Virus record (IMG/VR): IMGVR_UViG_3300024520_000157
Location: 1-43,333 of that record
Strand: one strand, 5' to 3'
DNA length: 43,333 nt
DNA from: a virus
Below the pieces are notes generated by a model, which was not told where the DNA came from, made no database searches, and was given only the letters and a program-made list of their open reading frames with translations. Made by a program: the position numbers and the translations under genes. The first letter of the stretch is position 1, and each line of letters opens with the position of its first letter. Of the stretch, positions 1 to 43,333 are shown piece after piece.

Positions 1-19
1 GGGGCGCAGTGTTGGGGGT
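1..19. repeat. Terminal direct repeat of the contig, left copy
   Basis: Bases 1-19 are identical to 43315-43333. Together with the open frame that continues across the joint, this is best read as the overlap of a circular assembly rather than as two biological copies. A real short terminal redundancy cannot be excluded from sequence alone. Confidence 0.9.
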
Positions 20-472
20 GTTTTGGGGTAGGGTTGGGGTAGGGTTGGGGTAGGGTTGGGGTAGGGTAGTGTCTTCTTGTTTCAAATCGTCCTTATTGAC
101 AAGGCAACCAGATTGGTGATAACGCAAGCAGTCAAAGGATTCCGGCGGTGATGGGTGAACCGGTTTTGATTGGTGTTTCATGGTTTGGTGTTTATCGAAG
201 TTAGCTATAAAAAGGTATGATTCCCCGTTCACCTTGTAAGGTTTAATAACTGAGATTTCAAGCAACGAGTTCAGCCAGTTAGCAACCTCCTGAATACTGA
301 CGGGATCATATGGAAATATACTATTCCTTAAAAACACAGCATTGGCCTTGCATACACCATGGTCATCTGAAGCAGTCCATAATCCAATAAATAACAGCCT
401 GGCGTCTCTGGTGACTTTTGAAAGCTTTTCGTCAGACCATACTTCAGGTTTTATCATTCGCTGTCTTGCCAT
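1..472 (-). CDS. Phage replication initiator-like protein, N-terminal part (continues at 43314-42467)
   Basis: The start ATG is at 472-470 and overlaps the stop of the gene before it (ATGA). The frame stays open to base 1 and, across the circular joint, continues in the same frame from 43314 to a stop at 42467, giving 439 residues. The first ~110 residues (MARQRMIKPEVWSDEKLSKV..., ...LLFIGLWTASDDHG..., ...IFPYD..., ...FIANFDKHQ) match the N-terminal winged-helix domain I know from phage replisome-organiser proteins. Residues ~136-158 are a proline-rich linker encoded by 11-bp repeats. The role is inferred: binding the origin and loading the replication machinery. The middle-of-gene repeats resemble the arrangement of lambda O and its internal origin. 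A ribosome-binding site (AAGGGCGGTGA) lies inside the preceding gene. Confidence 0.8.
   Translation of the reverse strand, partial: MARQRMIKPEVWSDEKLSKVTRDARLLFIGLWTASDDHGVCKANAVFLRNSIFPYDPVSIQEVANWLNSLLEISVIKPYKVNGESYLFIANFDKHQTMKHQSKPVHPSPPESFDCLRYHQSGCLVNKDDLKQEDTTLPQPYPNPTPTLPQNTPNTAP
25..67. repeat. Iteron-like 11-bp tandem repeats, candidate replication origin
   Basis: Almost four head-to-tail copies of GGGGTAGGGTT lie inside the replication gene. The plus strand is G-rich in regularly spaced runs of three or four, so a G-quadruplex is possible. Since 11 is not a multiple of three, the copies are read in different frames and encode a Pro/Gln/Tyr/Asn/Thr linker. Next to them, across the joint (43215-43314), is a strongly AT-rich stretch. 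Repeats plus AT-rich DNA inside an initiator gene is the lambda-type origin layout. Origin function is inferred. Confidence 0.6.
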
Positions 473-666
473 CAATCACCGCCCTTTTCCATTGTAACAT
501 AGTCCACAAATTCACTGACCAATACAATTTTTAACTTTCTAAAGTAGCTTGATATTTTTCTATTCATCATAAATTTGAAATACGAGGCCGTTCTTACAAC
601 TATTTCCCCATATGTGACAACACCGCCGCACGCTTTGCCGGACTGAATTTGGTATAGTTTCGCCAT
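472..666 (-). CDS. Small protein of unknown function (64 aa)
   Basis: The chosen start is the ATG at 666; a TTG precedes it. No domain is recognised. The protein is basic and ends in MEKGGD. Those last codons carry the ribosome-binding site of the replication gene, whose ATG overlaps this stop. It sits in the operon of tiny genes upstream of the replication gene. Confidence 0.6.
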   Translation of the reverse strand: MAKLYQIQSGKACGGVVTYGEIVVRTASYFKFMMNRKISSYFRKLKIVLVSEFVDYVTMEKGGD

Positions 667-728
667 CAATTACCACCCTTAGTATGCGATAGCTGGCGTA
701 TAAGCCAGTCAATCATGCTTATACTCAT
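666..728 (-). CDS. 20-residue micro-ORF between two coupled genes
   Basis: The frame MSISMIDWLIRQLSHTKGGN starts with an ATG that overlaps the stop of the upstream gene (ATGA) and stops in a TGATG overlap with the next start. Exact coupling at both ends suggests it is translated. Its last codons form the AAGGGTGGT ribosome-binding site of the next gene, so its main role may be relaying ribosomes. No function is recognised. Confidence 0.4.
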   Translation of the reverse strand: MSISMIDWLIRQLSHTKGGN

Positions 729-943
729 AACACCCTCCAAAGGTTCTTCTTTGTATCCCGCTTCTCTATTAAGCCGTAAAGACACATGTTTTTTAACGTC
801 GAAGTTGTCCAGTTAACCGGCTGTCCAATCGCGTTTGCAATTACTTTTGTTGGTAACCATTCCAGAGGGTCATGTGTATACCTTGACATGAGCCTGGCAA
901 TTTCTTTGTGATTGGTTACTCCGTCAATTTTAATTTCTGCCAT
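725..943 (-). CDS. Small putative winged-helix DNA-binding protein (72 aa)
   Basis: Residues ~28-72 (LPTKVIANAIGQPVNW..., ...LYGLIEKRDTKKNLWRV) read like a helix-turn-helix followed by a wing, as in small winged-helix regulators. The stop overlaps the start of the 20-residue ORF, and the start overlaps the stop of the upstream gene. A regulatory role is inferred from the fold-like pattern only. Confidence 0.55.
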   Translation of the reverse strand: MAEIKIDGVTNHKEIARLMSRYTHDPLEWLPTKVIANAIGQPVNWTTSTLKNMCLYGLIEKRDTKKNLWRVL

Positions 944-1137
944 CAGTCACCACCCTTTTCTTCCATATTTTCCAAGAAATGTTGCTCAATCCTGCACATT
1001 ATTTCTACGAAAGCATCTTGTTTGGTTTCGGCGTCAATCTCGCATTTGTGGGACTCATGGCCGTCTGTTATCCGTTCTAACTCGTAAAAAAGTGTTTCAG
1101 TGAAATCATCCAGCTCAATTACAAATCTTGTCATCAT
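943..1137 (-). CDS. Small acidic protein (64 aa)
   Basis: Two consecutive ATG codons (1137 and 1134) are possible starts; the region overlaps the upstream stop. The protein is acidic and helix-rich, with no recognised domain. It ends in MEEKGGD, which again encodes the ribosome-binding site (AAAAGGGTGGTGA) for the next gene. Confidence 0.55.
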   Translation of the reverse strand: MMTRFVIELDDFTETLFYELERITDGHESHKCEIDAETKQDAFVEIMCRIEQHFLENMEEKGGD

Positions 1138-1412
1138 TCACCGTCCGGGTTAAAAGTTTTGATCTCATGGCACTTGTACCCCATGTTGTCGAAAAGCGGA
1201 TTATCCTCCAAACTAATACAACACATAGCATGGATAAATCTGCTAATATCGTCAAGCGGCTCCTGAACATCGCACTCATTAATTGTGAATTCATAATCCG
1301 ACGGATCGATCCGATCGTTCATGTGCTCCACAAGTTCATTGTATGCAGAAATAGCCATATTTCTTAGGCCATTTGCATCTACTTGTAAGTTTGTTGTTGT
1401 AACATTTTGCAT
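1134..1412 (-). CDS. Small protein of unknown function (92 aa)
   Basis: The start was placed at the ATG at 1412 because a strong GGAGGTG ribosome-binding site lies just upstream; a longer frame would run back into a terminator hairpin. The protein starts MQNVTTTNLQ, is acidic, and has no recognised domain. It is the first gene after the 1429-1484 terminator and a promoter-like sequence at 1525-1553. Confidence 0.6.
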   Translation of the reverse strand: MQNVTTTNLQVDANGLRNMAISAYNELVEHMNDRIDPSDYEFTINECDVQEPLDDISRFIHAMCCISLEDNPLFDNMGYKCHEIKTFNPDGE

Positions 1413-1428
1413 ATTAAACACCTCCAAT

Positions 1429-1484
1429 AAAAAAAGCCCTCTCTCCGTCCTGTGGCTTCCACTCCACACGACAGAAAAAGGGCT
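1429..1484 (-). terminator. Strong intrinsic terminator or attenuator on the minus strand
   Basis: The minus-strand transcript of 1484-1435 folds into a long hairpin: outer arms AGCCCT/AGGGCT, continuing through G-U and A-U pairs to GTCGTGTGG/CCACAGGAC, about 21 pairs with one G-G mismatch and an 8-nt loop. It is followed by a run of seven U. It sits immediately before the ribosome-binding site of the gene at 1412 and just after a promoter-like sequence, so it could act as an attenuator. Confidence 0.75.
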
Positions 1485-1524
1485 AAAAATTATGGCCTCA
1501 ATTGTGGAAGTCAGGCAGTCAACT

Positions 1525-1553
1525 AAAATAACTAAATTATGTCATGTTGTCAA
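1525..1553 (-). promoter_or_regulatory. Candidate sigma70 promoter
   Basis: TTGACA at 1553-1548 is followed, after 17 nt, by TATTTT at 1530-1525 (4 of 6 matches). The predicted start is near 1517, so the transcript would run straight into the hairpin at 1484-1435 before reaching the gene at 1412. TTGAC words are very common in this genome, so a chance match is possible. Confidence 0.4.
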
Positions 1554-1555
1554 GG

Positions 1556-1765
1556 TTATAAAGCGCATTCAACATTTTTTTTTGCACATTCGCCAGCGGA
1601 TACACCGTCTAAAATACCATCCTCAAAAAAAGTATAAACCCATACCTCGCCGGAGCAAATAAGGTGTGATTTGCACCATAAACCATTAATTTTTTCCGGC
1701 TTAGGATGTTCCCCTGAAAATATAATCGGTTCTCCATCGTCATTTATACATACCCAAAAGTCCAT
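1556..1765 (-). CDS. Small protein, 'W-C-DG' type (69 aa)
   Basis: The start is ATG 1765, with GGAG eight bases upstream inside the end of the preceding gene. The pattern MDFWVCINDDGEP...FSGEHPKPEKINGLW resembles the protein at 2761-2976 (MKVWFCRDKDGD...G...KPKLEDG), suggesting distant paralogs. No function is recognised. The stop lies just before the terminator at 1484-1429. Confidence 0.55.
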   Translation of the reverse strand: MDFWVCINDDGEPIIFSGEHPKPEKINGLWCKSHLICSGEVWVYTFFEDGILDGVSAGECAKKNVECAL

Positions 1766-1769
1766 AATA

Positions 1770-2057
1770 CTACTCCATTTCGTCAAGGTTTAGTTTGTAG
1801 GTTACAACCTTCTCATTTGAAAAAATAAATAAAATTTTATCCGGCGGCTGTTCACCGGATAAAATACTTTCAGATGTATATAATGTTGTTTTTGTAGTTG
1901 CAGAGGGTAAGTCCTCAATATTGTTGCCTACAACGTGAGAGAAATAAATAACGAGTAGACCCAAAAAAATTGTAATAGCTGACAAATCGCGGAAGTCTTC
2001 CCAACCTGTTGAAATATTTGAGTTGTATGTAAAAGGTATAAACTTTTTTGTTGTCAT
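1770..2057 (-). CDS. Small single-pass membrane protein (95 aa)
   Basis: One hydrophobic segment lies at about residues 25-44 (LSAITIFLGLLVIYFSHVVG), flanked by polar regions. It starts at ATG 2057 after AAAGGTGGG. No domain is recognised. A membrane role is inferred from the hydrophobic segment. Confidence 0.6.
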   Translation of the reverse strand: MTTKKFIPFTYNSNISTGWEDFRDLSAITIFLGLLVIYFSHVVGNNIEDLPSATTKTTLYTSESILSGEQPPDKILFIFSNEKVVTYKLNLDEME

Positions 2058-2075
2058 CGTTCGCCCACCTTTAAA

Positions 2076-2420
2076 TTAGTCCATCCCGTCAAGTTCTTTT
2101 TGCATTGCCTCAATTTTAGTTTTCAAATACGCCTTGCGTCTGTAAACTTTGATCTTGTCCGTATTGGCCTTACGCCACACTTGATACGCCAACTTTTCAT
2201 CTTCAGAACGCTTAATTTGTTTCCTTTTTTTGTGTCCAGGTGCATCATGGCATTTTTTACAGTAAGTCCGGCCAGCATAAAACATTCCAGCCGGTTTAGA
2301 CTCCAAACACTTTGAGCATTTCAGAGTATCACCCAAATCCCTTTTAACTCTGAGCTTTATGCACGGCCCACAGAACGAACCAAAATCAATTTCGGAATTG
2401 CATCGACTACATTTACTCAT
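2076..2420 (-). CDS. Zinc-ribbon protein with four Cys pairs (114 aa)
   Basis: The N-terminal half holds CSRC, CGPC, CSKC and CKKCH pairs, enough for two zinc-binding knuckles. The C-terminal half is highly basic and helical (...RKQIKRSEDEKLAYQVWRKAN...). This layout is known from phage HNH-associated or nucleic-acid-binding zinc proteins; no HNH catalytic motif is visible. ATG 2420 lies 8 nt inside the end of the upstream gene and has AAGGGA before it. Confidence 0.6.
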   Translation of the reverse strand: MSKCSRCNSEIDFGSFCGPCIKLRVKRDLGDTLKCSKCLESKPAGMFYAGRTYCKKCHDAPGHKKRKQIKRSEDEKLAYQVWRKANTDKIKVYRRKAYLKTKIEAMQKELDGMD

Positions 2421-2607
2421 CTTCAATTTCCCTTTTCAACACGTCAATATATTCTTTTATTTTTGACATCAGATACTTTTTTGTCACTGTAGTTTCGTCA
2501 AGAGCATACAAGGAACAAAGCCACATTAAACCCTGCTGAATGCCATTCTCAAAGGCCACTCTTTCGGCCAGTCTAACTTCTACAATAATCTTGTCAATCG
2601 GTTCCAT
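2413..2607 (-). CDS. Small helical protein (64 aa)
   Basis: ATG 2607 (MEPIDKIIVEVRLAERVAFENG...) was chosen because AAGGCGGGTGGG precedes it, within the end of the upstream gene. It is predicted helical and charged. No domain is recognised. Confidence 0.5.
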   Translation of the reverse strand: MEPIDKIIVEVRLAERVAFENGIQQGLMWLCSLYALDETTVTKKYLMSKIKEYIDVLKREIEDE

Positions 2608-2764
2608 CCCACCCGCCTTTGATTTTAAATTCCTCATCAGGATCAACTATCTTCACCCTTGACAGGATGTCTAAAACGTTTTTAATAATCGCCGTGACCA
2701 TCCAGACAGCGAAAATTATTGATAATATAGTCCACCATATTAATGTTGTGAGCGTTGGAATCAT
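2594..2764 (-). CDS. Small single-pass membrane protein (56 aa)
   Basis: The start ATG 2764 overlaps the stop of the upstream gene (ATGA), with GGAG 10 nt before. The first ~35 residues (MIPTLTTLIWWTILSIIFAV...) form one long hydrophobic helix; the tail is polar. The function is unknown. Confidence 0.55.
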   Translation of the reverse strand: MIPTLTTLIWWTILSIIFAVWMVTAIIKNVLDILSRVKIVDPDEEFKIKGGWDGTD

Positions 2765-2976
2765 ATCAAAGGCTCCAATTCTAAAAGCGTACACCTGCCT
2801 TTTTTGACACCGTGGAAACCGTTGCCGAACATCTCAAAGGTTCCGAAAGATGAAGAGGTAAGACAAGGGCCACGCCCTTTAAAAATGCCGTCCTCCAACT
2901 TAGGCTTATGGATTAACTTCACCCCGTCCCATGTTGAGCAGTCCCCGTCTTTGTCCCTACAAAACCATACTTTCAT
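2761..2976 (-). CDS. Small protein, 'W-C-DG' type paralog (71 aa)
   Basis: It starts MKVWFCRDKDGD, resembling the start of the 69-residue protein at 1556-1765. A very good AAGGAGGG site precedes ATG 2976. That site derives from the end of the duplicated HNH gene fragment just upstream. No function is recognised. Confidence 0.55.
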   Translation of the reverse strand: MKVWFCRDKDGDCSTWDGVKLIHKPKLEDGIFKGRGPCLTSSSFGTFEMFGNGFHGVKKGRCTLLELEPLI

Positions 2977-2984
2977 TTCTTACC

Positions 2985-3045
2985 CTCCTTATAATGACAC
3001 TTGACGCACAGCCAACGCACGTCAAGCGGTTTCGTATAATCATCC
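2985..3045 (-). pseudogene. Remnant of an HNH endonuclease gene (3' end only)
   Basis: This stretch encodes DDYTKPLDVRWLCVKCHYKEG, almost identical to the C-terminal end of the intact HNH protein at 3902-4303 (DDYNKPLEVRWLCVKCHYKEG). The DNA is also nearly identical to ~3907-3970, so the two copies flank the methyltransferase gene 3040-3909 as direct repeats. It overlaps the methyltransferase stop by a few bases and has no start of its own. It looks like the scar of a deleted second HNH gene. Confidence 0.75.
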
Positions 3046-3909
3046 CTTTTTGAACACAAGAACATTTTGATGCACCTTAACAAGTTTTTTTGATTTCATG
3101 TTTCCATTTGCGCGCATGCTACCACTTGCGATTTGTGTTAAAAGTATGGCTTCATTATAGTATTTAAGTCCAGACCGTTCAAAAGCTGTTACCGTATCAG
3201 GAACAAATCCAACATAAAACCCGTTTTTGTCCCTGAATTCACCAACAACAAAACAAGCAAACCCGCCGGGCTTTAATAACTGGCAAGACTTGTCTATGAT
3301 AGATTCATAAGACTTTAAGAAATCAAGATAATCCATATTAGAGACATCCCCCTCAAGGTCGCTGTACACTTCTAAATCACCATAAGGCGGGCAACTGAAC
3401 ACAAAATCAAAACGTTTATCAAAACCGTCAAGGGCTTTGTCAGAATCCCCGACATACCAATTAGGCAGGTTGTTAACTTCTAATATTTCAAGTGCCTGTT
3501 CCCTGTTGCTGTCAATTTGTTCTTGCCTAATATCAATTCCGGTATATTTATATCCAAGATAATTTGCAACGATGCCACGGACAGAACCGCCAGCGAATGG
3601 GTCTAATATTTCCCCGCCATTAGGACAAAACCAATTGTACAAAAGTTCACATAATGCCGGGTCAAATATAGAGGTATAATTAGCGGTGTTTTTCTCCTTA
3701 GACTTTGAATCCATATTTATTACGGAAGCATCGCGCCCGACTTCGCTTTTAATTCCTATGGACATCCACTTTCTTTTGCGTTTTTGCCAGTTCCCAGATT
3801 TAGTGTCTAATACTGAAAAAGGCGGCTCAATAAATTTTTCACGTAACGAACCTTGTCTAATAATAGGTTCACCAAAAAGGTCAGTCCCTAAAACATCCTT
3901 GTTATCCAT
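3040..3909 (-). CDS. Phage DNA methyltransferase (SCPPYGD type, 289 aa)
   Basis: It has the S-adenosylmethionine-binding loop DPFAGGSVRG at residues 103-112, GIDIRQEQ at 124-131, and the catalytic motif SCPPYGD at 162-168, followed by LEVYSD. The ending ...KKLVKVHQNVLVFKKG is typical of a phage amino-methyltransferase family (N6-adenine or N4-cytosine). No cognate restriction enzyme is seen, so shielding phage DNA from host restriction is the likely role. ATG 3909 overlaps the HNH stop and has AAGGAGGG before it. The gene is flanked by direct repeats of the HNH 3' end. Confidence 0.88.
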   Translation of the reverse strand: MDNKDVLGTDLFGEPIIRQGSLREKFIEPPFSVLDTKSGNWQKRKRKWMSIGIKSEVGRDASVINMDSKSKEKNTANYTSIFDPALCELLYNWFCPNGGEILDPFAGGSVRGIVANYLGYKYTGIDIRQEQIDSNREQALEILEVNNLPNWYVGDSDKALDGFDKRFDFVFSCPPYGDLEVYSDLEGDVSNMDYLDFLKSYESIIDKSCQLLKPGGFACFVVGEFRDKNGFYVGFVPDTVTAFERSGLKYYNEAILLTQIASGSMRANGNMKSKKLVKVHQNVLVFKKG

Positions 3910-4303
3910 TTAATCCCTCCTTATAATGGCACTTGACGCACAGCCAACGCACTTCAAGCGGTTTGTTGTAATCATCATGATGAGCCTGAACACTTGACCG
4001 GCCATCCCTCATGTCAACTGATACACAGCCTTTTTCACAAGGTTCCCTTTTAAGTGTTCCGTTACGGATTGCAGACCTTAATTTATTATGTGCCCACTTT
4101 TGGAGCTTCTTGTCAGGAAACCCACCGCCACGGTAAAACCTGTTGTCCTTGCCAGTTCCTACAGAATGACGGCGGGGCAAATCTAACCGTTTAAACAACC
4201 GCCAGATTGACGAATAGGAGACGCCCAGGGCCTTGCCACAAGACTTTAAAGAATACCCTGAGTGATAGAGCCATTCGGCGGTTTTTTGGTCTGTGATGGT
4301 CAT
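3902..4303 (-). CDS. HNH endonuclease with N-terminal helix-turn-helix (133 aa)
   Basis: Residues ~1-45 (TDQKTAEWLYHSGYSLKSCGKALGVSYSSIWRLFKR) form a resolvase/homing-type helix-turn-helix. The C-terminal half has the HNH pattern: a CEKGC knuckle, AHHDDYNKPLEVRWL, then CVKCH. Such genes are mobile in phages. ATG 4303 was preferred over the GTG at 4312 because it overlaps the upstream stop (ATGA). Partial copies lie on both sides: an N-terminal fragment at 4640-4706 and a C-terminal one at 2985-3045. Confidence 0.85.
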   Translation of the reverse strand: MTITDQKTAEWLYHSGYSLKSCGKALGVSYSSIWRLFKRLDLPRRHSVGTGKDNRFYRGGGFPDKKLQKWAHNKLRSAIRNGTLKREPCEKGCVSVDMRDGRSSVQAHHDDYNKPLEVRWLCVKCHYKEGLNG

Positions 4304-4554
4304 ACTGCACACCTATTTCTTAGACTGTCAGGGTCAGCCAATGATTTAAAATATTCAGGACTACAAAAGCGGTCTGGGTCAATTGGAACAAGTTTTTTTT
4401 CACTTTTACCATTTAAATCCAATCTAATTTTTGCACGGTTATTAGCACACTCTTTGCAATAAGAATTAAAGTAACCCTTAGACCTTCTAACACTCGTATT
4501 TTCTACAGTTTTTAATATACCGCAATCCTTACAATTTGGCTTACATTTGCGCAT
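4300..4554 (-). CDS. Zinc-knuckle protein (84 aa)
   Basis: The Cys pairs CKPNCKDCG and YCKECANNRAKIRL make a zinc-ribbon similar to that preceding HNH cores in phage proteins. ATG 4554 overlaps the stop of the 50-residue chimeric ORF, and the stop overlaps the HNH start. It may be a DNA-binding partner or a relic of HNH-type genes; no nuclease residues are visible. Confidence 0.6.
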   Translation of the reverse strand: MRKCKPNCKDCGILKTVENTSVRRSKGYFNSYCKECANNRAKIRLDLNGKSEKKLVPIDPDRFCSPEYFKSLADPDSLRNRCAV

Positions 4555-4706
4555 CAAAACAACTCCCTTTGTTCGATTTCTTGATCAGGCTCAGTAACCG
4601 AGAATAAATCCTGTTGCGACGTTTCCAGCTTGACACGCTTGCAGGACTTTAAAGAATAACCTGAATGATATAACCAGATTGAGGTTTGTTGGTCTGTGGT
4701 TGTCAT
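4554..4706 (-). CDS. Chimeric 50-residue ORF: HNH N-terminus fused to an unrelated tail
   Basis: Residues 1-22 (MTTTDQQTSIWLYHSGYSLK...) copy the helix-turn-helix start of the HNH protein (MTITDQKTAEWLYHSGYSLK...). The match stops after SLKSC and a different tail follows (...QQDLFSVTEPDQEIEQ...). The start overlaps the methyltransferase stop (TAATG) and the stop overlaps the next start (TGATG), so it is probably still translated. It is best read as a deletion or recombination product of an HNH gene. Confidence 0.55.
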   Translation of the reverse strand: MTTTDQQTSIWLYHSGYSLKSCKRVKLETSQQDLFSVTEPDQEIEQRELF

Positions 4707-5701
4707 TAGAATTGCATCTCCATTTGCTTAGAGTATACAGGGTGTTCAAGTGCGTTCTGGCAATTAATTACGCCTTGATTGAAGTAAGCTTCTTTTAATT
4801 CTGAGCCAACACCTTTACGACCTAACGCAACCGCGCGCGCTGGAACGGTCATAATACCACCAAACGGATCAAAAACAATTTCGCCAGGGTTTGACCTCAT
4901 AATTATGCCACGGTCCACCACGTCCTTATGGAACGGGTGGACGTGTTTTTCCTCTTGATCGCTACCGTCGTTTGAGTGCTGAAAAGGAAAAACGGACTCA
5001 TGTTTTTTGTCTTCGTATTGGCCTTGGCACCCTCGTATATCGTCCCAAACAGACGAGGCGTAACGTCTCCAAATCCAATGAGAGTAACGGTTTTGTTTTT
5101 GATCGCCGCTAAAACCTTTGTATTTCAAAATGTCCTTTGGTAATTCTTCGGCTCCTGCATAATAATCAAAGCCTGTAGGGTGTGCAACAGGCACGGCGTT
5201 TTCTCCTTCTTTTCTGAACACAAGCAGATAATCAGCGTTGGCAATTGATCCAAAAATTGAGTCATCGACTATAGTTTTATGTGCTAAACCTTTAGCCATA
5301 ACCCTATTTCTAACCCATAGAGGTTCCTTCCAAATTGTATGACGTCCCATATATTTAAAGCCGTGTTCTTCTTTATGACGAATAATCGCACCAGGTAGGT
5401 CGTATACTGAACCTTTGCCGCTATTGTCAAGAAGAATATCGCAAACATGGACAAGACAACACCGCCCAGGTTTCAATATGCGGTTTAGGTTTCTTGAAAA
5501 AAATGAGTAGTGATCAAAAAATGTTTCTTTGTCAAAAAAGTTGCTTAAATCCCGTGGATCACTTGAATAGTTATACAGACCGAAAAATGCAGGGCTATAT
5601 ATTTCAAGGTCTACAGATCCATCTTGCATACCATCCATAACGTCGTTGGCATCCCCGTTATAGATTGCGTAGTGTTCGTTTACTACTTGGTTTTTAACCA
5701 T
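4706..5701 (-). CDS. Phage DNA methyltransferase with SPAF variant motif (331 aa)
   Basis: The order is beta-class: the catalytic motif comes first (YSPAFFGLYNYSSDPRDLSN, residues 35-54) and the cofactor loop last (VFDPFGGIMTVPARA, 276-290). The family norm is SPPF; here the second Pro is Ala. It is known in phages next to a helicase, as here: the ATG at 5701 lies inside the helicase 3' end. It probably methylates adenine or cytosine amino groups in phage DNA, giving protection from restriction. Activity with the P-to-A change is uncertain. Confidence 0.85.
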   Translation of the reverse strand: MVKNQVVNEHYAIYNGDANDVMDGMQDGSVDLEIYSPAFFGLYNYSSDPRDLSNFFDKETFFDHYSFFSRNLNRILKPGRCCLVHVCDILLDNSGKGSVYDLPGAIIRHKEEHGFKYMGRHTIWKEPLWVRNRVMAKGLAHKTIVDDSIFGSIANADYLLVFRKEGENAVPVAHPTGFDYYAGAEELPKDILKYKGFSGDQKQNRYSHWIWRRYASSVWDDIRGCQGQYEDKKHESVFPFQHSNDGSDQEEKHVHPFHKDVVDRGIIMRSNPGEIVFDPFGGIMTVPARAVALGRKGVGSELKEAYFNQGVINCQNALEHPVYSKQMEMQF

Positions 5702-7047
5702 GATGGTAACTCCATTCCTTTAGTGTAGGTGTTTTTCTCTATCTTCATGCCTTTTCCGAATTCTTTTACAAGGTTTCTAAACATTTGATCCGCTTTTTTT
5801 GCTTTACGGTCAACATTTTGTAAAACTCTTTTCAAAGCAGGAGTCAAAACCCTATCAACAACAACATTGTTTTTTTGACCAAAACGCCACTCGCGCCTAA
5901 CAAATTGGTAGTATTGCTCATATGAATGAGTAGGGAAATATATTATCCGATTGGCGTGCTGGAAATTCAAACCCCACGCGCCTATCTTTGGTTTTGTTAT
6001 TAGACAGCGTGCTTGGCCAGATTTGAACGCGATAAACTTTTCCTCTTTTGCTTCATCAGAATCAGAACCGCTAACCTCTACAGAGTTCGGGATTAATTCT
6101 TTTAAAAGTTTAGCCTCTTCATTCCTGTTACATCCTATAAAAAATTGTCGGTCACCGTCGGCGATATTAGCGGCCATTTCGCAACGTTTGACAACTGTTC
6201 TTTTAACCTCGTTGCGTTGTGTTTCTAAATCCAAAGCCTCTAAATCAAATAATAAACCGTCATTAGGTGGAACATCAACTACATGGCTATTTTCGATAAG
6301 ATCAGGCAATACAAAACCGCCATCATCAAAACCCAGGTCAGACGGTTTTCGGCATGAAATAGCCCAGCTGTTAACCCACTTCCAAAACGGTGTCTCGCCT
6401 TGGCCCTTAAAAGTGAACTTTGCCGTTTGCCCATACATCCGCTTGGTTGCTATATTATTATTATTATTCTTGAAAAAATACCCCACCATGTCAACACTAC
6501 CCATATGGCCTAAAGCCTCAGAACTCGTACCAAGTTCCAAGTAATCGTTTGGTGCAGATGTGGCAGTCCCTAAAAGTCTGTATTTTGTTTTAAGCATAAA
6601 CTTTGTTATTTCATTTTTCCGAACGCCGTCAAAATTTTTCAAAATAGAACTCTCATCACAAACAACCGCCACAAAATCATTTTTATCGAAAAGGTGAAGT
6701 TTTTCGTAATTTGTCACGGTTATTCTACCCGAAGGCTTACCATCTCTTGACCGTGAGACCTCAATACCGAATTTGTCACCCTCTGTTATGAATTGATGAG
6801 ACACGGCCAAAGGTGTCAGAATCAACACATTTTTGTTAGTATGTTCAACAACATTTTGCGCCCATACTAACTCCATGAGAGTTTTACCCAAACCACAGTC
6901 AGCAAAAATAGCGTTCCGGCCATGTTTAACCGACCAACCAACAATAAACTTTTGGAAGTCAAAAAGGCAGTCAGGCATAAAAGTAGGTTTAAAACCACAC
7001 TCGTATTTTAGTTGGGTTTTGTTGTGTATAAATTCCGAGTATTTCAT
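5683..7047 (-). CDS. SNF2/DEAD-like helicase (454 aa)
   Basis: Walker A is ADCGLGKT at residues 49-56, motif II is DESS at 131-134 (in place of DEAH), and motif III is GTATSAPND at 150-158. The C-terminal half carries ...KIGAWGLNFQHANRIIYF... and YYQFVRREWRFGQ, the helicase C lobe with its arginine finger region. This family commonly precedes the SPPF-type methyltransferase in phages, and the genes overlap by 19 nt here. A run of five AAT codons (NNNNN) follows FFK in the middle of the protein. Confidence 0.85.
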   Translation of the reverse strand: MKYSEFIHNKTQLKYECGFKPTFMPDCLFDFQKFIVGWSVKHGRNAIFADCGLGKTLMELVWAQNVVEHTNKNVLILTPLAVSHQFITEGDKFGIEVSRSRDGKPSGRITVTNYEKLHLFDKNDFVAVVCDESSILKNFDGVRKNEITKFMLKTKYRLLGTATSAPNDYLELGTSSEALGHMGSVDMVGYFFKNNNNNIATKRMYGQTAKFTFKGQGETPFWKWVNSWAISCRKPSDLGFDDGGFVLPDLIENSHVVDVPPNDGLLFDLEALDLETQRNEVKRTVVKRCEMAANIADGDRQFFIGCNRNEEAKLLKELIPNSVEVSGSDSDEAKEEKFIAFKSGQARCLITKPKIGAWGLNFQHANRIIYFPTHSYEQYYQFVRREWRFGQKNNVVVDRVLTPALKRVLQNVDRKAKKADQMFRNLVKEFGKGMKIEKNTYTKGMELPSWLKTK

Positions 7048-7226
7048 CCAGTCACCTTTTCCAATAGTTCGATACTGACATTGAAGTCGTCAACTTCAGG
7101 ACATGGTGTAAAGTCAATATACTTTGACATTGCTTCTGTCTTGTCCTTAGCTACCACGCGCATGACGTCAGCAACCGCTTCCCCGTCGTAATTAATGTAT
7201 GATAATGTGACTTTGTAACCGTTCAT
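7044..7226 (-). CDS. Small protein of unknown function (60 aa)
   Basis: MNGYKVTLSYINYDGEAVAD... has no recognised domain; alternating polar and apolar residues suggest a small beta-alpha fold. ATG 7226 has AAGGGG before it. It is coupled to the helicase by an ATGA overlap and is first in that operon after a promoter-like sequence. Confidence 0.6.
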   Translation of the reverse strand: MNGYKVTLSYINYDGEAVADVMRVVAKDKTEAMSKYIDFTPCPEVDDFNVSIELLEKVTG

Positions 7227-7266
7227 GTTAACCCCTTTCCAAGTTAAAGTTTTAATCCGTGTTTAT

Positions 7267-7295
7267 ACTAAACCTGTATTTGAATTATGTTTCAA
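7267..7295 (-). promoter_or_regulatory. Candidate sigma70 promoter for the helicase/methyltransferase operon
   Basis: TTGAAA (7295-7290), a 17-nt spacer and TTTAGT (7272-7267) lie in the gap between recT and the helicase operon, downstream of a hairpin. The match is moderate (5/6 and 4/6). Confidence 0.35.
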
Positions 7296-7304
7296 TTTAG
7301 TTTT

Positions 7305-7335
7305 AAAAAGTGCGGGCCGCCACCCCTGACGGCCC
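7305..7335 (-). terminator. Probable intrinsic terminator after recT
   Basis: The arms CGGCCC (7330-7335) and GGGCCG (7314-7319) form a GC-rich hairpin with a 10-nt loop. On the minus strand they are followed, after GCAC, by five U. The U run is displaced by four bases, so termination may be partial. Confidence 0.5.
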
Positions 7336-7382
7336 TATCCTGTGTAAAACTCCCAACCTTCATATTAAATTAAAAAGTTGGT

Positions 7383-8318
7383 TTATTGTGACGTTTTGGT
7401 TTGTTTTCCCCCCTTAACTGTTAAAAAATTATCAGCGTCTTTCAACTGCTGAAGATCATCAATATCCAGGTCAACCGAGTTTTCAGCTTTAATATACTTG
7501 ACCATTTCGTCAACCTCCATCCCGTGCTTTCCAGCTACTTGTTCAGCCATTGACTTTTCAGAAAGACCCGCATTTAAATTTCCGAGGTGCGAAATATCGT
7601 TTTTATTGTCAGAGTACTTTGTCAAGATTTCCCCGGTTTCCTTATCAATAACAATCTCGGATTGATCGCTCTTCACAGCCGCTTGCATTTCTACAGATAG
7701 ATAGCCATATTTGGATAGTAGTAGCTTCAAAACGGTTTTTAGAGCCATCCCTTCAAAGTTATCTGCCCACGGGCCAAAACCTTTTTTAAAGCTTTGGGAG
7801 TATTTTTTTGCATGATCCCTTGTTTCTTTTTCGGTCATCATAAGATACTTTTCAAACCCGTTTGTCATTCTTATATAAGCGATGAAAATCTTTTCACCAG
7901 ATGGAACAGCCTCAAAATCAAACTCAAAGTCTTCAGTCACAGGATTATACGATTTCAATTGCGACGCATAAATCGAAGTTGAATTAATTTTAATATATTG
8001 ACCCGTCCGCATTGCCAACTGGATAAACCCTTTGTACCCCATTTGAAACTGAGCATTGCCTTTGTATGGCACAATATACGCAAAGCCCAGATTGGGGTCA
8101 ATCGGTAAATCCATTAAAGCCGATACCATCGCCGCCTTGACAATTGAACCAGGATCACATTTTTGAAGCTGATCCGACCCACCAACAACGGACAGCATAC
8201 TTGTTAAAAATTGAGGTGTTTTGGTCCCTAAAAAAGCCTCAAAACGGTCGTTTAATTGACCACCATAAACCCATTTTTGCAACGTGCTAATCGTTTTTTT
8301 TTCTTTCAACTCACTCAT
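7383..8318 (-). CDS. recT: RecT-family single-strand annealing protein (311 aa)
   Basis: The RecT core is clear: PQFLTSMLSVV, CDPGSIVKAAMVSALM, GFAYIVPYKGNAQFQMGYKG, and GPWADNFEGMALKTVLKLLL followed by SKYG. The protein anneals complementary single strands in phage recombination and replication. No exonuclease partner (RecE/Exo) is adjacent; the Cas4-like nuclease at 37115-37831 is a candidate. The C-terminal tail is acidic and likely disordered. Good AAGGGG ribosome-binding sequence. Confidence 0.93.
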   Translation of the reverse strand: MSELKEKKTISTLQKWVYGGQLNDRFEAFLGTKTPQFLTSMLSVVGGSDQLQKCDPGSIVKAAMVSALMDLPIDPNLGFAYIVPYKGNAQFQMGYKGFIQLAMRTGQYIKINSTSIYASQLKSYNPVTEDFEFDFEAVPSGEKIFIAYIRMTNGFEKYLMMTEKETRDHAKKYSQSFKKGFGPWADNFEGMALKTVLKLLLSKYGYLSVEMQAAVKSDQSEIVIDKETGEILTKYSDNKNDISHLGNLNAGLSEKSMAEQVAGKHGMEVDEMVKYIKAENSVDLDIDDLQQLKDADNFLTVKGGKQTKTSQ

Positions 8319-8340
8319 ACAAAACCCCTTCCGGGTTAAA

Positions 8341-8517
8341 TTAATAATTATACATCTTAGAACGTTCTTTGATCAAATCCTTGTTAAACTCTATTGCTCT
8401 TGACAAATACAAAATACCTAAGTCATCGTGACGGCTCTTTGCATCCTTCAGCATTTTCTTAAAAAAACAGTTTTGCCGAACTTGACGCTTTTTAAACTGC
8501 TTGAAATCCTTGTTCAT
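8341..8517 (-). CDS. Small basic protein (58 aa)
   Basis: MNKDFKQFKKRQVRQNC...RSKMYNY starts at ATG 8517, with GAGGT eight bases upstream. It is basic at the start and helical. No domain is recognised. It lies between recT and the gene with the SSB-like tail, in the same direction. Confidence 0.6.
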   Translation of the reverse strand: MNKDFKQFKKRQVRQNCFFKKMLKDAKSRHDDLGILYLSRAIEFNKDLIKERSKMYNY

Positions 8518-8549
8518 GTTAATACCTCGGATCGTGGTAAAAGTTCAGA

Positions 8550-8828
8550 TTAAAACGGTATATCAGTATTAATATGATCGTACATTTGGTCAACATTAAA
8601 AACGTCAATTGTTGATTCACTCTGAAATTTTGGCTCCCCGTGTTGATCCTTGAAAACCATTTCATTGAATCCATAATGTGAACACCAATGTTTACAAAAT
8701 TCGATCTTGTCCTGGCGCGTCTTTATTTCCGCCTCAATCCCTGGATGAAACTTTGACAGCTCTTTTTCATCGTCCGCACAATATTCTTGTATTTCGTCGT
8801 CAAGTTGTTTGTCGAAATCAATAGTCAT
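8550..8828 (-). CDS. Acidic protein ending in an SSB-type tail (92 aa)
   Basis: The body is acidic with no OB-fold pattern, but the last residues are NTDIPF. This closely resembles the C-terminal tip of bacterial and phage SSB proteins (the SSB of this phage ends SDGDIPF), which docks repair and replication enzymes. A gene next to recT carrying this tip may compete for, or recruit, SSB-binding partners. The function is inferred. Confidence 0.6.
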   Translation of the reverse strand: MTIDFDKQLDDEIQEYCADDEKELSKFHPGIEAEIKTRQDKIEFCKHWCSHYGFNEMVFKDQHGEPKFQSESTIDVFNVDQMYDHINTDIPF

Positions 8829-8829
8829 T

Positions 8830-9084
8830 TTACAGCACCTTTTCTAAAAGTTCATTATAAGCACTACGCTCATGTTTTGCGTATTCGTCAACAAAACGAA
8901 CTGCATTATCACCCGTTAAAGTATATTCTGTGTCATCATGCATCAGTATTAAGCAACCATATAACGATGTCCATTCGCTTACACGGAAAGCAACCTCAAT
9001 CCCGTCTTCGTCGATAAAGTTAAAAATCATGCGGCCAGTGACGTTGTGAGTCAATCCGTAAGTTGCTTTTCTTGTGTATTCCAT
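8830..9084 (-). CDS. Small protein of unknown function (84 aa)
   Basis: ATG 9084 (MEYTRKATYGLTHN...) was chosen over upstream ATG codons because AAGGATGG lies at proper distance before it. No domain is recognised. It is the first gene after repeated promoter-leader element A. Confidence 0.55.
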   Translation of the reverse strand: MEYTRKATYGLTHNVTGRMIFNFIDEDGIEVAFRVSEWTSLYGCLILMHDDTEYTLTGDNAVRFVDEYAKHERSAYNELLEKVL

Positions 9085-9102
9085 CTTGTCCATCCTTTTC
9101 AA

Positions 9103-9163
9103 AAGTTAAGTGCCAGTAATTGTATTGGTATTACAAGCGTAATATGATAAGGTTCCAAAATGT
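9103..9163 (-). promoter_or_regulatory. Repeated promoter-leader element, copy A
   Basis: It begins right after a stop codon. It contains TTTTGGAACCTTA, with TTGGAA (9158-9153) 17 nt before TGTAAT (9135-9130), then ATACAATTACTGGCACTTAA and a purine-rich ribosome-binding site. Copies B (9611-9702) and C (42394-42466) share the same order of boxes. Confidence 0.55.
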
Positions 9164-9430
9164 TCAAAGCATCTTGACTTTATTTTTATAAGCTTCAAAT
9201 GCTGGACTTGACGAAAAGTACGACCCATCCAGGAACGTTTCCAATTTCAAAACCTCGTCGTCAGTCAAGTATGATTTCCGGGTGTTCACAATTCCCCGCT
9301 TGTTCTTAATCCGGTTTTTTGCTTGATATAATCGCTCTGCATTTACACCAGCATGCTGAGCTATTACAGAAACCGGAATCATTCGCGCCAGTCTTGTCAA
9401 GCACTCCACCATTAAAATTGATTTTCGCAT
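9164..9430 (-). CDS. Small putative helix-turn-helix protein (88 aa)
   Basis: Residues ~17-42 (MIPVSVIAQHAGVNAERLYQ...) look like a helix-turn-helix, followed by YLTDDEVLKLETFL. The rest is basic. It is the best local candidate for a regulator of the early region and the palindrome at 10021-10038, but that link is only positional. Confidence 0.55.
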   Translation of the reverse strand: MRKSILMVECLTRLARMIPVSVIAQHAGVNAERLYQAKNRIKNKRGIVNTRKSYLTDDEVLKLETFLDGSYFSSSPAFEAYKNKVKML

Positions 9431-9445
9431 GTTGGTTTCCTTCCG

Positions 9446-9610
9446 TTAATTACAATTTTCATTATAGAATTTATTTGCAGTCTTAAGACAAAACATATCT
9501 TGATTAGTGTTATCCTTGACAAGTTTGAAAAATCCCATTTTTCCAATATAATCGTAATGTTTTGAAACTTGATAGCAAGCGTCTAATGTTGATCGTTTCC
9601 GGTTTTCCAT
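9446..9610 (-). CDS. Small protein of unknown function (54 aa)
   Basis: MENRKRSTLDACYQVSKHYD... starts at ATG 9610 with AAGGGAATAAC upstream, and follows leader element B directly. No domain is recognised. Confidence 0.55.
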   Translation of the reverse strand: MENRKRSTLDACYQVSKHYDYIGKMGFFKLVKDNTNQDMFCLKTANKFYNENCN

Positions 9611-9702
9611 GTTATTCCCTTTTCGTTTAAGTAATGTCTCAGTAATTGTATAAGGTATAAACCAGTGTTTTGGTAAAGTTCCAAATGTTCTTGACTATTT
9701 AA
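9611..9702 (-). promoter_or_regulatory. Repeated promoter-leader element, copy B
   Basis: Starting after the stop of the 79-residue gene, it holds GAACATTTGGAACTTTA, then TATACC (9659-9654), ATACAATTACTGAGAC and an AAGGG ribosome-binding site. GGAACT is 17 nt from TATACC, matching the spacing in copy C. Confidence 0.55.
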
Positions 9703-9942
9703 TTAAAAAGTGAAAACAGATTCGAAAGCGTCATCGCGTAAGTTACCGACATTTGAACGTTTGAATTCAGCATCACATGAGGAAAACCAAGCTACAAAAG
9801 CGTCAAAACCTTCTTTGTATGTCTTGAAAGATGAATCTTTGAGAACGTTTGGAACTGTCCCAGCAAATGAAAATGTTTTCGCTGGTGTTTCTCTTAAGTG
9901 CGTTCCGAAAGTTCCGATTGATAATAGTGGTGTTGTTGTCAT
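9703..9942 (-). CDS. First early protein, unknown function (79 aa)
   Basis: MTTTPLLSIGTFGTHLRETP... is the first gene behind the strongest promoter in the window, so it is probably made early and in quantity. Its pattern (GTFGTH, SFAGTVP, KTYKEGFDAF) looks like a real folded small protein; I recall no characterised family. GAGAGGG precedes the ATG. A host-takeover role is a guess from position. Confidence 0.6.
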   Translation of the reverse strand: MTTTPLLSIGTFGTHLRETPAKTFSFAGTVPNVLKDSSFKTYKEGFDAFVAWFSSCDAEFKRSNVGNLRDDAFESVFTF

Positions 9943-9996
9943 TTTCGTATTCCCTCTCGTTAGTGTTGTGCTTGACTCATTGTTTATTACCCTTCT

Positions 9997-10025
9997 ATTA
10001 TACTACATTCACGCCACTTTGTCAA
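9997..10025 (-). promoter_or_regulatory. Consensus early promoter
   Basis: TTGACA (10025-10020), a 17-nt spacer and TATAAT (10002-9997) match the sigma70 consensus at every position. Predicted start near 9990. The -35 box overlaps the palindrome at 10021-10038. Downstream, before the first gene, AAGGG and an ATG open a six-codon frame (MSQAQH), possibly a leader peptide. Confidence 0.85.
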
Positions 10026-10038
10026 GATATATCTTGAC
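10021..10038. promoter_or_regulatory. Palindromic operator overlapping the early -35 box
   Basis: GTCAAGATATATCTTGAC is a perfect 18-bp palindrome. It covers most of the -35 hexamer of the early promoter, so a dimeric regulator bound here would block RNA polymerase. No second identical copy was noticed by eye. Confidence 0.7.
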
Positions 10039-10145
10039 TTTTATTGAAATAAATGAAAATGTTTTTACTTCTAAGTTTTGAAATGGTGGTATAGCTTGCT
10101 TTGGGGATGGTTTGTTAATACTTTTGAAGTTTTTCCAACTACTTA

Positions 10146-10204
10146 AAAACAAAAAATAACCACATTATTGGTTTTGGTTTGTGAGGCCGATCCAATAATG
10201 TGGT
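10146..10204 (-). terminator. Strong terminator of the virion operon
   Basis: The arms ACCACATTATTGG (10159-10171) and CCAATAATGTGGT (10192-10204) pair perfectly over 13 bp with a 20-nt loop. On the minus strand they are followed by TATTTTTTGTTTTT. It closes the tail gene cluster and insulates the early promoter. The remaining intergenic DNA (10039-10145 and 10205-10266) is AT-rich; I see nothing else in it. Confidence 0.85.
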
Positions 10205-10266
10205 AATTATCAAAACAACATAAAGACTTAGTTGTGCTACCATTTTAACTGATTTTGATTCAAATG

Positions 10267-13200
10267 TCAAGTAGTTTTTTCAACTTCCAACGTCATCATG
10301 TTAGTAAACCCGCCTTGATTGATTGTCCGTCGTGTCATGTTAACAGCTCCAGCGGTTGGAAGTGTCATGGATTGACCTGGCTCGCATCTTAAGCCCAGAA
10401 TTGAACATTTCACGGTTAAAGGTTGCTTTATTGATCCGAACAATGCCGCTTTACTGTCACGGATGAAGTTTGCGACGGTTGTATTATTAACAGGCAGGTC
10501 AAAAGGTGCGCTGTAATCACTATAGATATTATAATCAGCCCCGGCGGTTGATTGGGTTTCCGTCACTTCATAGGTTCCGAACTGATCAATATTGAATTTA
10601 AAAGAGAAATTATAGTATACTTTTGACATGTCAACCAACCTATTGACCTGTCCGGCGTCCTGATTAATGTCTGAAGTGGTCAAGGCAAGCCCCGAAGCTG
10701 ACGAAATTGCCGCGGCTTCGTATTCCCCGTCTTCGTTCATCTTTATTTTTATGTCTCTACAATATCCGCACATTTCAAGGATTCCGTGCAAGTCTGACCG
10801 CTCTAATATTTGGAAAGCACTAACAAGAGTATCGCCACTCCGCAAAGCTGTGAATGATGTCGTATCAATCCAATCAGCAGAAGCAAACCCGCCGACCTCG
10901 TCAATCAGATGAACCATGACATCCTCAAACAATTCCACCACGCCGCCAGTAGACCACCCGCCGCCGTCCTCGTCCATCATTTGACCAGACACACCAATAT
11001 CGCCCGACCCACCATCCTCAGCCCCGCCAATGACCTGTAAATCTACACCGTAAATGTTTACGATAGTTCCGTCAACGGGGCCATTGCCTGAAATGTCAAT
11101 CCTCATTATAATCTCATCCATCTGCATTGTAGAAAGCTCTTGAATTGAGTATTGATTCAATAAAAGGCTCGTCACGTCAAGATAGTAAGGGATGTGGGAA
11201 ACGTTTGCGTTTATGCCCGTGAAGTCCATCAAGGGGCCGTCATTAATACCGACTCTAACGTCAACAAGGTTCCAATCGTCAAACATGTTTGACCTTGACG
11301 CACTGACATAACAATCGTGGATACGGACGCCGTAATCGCTATTGGAATTAGTTTCTTTTGATAGAGTCAACCGGATTTGTAAAGGTGTCAAGCTCCCGCT
11401 TTGGCCTGGGTTCCATGCTGACAAAATATCAAAATCATGGTATGTGCCCGAACCTGATACGGTGGTCGGGTATACTACAAATTCCCCGACGTTTTTCCAT
11501 GTTGCCGTCCCTGTTTCGTCAATCTCTGCGTAAATAGTAATTCCAGCCGTTCCAGCCTCAACAATGCCGGGCGTTGTTATTGAAGGTGCTCCAGACATTG
11601 CCACGTTACTGCCGCCGGATACTTCAGGATTTGCAAAGCTTAAACGTGCGCTTGACACGGATACAGACGCGCTCCCCCCGGAACCTTGTTGAGTAGCAAT
11701 CAAGGTGAAATCTTCGTCAGCACCCTCCCCGGCAAAGAAAGCATTTCCAAGCATCAATTGAGTGATGGGAAATTGTCTCCAGCCCTCTGACAGATCAGCA
11801 GGGAGGTCAAAATTTGCGTATTCGTTCCCGGCTTTTACTTGGAATTTAGGTATTTGGTCATCGTTTGTCGAATCGACTGTAACGTCATAGTATTCAAATT
11901 GCAACTCGCATTTGTAAATGTTAACGGGTTGAGTGTAAGAGCCATCGTCCGTTATAGTTATGTCAAGAGTAGGATTCCAAGTATCACCCGGAATTTTTCC
12001 TGCCTGCGCTATTTGTTGCGTGATTGGAAATCTAAGTATAAGCCAGTTACTTGCGCTGTATTCGTCTATGGACGTATAAGGGTCGGTAAAAAGCATGTTT
12101 AAATCGGCACCGTCAAGCGTGCCAGTCAATACAAAGTTTCCGGCTTTGTAATCGTTTAAAATACTATCATCAGAATTTCCGAGGGCGATTTGTAAAAAAC
12201 CGAATTTGTTCATTCCGGGGATAGTAACGGACGAGGCAAAATCTATTTGAAAGTCGCCGCTTGCGTAAGCAATAGGTGTATATATTGCATATGTTGAGTC
12301 AGTGCTGTCAACTATATTATCAGGAGACGTTATATTAGTTGAACCGATCGCGTGTGTATTTGCGTATTCGTTAGTCTGAACTAATGACTGTTGTGTCTCG
12401 CTCGGAGTAAACCCTCCACCGCTGGCGGCGGCCTTCATATACAGTTCAAGAGTGACGGTCGTATAATCTAAAAATACTGGTTGGGTTGACACATCGTAGA
12501 AATTAATGTTTAAGTGTGCTTCTGTGGCACCCACTGGCGTAAATACTGCGTATGTTGTTGTATTGCCGTCAACAATATTTGAGGCCGTAGCGACGCCCTG
12601 AGCCGTGCCTTGTGTCTTGACTGCCATTGAGGTGCTTATAAGGTCGTTTAAATTTCCACTAATTGACCCTAAACTGATTACAGGGTCAGTATAATCTATA
12701 ATATCCGAATTTCTAACAGATGACCCCATAACGCGCAATATAAAGCTTGTATACATGACTGGTAGGGTTTGAGGTGCCACACTATACCCGAATACACCCT
12801 GACCGCTTGTGGTAGCGCCAGCCAGGGCAACGGTTCCGAAAGTTCCGCTGTTACCATCCCAGCAGTTGGCAGGATCGGTAAAATCCCCAGCCGTGACTGT
12901 TTCGTTTGGATGGTAGTCGAATACCGTTGTAATGATTTTAGAACCTTGCCCGCCGTCCTGTAAATTTCCCTCGCCCCAGGGATCAATTTCACCGTCAAAT
13001 TTTGCAAGAGCGTATTGCATGTTGGGAGGGAATAGATCGGTAGAGTTTTTGTATACGTCAACAACACCGCCTATTTCGTATTCTGATGGATCGGTGGCGA
13101 TTTCAAGTTTAACGTTGTTGGACACACCAACCTTGACTAACAACAAAAATATACCCTCAATAAGTGTATGACCTTCAGCCGTAACCCGTCCGGTTATTGC

Positions 13201-14760
13201 GTAATTATTTGTAGAAATACTATCAACCGTTTCAATTGTGAATTGACCATCAATCCCCGTCGGTATTCCTGTATCTGTAATGTTCATAACATCGCCAACA
13301 ATCGGAGGGTTGAAGCCCTCAGATAGATACTCCAAAACGTCAACATTGAAGGATACACGGTTTAATAATACGTCGTCAGTCAATGTGATTGATCCGGCTG
13401 TGTCGGTGTCACCGTCAACGATGTTCCCCGAATTTGAAATATTGACTTGACTTGATACTGTGTCAATGTCAAAGTTTGTTATTGAAGTTGGCAAGCTTTT
13501 AATGATAGCGTTACCGAATTCATCAGTATTTTTAAAATAATATTGGAGTGCATAAGTAACACCCCCTGGATTATGGTCTGTTATTGGTGTACCAAAACAC
13601 CCGCGCTCAATTATCTTCATACCATAATATGAGCCATCGGAAGCTGAATTTTGTAATTCTGATTTTATAATCTCCACACCGCCAACCAAGTAATACCACG
13701 GGGACGGCGGAACAGCAGACGGGTACCAATACAGGTAGCTATAATAACGGCTTGCGGTGTCAATATCTGATATTCTCGGAACCGACCCAGTGACGGCCGC
13801 CGCCGGAAGTCTATAATATTGTTGTGAAGACTTAGAATGAGTGTAAATCCCGTCAATGTCTGTGACTTTTCGAGGGTTTAAAGCGTATCTTGACTTCCCA
13901 ATGTTCCGGGCTTTTGCTAATTTCGGATTAGTTGGCGTGTCTGGCGATACGTTGGTGGTCGGGTAACCCATGTATTCGATTTTGAGAATGTCCGCTGTAT
14001 TTGATGAGCTTCCACCCGTGAAAGTTTGACCAACTGCGAAAAATTCCGGGTTTGTTGGTGTCTTAACCCACAACACAAACACCGTGCCGGAAATATCAAA
14101 ACCCGTTACAACGCCAGTAGGCGAGAATACACCGGATTGGGTGACGGTTTCAGCAAGATCAAAATCGGATCCAGTCGAGTCAATTGTAAACCGGTAAAAG
14201 TATGAAACGGCGTCGCTTGTTCCTGAAGTGTTAAATTGACCGTACGAGATCGGAATAATTTCGTTTTTGTTAAGGTCTGCATCTGTGTATACGTCAATTA
14301 TATCCGTGCCTATCATCTTGCCCTTGGACGGGTATACGGATTCCAGCGACAAAGAACCGACCGCCACACTTGACGCGCCCCTGTCTACATAGTAAAGCTT
14401 TCCTAAATCCTCCCAATCTCCGAGATCAGCCTCAGCATAACCCAGTGAGGCGTCAGAGATATAAACCTTGAAATATACGCTTGCTCTGTCTCTTGCTACA
14501 ATGTCAGCATACAATCCTGCTGTATTGTCAAGGTTGAATGATACAACCGTGTTTTCTTCAAACCCGCCAATTAATTCGGCACCCTCGGATAAAGTCGGAA
14601 AAGAAATACTTGACGTGTGGGCATTTATACCAGTATCCGCGTCAACTTTAGCAGTTGCCCAGCGGTATATGATTGAGTCGTCTGAAGTCAGATGAACGTA
14701 CACACGCCAACGGATCGAAACGTTGTTTGTTGCTAATTTTGCTATTAGTGCCGCGTTCAT
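10267..14760 (-). CDS. Tail-tip/baseplate hub-like protein with inserted beta modules (1,497 aa)
   Basis: It is the largest gene and the last of the virion operon, after the tape measure and a distal-tail-like gene; that position is typical of tail-tip or receptor-binding proteins. The C-terminal ~250 residues (SDLHGILEMCGYCRDIKI..., ...LTVKCSILGLRCEPGQ...) look like a tail hub/tip core. The middle is Thr/Ser/Asn/Gly-rich, with recurring units NIVDGxT...TYAVFTP near residues 447, 723 and 813, probably beta-sandwich domains for surface binding. The start overlaps the upstream stop (TAATG). Confidence 0.75.
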   Translation of the reverse strand: MNAALIAKLATNNVSIRWRVYVHLTSDDSIIYRWATAKVDADTGINAHTSSISFPTLSEGAELIGGFEENTVVSFNLDNTAGLYADIVARDRASVYFKVYISDASLGYAEADLGDWEDLGKLYYVDRGASSVAVGSLSLESVYPSKGKMIGTDIIDVYTDADLNKNEIIPISYGQFNTSGTSDAVSYFYRFTIDSTGSDFDLAETVTQSGVFSPTGVVTGFDISGTVFVLWVKTPTNPEFFAVGQTFTGGSSSNTADILKIEYMGYPTTNVSPDTPTNPKLAKARNIGKSRYALNPRKVTDIDGIYTHSKSSQQYYRLPAAAVTGSVPRISDIDTASRYYSYLYWYPSAVPPSPWYYLVGGVEIIKSELQNSASDGSYYGMKIIERGCFGTPITDHNPGGVTYALQYYFKNTDEFGNAIIKSLPTSITNFDIDTVSSQVNISNSGNIVDGDTDTAGSITLTDDVLLNRVSFNVDVLEYLSEGFNPPIVGDVMNITDTGIPTGIDGQFTIETVDSISTNNYAITGRVTAEGHTLIEGIFLLLVKVGVSNNVKLEIATDPSEYEIGGVVDVYKNSTDLFPPNMQYALAKFDGEIDPWGEGNLQDGGQGSKIITTVFDYHPNETVTAGDFTDPANCWDGNSGTFGTVALAGATTSGQGVFGYSVAPQTLPVMYTSFILRVMGSSVRNSDIIDYTDPVISLGSISGNLNDLISTSMAVKTQGTAQGVATASNIVDGNTTTYAVFTPVGATEAHLNINFYDVSTQPVFLDYTTVTLELYMKAAASGGGFTPSETQQSLVQTNEYANTHAIGSTNITSPDNIVDSTDSTYAIYTPIAYASGDFQIDFASSVTIPGMNKFGFLQIALGNSDDSILNDYKAGNFVLTGTLDGADLNMLFTDPYTSIDEYSASNWLILRFPITQQIAQAGKIPGDTWNPTLDITITDDGSYTQPVNIYKCELQFEYYDVTVDSTNDDQIPKFQVKAGNEYANFDLPADLSEGWRQFPITQLMLGNAFFAGEGADEDFTLIATQQGSGGSASVSVSSARLSFANPEVSGGSNVAMSGAPSITTPGIVEAGTAGITIYAEIDETGTATWKNVGEFVVYPTTVSGSGTYHDFDILSAWNPGQSGSLTPLQIRLTLSKETNSNSDYGVRIHDCYVSASRSNMFDDWNLVDVRVGINDGPLMDFTGINANVSHIPYYLDVTSLLLNQYSIQELSTMQMDEIIMRIDISGNGPVDGTIVNIYGVDLQVIGGAEDGGSGDIGVSGQMMDEDGGGWSTGGVVELFEDVMVHLIDEVGGFASADWIDTTSFTALRSGDTLVSAFQILERSDLHGILEMCGYCRDIKIKMNEDGEYEAAAISSASGLALTTSDINQDAGQVNRLVDMSKVYYNFSFKFNIDQFGTYEVTETQSTAGADYNIYSDYSAPFDLPVNNTTVANFIRDSKAALFGSIKQPLTVKCSILGLRCEPGQSMTLPTAGAVNMTRRTINQGGFTNMMTLEVEKTT

Positions 14761-15443
14761 TATGTCAAAGTTCCCCGTTCAATAAATATTGAACCACATG
14801 ACCATTTGTTTAAATTTGTTGACGTTGAAAATGTAACGGAACTGCTCGAAAGTTTTCCCGCTATTGTTCCCTTGTAAGTTACTATTGACACGTCATCGTT
14901 AAAATTAGCCCTAAAATAACCGAGTGCGGCAATGAATTCAGCATTATACAACAAAGGCAAATCAACCGTATAATTTTCGTAAACATCTGAAAATATGGCT
15001 GTTTTGTGGTCACCGTCCTGAGCTACTCCCTTTATTTGTGTCACATCCATCGCTTCCAAAATTGGCATACCGCCAAAATAAGACACGTCGGGCATTGCTC
15101 CTGAAGCTGAATAATGAACATCCATCACAAGCGTTATATGATAAGCCCCGCTGTCAATTCTGTTTGTTGTGATTAATCCAGTACCTGTCCAGGTGTTTGG
15201 AAACCCGTCAATGAATGAAAACTCGGTTGATCCGTTAGCAAGGTACCACGTCCGCAAGTCGTCAATTTCGCTTTCTGCGTTCGGTCCGTCAACTGACAAA
15301 ACAGCGGACAAGCCCAGGCCGTGGACACGGTTTAAAAATGTCTTGTGATTGTCCACACTTTGGAATATAGCGTTGTTGTTCGTCAGTGTCAAGCTTAATG
15401 ATATTATGCCGTCGCTTGTGAATGTTTCCGTTCCGATTTGCAT
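14760..15443 (-). CDS. Putative distal tail protein (227 aa)
   Basis: It is a beta-rich protein between the tape measure and tail-tip genes. ...LRTWYLANGSTEFSFIDGFPNTW... resembles distal-tail proteins that attach the tip to the tube. The assignment rests mainly on gene order. It is coupled to the tail-tip gene by a stop/start overlap. Confidence 0.6.
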   Translation of the reverse strand: MQIGTETFTSDGIISLSLTLTNNNAIFQSVDNHKTFLNRVHGLGLSAVLSVDGPNAESEIDDLRTWYLANGSTEFSFIDGFPNTWTGTGLITTNRIDSGAYHITLVMDVHYSASGAMPDVSYFGGMPILEAMDVTQIKGVAQDGDHKTAIFSDVYENYTVDLPLLYNAEFIAALGYFRANFNDDVSIVTYKGTIAGKLSSSSVTFSTSTNLNKWSCGSIFIERGTLT

Positions 15444-15444
15444 A

Positions 15445-18400
15445 CTATTTCCCGTTTACAACGAAAGAAGTGTGTGGTTCACCTTGACTGGATAAAATCT
15501 TGAATTGTTCGGCCATTGTTCGCGCCGCCGCCATTGGGTCAACATTTCCAACGAATGCACCTGGCGCAAAATTTAGGTTGAAAACCCTATTGTCTGACGT
15601 TGATCTGTTCGTTGTATTTGAGACTGAACCACCAACCGAGCCTCCGCCCGCAAACCCAGGAACGCCAATATTTGACCAAATATCCGGCCATGCTTGTTCT
15701 GCTCTGTTTTGCTGTGCATAGTTCAAAACCATTTCGCCAGTCTTGCCAGTGAATAATTGATCATCACCCGGATTCATGTTTGTGGGTGTTCCACTATTTC
15801 CACCACGCCCGATTATTCCAGATTGGACTTGTGGAGCTATCGAGCCGCCTGAAGGATAGCCAGGGACCCGACCACCGCCAGCCAGCCCGAACAGGCCGCC
15901 AACTATTGAGGCACCTATACCAACAACCAACCCAGCCGGACCAGCCGCTAAAATACCTTTTTGAAACAACATTTTTGTAACATACTGAGAAAATGCCTTT
16001 AATGAGTCAGCAAGCATTTTCTTAAATATACGGTCTTGGTTGTCAGCCTCATCTTGTGATATTAAACGCCGTGCGTCGTTTCCTTCACGGTTTAGCCTAC
16101 TCAGTGTTTTTTGCAGTTCTGCATAATCTTCAGATTGTGTTTTACCTGCTTTCCTTAAGACACCCATTTGAGCTTTGACGGTTTTCTTTTCTTCTTCGTT
16201 AGCATCAAGGGTCGCTTGATGCCTTGACTCAAAACCATGAACAGCGAGGCCAATCATATCAGATGCGAAATTCTCCATTGAGCCAAATAGAGCGTTGGTC
16301 AATTGGTCTTGAATATCGGCTAAGTCTTCCGCTAAAGTCAAGGCTATGGCCGCGCGTTCTTCCGCGGTCAGCTTGTCAAGTTCTATTTGCTTTTCACTTG
16401 CTGACAAGGCATCATTGGCCATGACTTCGTTTATTTCTGTGATTCTGTCACGCATTGCACTCATTTCAGATACTGACACATCTTTTGATTTGACAGCGTT
16501 CGCGAGTCGTTGCTCTAATGCCGTTTTTTCTGTTGCCAGCATTGCGGCATTTGATCCGGTCATAAGGTGGGCGATGGATTCAGCATGGCCACGCCGTATC
16601 CCAAGATCGGACTCCACATAATCAGATACACCCGCCAATTTTGCGGTGAAGTCTTCGCCGCTATCACCGCTACCTGTTGGAGTGTCCGTGTCACCGGTTG
16701 GAGCGTCTGCAACCCGTTCTGGTTGTGGCCTGTGTTTTGCCCCGCCACTGGCACGAGGTTTTCCGGCACCGACGGCTATACGTGCAAGGGTCAACTCCAT
16801 GTCATCCAAAACACCCGCAACATCTTTTAAATTTTCATCAGTTATTTTATCAGATAGCGTGATTCCCATGTTTGAAAGGTGGTTCTCAATAACCGCCGCT
16901 TTTTCTGGGCTTATGTTAGAAAAAATATCCTGTATTGTTGGTATACTCTTGATAGCTGAACCATACCCGGTCATTGATGTTGTGGCCCGGTTAGCTGATT
17001 CACTTGCCTGTTCAACTGCTTGTCTCATGTCACGAATACCGGATAACTGGTCTTCTATACTAACTTGTCCCTTGATTTTGCCCAACGTGACACCAAGCTC
17101 TTCAAACTTATCTTTAAGCCCGGAAACGTCATTTATCCAAGTGCCTATTTCCCAACCAACCCACAAACCACCCAGCGCGCCGGCTAAGACGTTAACACCA
17201 ATAGCGGCACCTTTAGCAGTGACTCCGAAAAGCTTTGTTCCTGTGGTCGCTATACCCATCTCAGCGGCCGTGCTAATTAAGTTCGGTATTAAAAACTTAC
17301 CCATGACGCCAGCAAGAGCAGAAAGTTTAATAATTGTCACGCCAGAATTTACAGCAAGGGTTTTATTTTCATCACTTAGACCTTGGATACTGATAAGTAG
17401 GCTTGTTATGCCGTCAACTAAATCTTTGATAGCTCCCTTTTTCATATCGCCAAATGACGCACCAGTTTTAACAACTTCGGCCTGCATGTCAGCAAACGCG
17501 CTTGACAGGTTGCTCAGTGCAATGTCTGCCTGTTGTTGTGCCGCGCCTCCGCTATTGACAATAGCTTCTTGGAAGTCAACTAAACCCGTTTCGGCTTTCT
17601 TCAAAATAATAGAAAATTCTTGTGCCGCGTTACCACCTACGATTGTTTCCAAGTTGGATAAGCGTTGTTTTGGCGTCATGTCTTTAAAGGCTTCGGCCAT
17701 GTCTCGAATTGTCCGTGTAAGTCCTTTTGATTTGCCATCCCCGTCAAACATAGACAATCCAAGAGAATCAAGTGCTTTTTCAGTCGCGCCGGATTCCTTT
17801 GTGAATCTGAAAAGTGAGGTTGTGAATGCACGAGTAGCAAGTGAACCTTTTAATCCAGCGTCAGCAAGTAGGCCAATAATGGCGTTCATTTCGGCCGCCT
17901 GATCCGTTGCACTTGCACCTTCTTTGGCAAAATCTGACATCAAAGGTGCAAGATACTTGACGGCCTCGGCCATTTGGGTCAAGTCAGTATTTGACCTTGC
18001 GGTTGTGAATGCCAATTGGTCAACAAAACCGGCTGTATCTTTTGTCTCAATTCCCAACGCTGTCATGGCGTCCGTTACAAAATCGGCTACCTGTCTCATA
18101 TCGGCAAATGCGTCCGTAGCTTTTAATAACAAAATGGGCCGTAAATTCTTTTGGACTTCCTCCGCACTTTGCCCAGCTTGCGCAAGGAATACCGCCGCTT
18201 CTGCCGCCGCCGTTCCTGTCATGCCCAAACCCCTGCTTGCTTCGATAGCCGTGTCAGTCACGATTTTAGTGATACGAGCGACCTCTTTTTCAGACGCTCC
18301 GAGACCGGCCATTTTTGACACAACCATGTCAACGGCTTTCTCCTGATCGCCAGACGCCTTTAAAAATCCGACACTAATGGCAGTCCCAACCGCCGCAATC

Positions 18401-19020
18401 CTGATAGCGTATTGTCCCACTTCACGGCTCGCCGCTTTCCATGACTCCTGATCTCGCTTCAAACTACGTTGGAGCTGGTCGGAACGCCGCTTTTCAGCTT
18501 TCGCCAGTTGTTCGGTTTTCTTTCGGTTTTGTTCTAAGGCTTGATCTCGGATTTTGGCCGCTTGGAAGGTTCTTTTTTTGTCTTCTTCAATGGCCTTGGC
18601 GTGTTGGGAATTCCTTCTTTTTAACTCCCGCTCCGATTTTGTTGTCGTTTCCTTTAAAAGTTTTGCTTTCGCTTCTGCTGTTTTTCTGGCTTCAATTAAT
18701 TGAATACCAGCAAGCTTTTTACTTGACGCGCTGGATATAGCGTCAGCGTTAATTTTAGCGGCTGTGACCTTGCTTGACTCTTTTGCACGTGCGCCGGTCA
18801 ACTTGCGCTCAGATGCCAGCGTTACGGCGTTAGCAGTCACGTTAGCGGCTTGTGCCTTTGCCGCCGCCGTGATGCGTGCCCGCTCAAGCTTCTTTTCTTG
18901 TATTAATAGCTTTGTATTGTGCCTTTGATGCAATGACATGATACGGTCAAGATCTTTCCTCGTCGTATCGTTCATAATTACATCAACGGTTATCTTTGCC
19001 TTGCCGAAACTCTTTGCCAT
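15445..19020 (-). CDS. Tail tape measure protein (1,191 aa)
   Basis: The N-terminal ~200 residues form a Lys/Glu/Ala-rich coiled coil. Then follows the TP901-type tape-measure domain (GDQEKAVDMVVSKMAGLG..., AAEAAVFLAQAGQSAEEVQ, LAFTTARSNTDLTQMAEAV, LGLSMFDGDGKSKGL...). A hydrophobic Gly/Ala stretch is at ~570-620. A second coiled coil precedes a glycine-rich membrane-active-looking segment (~1010-1050). It sets tail length and may help DNA cross the membrane. The length predicts a long tail, and no sheath gene is seen, so siphovirus morphology is likely. Confidence 0.92.
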   Translation of the reverse strand: MAKSFGKAKITVDVIMNDTTRKDLDRIMSLHQRHNTKLLIQEKKLERARITAAAKAQAANVTANAVTLASERKLTGARAKESSKVTAAKINADAISSASSKKLAGIQLIEARKTAEAKAKLLKETTTKSERELKRRNSQHAKAIEEDKKRTFQAAKIRDQALEQNRKKTEQLAKAEKRRSDQLQRSLKRDQESWKAASREVGQYAIRIAAVGTAISVGFLKASGDQEKAVDMVVSKMAGLGASEKEVARITKIVTDTAIEASRGLGMTGTAAAEAAVFLAQAGQSAEEVQKNLRPILLLKATDAFADMRQVADFVTDAMTALGIETKDTAGFVDQLAFTTARSNTDLTQMAEAVKYLAPLMSDFAKEGASATDQAAEMNAIIGLLADAGLKGSLATRAFTTSLFRFTKESGATEKALDSLGLSMFDGDGKSKGLTRTIRDMAEAFKDMTPKQRLSNLETIVGGNAAQEFSIILKKAETGLVDFQEAIVNSGGAAQQQADIALSNLSSAFADMQAEVVKTGASFGDMKKGAIKDLVDGITSLLISIQGLSDENKTLAVNSGVTIIKLSALAGVMGKFLIPNLISTAAEMGIATTGTKLFGVTAKGAAIGVNVLAGALGGLWVGWEIGTWINDVSGLKDKFEELGVTLGKIKGQVSIEDQLSGIRDMRQAVEQASESANRATTSMTGYGSAIKSIPTIQDIFSNISPEKAAVIENHLSNMGITLSDKITDENLKDVAGVLDDMELTLARIAVGAGKPRASGGAKHRPQPERVADAPTGDTDTPTGSGDSGEDFTAKLAGVSDYVESDLGIRRGHAESIAHLMTGSNAAMLATEKTALEQRLANAVKSKDVSVSEMSAMRDRITEINEVMANDALSASEKQIELDKLTAEERAAIALTLAEDLADIQDQLTNALFGSMENFASDMIGLAVHGFESRHQATLDANEEEKKTVKAQMGVLRKAGKTQSEDYAELQKTLSRLNREGNDARRLISQDEADNQDRIFKKMLADSLKAFSQYVTKMLFQKGILAAGPAGLVVGIGASIVGGLFGLAGGGRVPGYPSGGSIAPQVQSGIIGRGGNSGTPTNMNPGDDQLFTGKTGEMVLNYAQQNRAEQAWPDIWSNIGVPGFAGGGSVGGSVSNTTNRSTSDNRVFNLNFAPGAFVGNVDPMAAARTMAEQFKILSSQGEPHTSFVVNGK

Positions 19021-19779
19021 TTAATGCACCCCTAAAAAGATATTAAAGCCTGCGCTTATCTCTAAGTTGTTGGTATCAGTATTTGCAGTTACCCGACCAC
19101 CCGCCCCGGCTGTGATTGAGATATGGTAGTCCCATTCGGCAGAACTCGTACCAGACGCGCTTAATCCCCGTGTGTCAAGTTCATACCATATTGATCCGAG
19201 TGGCTCAATACCTTCGAGAGTCAAGCGACAACTTGCCGCCTGTTTTTTGATGACGTCACCATGCCACAAATGAGGCCGCCCAGGTTTGTATTTGTTACCA
19301 CCAAAATCGTATCCTGGCATGTAGAAAACCGTTGACCGTGCCGAAAGTCTGCCAGCCGGTATTTTAGAAACATCATTTCCCCCAATGGTGACAACAATAT
19401 CGCCAGCGTTAGCAACGTCAACACGAGCCTGATTAATCCAAAAATAATCATACTTTAAAGTTATACCTGATTGGCCGTCAAGCGGAATGATTTCTTGACA
19501 AATTTGATAATATGGAGCGGCCAAAACGCCTTGAATAATTAAATAACCCGCACCAGTTCCGGCTGGGTTATCTTCGATTGAGGTTGAAACGGCTGTTGTT
19601 GTGGCACCTATTCCGGTAACGTCTGCGTATTTCTGGGCACCGTTTAAGTCACTAATAACAGTGTCAGTGCCGGCGGTAACTGCGGCATTGAGGCCGTTTT
19701 TTACGTAAATGTGGGCTTTTGCTTGCCTGTCGTATTCCCAACGATGATCGAACACTTGAGTGTTTTTAATTATAGGCAT
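19021..19779 (-). CDS. Virion structural protein (252 aa)
   Basis: It is beta-rich, with ...QICQEIIPLDGQSGITLKYD..., ...GGNDVSKIPAGRLSARSTVF... and WHGDVIKKQAASCRLTLE. The pattern resembles the protein at 24951-25730 (GGNKSLVPHRMVPAGHKLYL, HGWTKTEAQGKRSIIRL), suggesting a shared virion fold. It stands between the tail chaperone-like genes and the tape measure. Its exact role is unknown. Confidence 0.6.
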   Translation of the reverse strand: MPIIKNTQVFDHRWEYDRQAKAHIYVKNGLNAAVTAGTDTVISDLNGAQKYADVTGIGATTTAVSTSIEDNPAGTGAGYLIIQGVLAAPYYQICQEIIPLDGQSGITLKYDYFWINQARVDVANAGDIVVTIGGNDVSKIPAGRLSARSTVFYMPGYDFGGNKYKPGRPHLWHGDVIKKQAASCRLTLEGIEPLGSIWYELDTRGLSASGTSSAEWDYHISITAGAGGRVTANTDTNNLEISAGFNIFLGVH

Positions 19780-19850
19780 TTTAAAACCTCACAATCTAAA
19801 AATTACAGACGGGCACCGCGCCGGGGTAAGAACACGGTGTTGTTCCCGTC

Positions 19851-20222
19851 CTAAGCTTGTTTTTTCTTGCACTTGCGTGTTTTCTTAGCTGGATACGCCT
19901 GAACTGTGTCTTCGATATGTTCGGGCACGTCTTCAACAGGTTCCGGCACGTCAGGAGCTTTGTTCTTTGATGAGTACTCATCGTAACAATCAGGTTTAAA
20001 CGTCACTTTAACGCTGTGTGTCCACTTAAAAACGTTTAACCTTAGAATGTCCATGCCTTTTATTACAATGAAATGCCTGTCCACAAGGATAGGATCAAGA
20101 AGGTTAACGCCTTTTGGTTCCTCTGTGACGGATCCCCGTGACAGTCCGTTTTTAGTTGCTATCTGGCGGGTTAGTTTTAAACCACAACGCCGGTCAAACT
20201 TTTTTCTTTTTTGTTTCAACAT
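19851..20222 (-). CDS. Tail-module protein of unknown function (123 aa)
   Basis: ATG 20222 (MLKQKRKKFDRRCGLKL...) follows AAAGGATAAG and overlaps the previous gene by 29 nt. The middle reads like a small beta domain (GVNLLDPILVDRHFIVIKG). The C-terminus has a Pro/Glu/Val stretch and a Lys/Cys-rich tail. It lies just before the structural gene at 19021-19779. Confidence 0.5.
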   Translation of the reverse strand: MLKQKRKKFDRRCGLKLTRQIATKNGLSRGSVTEEPKGVNLLDPILVDRHFIVIKGMDILRLNVFKWTHSVKVTFKPDCYDEYSSKNKAPDVPEPVEDVPEHIEDTVQAYPAKKTRKCKKKQA

Positions 20223-20481
20223 TTTTCTTATCCTTTTTTGGTTCAGGAGTAGAAGCATCGAACGCACGAGAACCATCATCAAATTTATGCTTGTACTGGA
20301 TAAATTCCAGCCCCATCAATTTAGATTTCTGGTATATCTTAATGCCTTCCAAAAATGCACCGCTTCCGGCGATATGAACTTTTCCATTTTCGTCAACGTT
20401 TTCGAGTTCTTCAATTTTTGGCAAATCTAAACCCGCTAAACCTGGGTTAAAACCTTCTAATCTTTCAAGCGTCATTCTCAT
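20194..20481 (-). CDS. Tail-module protein of unknown function (95 aa)
   Basis: MRMTLERLEGFNPGLAGL... starts in an ATGA overlap with the stop of the frameshifted chaperone extension. The C-terminal 25 residues are Lys-rich. No family is recognised; position between chaperones and tape measure suggests tail assembly. Confidence 0.5.
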   Translation of the reverse strand: MRMTLERLEGFNPGLAGLDLPKIEELENVDENGKVHIAGSGAFLEGIKIYQKSKLMGLEFIQYKHKFDDGSRAFDASTPEPKKDKKNVETKKKKV

Positions 20482-20697
20482 AATTTAAACTCCCTATCAG
20501 ATTTTGGTGGTGGTGTTGGGTGTTCAGGATGAAATTCCCGGGCAAGTTGTGGCATGTAGGTAAAAAGTCGCCTCTCAATTGGATCAATAAAATCATTAAT
20601 TCCCACATTCCCGCCAGCCAGCGCGAATCTATACAAATCAATTGAGCGGGTGACGAGTCTTATTTCTTCCTTTGTTGCGTTTTCTTCTACGTTTTTG
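20478..20697 (-). CDS. Frameshift extension of the tail assembly chaperone
   Basis: The -1 frame is open from the slippery region to a TGA at 20480-20478, encoding VKNVEENATKEEIRLVTRSI... and ending ...PPPKSDREFKL. It has no usable start or ribosome-binding site of its own and looks protein-like. A -1 slip on the AAA lysine codon in TCAAAAACGTAG (20698-20687), two codons before the stop, would fuse it to the 254-residue protein. This is the G/GT arrangement known between tail-tube and tape-measure genes. Confidence 0.65.
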
Positions 20698-21451
20698 ACA
20701 AGTTCCGGTTGTACTCCTCGGTCATCACTGAGAATTCCACGGGCGATGTGTCTGAAACGCTTAAAAAAAACCCGTAAAGGTAGTCATATTCCCGCCGGCC
20801 ATCGAAATCAAGGAATTTCAAACGAAAAGCCCGGATTTTGTCAACAACCGGGATTAAGTCAGTCCACACTTTTATTTTAACATTATTAAGCTTTTCGAAG
20901 GCTCCAACTTCTTCAGGATGTTCCTCCAAAGTATTCTTATTGACAGTGAACGTATCGCCAACAACCAACGCGCTTTCTTGCGTCTTGTTTTCAACGTCCT
21001 TAATCAGCTTATCATACCACCTTGGTAGAACTTCATAAGTCTTGTCGATGACCTTCATAGATTGGCCTTTTAACGCCTCGCCCATTGCTTTTAAATCCGC
21101 AATTTTGGACTTTTTTAATTCCTCCACCATATCACCGCTGGACATTCTTTCTTTGATCCAGTCAAGTTCTTCTTGTGAGAATTTATTCCCGTCATCCTTG
21201 ACAAGTGCGTCAAGCTTAGAACCAACTTGACCGCGCTTAATAATGTCCTGAACTTTTGGCTTCATGCTGTTTAATCTCTCGGTTGTGTCTAAGATAAGTT
21301 GGTCAAGTGCGAGATCAATCCCGCCGTGCTCAAACTCCCGACACTCGAAAGATATTTGTTGTAAAAGTTGGGAATTTATATCTTCAAAATAATGCACTTC
21401 AGATATAAATTCCCCTGTCTCGGTTGCGTATGGAACGTATAACGGTCTCAT
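20687..21451 (-). CDS. Tail assembly chaperone, short form (254 aa)
   Basis: It follows the tail tube gene directly, as chaperone G does. The protein is helical and charged (...FSQEELDWIKERMSSGDM..., ...RREYDYLYGFFLSVSD...). It ends at a TAG right after a run of five A, where a -1 slip would extend it by about 70 residues. AAAGGGG precedes the ATG. The assignment rests on position and frameshift layout. Confidence 0.65.
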   Translation of the reverse strand: MRPLYVPYATETGEFISEVHYFEDINSQLLQQISFECREFEHGGIDLALDQLILDTTERLNSMKPKVQDIIKRGQVGSKLDALVKDDGNKFSQEELDWIKERMSSGDMVEELKKSKIADLKAMGEALKGQSMKVIDKTYEVLPRWYDKLIKDVENKTQESALVVGDTFTVNKNTLEEHPEEVGAFEKLNNVKIKVWTDLIPVVDKIRAFRLKFLDFDGRREYDYLYGFFLSVSDTSPVEFSVMTEEYNRNLSKT

Positions 21452-21471
21452 TGTGTTACCCCTTTTTTTAT

Positions 21472-22476
21472 TTAAATGCCTGTTCCGGTTGCAATAAGGA
21501 TTGCACTATTAACGGCCGATGTGTCGGAACGTGTGGTTCCCGTGCAGTCAATAGTAGCTTGACCAAGTTCAGACGATCCAGCAACGCTTGTGATTAGAAC
21601 CTTTGTGGCTGAAAGAACCACCGGCCCTATTTCGATGTCAACGTCACTTACTTCAGTACCGAAAGCTAATTTCTCGTCAATAGAAGCGTCAACTTTCCAA
21701 GAAAACTCCGCGGACAAATCGCCAGTGTAGAGGATGTTGCTGACAACCTTAGAGCCCGCCCTGTTAGCGTCCCAACGTCCCTCGGTTGGGTTGCTGTAAG
21801 TGACGGAGCCCGACCATGTGGTAGTGTCCCCACCGCGCCCGGTTTGGAAGTAATTGAAACCCATGATTCCGGTACCAGTTGCGTAATCTGGTGCCCATGC
21901 CGCTAAAAGGGGAGCACCAATCGAACTTACTGTCACGGGTGCGTCAAATAGCTTTGCAGTAAATGACAAGTTATTTGGGCTATTATGGGAACCGCTAAAA
22001 GTAAACCCGTCAATAACAATCCCGGCCGTATACCATGCAATAGTGTCATCCCATACAACGTCAACAACCAACGGTTCACTACTGGCCTGATCTGGGACAA
22101 TAACACCGGCACCGACGGCTGTTGTCATGTCTGCATAAGTTCCGGTTGCTGACGTGTTACCCATCAATTTACTGATAATACTTGTCACCATTGCGGGTGT
22201 CATTGAATCGGCAGAAATAGAAAACGATTGCAACTCAGCAGTTGCTACTTGGTTAGTCGTTCCTCGCTGGCCTTTTGTCATTGCGTTGTTTGTGTGCATG
22301 ACCGGAATACTTAAGGCCGGGGAAACATTGTCCGGTGAAATCCAGACATTGTGAAAAATGGGTGTGGTAATCCAGTTTGCTACCGTGACTTTCGTTATCA
22401 CTCTTCCGGCACCCCCTGAGACATCCCGAAATTCATCACAAATAGCAAACTTTTTTAAAAACGCTAAACTTGGCAT
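21472..22476 (-). CDS. Putative major tail tube protein (334 aa)
   Basis: It is a beta-rich, Thr/Ser/Gly/Val-rich protein with ...GRWDANRAGSKVVSNILYTG... and a C-terminal Ig-like-looking segment. It is the expected gene between the tail-terminator-like gene and the chaperones. AAGGAG precedes the ATG, consistent with high expression. Confidence 0.65.
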   Translation of the reverse strand: MPSLAFLKKFAICDEFRDVSGGAGRVITKVTVANWITTPIFHNVWISPDNVSPALSIPVMHTNNAMTKGQRGTTNQVATAELQSFSISADSMTPAMVTSIISKLMGNTSATGTYADMTTAVGAGVIVPDQASSEPLVVDVVWDDTIAWYTAGIVIDGFTFSGSHNSPNNLSFTAKLFDAPVTVSSIGAPLLAAWAPDYATGTGIMGFNYFQTGRGGDTTTWSGSVTYSNPTEGRWDANRAGSKVVSNILYTGDLSAEFSWKVDASIDEKLAFGTEVSDVDIEIGPVVLSATKVLITSVAGSSELGQATIDCTGTTRSDTSAVNSAILIATGTGI

Positions 22477-22491
22477 AATAAAACTCCTTGT

Positions 22492-24024
22492 TTAAGTTGT
22501 AACCCTACATTTTAACATAATTCTAATTCTTGAAATATAAACATCTTTACTGGAAATTAACGACTCTACAACCGCCTTGTGTCCATCCTTGAAATTAAAC
22601 TCCATCATTGGCGGCTTGCACTCTGATAACGATGGATCATCAGTTATCGGCACGCCCGAAGCCGGGGAAATTAAAAGACCATCATACCCAACTAATGATT
22701 TGTCCTGAATTGACCCCATGAACTGAGCTTGAAACCGTGAAATTCCTTCTTCTAATGTCGTCTTGTTTTGGCTCCTTAACAGCGCATAAACAGGGATAAC
22801 CATGTCGGTTGATGCCTGTTGACCCGTCCGTGTCCCTATTGAAACCGAATCCCATGCAATAGCATCAGCCATGGCCACACAAGGCACGTTAACGTCTTCT
22901 AATCTGGTAGCCCATGCTTTAGTATCCCCAAACAGTAACGGCTCTCCTAAGTAGTCGTAGAAAGTCCAATTCGAAAAGTATGTCAATGACGACAAATGAT
23001 CTTGAAACCAATCCCGTGCAGTTTTGGCAATCCCGAACGGATAACCCGTAATTTCCGCGCTGTCTTCATTGCTATAATCAGAATACCCTTGCGCGTTTTG
23101 GGCACGGACTCTGTAGTAATACGTTGATCCTTCAACAAGCGTAAACCCAACGACGTTTCCGGTATCGGTGTAGCTTGTGGAGTCCGTAGCAATGGAGGCC
23201 ATTTCCGAAAACGTTCCACCAACTTCTGTTTTCCGCTCCACGTGGTAAGAGTCTTCATTTGATGCGTTGTCATCCCATGCAAGGGCTATCGAAACCGTTC
23301 CGTCTGTGGCTGTTAGGTTGGTTGGTGGTGACGGTGTTAACTCAAAAGAGTAGTTAGGTGAATCCGCTATTTCCCCGGTTGTCCAGATTCGCGAGGCTAT
23401 TCCGAATCCTTCAAGATTGTACGTTGCCGCGTTTACAAGATGTGTTGCACCAACCCGTAAAGTGGGGCGTGTTTGATCCCATACTGATCTCCCTGGGTTC
23501 TGTGTTGACCCCGACTTAACACCGTCAAAATAAAGACTGTACTCGTCCGCATCTCTATCGGCTGTCAAGACCACAAAAGAGTAATCACTGACATCCCCGA
23601 CTTCTGTCCATGAGGGAATGGCCCCGCCGGATACAAACAAATCAAATAAAACCCTAAGATTATAGCCATTTCCACCCCCGAAATTTATACCAGTTGAGGT
23701 AGTCCCAGAAAATGATATAAACGTATCATACCCAACATCTATTGTTTTAACTCTAAAAAATATGGTCAGTTGGCCAGACGCAAGAATATCAGTCCAGTCA
23801 ATCGGGGAACCGTCAAGGTTACTTATAACTGCGTCAGTAGTATCTAATTGAACAACTGTTTTCGCACCATCGGTTATTAAAGGCGGTTTGTTTATCTCTG
23901 TAGATTGGACGACAGGAAAAGAAGACACCTGATCGAGCCACTGCGAAATAACGCCGCCGGATTGGGTTATACCCGTGTACGCCGAGTAACTATAAACAAG
24001 GTCTGATTGTGGGATGGTGCTCAT
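22492..24024 (-). CDS. Tail completion-like protein with LamG-like and FN3 domains (510 aa)
   Basis: Residues 1-~230 look like a LamG/concanavalin-type carbohydrate-binding domain (...DEYSLYFDGVKSGSTQN...). Residues ~231-326 are a fibronectin type III domain (PPTNLTATDGTVSIALAWDD, YYYRVRAQNAQGYSDYSNE). The C-terminal ~180 residues (...TTLEEGISRFQAQFMG..., ...SRIRIMLKCRV) resemble a tail terminator/completion protein, fitting the place just before the tube gene. Surface-binding domains fused to a tail-completion core is an unusual combination. Confidence 0.65.
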   Translation of the reverse strand: MSTIPQSDLVYSYSAYTGITQSGGVISQWLDQVSSFPVVQSTEINKPPLITDGAKTVVQLDTTDAVISNLDGSPIDWTDILASGQLTIFFRVKTIDVGYDTFISFSGTTSTGINFGGGNGYNLRVLFDLFVSGGAIPSWTEVGDVSDYSFVVLTADRDADEYSLYFDGVKSGSTQNPGRSVWDQTRPTLRVGATHLVNAATYNLEGFGIASRIWTTGEIADSPNYSFELTPSPPTNLTATDGTVSIALAWDDNASNEDSYHVERKTEVGGTFSEMASIATDSTSYTDTGNVVGFTLVEGSTYYYRVRAQNAQGYSDYSNEDSAEITGYPFGIAKTARDWFQDHLSSLTYFSNWTFYDYLGEPLLFGDTKAWATRLEDVNVPCVAMADAIAWDSVSIGTRTGQQASTDMVIPVYALLRSQNKTTLEEGISRFQAQFMGSIQDKSLVGYDGLLISPASGVPITDDPSLSECKPPMMEFNFKDGHKAVVESLISSKDVYISRIRIMLKCRVTT

Positions 24025-24338
24025 TCTTCCACTTCCGGCAAAGATTCAATATATTGATCAACAGTCCAAAACTCAATACCCGGATTGTCTTTGATTTTTT
24101 GGTTGTCCATTAAGTTTTTCAAAGTCCCATTCCCATGAACAGGAATAAAATACTCGTCTTTATACGCAACCTCGTCGGGATGTCTGACGCCTTCTTGTGT
24201 GCAATATTCAACCGTTAACGGTTGGCCGAGTGCGTTCTTTTCCTCTGTAGGAAACCCGTATATCTGGTCAAGATACGGAGATATAAACAGAAAAGCCACA
24301 TCACCGATACAGCGTATAAACATTTGATTTTCTGACAT
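24021..24338 (-). CDS. Virion-module protein of unknown function (105 aa)
   Basis: MSENQMFIRCIGDVAFLFIS... has no recognised domain. The length and acidic C-terminus suit an assembly factor. Both ends overlap the neighbours (TAATG and ATGA). Confidence 0.55.
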   Translation of the reverse strand: MSENQMFIRCIGDVAFLFISPYLDQIYGFPTEEKNALGQPLTVEYCTQEGVRHPDEVAYKDEYFIPVHGNGTLKNLMDNQKIKDNPGIEFWTVDQYIESLPEVEE

Positions 24339-24775
24339 TAAAAAGACCTCGTAAAAGTCAGATGTCCGTTATAATATGATAGCTGGAAACGGCTTTGCAG
24401 ATAGGCACCACCAGCAAGACCAACAAGGTTTAATACCCTGTCATCCCATTCGATAACGTGGACTCCGTTGGGATCCCTGTGTTGGTTATGATCAAAACAA
24501 AGGATAACACCCACGGCCAACGTTACGGTTTGGCCGATATAATGTTGTGTTCGCCTCAAATCCTTGTTTTGATCACCATTGTTTTTAAAGATTTCAAGCT
24601 GATCCCAAACGGTCATTGTCGTATAATAGGCCGTCAAGGGCACCCCGACTTGCACCGCTACCTGTTCACATGCTGGCCGTTCGCTTGCCTCCGCTGTCAT
24701 TATGCCGATGAGGGCAAACAACGCAAGAAACAAAATAAACAAGATCAATACAGCTATAAATCTGTCTTTACTCAT
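24338..24775 (-). CDS. Secreted or membrane protein inside the virion operon (145 aa)
   Basis: ATG 24775 was chosen because it gives a clean signal peptide: basic MSKDR, hydrophobic core FIAVLILFILFLALFALIGI, then TAEASERPA as a possible cleavage site. The mature part has two moderately hydrophobic segments and ends YNGHLTFTRSF, alternating residues with a final Phe. No enzyme motif is seen. It is a candidate for lysis, superinfection exclusion or envelope modification. Confidence 0.55.
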   Translation of the reverse strand: MSKDRFIAVLILFILFLALFALIGIMTAEASERPACEQVAVQVGVPLTAYYTTMTVWDQLEIFKNNGDQNKDLRRTQHYIGQTVTLAVGVILCFDHNQHRDPNGVHVIEWDDRVLNLVGLAGGAYLQSRFQLSYYNGHLTFTRSF

Positions 24776-24779
24776 CCGA

Positions 24780-24935
24780 TTATTTCCCGTCTTCATATAC
24801 AAGTTCTGTGAAATCAACCTCATTAACTACGATGTTAAATACTTCTATTTTGTTATCATTCAAGAAATCCACCAACTCGGTTGGAATTTCTTTTCCCTGT
24901 GTTGATTTATTAAACTTTTCTTGTTTCCATGCCAT
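24780..24935 (-). CDS. Small acidic protein (51 aa)
   Basis: MAWKQEKFNKSTQGKEIPTE... starts at ATG 24935 with AAGGAAGG seven bases upstream, filling the gap between two virion-module genes. No domain is recognised. Confidence 0.6.
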   Translation of the reverse strand: MAWKQEKFNKSTQGKEIPTELVDFLNDNKIEVFNIVVNEVDFTELVYEDGK

Positions 24936-24950
24936 TTTGAAACCTTCCTT

Positions 24951-25730
24951 TTAGTATCCATCCTGAATTAGAACTCCCCACCATTCGCACGAGCCTTCCG
25001 CGCCTGCTTGCTCATCCCAATGAGTAGCTTTTACAATGCTTAATGGCGGTATTTCGTTCCGTGGTAACTCCGATGACATTTGACCTTGTTTTAAATATGC
25101 CGTCCCTTTAAAGCAGAATACACCAGTCAAGAGTTCGCCATACATATCCGTCGATCGCAACCGTATAATTGACCGCTTGCCTTGTGCTTCTGTCTTTGTC
25201 CAACCGTGTAAATACAACTTGTGGCCCGCCGGGACCATGCGATGAGGAACTAAAGACTTGTTACCGCCCAACGCAATCAGGTTGTACAGGTTGCTGGCAA
25301 TGCTACCACCTTTTTTGTATATTGATATGTTACCAGCCGCTACACCACCGCTTCCAACCGATACAGCATGAAAATCGTTAATAAAAATAGCGTCTGTCAA
25401 CACAGTATCAACACCAGATAAACCCGTCGGGGCGATGTCTTCAGTTTGCTGATCTCCGCTTGTGTCAATATAATGTATGCGTAGCATCGTAACACCCGTG
25501 CCGCTGGCGTTGTCCTGAGCACCGTCAGAAATAATAGTAAACTGTTCGCCCAATGATGACGGCGTAGGCAACCTGCCCGGGCCTGAAACATCCGCAGACC
25601 TGCAAACATCTTGACCGGCGGCAACTACCAAACCGTTAACAAATTCTCCCATTGCTTCCATGATGGAATGGCCGCGTACTATACCTCGTCTAACGTCCTG
25701 CAAATAATCAGTTGATTTTGATCTTGCCAT
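24951..25730 (-). CDS. Virion structural protein (259 aa)
   Basis: The pattern (...PSSLGEQFTIISDGAQDNASG..., RIHYIDTSGDQQTEDI, GLSGVDTVLTDAIFINDFHA, GNISIYKKGG, VPAGHKLYLHGWT) matches a family of virion proteins I know from several phages, rich in small beta strands. It lies in the connector region; a neck or decoration role is likely. It is similar in pattern to 19021-19779. Confidence 0.65.
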   Translation of the reverse strand: MARSKSTDYLQDVRRGIVRGHSIMEAMGEFVNGLVVAAGQDVCRSADVSGPGRLPTPSSLGEQFTIISDGAQDNASGTGVTMLRIHYIDTSGDQQTEDIAPTGLSGVDTVLTDAIFINDFHAVSVGSGGVAAGNISIYKKGGSIASNLYNLIALGGNKSLVPHRMVPAGHKLYLHGWTKTEAQGKRSIIRLRSTDMYGELLTGVFCFKGTAYLKQGQMSSELPRNEIPPLSIVKATHWDEQAGAEGSCEWWGVLIQDGY

Positions 25731-25748
25731 TTAATAAACCTCCGCTTG

Positions 25749-26219
25749 CTAATTAAGCTTTGGAAATGATTGTTTTATTATTGAATCCATGCCGCCGGAT
25801 TCCATTTCTTTTATAAACTGGTAAGGGCCAAAGCTTAGATAATCCATATTGACCATTTCGTCGTCCTCTTCCGCAATCTTGGCCGCGTAGTTCTTGCCGC
25901 TGTATGGGTCAAGTGCGGAGGCTATGACCTCAAACCCGTCTTGTTTCGTTTTTGCCTTAATTCCCCTTGACAATCGCCCCGTTTTAGTGTGGTCAACAGT
26001 CATATGGTCAACCATCATGTCTAATTCGGGATGGTAGTATTCATTCAGGAATCGAATACCGCCAGGTTGCGGAAAATCACCGTCAAGGCGTTGCTGTGAA
26101 AATGAAACGGATTCCTCTTGCACCTCATGCGTAAAATGATCAAGGCCGGTGTCTAATTCACGCACCAGTTCATCAGCTAACCTTTTAAAATCCTCTAATC
26201 CGCTAATTTCCAGGGACAT
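25749..26219 (-). CDS. Head-tail joining/tail completion protein, HK97 gp10-like (156 aa)
   Basis: ATG 26219 (MSLEISGLEDFKRLADELV...) overlaps the connector gene. An N-terminal helix is followed by ...TGRLSRGIKAKTKQDGFEV..., typical of gp10-type proteins (the 'G-L-x-x-S' beta-hairpin region). The order connector, gp10-like, terminator, tube is canonical. Confidence 0.6.
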   Translation of the reverse strand: MSLEISGLEDFKRLADELVRELDTGLDHFTHEVQEESVSFSQQRLDGDFPQPGGIRFLNEYYHPELDMMVDHMTVDHTKTGRLSRGIKAKTKQDGFEVIASALDPYSGKNYAAKIAEEDDEMVNMDYLSFGPYQFIKEMESGGMDSIIKQSFPKLN

Positions 26220-26823
26220 ATACAAAACCGCCAAACGGGTATGGTAACCACTTTTCAAAAGCCTCGTTTAATATTGCAAAGTTGGTTCTATTCGGTATAC
26301 TTGTTCCGGCTCCATCGGGGACAGTGCTGTCAACATTTTCCAACATTTGATAATAATTCCGGGCTATGTTGACAATATCGCCCTTTAATTTAGTCGGGAA
26401 ATCGTCCCATGTTTCGTATCCGATGTCAACCGTCAATCTTATATTTCCATTTATCACATCATAAAAATAAAACGCCTCTGAGGTATCTTTTGCTTTTATA
26501 GTATTATCGGATTCTGTGTAAACCCATTTCGTTGTCGCTATCTCTGTGAAATCACCGTCATCTGTTGACTTGCTTTCTATCTTTGTAACGTCCGTTACTG
26601 TTGAAACTACTTTCAAAAGTTTTGAACCGGAACCGGGCACGGTTATCGTGTACCCGGTTTCACGGTTCAGTTTTCCGACGCGCTGTTCAACCAACTCGAA
26701 AAGGTGGGTGAAGTCGGTTACCCAACGCGCTTTTTTAACGTCGTTGGCCCCTGCTTCACCGTCCTTGTTCAGCTCATAATCAAGTATAAAATCAGTTTCG
26801 TACGCGTCGAAAGTTGTTGCCAT
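26203..26823 (-). CDS. Head-tail connector/adaptor protein (206 aa)
   Basis: The N-terminal helix, the central beta region (...IRLTVDIGYETWDDFPTKLK...) and the following helices (GDIVNIARNYYQML) match connector proteins that sit below the portal. It is located after the capsid and decoration genes, as expected. Confidence 0.65.
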   Translation of the reverse strand: MATTFDAYETDFILDYELNKDGEAGANDVKKARWVTDFTHLFELVEQRVGKLNRETGYTITVPGSGSKLLKVVSTVTDVTKIESKSTDDGDFTEIATTKWVYTESDNTIKAKDTSEAFYFYDVINGNIRLTVDIGYETWDDFPTKLKGDIVNIARNYYQMLENVDSTVPDGAGTSIPNRTNFAILNEAFEKWLPYPFGGFVYVPGN

Positions 26824-26826
26824 TGC

Positions 26827-27231
26827 TTAGTATCCTATTGAAAAGGTACCGGTTTTGGTTGCTGACAATGTGGCCGCAACTCCTGTGAATTCTGCTCTCA
26901 TATACTCGTCGTCATTATCAGAAAGACGGACAGCATCATGGAAAGCGGTAGCGAGTCCTGCACCACCTGCGCCAGTAACAACAAACGTTCCCAACGTGCG
27001 GCCAAATGTTGAATCGTCCGTACCGGACTTGATCAAGATTGTAATTGTTGACGCGTCGGGCAACTCAGTAGTCGTCAACACGGGAATGTCAATCATTGCA
27101 GAAAATTCGACGATGCCCTTCGGTTTCGGAATACTGGCGGTAACGTCAGTTGTGGCACCATCAGGCAATGCAACAGTTTTAATCAGTTCGGCGTCTTGCG
27201 CACTTGCATAAATAGAATCTTGCTTAGCCAT
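26827..27231 (-). CDS. Putative head decoration protein (134 aa)
   Basis: A Thr/Ala/Gly-rich beta protein directly after the major capsid gene: ...ELIKTVALPDGATTDVT..., DDEYMRAEFTGVAATLSATK. This matches the pattern of capsid-cement proteins (Bbp16-like). The assignment is by pattern and position. Confidence 0.6.
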   Translation of the reverse strand: MAKQDSIYASAQDAELIKTVALPDGATTDVTASIPKPKGIVEFSAMIDIPVLTTTELPDASTITILIKSGTDDSTFGRTLGTFVVTGAGGAGLATAFHDAVRLSDNDDEYMRAEFTGVAATLSATKTGTFSIGY

Positions 27232-27243
27232 TGGATCACCTCC

Positions 27244-28257
27244 TTAAACGGTTTCGCCTTCTAGTACAGCCGGCGTGGTGATAAAAGGAACGCCGTGGAA
27301 TGATTTCTCACGGGTAGGATCAAGGGTTTCAGGAGTTGCGTATGACTCTTCAAACAAATTCCATTGCGTCTCGGTTGAAATATAAACGTCTGGCGGGCCA
27401 CCTGTTGCAAGTCTAACCATCAACTCAAGGGCTCGCATCCACCCAATATCTAAATTGGCGGCCGCCTCGGTAACTGACAACTTCTCAATACGGAACATGC
27501 AGTATAGACTACGTGGAACAAGTCCCCAATCGCCTTTGATCATGTTCTCGTAAATAGGCATATGAGAACCATCTGACATATCCATAACTCGTTCAGTCCA
27601 GGCTTCATTTTGGCCCATAGATTTGTGCGTTCCGTAATTCAAACCCTTTGGCCCGCCCAATACCAGAGCATAAACAGATGTTAATTCTGCCGCCGTGGTT
27701 CCACCTGCGGAAACCTTGAAACTGTCAGAGGTTAATCCCCATTTGTCCATCCATTTAATAATACCGGGGCCGGAATCGGCGTCAACGGTATAATCTTGAA
27801 AAAACGCGTTAGAACCACCAGCAGAGGCCAAAACAGCGGCTTGTCCCGACTGACCGTAGATTGAATTAAAATCTTGACGGTTAAAATGGGCCTCCCACGT
27901 AACGGATGTCAAGTTGTTCCGCTCAATTGCAATCCGTTGCTCTCGTGACTGTCCAGGAATACCTTGAATGTCATCATCCAAACTTTGATCATAATAAATA
28001 TATTCATCATGAGGATAAGAACTAAAAGACCGCTTTTCGTTGACTGCGCCGCTTGTGTTAATACCTGCGTTTTTCTTACGTTGGAGTGAAGTAGGCAGTT
28101 TGGTATAAACGGTTATATTCTCTTGCGGTGCTTGCATTTGAAAAGCTGGGATAATTGAGGCAAAATTCCGGGCCTTGATAACTTCCGAAATAGCTTCAAT
28201 ACCATACCGTCCGTGGCTTTGCATCATGTCGATTTGGGTGATTATGTTGTCAGCCAT
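27244..28257 (-). CDS. Major capsid protein (337 aa)
   Basis: It follows the protease/scaffold gene directly and has the expected size. ...FQMQAPQENITVYTKLPTSL..., ...RSFSSYPHDEYIYYDQSLDD..., ...VYISTETQWNLFEESYATPE... and the closing HGVPFITTPAV are typical of HK97-fold capsid proteins (C-terminal P-domain strand). AGGGGGC precedes the ATG. It is probably cleaved, as a protease is next to it. Confidence 0.8.
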   Translation of the reverse strand: MADNIITQIDMMQSHGRYGIEAISEVIKARNFASIIPAFQMQAPQENITVYTKLPTSLQRKKNAGINTSGAVNEKRSFSSYPHDEYIYYDQSLDDDIQGIPGQSREQRIAIERNNLTSVTWEAHFNRQDFNSIYGQSGQAAVLASAGGSNAFFQDYTVDADSGPGIIKWMDKWGLTSDSFKVSAGGTTAAELTSVYALVLGGPKGLNYGTHKSMGQNEAWTERVMDMSDGSHMPIYENMIKGDWGLVPRSLYCMFRIEKLSVTEAAANLDIGWMRALELMVRLATGGPPDVYISTETQWNLFEESYATPETLDPTREKSFHGVPFITTPAVLEGETV

Positions 28258-29234
28258 TACTCAGCCCCCTTTACAGTATACGTTTTGGTCCCGCCTAAAC
28301 CGTTTGGTAGGGTGAAAGTTTTACCAGTCTTTCCACCTTCAGCGGTTTCCTTAGCTGAACCACGCTCCAACATCTTAACAAGGCCCATCATTGACTGGAT
28401 CATGTCAGACGATTCTTTGGCAGACTTTTCAGAGGCTTCTTTGAACGACTTGAATTCATCCTCAATGGCTTTAAACCGGTCGTCAGCTTCTTTGGTGGTG
28501 TTGTCTGTTTCGGTCTTAGTTTCTTCTTGTTCGGGTTTGGGTTTGTTGGCTTCCAAGGATTCAACCTTAGCTTTCAAGGCGTCGTTTTCAACCTGCAAAG
28601 CGTCTGCTGATTCTTTGAGTGAAAGAAGCTCTTTAGCTACAGCTTCCTTTGTTTCTTCGCCGGGCTCATCATCCCAATATGTAGCCCAACGTTCCTTAAT
28701 AGTCGGCATTTTGCCTCCTTTGTTGGATTTTGCGGGATTGCCCGCGCTTATGCCTGATCGCCAGGCGTTTGAAAATTCTTTTAAGCTCATGTTCCCTTTG
28801 ACGGTTGTTTGGTGCGTTGTCAAGTCTGGATTGTCTGTCAGCCCTAATTCTAAAATAGGGTATTCAAATATTTCACCGGTATCATCGTCAAATTGCATTT
28901 TGGCGCCGTGTGTCAATTCAGAAAGGAATAATTTCCCGTCTTTAGCGTCTTGTTCAATCTGTGTTCCTTTAAACTCGTCAAAGAAGTTCATACTTCCAAC
29001 ATACACACCGTCAGATTTTTCAATATTTGACACCTTAGCGACGGACTTTGATTTCAATTCAGAATCCCGGCCATGACGGAAGTCAACGTATAACTCTTCT
29101 TTGTTGTCCATGAAAAAGTCGGTGTTTTCTGTGAAATACAGGCCGCTATTAAAGTCTTCTTTTTTGGCATGAGTAACACCGAAAACAACGTCAAAAGACT
29201 GATTTTCTTTGCATGTGATCTTAGTTCTGGGCAT
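28257..29234 (-). CDS. Prohead protease fused to scaffold (325 aa)
   Basis: Residues 1-~165 are protease-like: LYVDFRHGRDSELKS with a candidate catalytic His (HG) and LFLSELTHGAKMQFDD with a candidate Ser. The pattern YPILELGLTDNPDL is typical of the substrate-binding strand ('ev-s.v..P.NP'). Residues ~170-325 are a Lys/Glu coiled coil resembling a scaffold, broken by ...PKPEQEETKTETDN.... Fused protease-scaffold genes are known upstream of capsid genes. The catalytic residues are assigned by eye. Confidence 0.7.
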   Translation of the reverse strand: MPRTKITCKENQSFDVVFGVTHAKKEDFNSGLYFTENTDFFMDNKEELYVDFRHGRDSELKSKSVAKVSNIEKSDGVYVGSMNFFDEFKGTQIEQDAKDGKLFLSELTHGAKMQFDDDTGEIFEYPILELGLTDNPDLTTHQTTVKGNMSLKEFSNAWRSGISAGNPAKSNKGGKMPTIKERWATYWDDEPGEETKEAVAKELLSLKESADALQVENDALKAKVESLEANKPKPEQEETKTETDNTTKEADDRFKAIEDEFKSFKEASEKSAKESSDMIQSMMGLVKMLERGSAKETAEGGKTGKTFTLPNGLGGTKTYTVKGAE

Positions 29235-29634
29235 TCAATCTCCCCATTCTGAAATGTTTAAGAAACCATCCGGTAGCAGTTCCGACCGCCCCAATAACCG
29301 CCCCGCCCGACAGATTAACAAAGGTTATGAAGTCCGATCCGGTGATGTCCGGGTAGGTGGCTATGTGGTCAAGTATTTCACTTATTGCGTATGATGCCAG
29401 AAAAACAAAAGCACACAAGACACCCCAAACCAATATACGAACAAAATGTGCTCGCTCCATTGCGTCAAACTTTGTATCGACATGCTTCTCAAAGTGGTCA
29501 ATTCGTTCGGATGATGCCTGCTTGTTCAGCAAATCCTTGTGAAGTTCAATCAAAATGTCAAGCTTTAAGTTCGTTTCAACCTGTAATTTTGATTGCTCCA
29601 CTATAGCGTCAGTATGTGCGGTATTGTCTGCCAA
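29221..29634 (-). CDS. Membrane protein with coiled coil, candidate holin (137 aa)
   Basis: The start appears to be TTG at 29634 with AAGGGTTAACC before it. Residues ~1-60 are helical/coiled coil. Two transmembrane segments follow: FVRILVWGVLCAFVFLASYA and LSGGAVIGAVGTATGWFL. The layout (coiled coil then membrane hairpin) resembles XhlA-like/holin accessory proteins. It sits oddly between portal-side and protease genes. Holin is a guess. Confidence 0.5.
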   Translation of the reverse strand: MADNTAHTDAIVEQSKLQVETNLKLDILIELHKDLLNKQASSERIDHFEKHVDTKFDAMERAHFVRILVWGVLCAFVFLASYAISEILDHIATYPDITGSDFITFVNLSGGAVIGAVGTATGWFLKHFRMGRLNAQN

Positions 29635-29637
29635 CGG

Positions 29638-29955
29638 TTAACCCTTCAGAACAATCATGATAGCATTGTACTCGACTTTGGCGACACCAATCAATTCCAG
29701 AATTTCGGCCATGTTGCCAATCGGGTCAGATGCCAGCCGTTTTAATTCATCGTCAACAATGTCAATAACTTTGTATGCTTCCGTAATGTCCGCGCGTTCG
29801 TCAAGTCCTTCAGCTACAATTTTCTTGATATCGTCAAGCTGAAAGCCGTCTTCTAACGCTACCTTGACAGTGGCACCAACCTGAGCAAGCCCACTAAGAC
29901 CCTCAATTAATTCCTTCAATGGTTTCGCGTATGGTGTCAAATCTTTTTCACTCAT
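29638..29955 (-). CDS. Small helical protein downstream of the portal gene (105 aa)
   Basis: ATG 29955 (MSEKDLTPYAKPLKELIEGL...) overlaps the portal stop region, with AGGAG upstream. It is all-helical with no recognised motif. Assembly factor or lysis partner of the next gene are both possible. Confidence 0.55.
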   Translation of the reverse strand: MSEKDLTPYAKPLKELIEGLSGLAQVGATVKVALEDGFQLDDIKKIVAEGLDERADITEAYKVIDIVDDELKRLASDPIGNMAEILELIGVAKVEYNAIMIVLKG

Positions 29956-31411
29956 TTTCTTCAATCTCCTCTTGTTCGTTTTTATTATCATTTTCAGTAA
30001 TTTCAATTTCTTCCAGCGGGTCTAAATCTGGATTATTAATAGCCCTTATTTCGTTTAGCGTTAACGTGCCCATGTTTTTCTCAATCTCTTGGGCCTTGAC
30101 AACCTCGAATTTGCTTGTTGGGTCTTCAAATTTAGGGAATAATTTCAACTTGTCCGATATGTGACGTGATACAAGCACGTTTACAGGACGGTATAATGCG
30201 CCAGCTATGGAGGGCAACACCTTCAGGTTATACATTTTCAGCTCTTGCGTTATCCTGTCGCTATTCATGCCCGACGCGCCGCCCTCAATGAACAACGCAG
30301 AAGCCGGGATACGAAACCAAGCTCTGATTTTCTCGTCAATGTCCTTGCTTTGTGCCAGGTAGCCGGCTAAGTCAATGTCAACAGTTAATTCCTCAGTTGT
30401 GACTTCAACACCATTAACCAGCGGGAAAAACGTCATTGCAAACCGGCTACTCAGATCGCCACTTGTCGCCATCTTCTTAAATGTTTCCATCAGTGACGGG
30501 AATTCAAATTTATTTGTCTCGGCACTATACGCGCCAAATCCTTTATACACAGCGTCTTCATGATCAGACTTGATATAAAACACGACTGATCCCTGGAAAC
30601 CTCTTGACGTGAATTCTTTTAACGTGTTGACCTGCTCATAATCAAAACCAAGCAAGTCAAGTATGCCATTCGGGTATGATCCAAACATACTGACGTAATC
30701 AGAATGGCCTTTGATGTAGAACATATACCGGAACAGACCGCCAGTTTCGGGATCAATTTCAAGTTCGAAATCTTCAGGGAATGTTTCAAATGTGGGCATT
30801 GGGTATTTCTGGAAGTAGTCCGTTGTAGGTAGTGCGCCGTCGTATTTGCTGTAAGTTCTGGCGAATCCTACAATTTCACCGGTTGACGTGTCAACTAAGT
30901 CTTCGACTTCTTTCGGTTTGTAGCACTTAAAACCGAGTAGTGAACCGTCACCTTTTGCGGAAAAAATAGGCTCGACAGGTAGGTTTCCGGCTGACTTCAA
31001 AATATGCTCAATAGAATCGCGCCAGAAGTTGCCAAAGGGCGACACATAGCACGTATCAATCACCCGCTGGGCTTTCTCTATCTCGTCATTTGAAGGGTCT
31101 TCTTTACCCGTTTTATACCACGCCACGCCATCGCTTGCATCTTGTGCAATGGCATTGATACAGATAGACGCTTGCGGGGAGTTGTTGAAATCCTCCACGT
31201 AATCCGTCAGTGGTTCAAAACCAAATAGTTGCAAATCAGAATTGGTATTATTAGGTGCGTTCGGGTCCGGGTCTGGTGCCGTCTGATAGACCTTTGGCGG
31301 GTTTGTGGCTTCTTTTATAGATATAACACAGCTTGCCGGTTCTTTGTTTGAACGGGTGCCGGGCATCTTTGGAGCTTCAAATGTTAACGGTAAACCTTTA
31401 GACAAATTCAT
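29948..31411 (-). CDS. Portal protein (487 aa)
   Basis: Typical portal features: ...ICINAIAQDASDGVAWY..., the long region with ...YIKSDHEDAVYKGFG..., and the core DIDEKIRAWFRIPASALF followed by MNSDRITQELKMYNLKVLPS (the conserved 'FxxPxxxL' and helix of PBSX-type portals). The tail is acidic. ACCGGAG precedes ATG 31411. It is the first gene after the promoter at 31475-31447. Confidence 0.85.
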   Translation of the reverse strand: MNLSKGLPLTFEAPKMPGTRSNKEPASCVISIKEATNPPKVYQTAPDPDPNAPNNTNSDLQLFGFEPLTDYVEDFNNSPQASICINAIAQDASDGVAWYKTGKEDPSNDEIEKAQRVIDTCYVSPFGNFWRDSIEHILKSAGNLPVEPIFSAKGDGSLLGFKCYKPKEVEDLVDTSTGEIVGFARTYSKYDGALPTTDYFQKYPMPTFETFPEDFELEIDPETGGLFRYMFYIKGHSDYVSMFGSYPNGILDLLGFDYEQVNTLKEFTSRGFQGSVVFYIKSDHEDAVYKGFGAYSAETNKFEFPSLMETFKKMATSGDLSSRFAMTFFPLVNGVEVTTEELTVDIDLAGYLAQSKDIDEKIRAWFRIPASALFIEGGASGMNSDRITQELKMYNLKVLPSIAGALYRPVNVLVSRHISDKLKLFPKFEDPTSKFEVVKAQEIEKNMGTLTLNEIRAINNPDLDPLEEIEITENDNKNEQEEIEENE

Positions 31412-31423
31412 TACTCCGGTTAG

Positions 31424-31441
31424 TGTATATTTTTTGCCACA
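31424..31441 (-). promoter_or_regulatory. Shared 18-bp motif at the start of the virion transcript
   Basis: TGTGGCAAAAAATATACA lies exactly at and after the predicted start of the portal promoter. The same motif with one change (AAAAAGTATACA) occurs just before the small terminase gene at 34317-34334. A binding site for a late regulator, or a shared RNA leader, is possible. Confidence 0.45.
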
Positions 31442-31446
31442 AATAC

Positions 31447-31475
31447 ATACTACATTACGGAGTAAATTTTGTCAA
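31447..31475 (-). promoter_or_regulatory. Strong promoter of the virion operon
   Basis: TTGACA (31475-31470), 17 nt and TAGTAT (31452-31447, 5 of 6) give a near-consensus sigma70 promoter, 36 bp upstream of the portal ATG and downstream of a terminator. Confidence 0.75.
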
Positions 31476-31494
31476 GTGCTTTGTTATTGTAGAC

Positions 31495-31524
31495 AAAAAA
31501 AATGCGGCGGAGTTAATCGTCGCA
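31495..31524 (-). terminator. Intrinsic terminator before the virion operon
   Basis: TGCGACG...CGCCGCA (31524-31503, one mismatch, 8-nt loop) followed by eight U on the minus strand. It ends the terminase-side transcript right after the gene at 31530. Confidence 0.7.
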
Positions 31525-31529
31525 CAATT

Positions 31530-31784
31530 TTAATCTCTAATACTTGGCCCGCTATCACCATACAAAATACTGCGGTCGTTGCGTAGGATCATATTATGTA
31601 ACCGCGCCTTACCCTTGACAATAAGAACCAAGCTTTTTATTTCTTCCTCAGAAATCTTGACACCTTTTTTAAACATTAGGAATACTGTTGCGTAGTCTTT
31701 TTTGAATTTCTCCATCGTTTCGACCAGCTCATGATTATTGAACGCAAACAGAGCGGCTTTTAGTTTTGGAATTAAGTGTTTCAT
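31530..31784 (-). CDS. Small basic helical protein (84 aa)
   Basis: ATG 31784 (MKHLIPKLKAALFAFNNHEL...) overlaps the upstream stop (ATGA), with GGGGAG before it. No domain is recognised. Confidence 0.55.
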   Translation of the reverse strand: MKHLIPKLKAALFAFNNHELVETMEKFKKDYATVFLMFKKGVKISEEEIKSLVLIVKGKARLHNMILRNDRSILYGDSGPSIRD

Positions 31785-32086
31785 CTTACTCCCCATGTAT
31801 TTAGTTTTATAATATAGCAAGGTTCCTCTAAATCATACATATCGACCGAGCACACCAAACCAGCCTTGTCACATAGATCTTCAAACGTCAGGAGCATATC
31901 CGGCACTCTATTGGGTTTGTGTGCCCAGCCAGCAATAAAAACAAGCGTGGCTTCGTAATCGGTCAGACCGTTGGGTCTGAACTCCTGATCAACCATTCTA
32001 TCAGCCATGTATTTACTTATGCGGCAACGGTGGCGGGAGGTCTTTAGGTGTTTTTTTTGTTGATGTATGAAGTCAAGAGTTTTCAT
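31781..32086 (-). CDS. Small protein of unknown function (101 aa)
   Basis: MKTLDFIHQQKKHLKTSRHR... has a basic N-terminus and an alpha/beta-looking C-terminal half (...NGLTDYEATLVFIAGWAHKP...). No family is recognised. ATGA overlaps join it to both neighbours. Confidence 0.55.
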   Translation of the reverse strand: MKTLDFIHQQKKHLKTSRHRCRISKYMADRMVDQEFRPNGLTDYEATLVFIAGWAHKPNRVPDMLLTFEDLCDKAGLVCSVDMYDLEEPCYIIKLNTWGVR

Positions 32087-32286
32087 CTTATTCCCCTTTT
32101 AATTAACCTTTTGCGCCAAAACCTACGTATTTTGTAAAGTCGCCATCCGTCAGGATGCCAGTGTATGACCGGCTCAATTATCCAACTTGGTGAATACCCT
32201 CTTGCCTTAAATACTGTCGTTCCGGCTGGGCAATAGTTCCCGCCCAAACTTCTGTATACTGCTGATTTATAAATTCTAAGTTTCAT
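32083..32286 (-). CDS. Small basic protein (67 aa)
   Basis: MKLRIYKSAVYRSLGGNYCP... is strongly basic, with six Trp/Tyr residues late in the sequence (HWHPDGWRLYKIRRFW). Nucleic-acid binding is possible. No domain is recognised. Confidence 0.5.
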   Translation of the reverse strand: MKLRIYKSAVYRSLGGNYCPAGTTVFKARGYSPSWIIEPVIHWHPDGWRLYKIRRFWRKRLIKRGIR

Positions 32287-32558
32287 ACGAACATAAACCC
32301 CTTTTCCAATACACCATTTGTCGCTCTAAAAACAGGCAGACCCCTGAACTGTCTACCTTGTAACATTTCCCCCTCCACCACCAGGCCTATCGGAACCGAT
32401 CCATATTTAAGCTCAAATGCCACAAACGCATCCATTAACTCATCCACTATAAGCTGAAAAACTTCAGTCGGGATGTGGGGCTGTATAAAGCCAGGTGTAC
32501 CCTCATAAAGTAGTCTTGAAGCATCTATAGAAAACACTTTGTTTATCATTTTCTCCAT
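32283..32558 (-). CDS. Small protein of unknown function (91 aa)
   Basis: MEKMINKVFSIDASRLLYEG... follows the large terminase gene by 2 nt, with AAGGATTT before the ATG. No domain is recognised. Confidence 0.55.
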   Translation of the reverse strand: MEKMINKVFSIDASRLLYEGTPGFIQPHIPTEVFQLIVDELMDAFVAFELKYGSVPIGLVVEGEMLQGRQFRGLPVFRATNGVLEKGFMFV

Positions 32559-32560
32559 GT

Positions 32561-33955
32561 TTAAATCCTTATCATTCCTCGTGGTATAAAATCGCCTTTA
32601 GATTTATAATAGTTCAGATACTGCGAAAAGGCGTCGGCTTCGTGATCATCGGTTGACTCTGGAAATATAGATAGCTTTTGCATAAACTCCGTTACACCTT
32701 GCCCGAATTTGTAGCAGAAGACATTCCCAGAATCAACGGTTTCATTCGCTGATACCATGCGTAGCGCTTTATTGTTCCGTAATGGCGAATTTTTATTATC
32801 AATTCCTATGATGTTTATCCGCAGTTCCTTAATAGCCTTGTTTTTCTTCAGGTTGTCAACCAGCTCTTGCCCTAAAGCCTTTTCTTCGACCAGTATTGTA
32901 TCCACACCCTCAGAATTACATACACTTACGACACACTCCAGTCCGGTATTAAGGCCATACTGCTTTGCGAATGCCTGCTGAATAATGTGCTTGTTAGTGT
33001 CAAATTGGGACATGATGACAAAGCCCCACGGATCAGAGGCCTCACGGTCTGACATTGAGGTGTCAATTGATAGCACTTTCTTTGTGGTCTTTGGAAGTTC
33101 GTCAAGGCTGGTGATTTTGTCAACTGACACAAGGTTCCCGCCTTCTAAGTTCGGAGATTGTTGTATTTGTGCCATGAACTCACGCGGATTGCGCTTTTTT
33201 TGTTTTAACAGCTCAACGGCTGGGTGGAAGTGCTCCCAAAAAGACGCACCACTTTCGTCTATACCCTTGACGGTTATTACTTCACAGTCATCCCCGTAAT
33301 ATTCCTTAACGTGACCCATTATATCATCATGGTGTAACCTTTGGGCAATGTATATATTTGGGTCGTATCCGATTACATTACGCCGCGACGGTATAGCAGA
33401 ATCATGCCAGCGGTTAATTGATTCCCTTTTTGTATCTGAATACATACCCTTGTCAAGCTCTATTAGGTCATCAAATACCCAAGTTCCTTGAAATACACCC
33501 TTAACGCCAGTCCCTACTCTTCTGCCACCTATATCACCTTCAGCACCTACAGCGTAAACAAAGCCGCCGTGTATCGTGTCGAATACGTCCTGGCGTTCCC
33601 TTTTCTTCTGGTCAATCACATTTTCGGGAAATAGTTCCTTGTAAAGTGTTGACCCCATTATTTGAGCAATCGTCATCGTATACTTTTCAACGGTAAATTC
33701 TTTGGCCTTACTGCACGCGATTGACCTTGCTTCTGGGTAATACCCGTGTGCCCATGACAGAAAGTAGGATAGCATTGTTGTTTTTTGTGACCCTGGCGGC
33801 ACTTCTATTAATAAGTTATTGACCTCACGGTAGAATACACGCTCCAAACCTTCGGCCATTTCGTAATGATGTTTGTTAAGGATAAGTTTTGAGCCTGTTA
33901 TGTGCTCAAACATCATAGAGAAATAGTCTATAAATCTTGAATAAGGGTCAAACAT
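32561..33955 (-). CDS. terL: Terminase large subunit (464 aa)
   Basis: ATG 33955 (MFDPYSRF...) overlaps the small subunit gene by 8 nt; the GTG at 33985 is less likely. The ATPase has the Walker A variant EVPPGSQKTT (~51-60) and Walker B WVFDDLIE (~159-166). The nuclease domain has LSIDTSMSDRE with the first catalytic Asp, ILVEEKALG, and DHEADAFSQYL near the end. It packages DNA into proheads through the portal. Confidence 0.93.
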   Translation of the reverse strand: MFDPYSRFIDYFSMMFEHITGSKLILNKHHYEMAEGLERVFYREVNNLLIEVPPGSQKTTMLSYFLSWAHGYYPEARSIACSKAKEFTVEKYTMTIAQIMGSTLYKELFPENVIDQKKRERQDVFDTIHGGFVYAVGAEGDIGGRRVGTGVKGVFQGTWVFDDLIELDKGMYSDTKRESINRWHDSAIPSRRNVIGYDPNIYIAQRLHHDDIMGHVKEYYGDDCEVITVKGIDESGASFWEHFHPAVELLKQKKRNPREFMAQIQQSPNLEGGNLVSVDKITSLDELPKTTKKVLSIDTSMSDREASDPWGFVIMSQFDTNKHIIQQAFAKQYGLNTGLECVVSVCNSEGVDTILVEEKALGQELVDNLKKNKAIKELRINIIGIDNKNSPLRNNKALRMVSANETVDSGNVFCYKFGQGVTEFMQKLSIFPESTDDHEADAFSQYLNYYKSKGDFIPRGMIRI

Positions 33956-34295
33956 TGTCTTTCCATTTCTTGTGTAAACCCTCACGGAACTTTTTCCATT
34001 CCTCTATATCCCCGGTGACAACGTCCACATCCTGCTTTGGTCGAAACTCTGGGTCTGTTGATGATAAATACCACCGTGACGTTGATTCGTTACCCGACTT
34101 TATTTCATTTCTTATATTGTCTCTGGCATCATCGTTAAGCTCTTCACGTTCGTGTTTCAAAAGCTCACTTGCTTCTGGAAATCTTTCAAACGCTTTATAA
34201 ACAGACTTGCGGGTAACACCCAATCTCCCAGAAATAACCTTTATGATACCACCGGAATCTTTTATAGCGTTCTTTAATTTTGTTTTCGTTATCAT
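33948..34295 (-). CDS. Putative terminase small subunit (115 aa)
   Basis: The N-terminal helix-turn-helix (GGIIKVISGRLGVTRKSVYK) is followed by a helix (EASELLKHEREELNDDARDN...) and an acidic/aromatic tail, the pattern of small terminases. It directly precedes terL with an overlap. It binds the packaging site on DNA. Confidence 0.8.
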   Translation of the reverse strand: MITKTKLKNAIKDSGGIIKVISGRLGVTRKSVYKAFERFPEASELLKHEREELNDDARDNIRNEIKSGNESTSRWYLSSTDPEFRPKQDVDVVTGDIEEWKKFREGLHKKWKDNV

Positions 34296-34316
34296 TTTAC
34301 CATCCCTATTACCTTT

Positions 34317-34334
34317 TGTATACTTTTTGCCACA
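34317..34334 (-). promoter_or_regulatory. Second copy of the TGTGGCAAAAARTATACA motif
   Basis: TGTGGCAAAAAGTATACA precedes the small terminase gene by about 20 nt. It could also be read as a 13-codon GTG-started frame ending on the terminase ATG, since GGAGGGTGA lies before the GTG. No clear promoter is seen here, unlike the copy at 31424-31441. Confidence 0.4.
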
Positions 34335-34337
34335 ATA

Positions 34338-34670
34338 TCACCCTCCTTGTTCAGTTTTGGACATATAACTATAATCGAATAAAAGCGGATTGACGTATTT
34401 ATTTTCAGACGTGTCGTATATAAGGGCTTCTTTAGTTTCAAACGCTGTATCTTCAAACGTTTCAAAAAGTTCAGTGGTTAGCTCTACACCTTCGGCACAT
34501 TGCATTTTTTTCAATCTGTCCATACTATAACGACTCTTTGACACATAGTCTTTAAAGGCTTTGTTGTACCCTTCCTCCGTCATTCCCATCACTTTTAAAA
34601 AAAGTCGAAACGTGTCCACATTGTCTATATCATAATAGTTTCGTGTTGATCCGTATGACCTGTCAAACAT
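34338..34670 (-). CDS. Protein of unknown function upstream of terminase (110 aa)
   Basis: MFDRSYGSTRNYYDIDNVDT... is acidic and helical with no recognised domain. Its final codons (EQGG stop) carry a GGAGGGTGA ribosome-binding site. Confidence 0.55.
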   Translation of the reverse strand: MFDRSYGSTRNYYDIDNVDTFRLFLKVMGMTEEGYNKAFKDYVSKSRYSMDRLKKMQCAEGVELTTELFETFEDTAFETKEALIYDTSENKYVNPLLFDYSYMSKTEQGG

Positions 34671-34673
34671 TTT

Positions 34674-34928
34674 TTAAACCTCCCACTCAGAATCCGAAAC
34701 AGGTTTTAAAATAATACGTCTCTGAGTGAACACATCCTCTAACACTAACATGATTTCCCGTGTTGTTTCCTTGTTAAGGTCTGATAATTCAATCATACCG
34801 TTATTTTTCTTGTATTCCTCCCACGATGCAACACCACCAGACACACTCATTTCATCGCAGAATCTTTCGTATGTCAGATCGGGTAGCCGTTTAAGAACAC
34901 CATCAGAAAAAACAACTTTTATGATCAT
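34674..34928 (-). CDS. Small protein of unknown function (84 aa)
   Basis: ATG 34928 (MIIKVVFSDGVLKRLPDLTY...) overlaps the upstream stop. It is acidic; no domain is recognised. Confidence 0.55.
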   Translation of the reverse strand: MIIKVVFSDGVLKRLPDLTYERFCDEMSVSGGVASWEEYKKNNGMIELSDLNKETTREIMLVLEDVFTQRRIILKPVSDSEWEV

Positions 34929-35119
34929 ACTATCCCCCATTCGAAGAAATCAATATAATACCCCATCGTTGACCCGTCAAACACTACTTTGGCCTTGGCA
35001 ACAGAAATTGTACTACCTGTGGGTATAACGTCCTCCAACAACCTAAAACATGATTTTAAAACATCATCATCGCCTGTTAACTGTATCGGGACTCTTTCCT
35101 TGACCTTAGTTCTAACCAT
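34925..35119 (-). CDS. Small protein, FEWG family copy 1 (64 aa)
   Basis: It starts MVRTKVKERVPIQ and ends GYYIDFFEWGIV. The next gene upstream starts MRVRTECKG and ends GYKLNWFEWGL, with a similar layout between, so the two are tandem paralogs. The FEWG codons carry the ribosome-binding site for the next gene. Function unknown. Confidence 0.55.
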   Translation of the reverse strand: MVRTKVKERVPIQLTGDDDVLKSCFRLLEDVIPTGSTISVAKAKVVFDGSTMGYYIDFFEWGIV

Positions 35120-35334
35120 TACAAACCCCATTCAAACCAGTTCAATTTGTAGCCAGTTCCCGGATCGCCAGACACATCAAAATCGAATAATAATACCGTC
35201 GTTTCTTTTGGCACCATTTTCCCCAATAACGCCTTGACAACCTCCATGATGCCCGGATTGAAAACAGGCTCATCAAATACATCGAAATAGAGGCAATTAA
35301 CATAAATACCTTTACACTCTGTTCTAACTCTCAT
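35119..35334 (-). CDS. Small protein, FEWG family copy 2 (71 aa)
   Basis: ATG 35334 overlaps the stop of the 58-residue gene (TAATG). It shares start and end motifs with its neighbour at 34925-35119 and carries an extra acidic segment near the C-terminus (FDFDVSGDPG). Function unknown. Confidence 0.55.
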   Translation of the reverse strand: MRVRTECKGIYVNCLYFDVFDEPVFNPGIMEVVKALLGKMVPKETTVLLFDFDVSGDPGTGYKLNWFEWGL

Positions 35335-35510
35335 TATCCAAACCAATCTTGTGTTTGCGTCATTGTCGTATTGTCATCAAAACAAGGTACCAACGGTTTC
35401 CCCAAAGTCAATGCGCAATCAGCAATATAAGCCCTTAGAAAACCTTCTAAAACGTTGAGCTTTTTTTGATCTTCTTTTAGTTCGTCGTATTCTTGCTCAG
35501 TTATTTCCAT
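35334..35510 (-). CDS. Small acidic protein (58 aa)
   Basis: MEITEQEYDELKEDQKKLNV... starts at ATG 35510, which lies inside the end of the upstream gene behind GAGGGC, and stops in a TAATG overlap. No domain is recognised. Confidence 0.6.
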   Translation of the reverse strand: MEITEQEYDELKEDQKKLNVLEGFLRAYIADCALTLGKPLVPCFDDNTTMTQTQDWFG

Positions 35511-35785
35511 TTAAAGCCCTCAATTAATTTAGTTTTGTAAGGCACCCCAGGAAGCCACGGGTTGTAGTGTTCATACTTATAAAAACTTAGCATATACTCG
35601 CCTGATTCTTGCTTTGATACTTCGAGCCAGTCACCACAGTTCCAGCAATCAGTATAAAAATTATCCACGTCTGACGGGTTAACCCAATTTAAAATACACT
35701 CACCGTCCTGGCTTTGGAAAGAAGATACAATCTCGCCACACCCAGGGCATTCAATTTCAAAACGAACTAAATCATACATTCCCAT
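35501..35785 (-). CDS. Zinc-ribbon protein (94 aa)
   Basis: CPGC and CWNC pairs about 34 residues apart define a zinc ribbon (MGMYDLVRFEIECPGCGEIV...). GAGGGACC precedes ATG 35785. Function unknown; many phages carry a similar small 'MGMYD' zinc protein. Confidence 0.6.
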   Translation of the reverse strand: MGMYDLVRFEIECPGCGEIVSSFQSQDGECILNWVNPSDVDNFYTDCWNCGDWLEVSKQESGEYMLSFYKYEHYNPWLPGVPYKTKLIEGFKWK

Positions 35786-35948
35786 TTTGGTCCCTCAACC
35801 TTATCATGCCAATTTTAACCCTTAGCAAGTCCCATTCTACCAAAAAGTAGCCAGTGCAACCTTTGCACACACTGCCAGAGAAGTATTTTGAAGCTATACC
35901 TCCGGCCACAATCATTTTACACTTTGGGCATTGTTTAGTTCCTTTCAT
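35772..35948 (-). CDS. Small zinc-ribbon protein (58 aa)
   Basis: MKGTKQCPKCKMIVAGGIAS... holds CPKC and CKGC pairs. The start lies inside a preceding eight-codon frame (MLTRYERN at about 35963-35937) that has the better GGAAAG ribosome-binding site, so expression may depend on coupling to that leader. It overlaps the next gene by 14 nt. Confidence 0.55.
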   Translation of the reverse strand: MKGTKQCPKCKMIVAGGIASKYFSGSVCKGCTGYFLVEWDLLRVKIGMIRLRDQNGNV

Positions 35949-35971
35949 AGCGTGTTAACATGTTTCTTTCC

Positions 35972-36130
35972 TTACATCAACTCGATACTAACGTCAAGCA
36001 TGGAATATTTATCCTGTAACGCATCCAAATCATTACACAACTCTCTGACTTTAGCGGATGACATGCCTCTGTCGTAACCTTTGCGCTCTGTTACTAATAT
36101 TTTGAACTCAGTATGTCGCTGTTCTTTCAT
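35972..36130 (-). CDS. Small protein directly after the tRNA-like RNAs (52 aa)
   Basis: MKEQRHTEFKILVTERKGYD... starts at ATG 36130 with GGAG six bases upstream, 15 nt after the first tRNA-like RNA ends. Helical and charged; no domain is recognised. Confidence 0.6.
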   Translation of the reverse strand: MKEQRHTEFKILVTERKGYDRGMSSAKVRELCNDLDALQDKYSMLDVSIELM

Positions 36131-36144
36131 GTTTTTCTCCTATC

Positions 36145-36295
36145 CCCGCGCCCGGCTGGATTCGATTCCAGCAGTCTACGAGTAGCCACGTAGCAAGGCA
36201 ATTTTCTATGCAGTTATACTTTTCGGTCGCTTGGTTATGCAAGCTCCTACTTCGTTTTGCTTTCCGGGGCGTCTCAATTCCGCCACGGGCGCGGG
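36145..36295 (-). ncRNA. tRNA-like structured RNA 1 (~151 nt)
   Basis: The ends pair over 10 bp (CCCGCGCCCG with CGGGCGCGGG). After the 5' arm comes TGGCGGAATTGAGACGCC, very like the D-arm of tRNA-Leu/Ser but with a loop two bases shorter and no GG pair. Before the 3' arm is GCTGGAATCGAATCCAGC, like a T-arm but with an eight-base loop. The ~90 nt between form no anticodon arm I can find; hairpins GCTTG/CAAGC and CTACG/CGTAG are possible. No CCA end is encoded. Function unknown. Confidence 0.6.
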
Positions 36296-36306
36296 TTTAG
36301 TTTTAA

Positions 36307-36441
36307 ACGGTCAAGGCTGGATTCGATTCCAGCAATTCCCTTCAGCATTACGCTCGGTTTCCCTGGGGTCTGTTTGGTTGCGATCCTGCATAGCCTAACC
36401 TGTCCATGCCCATCAGCGTCTCAATTCCGCCACTTGACCGT
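36307..36441 (-). ncRNA. tRNA-like structured RNA 2 (~135 nt)
   Basis: It has the same architecture as RNA 1, 11 nt away: a 9-bp terminal stem (ACGGTCAAG with CTTGACCGT), the identical GTGGCGGAATTGAGACGC near the 5' end and the identical TGCTGGAATCGAATCCAGCC near the 3' end. Stem and middle sequences differ between copies while the pairing is kept, as expected for RNA under structural selection. The middle can form GCATGG/CTATGC with loop GGTT facing a downstream AACC, a possible pseudoknot. Confidence 0.6.
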
Positions 36442-36456
36442 CTAAGTTTTCAAAGA

Positions 36457-36870
36457 TTAAAACGGTATATCGCCATCACTTTGATGGTTGACCGGTTTGG
36501 GTGTTGATTCAGCAAACCCGCCTTGTTCGCCCTTTTTATTATCTAACATGATCATCTTATCCGCTTTAATCTCAGTTACATACTTAGTAACCCGGATTGT
36601 GTCGTTTGTTTCATAAGATCGCGTTTGAAGTTTACCTTCGAAATATACCCGGCTACCCTTTTTTAGATGTTCCCCGCAAATTTCAGCCAGCTTGTTCCAG
36701 ACGACTATACGATGCCACTCTGTAGCCTCCTGAACATTCCCGCTTTTATTCTTCCAACTTTCAGAAGTAGCAAGCGTCATATTGCATACAGACAATTCAC
36801 CCACGGTTTTTAATTCCGGGTCTTTTCCCAAACGTCCGATTAATTCAACTCTATTTAATGATTTTGACAT
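36457..36870 (-). CDS. ssb: Single-stranded DNA-binding protein (137 aa)
   Basis: A classic OB-fold SSB: MSKSLNRVELIGRLGKDPEL, ...TEWHRIVVWNKLAEICGEHL, KKGSRVYFEGKLQTRSYE, and a short tail ending SDGDIPF, the partner-docking tip. It protects single strands in replication and in RecT-dependent recombination. Confidence 0.95.
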   Translation of the reverse strand: MSKSLNRVELIGRLGKDPELKTVGELSVCNMTLATSESWKNKSGNVQEATEWHRIVVWNKLAEICGEHLKKGSRVYFEGKLQTRSYETNDTIRVTKYVTEIKADKMIMLDNKKGEQGGFAESTPKPVNHQSDGDIPF

Positions 36871-37113
36871 TTAATTATCCTTTTCTAATAAGTTTTCATC
36901 CTCGGTATGGTTGTGTCTTTTAAACAATTCGCAGTTTCCGTGTTGTGAATGATTAGCGTATGCGATACGTTCACGCTCTTGTATAAACCCTGCGCACACA
37001 TATTTAAAGGCGGGTTTTGTATTTTTATATTTGTATTCCCTCAATGTCAATCTGAAGGAACACACACAGCAACAACCTTCTAACTTCTCATTACATTGTA
37101 TTACGTTGCCCAC
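36871..37113 (-). CDS. Cys-rich small protein (80 aa)
   Basis: The start is GTG 37113 with AAGGGGC before it. Cys residues (CNEKLEGCCCVCSF, YVCAGF, HGNCELF) suggest metal binding; the pattern GNCELF-R is one I recall from small phage proteins of unknown role. It lies between the Cas4-like nuclease and SSB genes. Confidence 0.55.
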   Translation of the reverse strand: MGNVIQCNEKLEGCCCVCSFRLTLREYKYKNTKPAFKYVCAGFIQERERIAYANHSQHGNCELFKRHNHTEDENLLEKDN

Positions 37114-37114
37114 G

Positions 37115-37831
37115 TTATGCCCCTTTTCTAAGTTTCAAATAATGCGGCAATCTTTTCATCATATTACTGCATACACCACAACCGGGATTAGGTTCCGGCA
37201 TATCTGGTAACATGATAATATTAATCGCTTTTTTGATGTCGTCAAGTGCTTTTTTCCTGTCTATTGTGACAGGGTATACCGTCGCACTGTGACCAACCAG
37301 TTCGGGCCATGCGGCATATAAAAAGGCGTATTTAACAGTAGACATATTAAATGCCATGGTATTAAGTTGCCTTGAATATATCTCAATCGCTTCCGTGCTC
37401 AGTTGATCCTTGCTTTTGACGTCAATCAGGATTTCAAAATAATCCTTACCGTCAGTGACGCACTCAAAAAGTATATCATATCTTGACGAGAAGTTAATAT
37501 TATTATTACGCTTCATTATTGTAAAGCCGTCAACAATAATCTCATTTGGCCGTTGCTCTATGTGAACGGATACAATGTCAAAATCAAAACCAAATTGTGC
37601 CTTAATCGTATTCTTGACTTGCTCAATATCCAAATATACCAACCCGTGCAACCTGTCCCAAATTGCACTGGACATGAACGGTTGAGGAAGACCACCCACT
37701 ACTTTACCTTTGTATTCCCCACGCTTACCAATTCGCGTATCACAATTATGTTTTAGCCAAAAACAAGCATGACATTCGAACGGGTAGTTCATCTCTGAAG
37801 CGGATATAGTTTTCTTAATTAAATGTGTCAT
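37115..37831 (-). CDS. PD-(D/E)XK nuclease, Cas4/RecB-like, probably Fe-S (238 aa)
   Basis: Catalytic pattern: D in SSRYDILFE (~119), IDVKS (~136-140) as the D-x-K pair, and RQLNTMAFNM (~154) as the Gln motif. Cysteines at ~20 and 23 (ECHAC) and a C-terminal CGVC pair match the Fe-S cluster ligands of Cas4/AddB-type exonucleases. A role in recombination with RecT, making single strands for annealing, is likely though the genes are far apart. Confidence 0.75.
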   Translation of the reverse strand: MTHLIKKTISASEMNYPFECHACFWLKHNCDTRIGKRGEYKGKVVGGLPQPFMSSAIWDRLHGLVYLDIEQVKNTIKAQFGFDFDIVSVHIEQRPNEIIVDGFTIMKRNNNINFSSRYDILFECVTDGKDYFEILIDVKSKDQLSTEAIEIYSRQLNTMAFNMSTVKYAFLYAAWPELVGHSATVYPVTIDRKKALDDIKKAINIIMLPDMPEPNPGCGVCSNMMKRLPHYLKLRKGA

Positions 37832-38550
37832 TTTTCGGGCATCCAGTGTACATAATTATTTTCATAACATTCATCGCTAAAATAGCAAGTTGTTTCTGTG
37901 TGATGGCGGCCTAAATCACAAGTGATGCAATCCTTAAACAAGCCGGCTTTCTTATAAGCTTTCCATGCTCGACCTAATGCAATCAAGGCCCCCGTATTCG
38001 GGTGGTAATCATCGTTTTTGTGGCATGTTGCTTTTCCTCTTGACAAACACGCTACAAACCTATCACAAAATTTTGGAGCATGTTTGTTCACCTCGTTTAT
38101 TTCAGCCCGGACAACTTTGTGATAATCTGGCGATAAAGGTAAACCACAAAAGGATAACGTGTGGCCAAAACCAGCCTTTTCAACTTCCTTTTCCAACTTT
38201 TTAAGCTGGATTTTGATTGACGAGGCCTTCTTGTTTGGCGGCTTCATCCAACGAACCCCGGAGGCAGTAAGTCTATCAACCTCTTTAAATCCCATTGTAA
38301 AATAGTCGCTACTTGTGGGCTGGTCGCCGGTCGGGAATATGTCGAAATCATCCCGTTTCAACTTTTCCCGCTTATTTTTGCAAAGCGCCTCGTTTAATTG
38401 CTCCGTGACTTTTTCAAGTTCATTAGACAAGTATACATTTCTCTTTTCGAGTCTTTCCGACTTCTCACGCAAGATTTTTGTGGCAACCTCAGCACCTTCG
38501 AGCAATGACCCAAGCTCTTGTACACGTGCGTTTAATTTCTTCTTTCCCAT
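37828..38550 (-). CDS. Coiled-coil protein with DIFxTGDQPT motif (240 aa)
   Basis: ATG 38550 (MGKKKLNARVQELG...) was chosen for the AAGGGGTTAAC site. The first ~60 residues are a coiled coil. Residues 70-79 are DIFPTGDQPT, also present in the replication protein (DIFETGDQPT). The C-terminal half has several Cys/His (CDRFVACL, CHKNDDYH, CITCDLGRHH, CYFSDECYE), suggesting zinc binding. Function unknown; a replication role is inferred from the shared motif. Confidence 0.6.
   Translation of the reverse strand: MGKKKLNARVQELGSLLEGAEVATKILREKSERLEKRNVYLSNELEKVTEQLNEALCKNKREKLKRDDFDIFPTGDQPTSSDYFTMGFKEVDRLTASGVRWMKPPNKKASSIKIQLKKLEKEVEKAGFGHTLSFCGLPLSPDYHKVVRAEINEVNKHAPKFCDRFVACLSRGKATCHKNDDYHPNTGALIALGRAWKAYKKAGLFKDCITCDLGRHHTETTCYFSDECYENNYVHWMPEK
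38314..38342. repeat. Short DNA repeat encoding the TGDQPT motif, copy 1
   Basis: The codons for TGDQPT and flanks are nearly identical to 42960-42986 in the replication gene (shared core GTGGGCTGGTCGCC on the plus strand). The match is at DNA level as well as protein level. Confidence 0.55.
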
Positions 38551-38563
38551 CGTTAACCCCTTT

Positions 38564-38800
38564 TCAAAATATCTCAGGAAGTGACTCTGAGAACTTTTCA
38601 ATTTGTTTGACCTTGTTCCCGAGTATTTTAGAATAAAATTCAAGGCTAATTTTAAAAACTTCTATATCCTTCGAGAGTATCTTTTTTCCATTTAATGACT
38701 CATTGTGCAGAGACCTTATTTTTTGATATGTCTCACATACCTCTTCTTTTAATTCTTTAATAGTTGGGTCTGTTTGGCTCCCATCAAAGCAATTATACAT
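38564..38800 (-). CDS. Small helical protein (78 aa)
   Basis: MYNCFDGSQTDPTIKELKEE... is a Lys/Glu-rich helix, probably a coiled coil. CAGGAG lies before ATG 38800, inside the end of the RusA-like gene. No domain is recognised. Confidence 0.55.
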   Translation of the reverse strand: MYNCFDGSQTDPTIKELKEEVCETYQKIRSLHNESLNGKKILSKDIEVFKISLEFYSKILGNKVKQIEKFSESLPEIF

Positions 38801-39191
38801 TTCGAACTCCTGAATGTTCAGCTAAAACTACGCTAAATCCCTCTTGACCTTTTTCAACACGCTCGAACCCGAAAACCCCGTTTCCAATATATTTAAGGCA
38901 GTCATCTTCGATGATCTGGGATCGAACCAAGCAGTCAAAAACAGTTGCCAACATCCCGTCACCGTCTCTTCGTCGGTTATCTGAGACGTAGAACAAGACA
39001 AAGGCAGTATACTTATAATTTGATCCATTATTATCTTGTATTCCGGCTTTGTTCTCATAAACGGCTTCCCTTTTCTTACTGACAGAACTTTGTTGTTTTT
39101 GAAATTCGGAACGATTTTCTCCGTCTTGACATGATAGATTTTTATTTTCATTCAACAACCTTTTTAATTGTGCTTTCGTCAAGTTCCACAT
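38793..39191 (-). pseudogene. RusA-like Holliday junction resolvase, reading frame disrupted
   Basis: In this frame the C-terminal half is RusA-like: FVLFYVSDNRRRDGDGMLAT, with the acidic catalytic cluster, then IIEDDCLKYI and the closing EKGQEGFSVVL. The matching RusA N-terminus is in another frame (38828-39151). In this frame that stretch reads as low-complexity Ser/Gln/Lys and is probably not native, although MWNLTKAQLKRLLNENKNLS at the very start looks genuine. A -1 shift, indel or sequencing error near 39020-39060 would restore one protein. RusA cuts Holliday junctions. Confidence 0.6.
38828..39151 (-). other. Overlapping frame carrying the RusA-like N-terminus
   Basis: ATG 39151 has AAAAGG upstream and gives MKIKIYHVKTEKIVPNFKNN followed by KVLSVRKGKPFMRTKPEYKI, which matches a RusA-type N-terminus. 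After ~50 residues the frame leaves the RusA pattern, while the other frame picks it up. The part after about 39000 in this frame is probably not a native protein sequence. Confidence 0.5.
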
Positions 39192-39206
39192 CCAATGTTA
39201 AAATTT

Positions 39207-39359
39207 TTACCGATGAGCGACTTCCCGCTCAATAAGGAATGCCATTAAATTATCCTTTAGATCGTGAAACTCTCTCAATTCAGCGTTATTAACGCCAGCG
39301 TCAAGTCTGATGTCATCAAGTTTATTTATTGCCCTTGACCACGTGGTTTGTTTTCCCAT
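39207..39359 (-). CDS. Small helical protein (50 aa)
   Basis: MGKQTTWSRAINKLDDIRLD... starts in a TGATG overlap with the upstream stop. Charged, helical, no domain recognised. Confidence 0.55.
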   Translation of the reverse strand: MGKQTTWSRAINKLDDIRLDAGVNNAELREFHDLKDNLMAFLIEREVAHR

Positions 39360-40027
39360 CAAAATTTGTTCCCGTGTAAGTGGTCGCGGGTTTTATTATA
39401 ATTCATTTTCTCCTCGACCATGCCCACAATATCAAGGTTGTTGTCTTTACAATACCCGAAGATCAGCGCCAAAACTTTGGGATATCTCTTTTGTGACACT
39501 AATCGGACAACAGTTGACAAGAACTCGTCAACCGTTTCACATTTAAAATGATTTTGGTGGTCGTCCAAATGAACGTTAACATACTGAGCGTCAAGTGTGA
39601 TCATTTGAAATTCTGTCAGATGGAAAATACGTATGCAGACATCTGAAAGCTCACTGAGAAACCCGCAAGGCTTGCGGCGGCCTGTTGGGGCCTTGAACGG
39701 TTTCCAGTGTGTATAATCCGGGTGGTAGTCAGTCATACGGCTACTGAATGTGAAAGGGTCACACGGTTTACCCTCACGACCATCATAAAAAACAACTAAT
39801 TGGTTTTTGTTAGGCTCAACATCATCCATAATAAACCACCCATTATCCGTGCGCCACGTTTCCGCAATACCATGGCCTTTTCGCAGATCATCAAGGGCTT
39901 CGAAGTTTTCAGAATTAACCAAAAGGTTCATTAATGTTTCGGAGGATTTAACGGAATTAAAACCGTTGTCGTCAGCCGTTTTATACGCTTCTTTTTGCCA
40001 ATTGTTCAATTGTTCTTGTGTAATCAT
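39359..40027 (-). CDS. MazG-like protein with inserted DUF551-like segment (222 aa)
   Basis: ATG 40027 (MITQEQLNNWQKEAYKTAD...) has AAGGGTTGAG before it. The C-terminal half (ELSDVCIRIFHLTEF..., EEKMNYNKTRDHLHGNKF) matches phage MazG-like NTP pyrophosphohydrolases, with the metal-site residues partly visible. Between them, NGWFIMDDVEPNKNQLVVFY and THWKPFKAPTGRR follow the DUF551 pattern. MazG-type enzymes hydrolyse NTPs or ppGpp-like signals. Confidence 0.65.
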   Translation of the reverse strand: MITQEQLNNWQKEAYKTADDNGFNSVKSSETLMNLLVNSENFEALDDLRKGHGIAETWRTDNGWFIMDDVEPNKNQLVVFYDGREGKPCDPFTFSSRMTDYHPDYTHWKPFKAPTGRRKPCGFLSELSDVCIRIFHLTEFQMITLDAQYVNVHLDDHQNHFKCETVDEFLSTVVRLVSQKRYPKVLALIFGYCKDNNLDIVGMVEEKMNYNKTRDHLHGNKF

Positions 40028-40028
40028 C

Positions 40029-40223
40029 TCAACCCTTATTATTAAATTTTGAATACTTAAACGGATCAACAAAGCTTTTTATGTCCGGTTTATGACCTTT
40101 AGCGGCCTCTATCTTGTATTTATCATAACACAACTTACACAATTTTTCAACATCTTCCAAGCTTTTACGCTCAATCAAGGTATATGTTCCGTAATTAGGG
40201 AACTTTATTTTAAAAGTTGGCAT
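40029..40223 (-). CDS. Small protein of unknown function (64 aa)
   Basis: MPTFKIKFPNYGTYTLIERK... reads as a small beta then alpha domain. The ribosome-binding site is weak, so it may depend on translation of the Lar-like gene one base upstream. No domain is recognised. Confidence 0.5.
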   Translation of the reverse strand: MPTFKIKFPNYGTYTLIERKSLEDVEKLCKLCYDKYKIEAAKGHKPDIKSFVDPFKYSKFNNKG

Positions 40224-40427
40224 TTATTTCGCTTCAATTAATTCCGGGTTTTGTTGGTTGTTCCTTGTATTCCAAGCATCAATCCAATCTTTATCAGTAA
40301 AGCATGTTGACACCCCGCAGTAACCGCAAATTATGCGGTATGATGGGTGCAGTATTGTCCCTTCCATGTGCTCCACATTTAAGTCCTCACATTCGCCGCA
40401 AAAAGGACATGGTTTTAAGTGGTTCAT
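40224..40427 (-). CDS. Lar-like restriction alleviation protein (67 aa)
   Basis: PCPFCG near the start, a central CGYC and the closing WIDAWNTR are the signature of the Lar zinc-ribbon family, in which the founding member modulates type I restriction. The last residues (QNPELIE) are copied, at DNA level, from the YopX-like gene next door. ATGA overlap upstream. Confidence 0.75.
   Translation of the reverse strand: MNHLKPCPFCGECEDLNVEHMEGTILHPSYRIICGYCGVSTCFTDKDWIDAWNTRNNQQNPELIEAK
40232..40253. repeat. 22-bp direct repeat, copy in the Lar-like gene end
   Basis: This 22-bp stretch is identical to 40438-40459 in the YopX-like gene and encodes the shared NPELIE tail. It is a likely recombination joint between accessory genes. 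Confidence 0.8.
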
Positions 40428-40810
40428 TCCTCAACCCCTTCAATTAATTCCGGGTTTTGATGGATGTTTCCTATGACTACGCAACCCCTTGTCCGAGACG
40501 ATGCAAAAGTATAACCGCAACAAAATGCGCCGTCGGAGTCTTGAAATGTTTCAATTCTGACCTCGTGCTTGTATCCGCTCTTACCGCCGTATTGAACAAT
40601 ATCGCCCTCAAAAATCTTGGCTTTGTCCTTGTCCCTAAATCCGATGTATTGTCTTGTGTGCAGTCTTTTACACCCATATGATGCTTTACGTAATGCACTG
40701 TAAAACGCATGCTCTTCACCCTCGAGTATTTGAGCAAGTGTGAACTCATTCGCCGTAATTACGTCGGACCCATCATACCCATATAAAAATTGAAAAATTA
40801 CGTCTTCCAT
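40424..40810 (-). CDS. YopX-family protein (128 aa)
   Basis: The YopX signature is clear: RQYIGFRDKDKAKIFEGDIV and the end VIGNIHQNPELIE. Function of the family is unknown, common in phages and plasmids. GAAGGG precedes ATG 40810. The neighbour at 40812 is a second YopX protein. Confidence 0.85.
   Translation of the reverse strand: MEDVIFQFLYGYDGSDVITANEFTLAQILEGEEHAFYSALRKASYGCKRLHTRQYIGFRDKDKAKIFEGDIVQYGGKSGYKHEVRIETFQDSDGAFCCGYTFASSRTRGCVVIGNIHQNPELIEGVEE
40438..40459. repeat. 22-bp direct repeat, copy in the YopX-like gene end
   Basis: Identical to 40232-40253 and in the same coding context (tail NPELIE). The two copies are 206 bp apart. Confidence 0.8.
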
Positions 40811-40811
40811 A

Positions 40812-41153
40812 TCAAAATCCCTTCACTTCTTTTTTTTGATGAATGTTTCCGACTACTTCAACATCAATATCAGATAGCAGGTACAGCATTGCACTTTTAA
40901 CCATACTTACAACAAAACACCCGTCCATGAATTCAACAATCCCTACCCGTTCTTTGCCGTCTTTTACAATATCACCCTCAAAAATCTTGACGCCGTTCAC
41001 GTCCTTAAATCCTACGAACATTTCAGGGTCTTCAAAAGATTCGTGTTGAATCATTAACCAGAATATGCCGTCATATTTGTTTTCCGGGAAGCTCCAGTAC
41101 TCAAACTTGCCGCCCTGCTTGTGATCCCAGGCCCTATAAAGTAGCTCATCCAT
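40812..41153 (-). CDS. Second YopX-family protein (113 aa)
   Basis: MFVGFKDVNGVKIFEGDIV and VEVVGNIHQ are the YopX motifs; the N-terminus MDELLYRAWDHKQGGKFEYW is typical. It ends KKEVKGF, almost the same as the unrelated gene at 41155 (KKEVRGF). Confidence 0.85.
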   Translation of the reverse strand: MDELLYRAWDHKQGGKFEYWSFPENKYDGIFWLMIQHESFEDPEMFVGFKDVNGVKIFEGDIVKDGKERVGIVEFMDGCFVVSMVKSAMLYLLSDIDVEVVGNIHQKKEVKGF

Positions 41154-41154
41154 A

Positions 41155-41436
41155 TTAAAATCCTCTCACTTCTTTTTTTGGGCATCCGCCAGCAGTTTCA
41201 AACGCAACATAGGCGGAAGTCTTCATTTTTGTAATCTCGTCAACGCATAATTCAAAATGTTTAACGGACCCGTATGGCGTCCTGTGTTGCCTTGAAATGT
41301 GGTTGACGTATAATTTTGCAAAATATTTTAACGACAAATCAACCGTCGGTTCCTTGTGTTCTTTGCCGTCGTGCATTAGAAACTTAGAAGCATCCCAAAC
41401 CCGCACAAAAAACGGGCATTCTTTTTTTTTTGACAT
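41155..41436 (-). CDS. Small protein of unknown function (93 aa)
   Basis: ATG 41436 (MSKKKECPFFVRVWDASKFL...) was preferred for its GGGGAT site. No domain is recognised. The ending KKEVRGF copies the end of the YopX protein at 40812. Confidence 0.55.
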   Translation of the reverse strand: MSKKKECPFFVRVWDASKFLMHDGKEHKEPTVDLSLKYFAKLYVNHISRQHRTPYGSVKHFELCVDEITKMKTSAYVAFETAGGCPKKEVRGF

Positions 41437-41456
41437 ATTATCCCCAATCCCAAAAA

Positions 41457-41672
41457 CTAAACAATTGGCATTGCTGGTAACGCCATCCAATGTGACGACT
41501 CGCAAGGTTCACAGTAAAAATAATCTCCGTCGGACGTATCCCAACAAAGCTCTTGGCAATTCCAAGAAAGAATTTCAATACGGCCTCCAATCACCACAAG
41601 GCATCTGACATGCTCATATCTTTTTATTCCCAGCTTTTCAGGGAATGCATCCTCTGTTTTTGTCCATTTCAT
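41457..41672 (-). CDS. DUF551-like protein (71 aa)
   Basis: MKWTKTEDAFPEKLG..., VRCLVVIGGRIEILSW, CWDTSDGDYF and SHWMALPAMP follow the DUF551 pattern of small phage proteins. A related segment is inserted in the MazG-like protein at 39359-40027. Function unknown. Confidence 0.75.
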   Translation of the reverse strand: MKWTKTEDAFPEKLGIKRYEHVRCLVVIGGRIEILSWNCQELCWDTSDGDYFYCEPCESSHWMALPAMPIV

Positions 41673-41673
41673 A

Positions 41674-41856
41674 TCATACCCACTTCTGACGGACTTCGAT
41701 ATTAATGCCGCTTTCGATAATTGCACCATGCCAGAAAGCAGGATACCCGCCGTTAGCTTTTATAACCTTATCGCAATTGGCGTTCCAATCGTCTTCAGAG
41801 GAACTTGACAGCATCAACTTTTTGACACCTGATCTTCTTGTTAAGTCTTTTTTCAT
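41674..41856 (-). CDS. Small basic protein (60 aa)
   Basis: MKKDLTRRSGVKKLMLSSSS... has AAGGGG before ATG 41856 and stops near the DUF551 start. No domain is recognised. Confidence 0.55.
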   Translation of the reverse strand: MKKDLTRRSGVKKLMLSSSSEDDWNANCDKVIKANGGYPAFWHGAIIESGINIEVRQKWV

Positions 41857-41871
41857 TTCTAACCCCTTAGA

Positions 41872-42075
41872 TTAGATTAAACACCCCAAAACGCGCACTT
41901 TGTCTATTGCATCATTAACACCTCGACTAATCTGTCTTTGCATGCCCTCGTCTATATGGGACGGAACACACCAGACAAGTTTTCCGAGTTCCCTTGCGCA
42001 AACAACCAATTGAGCTTGGTACTCACATTCTTTATCACGTTTGTAATTTATAACGAACTCATCAAAAACGTCCAT
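41872..42075 (-). CDS. Small protein of unknown function (67 aa)
   Basis: MDVFDEFVINYKRDKECEYQ... has AAAGGGG before the ATG. No domain is recognised. Confidence 0.55.
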   Translation of the reverse strand: MDVFDEFVINYKRDKECEYQAQLVVCARELGKLVWCVPSHIDEGMQRQISRGVNDAIDKVRVLGCLI

Positions 42076-42117
42076 ATTAAACCCCTTTAATTAAGTTAAA
42101 ATCCAACAGGTTCAAAA

Positions 42118-42393
42118 TTAATTTTTTACTGATGACCCACCACCAAAAAGAACCCCCGACCCTAAAACAAAACCAAAGTCATACCAACCACCTGTGTTAT
42201 AAATTGCGTAAATCGCTGTTTTGTCAGAAAACAAAGACACAATAAAAGCGAATGCGGTTATCACTCCATGCCAAAGTCCATGAAGAAACCCAACTTTCCG
42301 CATTGTCTCTGCCTCAGAAAAACTCACTGAATCAGCACACCCGGATAAAACCATAGCCAAAAGAAGAAGAGACAACAAAATAGTATGTTTCAC
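42118..42393 (-). CDS. Small membrane lipoprotein of bacterial type (91 aa)
   Basis: The start is GTG 42393 with AAGGGG upstream. A signal peptide with lipobox LSGC (MKHTILLSLLLLAMVLSGC) gives a lipoprotein. The rest (GFLHGLWHGVITAFAFIVSL, TAIYAIYNTGGWYDFGFVLG) matches a small protein I recall from many bacterial chromosomes. It is the first gene behind leader element C and may change the envelope of the host, for instance to exclude other phages. Confidence 0.75.
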   Translation of the reverse strand: MKHTILLSLLLLAMVLSGCADSVSFSEAETMRKVGFLHGLWHGVITAFAFIVSLFSDKTAIYAIYNTGGWYDFGFVLGSGVLFGGGSSVKN

Positions 42394-42466
42394 GTTAAAC
42401 CCCTTTTTAAAAGTAAGATACAGTTAACTTTGATTATAAACCCGCCAGTTCGTAAGGTTCCAAAGC
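42394..42466 (-). promoter_or_regulatory. Repeated promoter-leader element, copy C
   Basis: Directly after the replication gene stop: CTTTGGAACCTTA, then 17 nt from GGAACC to TATAAT (42438-42433), then AGTTAACTGTATCTTACTTTT and an AAAAAGGGG ribosome-binding site. The order matches copies A and B near 9.1 and 9.65 kb. Confidence 0.6.
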
Positions 42467-43333
42467 TTATGACGAATTATAAAAATTTCCAGTTGTTTCA
42501 AACCTTTTCATTCCAGCGCTCATTGCCAAAACTGGATTTTTAGCAGACCCGATGCCCTCGCAGAAATGAACCACCTTAGCGACGGGGGCAACCCTGGACG
42601 TTTTAAAACACCTTGCCTGATAACCAATATCCTCTTTTTCGTCTTTAGATTTCATGGTCTGCCGGAACAGATCATAGCTTTCTTTTTCGTTCCGGCTCAG
42701 TAGATCGGTATTGATCTTGTCCGTTTTAACTTCTTTTACAGGCTCCACACTTTTGATAATAGGAACGCCGAGTAGTTCAGCTACTTTAACAACCTCACCG
42801 CCCCGGATTTCATTACCGATTTGTAGCACCCTGCCCTTTGACTTAACCTTAACCCGCTTTTTAGCGTTCGTCATTGCCTGGAGCATTTCCGGCGTTAGGT
42901 CGTTGGATGTGTCGGATTTCTGGCGTTCCTGAAGTGCTTGCGCTTTTAGTTCTTCGCGTGTGGGCTGGTCGCCAGTTTCGAATATGTCCCATGATTCAAC
43001 GGGTTTTTGTTCAGAAATGGCCTTGACGGATTCAAGTTTCTTTTCAAACTCATTTGCCTCGGATATAAAGTTAATCCCTTGATCCGGGTTAATCCCCAAC
43101 TCATCAACCGCTTTGTAAAGAGCAATGAATTCTTTTTCGTGTTCAGGCTCTTTAAAATTTACAATACCGGTTTCAGGTTGTTCCGGCTCTTCTGGATGAA
43201 ATCCAGTCACAATAGTTTCTTTAGCTTCTTCTTTGTCTTTTTCTTCCTCTTTGTATTTAGTTTGGTTTATTGTATTTTGATTTAATATAGGTGTACTATT
43301 ATTTAATATAATATGGGGCGCAGTGTTGGGGGT
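42467..43333 (-). CDS. Phage replication initiator-like protein, C-terminal part (continues from 1)
   Basis: This is the rest of the gene that starts at 472 (bases 43315-43333 duplicate 1-19). Residues ~158-192 are encoded by an AT-rich stretch and read as a low-complexity Asn/Lys/Glu linker. Residues 267-276 are DIFETGDQPT, shared with the protein at 37828-38550. The C-terminal ~120 residues are basic and alpha-helical with ...EIRGGEVVKVAELLGVPI.... It is probably the partner-binding domain that recruits the helicase loader or helicase. Confidence 0.75.
   Translation of the reverse strand, partial: TPNTAPHIILNNSTPILNQNTINQTKYKEEEKDKEEAKETIVTGFHPEEPEQPETGIVNFKEPEHEKEFIALYKAVDELGINPDQGINFISEANEFEKKLESVKAISEQKPVESWDIFETGDQPTREELKAQALQERQKSDTSNDLTPEMLQAMTNAKKRVKVKSKGRVLQIGNEIRGGEVVKVAELLGVPIIKSVEPVKEVKTDKINTDLLSRNEKESYDLFRQTMKSKDEKEDIGYQARCFKTSRVAPVAKVVHFCEGIGSAKNPVLAMSAGMKRFETTGNFYNSS
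42960..42986. repeat. Short DNA repeat encoding the TGDQPT motif, copy 2
   Basis: Nearly identical to 38314-38342 in the coiled-coil protein gene. Confidence 0.55.
43315..43333. repeat. Terminal direct repeat of the contig, right copy
   Basis: Identical to bases 1-19; see the left copy. Confidence 0.9.

What the first reader, a model, noticed from the sequence alone, without database searches (positions are those of the whole stretch)
36145..36441. Two tandem tRNA-like RNAs without an anticodon arm
Two adjacent RNAs (~151 and ~135 nt) share an identical D-arm-like GTGGCGGAATTGAGACGC and T-arm-like TGCTGGAATCGAATCCAGCC. Each is closed by its own perfect 10- or 9-bp terminal stem of different sequence (covariation between copies). 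The ~80-90 nt where an anticodon arm should be are divergent but can fold, possibly with a pseudoknot in copy 2. The D-loop lacks the GG pair and the T-loop has eight bases, so they are not ordinary tRNAs. I know of no named family with this layout. They may be decoys for tRNA-handling enzymes, tmRNA-like molecules, packaging RNAs, or sensors.
Basis: partly seen in the sequence, partly recalled or inferred. Interest (0 to 1): 0.9.

Follow-up and report, generated by a model that had tools for sequence, protein, structure and literature searches.

The report
Phage tRNA mimics lacking an anticodon
Two side-by-side RNA genes in this phage belong to a widespread and, as far as we could check, undescribed family of phage RNAs that keep the upper half of a transfer RNA but replace the codon-reading arm with a rapidly changing insert, so they cannot translate and probably act as tRNA look-alikes during infection.

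Summary
On the minus strand (36309-36439 and 36148-36292) lie two tRNA-like RNAs: 7-bp acceptor stem (9 and 10 bp if extended), U8, 3-bp D-stem, D-loop without GG, 82/96-nt insert, U48, 5-bp T-stem and an 8-nt T-loop. ARAGORN and Rfam 15 do not recognise them. A covariance model built only from 18 relatives finds both blind (E 5.5e-18 and 5.5e-14); in those relatives 99.3% of pair cells are paired and 9 of 15 pairs change on both sides (0/500 shuffles reach the covariation score). I collected 61 distinct members from very different phages, including named phages LP65, 521B, SAC12B, ENFP1 and S-CAM9, where they are unannotated. An 8-nt T-loop goes with loss of the D-loop GG (6/67 against 71/75, p about 5e-28) and absence of an anticodon arm. 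At one orthologous locus in five related phages, flanks and tRNA-like handles are conserved but the insert is replaced wholesale. Best reading: trans-acting, anticodon-less tRNA mimics, most likely decoys for a host or defence protein that reads the upper half of tRNA. The family and structure are shown; the function is inferred.

The parts
36309..36439 (-). tRNA-like RNA copy A (131 nt; the acceptor helix extends to 36307-36441, 9 bp)
   Evidence: Blind hit of covariance model R1, 68.9 bits, E 5.5e-18; folds as acceptor/D/T
36148..36292 (-). tRNA-like RNA copy B (145 nt; the acceptor helix extends to 36145-36295, 10 bp)
   Evidence: Blind hit of R1, 55.1 bits, E 5.5e-14; folds as acceptor/D/T, z -2.30
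36416..36432 (-). copy A: U8, G9 and D-arm TG-GCG-GAATTGAGA-CGC (no GG in the D-loop)
36334..36415 (-). copy A: 82-nt insert in place of the anticodon arm, ending in U48
36316..36333 (-). copy A: T-arm GCTGG-AATCGAAT-CCAGC with 8-nt loop
   Evidence: family T-loop WATCRAAY
36269..36285 (-). copy B: U8, G9 and D-arm, identical to copy A
36173..36268 (-). copy B: 96-nt insert, unrelated to the insert of copy A, ending in U48
36155..36172 (-). copy B: T-arm, identical to copy A
36457..36870 (-). upstream gene in the same direction: single-strand DNA binding protein; its stop codon is 18 nt before copy A
   Evidence: PHROG 44, E 4e-46
35972..36130 (-). downstream 52-aa ORF in the same direction; ATG 18 nt after copy B, preceded by AGGAG

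Best explanation
SHOWN (from sequence): both copies are members of a large phage RNA family that keeps the tRNA acceptor stem, U8, D-stem, A14/A15/A21, U48 and T-stem, but lacks an anticodon arm, mostly lacks the D-loop GG, and carries one extra nucleotide in the T-loop. Whatever replaces the anticodon arm is dispensable (members of 66-71 nt) or hypervariable. The D-arm is closest to tRNA-Leu, so the family probably derives from a type II tRNA. INFERRED: the RNAs are co-transcribed with phage genes, cut out by the tRNA maturation enzymes, stable, and act in trans. They cannot decode. They most likely occupy or misdirect a host or defence protein that recognises the acceptor/T half of tRNA, that is, they are decoys; the remodelled elbow and the missing anticodon arm keep them out of translation and away from anticodon nucleases, and the variable insert adapts them to a changing partner.
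For: Blind model hits. Covariation: 55 double-change cells against 12.3 in shuffles, 9 of 15 pairs with changes on both sides. 46 different acceptor stems among 61 members and U48 in 61/61 (that harvest used a pairing filter, and the pattern itself required that T for many members, so one search is the cleaner evidence). D-loop GG 6/67 against 71/75; anticodon arm 4/67, about chance, against 50/75. Minimal 66-71 nt members, including cyanophage S-CAM9 with a UUCG hairpin in place of the anticodon arm. Orthologous locus: insert identity 0.11-0.33 (shuffled 0.25) in 9 of 10 pairs, handles 0.85-1.0. No shared neighbour gene among 594 ORFs, as expected for a stand-alone trans-acting RNA. Members lie in tRNA clusters of named phages. 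Phage tRNAs counteracting tRNA-targeting defence is an established theme (PMC10264068, PMC11555353, found).
Against: No transcript, processing, protein partner or phenotype is known. The acceptor stems share no identity element and N73 varies (A 25, T 21, C 9, G 6), so the mimicked step need not be aminoacylation. Position -1:73 pairs in 74% of members (chance 43%), and in the window the helix is 9-10 bp, which could disturb normal 5' and 3' maturation. The large inserts in most members are not explained by a decoy that needs only the upper half.
Confidence: 0.4

Rival explanations
1. Handle-and-payload RNA: the tRNA-like part is only a processing and stability scaffold (cut by RNase P and RNase Z, protected ends), and the hypervariable insert is the functional part, e.g. 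an aptamer or inhibitor matched to a host-specific target.
For: Wholesale insert replacement between conserved handles at one locus; inserts weakly but significantly structured (mean MFE z -0.56 +/- 0.13) with an excess of a helix abutting the T-stem (combined p 1.2e-6); covarying helix in the L071 group.
Against: Members of 66-71 nt have practically no payload. Inserts share no motif (5 of 1596 pairs share a 14-mer). No antisense match of the window inserts to the phage's own genome beyond chance.
Confidence: 0.3
2. mRNA punctuation: tRNA-like processing signals between genes that make RNase P and RNase Z cut polycistronic phage mRNA; the excised RNA has no function of its own.
For: Tight location between co-directional genes: ssb stop 18 nt before, next ATG 18 nt after; similar settings in L025, L074, L077 and L012.
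Against: Would not explain the conserved lack of GG together with an extra T-loop base, nor members inside tRNA clusters that are already punctuated by tRNAs.
Confidence: 0.1
3. Decaying tRNA-Leu genes or other remnants without function.
For: D-arm resembles tRNA-Leu; 7-nt T-loop relatives without a proper anticodon arm occur in the same phages.
Against: Compensatory changes across acceptor and T stems, uniform 8-nt T-loop and U48, conservation with covariation in named phages.
Confidence: 0.06
4. Intron-containing tRNA.
For: The insert sits where the anticodon arm would be.
Against: No anticodon arm next to the D-stem (4/67, about chance); minimal members lack space for one; ARAGORN with introns allowed finds none in the window; insert not conserved.
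Confidence: 0.03
5. tmRNA-like ribosome-rescue RNA.
For: tRNA half plus long insert, in some relatives with pseudoknots.
Against: No G3:U70 in the acceptor stems inspected, no conserved tag frame, a true D-stem is present, minimal members are too short; the only Rfam tmRNA hit in the loci tested is a 17-nt chance match.
Confidence: 0.02

Closest known systems
tRNA (Rfam RF00005), especially type II tRNA-Leu
   Same: 7-bp acceptor, U8, GCG/CGC D-stem, A14, A15, A21, U48, 5-bp T-stem; D-arm sequence like tRNA-Leu
   Different: No anticodon arm, D-loop GG absent in 61/67, 8-nt T-loop WATCRAAY, insert from about 17 to nearly 200 nt; not matched by ARAGORN or Rfam; tRNA-Leu genes score at most 40 bits with the family model, members with this D-arm 55-82
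tmRNA (RF00023 and variants)
   Same: tRNA-like ends joined by a long, sometimes pseudoknotted insert
   Different: These RNAs have a paired D-stem, lack G3:U70, have no tag reading frame, and have an 8-nt T-loop
YrlA bacterial Y RNA, tRNA-like domain (from memory; no paper found in the library)
   Same: Natural tRNA mimic with D- and T-arm-like parts
   Different: In YrlA the 5' and 3' ends form the Ro-binding stem; here the ends form the acceptor stem in ordinary tRNA order and no Y module was seen
Plant-virus 3' tRNA-like structures (from memory)
   Same: Viral RNA imitating the upper half of tRNA
   Different: Those are 3' ends of RNA genomes; these are intergenic RNA genes of DNA phages
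Phage tRNAs that evade tRNA-cleaving defence (PMC10264068, PMC11555353)
   Same: Phage-encoded, and members of this family often lie in the same kind of tRNA clusters
   Different: Those are working tRNAs with an anticodon

Membership tests
tRNA | 7-bp acceptor and 5-bp T-stem | tested here: met
tRNA | anticodon arm with 7-nt loop and U33 | tested here: not met
   4/67 pass; the chance rate of the permissive test is about 5%
tRNA | 7-nt T-loop and D-loop GG | tested here: not met
   8-nt T-loop in all; GG in 6/67; both window copies lack both
tRNA | core tertiary partners U8-A14, A15-U48, A21 | tested here: met
   letters present as invariant columns of A1; U48 61/61; the contacts themselves are inferred
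tRNA | recognised by tRNA models | tested here: not met
tRNA | aminoacylation | not testable with these tools
   needs a bench assay
tmRNA | G3:U70 alanine identity pair | tested here: not met
   third acceptor pair is U-A in copy A and G-C in copy B; in the 18 relatives it is C-G, A-U, G-C or U-A, never G-U
tmRNA | tag reading frame | tested here: not met
   inserts share no sequence; minimal members have no room
YrlA | Y module with Ro-binding terminal stem | tested here: not met
   the terminal stem is the acceptor stem adjoining U8 and the T-stem; no Rfam hit
new family (model R1) | 8-nt T-loop WATCRAAY, D-loop mostly without GG, covarying acceptor and T stems | tested here: met

The most novel reading that the evidence does not exclude
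A previously undescribed class of phage RNA: a constant, remodelled tRNA-like handle carrying a hypervariable domain that is swapped between related phages, working in trans against host tRNA biology or tRNA-sensing immunity. It would be an RNA counterpart of the variable anti-defence gene cassettes of phages.
Probability: 0.4. Interest if true: 0.95.

Novelty: new variant of a known kind. Interest (0 to 1): 0.84.

Why it matters
A widespread phage RNA family, present even in long-sequenced phages such as LP65, is overlooked because tRNA finders and Rfam miss it. Natural tRNA derivatives freed from decoding would show which part of tRNA phages exploit, and cultured carriers (L. brevis phages, cyanophage S-CAM9) make the question directly testable. 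The hypervariable insert between constant handles suggests an arms race with an unidentified partner. The linked loss of the D-loop GG and gain of a T-loop base defines a non-standard tRNA elbow that structural biologists could solve.

Tried and rejected
TLS-PK families, which I first recalled as phage motifs: no paper in the library holds the name, and on reflection they are pseudoknots of plant-virus tRNA-like structures; dropped. A universal H-type pseudoknot in the insert: only some inserts beat shuffles, copy B p 0.63 and copy A none; kept only for L037, L012 and the L071 group. Intron: rejected. Antisense insert: no match beyond chance in the window. Conserved neighbour gene: none. Window TerL as a handle for relatives: none in viral contigs, only remote named-phage hits at about 28% identity; blastn of the locus against named phages found nothing. 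False pattern hits set aside: L006-L011, L013-L017, L019-L024 and L030 (coding or unpaired), and L026, L039, L040 (an ordinary tRNA-Leu upstream of a chance match). Genome surveys: 192 genomes of the phylum of G003 gave only G003 itself at member-level score; 395 genomes of the phylum of G020 gave one genome with 7-nt T-loop forms. These large surveys scored only 18 and 8 candidates per genome, so absence there is weak evidence.

Full report
WHAT IS THERE. The window is a 43,333-base virus record of a tailed phage with tape measure, terminase and SSB genes, most genes on the minus strand. On that strand, between ssb (stop at 36457) and a 52-aa ORF (ATG at 36130, 18 nt after copy B), lie two RNAs: copy A 36309-36439 and copy B 36148-36292. 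Each has a 7-bp acceptor stem (continuing to 9 bp in A and 10 bp in B), U8 G9, a 3-bp D-stem GCG/CGC, a 9-nt D-loop GAATTGAGA, an insert of 82 or 96 nt, a T directly before the T-stem (U48), and a 5-bp T-stem closing an 8-nt loop AATCGAAT. Each copy folds into acceptor, D and T arms by free energy alone.

NOT A KNOWN RNA BY THE TOOLS. ARAGORN finds no tRNA or tmRNA, also with introns allowed. Rfam 15 has no match at gathering score, and only a chance ylbH match with E up to 10. The loci of relatives and of named phages give Rfam tRNA hits for neighbouring tRNAs and for some relatives with a 7-nt T-loop, but not for these RNAs.

RELATIVES. A pattern with both blocks found L003/L004; the D-arm block found L005 and, in bacterial assemblies, L012 and L018; relaxed patterns found L025, L027-L029, L031-L038 and L071-L081. 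These scans did not demand base pairing. In one search, of 18 contigs 14 proved to be true members with paired acceptors, three carried an ordinary tRNA-Leu just upstream of a chance match (L026, L039, L040) and one (L030) was coding. In all 18 aligned relatives G7, U8, A14, A15, A21 and the T before the T-stem are invariant. Of 270 pair cells 99.3% are paired; 9 of 15 pairs change on both sides; there are 55 double-change cells against 12.3 +/- 2.7 in shuffles (0/500); sliding the partner by one column drops pairing to 38-47%. This is direct comparative evidence for a structured RNA.

BLIND TEST. A covariance model built from those 18 sequences, without the window, finds copy A at 68.9 bits (E 5.5e-18) and copy B at 55.1 bits (E 5.5e-14); the next hit in the window has E 0.54. 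tRNA-Leu genes score at most 40 bits, members with this D-arm 55-82. The first relatives were found with the window's own D-arm or T-arm letters, so sequence independence is partial, but pairing was not used to find them.

SIZE OF THE FAMILY. A structural harvest over all loci gave 61 distinct RNAs with 46 acceptor stems, U48 in 61/61, and lengths from 68 to 244 nt; S-CAM9 adds a 66-nt form. This harvest required pairing, and the pattern required the T before GCAGG, so its pairing and U48 counts are not independent evidence. Named carriers: Lactobacillus phages ENFP1, 521B, SAC12B and LP65, with acceptor and T-stem covariation among them (GTATTAG/CTAATAC, GCATTAG/CTAATGC, TCATTAG/CTAATGA; GCAGG/CCTGT, GCCGG/CCGGT), and cyanophage S-CAM9, whose 66-nt form has a UUCG hairpin in place of the anticodon arm. 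In these records the RNA is unannotated; the ENFP1 authors used tRNAscan-SE 2.0 and list 11 tRNAs (PMC9302086).

LINKED FEATURES. Comparing RNAs with 8-nt and 7-nt T-loops from the phage loci with the same rules: GG in the D-loop 6/67 against 71/75 (Fisher p 5e-28); an anticodon arm by a permissive test 4/67, about the chance rate, against 50/75. So a lengthened T-loop, loss of the D-loop GG and loss of the anticodon arm go together. I infer a remodelled elbow in which the usual G18-Psi55 and G19-C56 contacts cannot form in the standard way, while U8-A14 and A15-U48 are kept. Position -1:73 pairs in 74% of members against 43% by chance, so an 8-bp acceptor is favoured.

THE INSERT. Inserts share no sequence across the family (5 of 1596 pairs share a 14-mer). 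They are weakly structured (mean z -0.56 +/- 0.13), with an excess of helices whose 3' strand abuts the T-stem, the place of the variable arm in type II tRNA (combined p 1.2e-6). In the L071 group that helix covaries (ATGACC/GGTCAT against ATAAAT/GTTTAT). Pseudoknots are convincing in L037 and L012 but not in the window copies. In five related phages with acceptor GGATGGG (L032, L148, L166, L226, L230) the RNA sits at the same locus: downstream flank 86-100% identical, T-arm plus acceptor 100%, D side 85-100%, but inserts of 52-136 nt at 11-33% identity, the level of shuffled sequence (25%), except one near-identical pair. Upstream comparisons with L226 are low because L226 carries an extra segment there. 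The insert is therefore replaced wholesale while the handle is kept.

HOW IT MAY WORK. Shown: an RNA under structural selection, with a tRNA core, no anticodon, and no fixed neighbouring gene. Inferred: matured like a tRNA and acting in trans. Since only the upper half and core are common to all members, including those of 66-71 nt, the shared function most likely lies there. That favours a decoy or competitor for a protein that reads the acceptor/T half, such as a tRNA-maturation enzyme, EF-Tu, or a tRNA-sensing or tRNA-modifying defence protein. Phage tRNAs are known to counteract tRNA-cleaving defences (PMC10264068, PMC11555353, listed). The strongest rival is that the handle is only a scaffold and the variable insert is the effector. 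I cannot separate these without experiments.

NOVELTY. It fails defining features of tRNA, tmRNA and YrlA (see the membership table). Keyword searches of the paper library found no description, but the library lacks most subscription journals, so 'undescribed' is provisional. I rate it a new variant of a known kind (tRNA-like RNAs), with a real chance that the function is a new kind.

Noticed in passing
L005:1688-1839(-), 2536-2626(-), 2778-3009(-); L034:6107-6190(-), 6588-6717(-); L079:6518-6694(+); L029:12033-12144(-): The same phages carry arrays of other tRNA-like RNAs with ordinary 7-nt T-loops, mostly with the D-loop GG, but no proper anticodon arm, some imitating tRNA-Glu.
   Followed up: partly
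just upstream of the tRNA-like RNAs in L028, L029, L034, L005, L071, L073: A recurring leader hairpin, roughly GACAGCNNGGAAAGACNNGC, a few bases before the tRNA-like RNAs; unidentified motif, possibly a processing element.
   Followed up: no
flanks of the GGATGGG RNAs in L032, L148, L166, L226, L230: Upstream and downstream flanks look like further structured RNAs with compensatory changes (e.g. CATTG/CAATG against ACACG/CGTGT).
   Followed up: no
L259:2449-2531(+), Escherichia phage ManiMatter_Bas94 (PQ850617): Unannotated tRNA-like RNA with about 8-bp acceptor, 7-nt T-loop and no evident anticodon arm in a cultured E. coli phage; a convenient test system.
   Followed up: partly
L135 and L136 (genome G365): Two tRNA-Leu-like RNAs of about 124 nt with 7-nt T-loop and no anticodon arm in a bacterial genome; the one in L135 is followed by ACCA.
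   Followed up: partly
L109 (genome G003): A second RNA of this kind in the same assembly as L012, with 8-nt T-loop and D-stem ATG/CAT instead of GCG/CGC, i.e. a compensatory D-stem change.
   Followed up: no
window 1-43333: The phage is remote from named phages: TerL best hits about 28% identity, and blastn of 32000-38000 gives no match.
   Followed up: no
L226 and L228 inserts: Two otherwise unrelated inserts share a hairpin module ACGAGGCGTCCAA...ACGCCTA.
   Followed up: no
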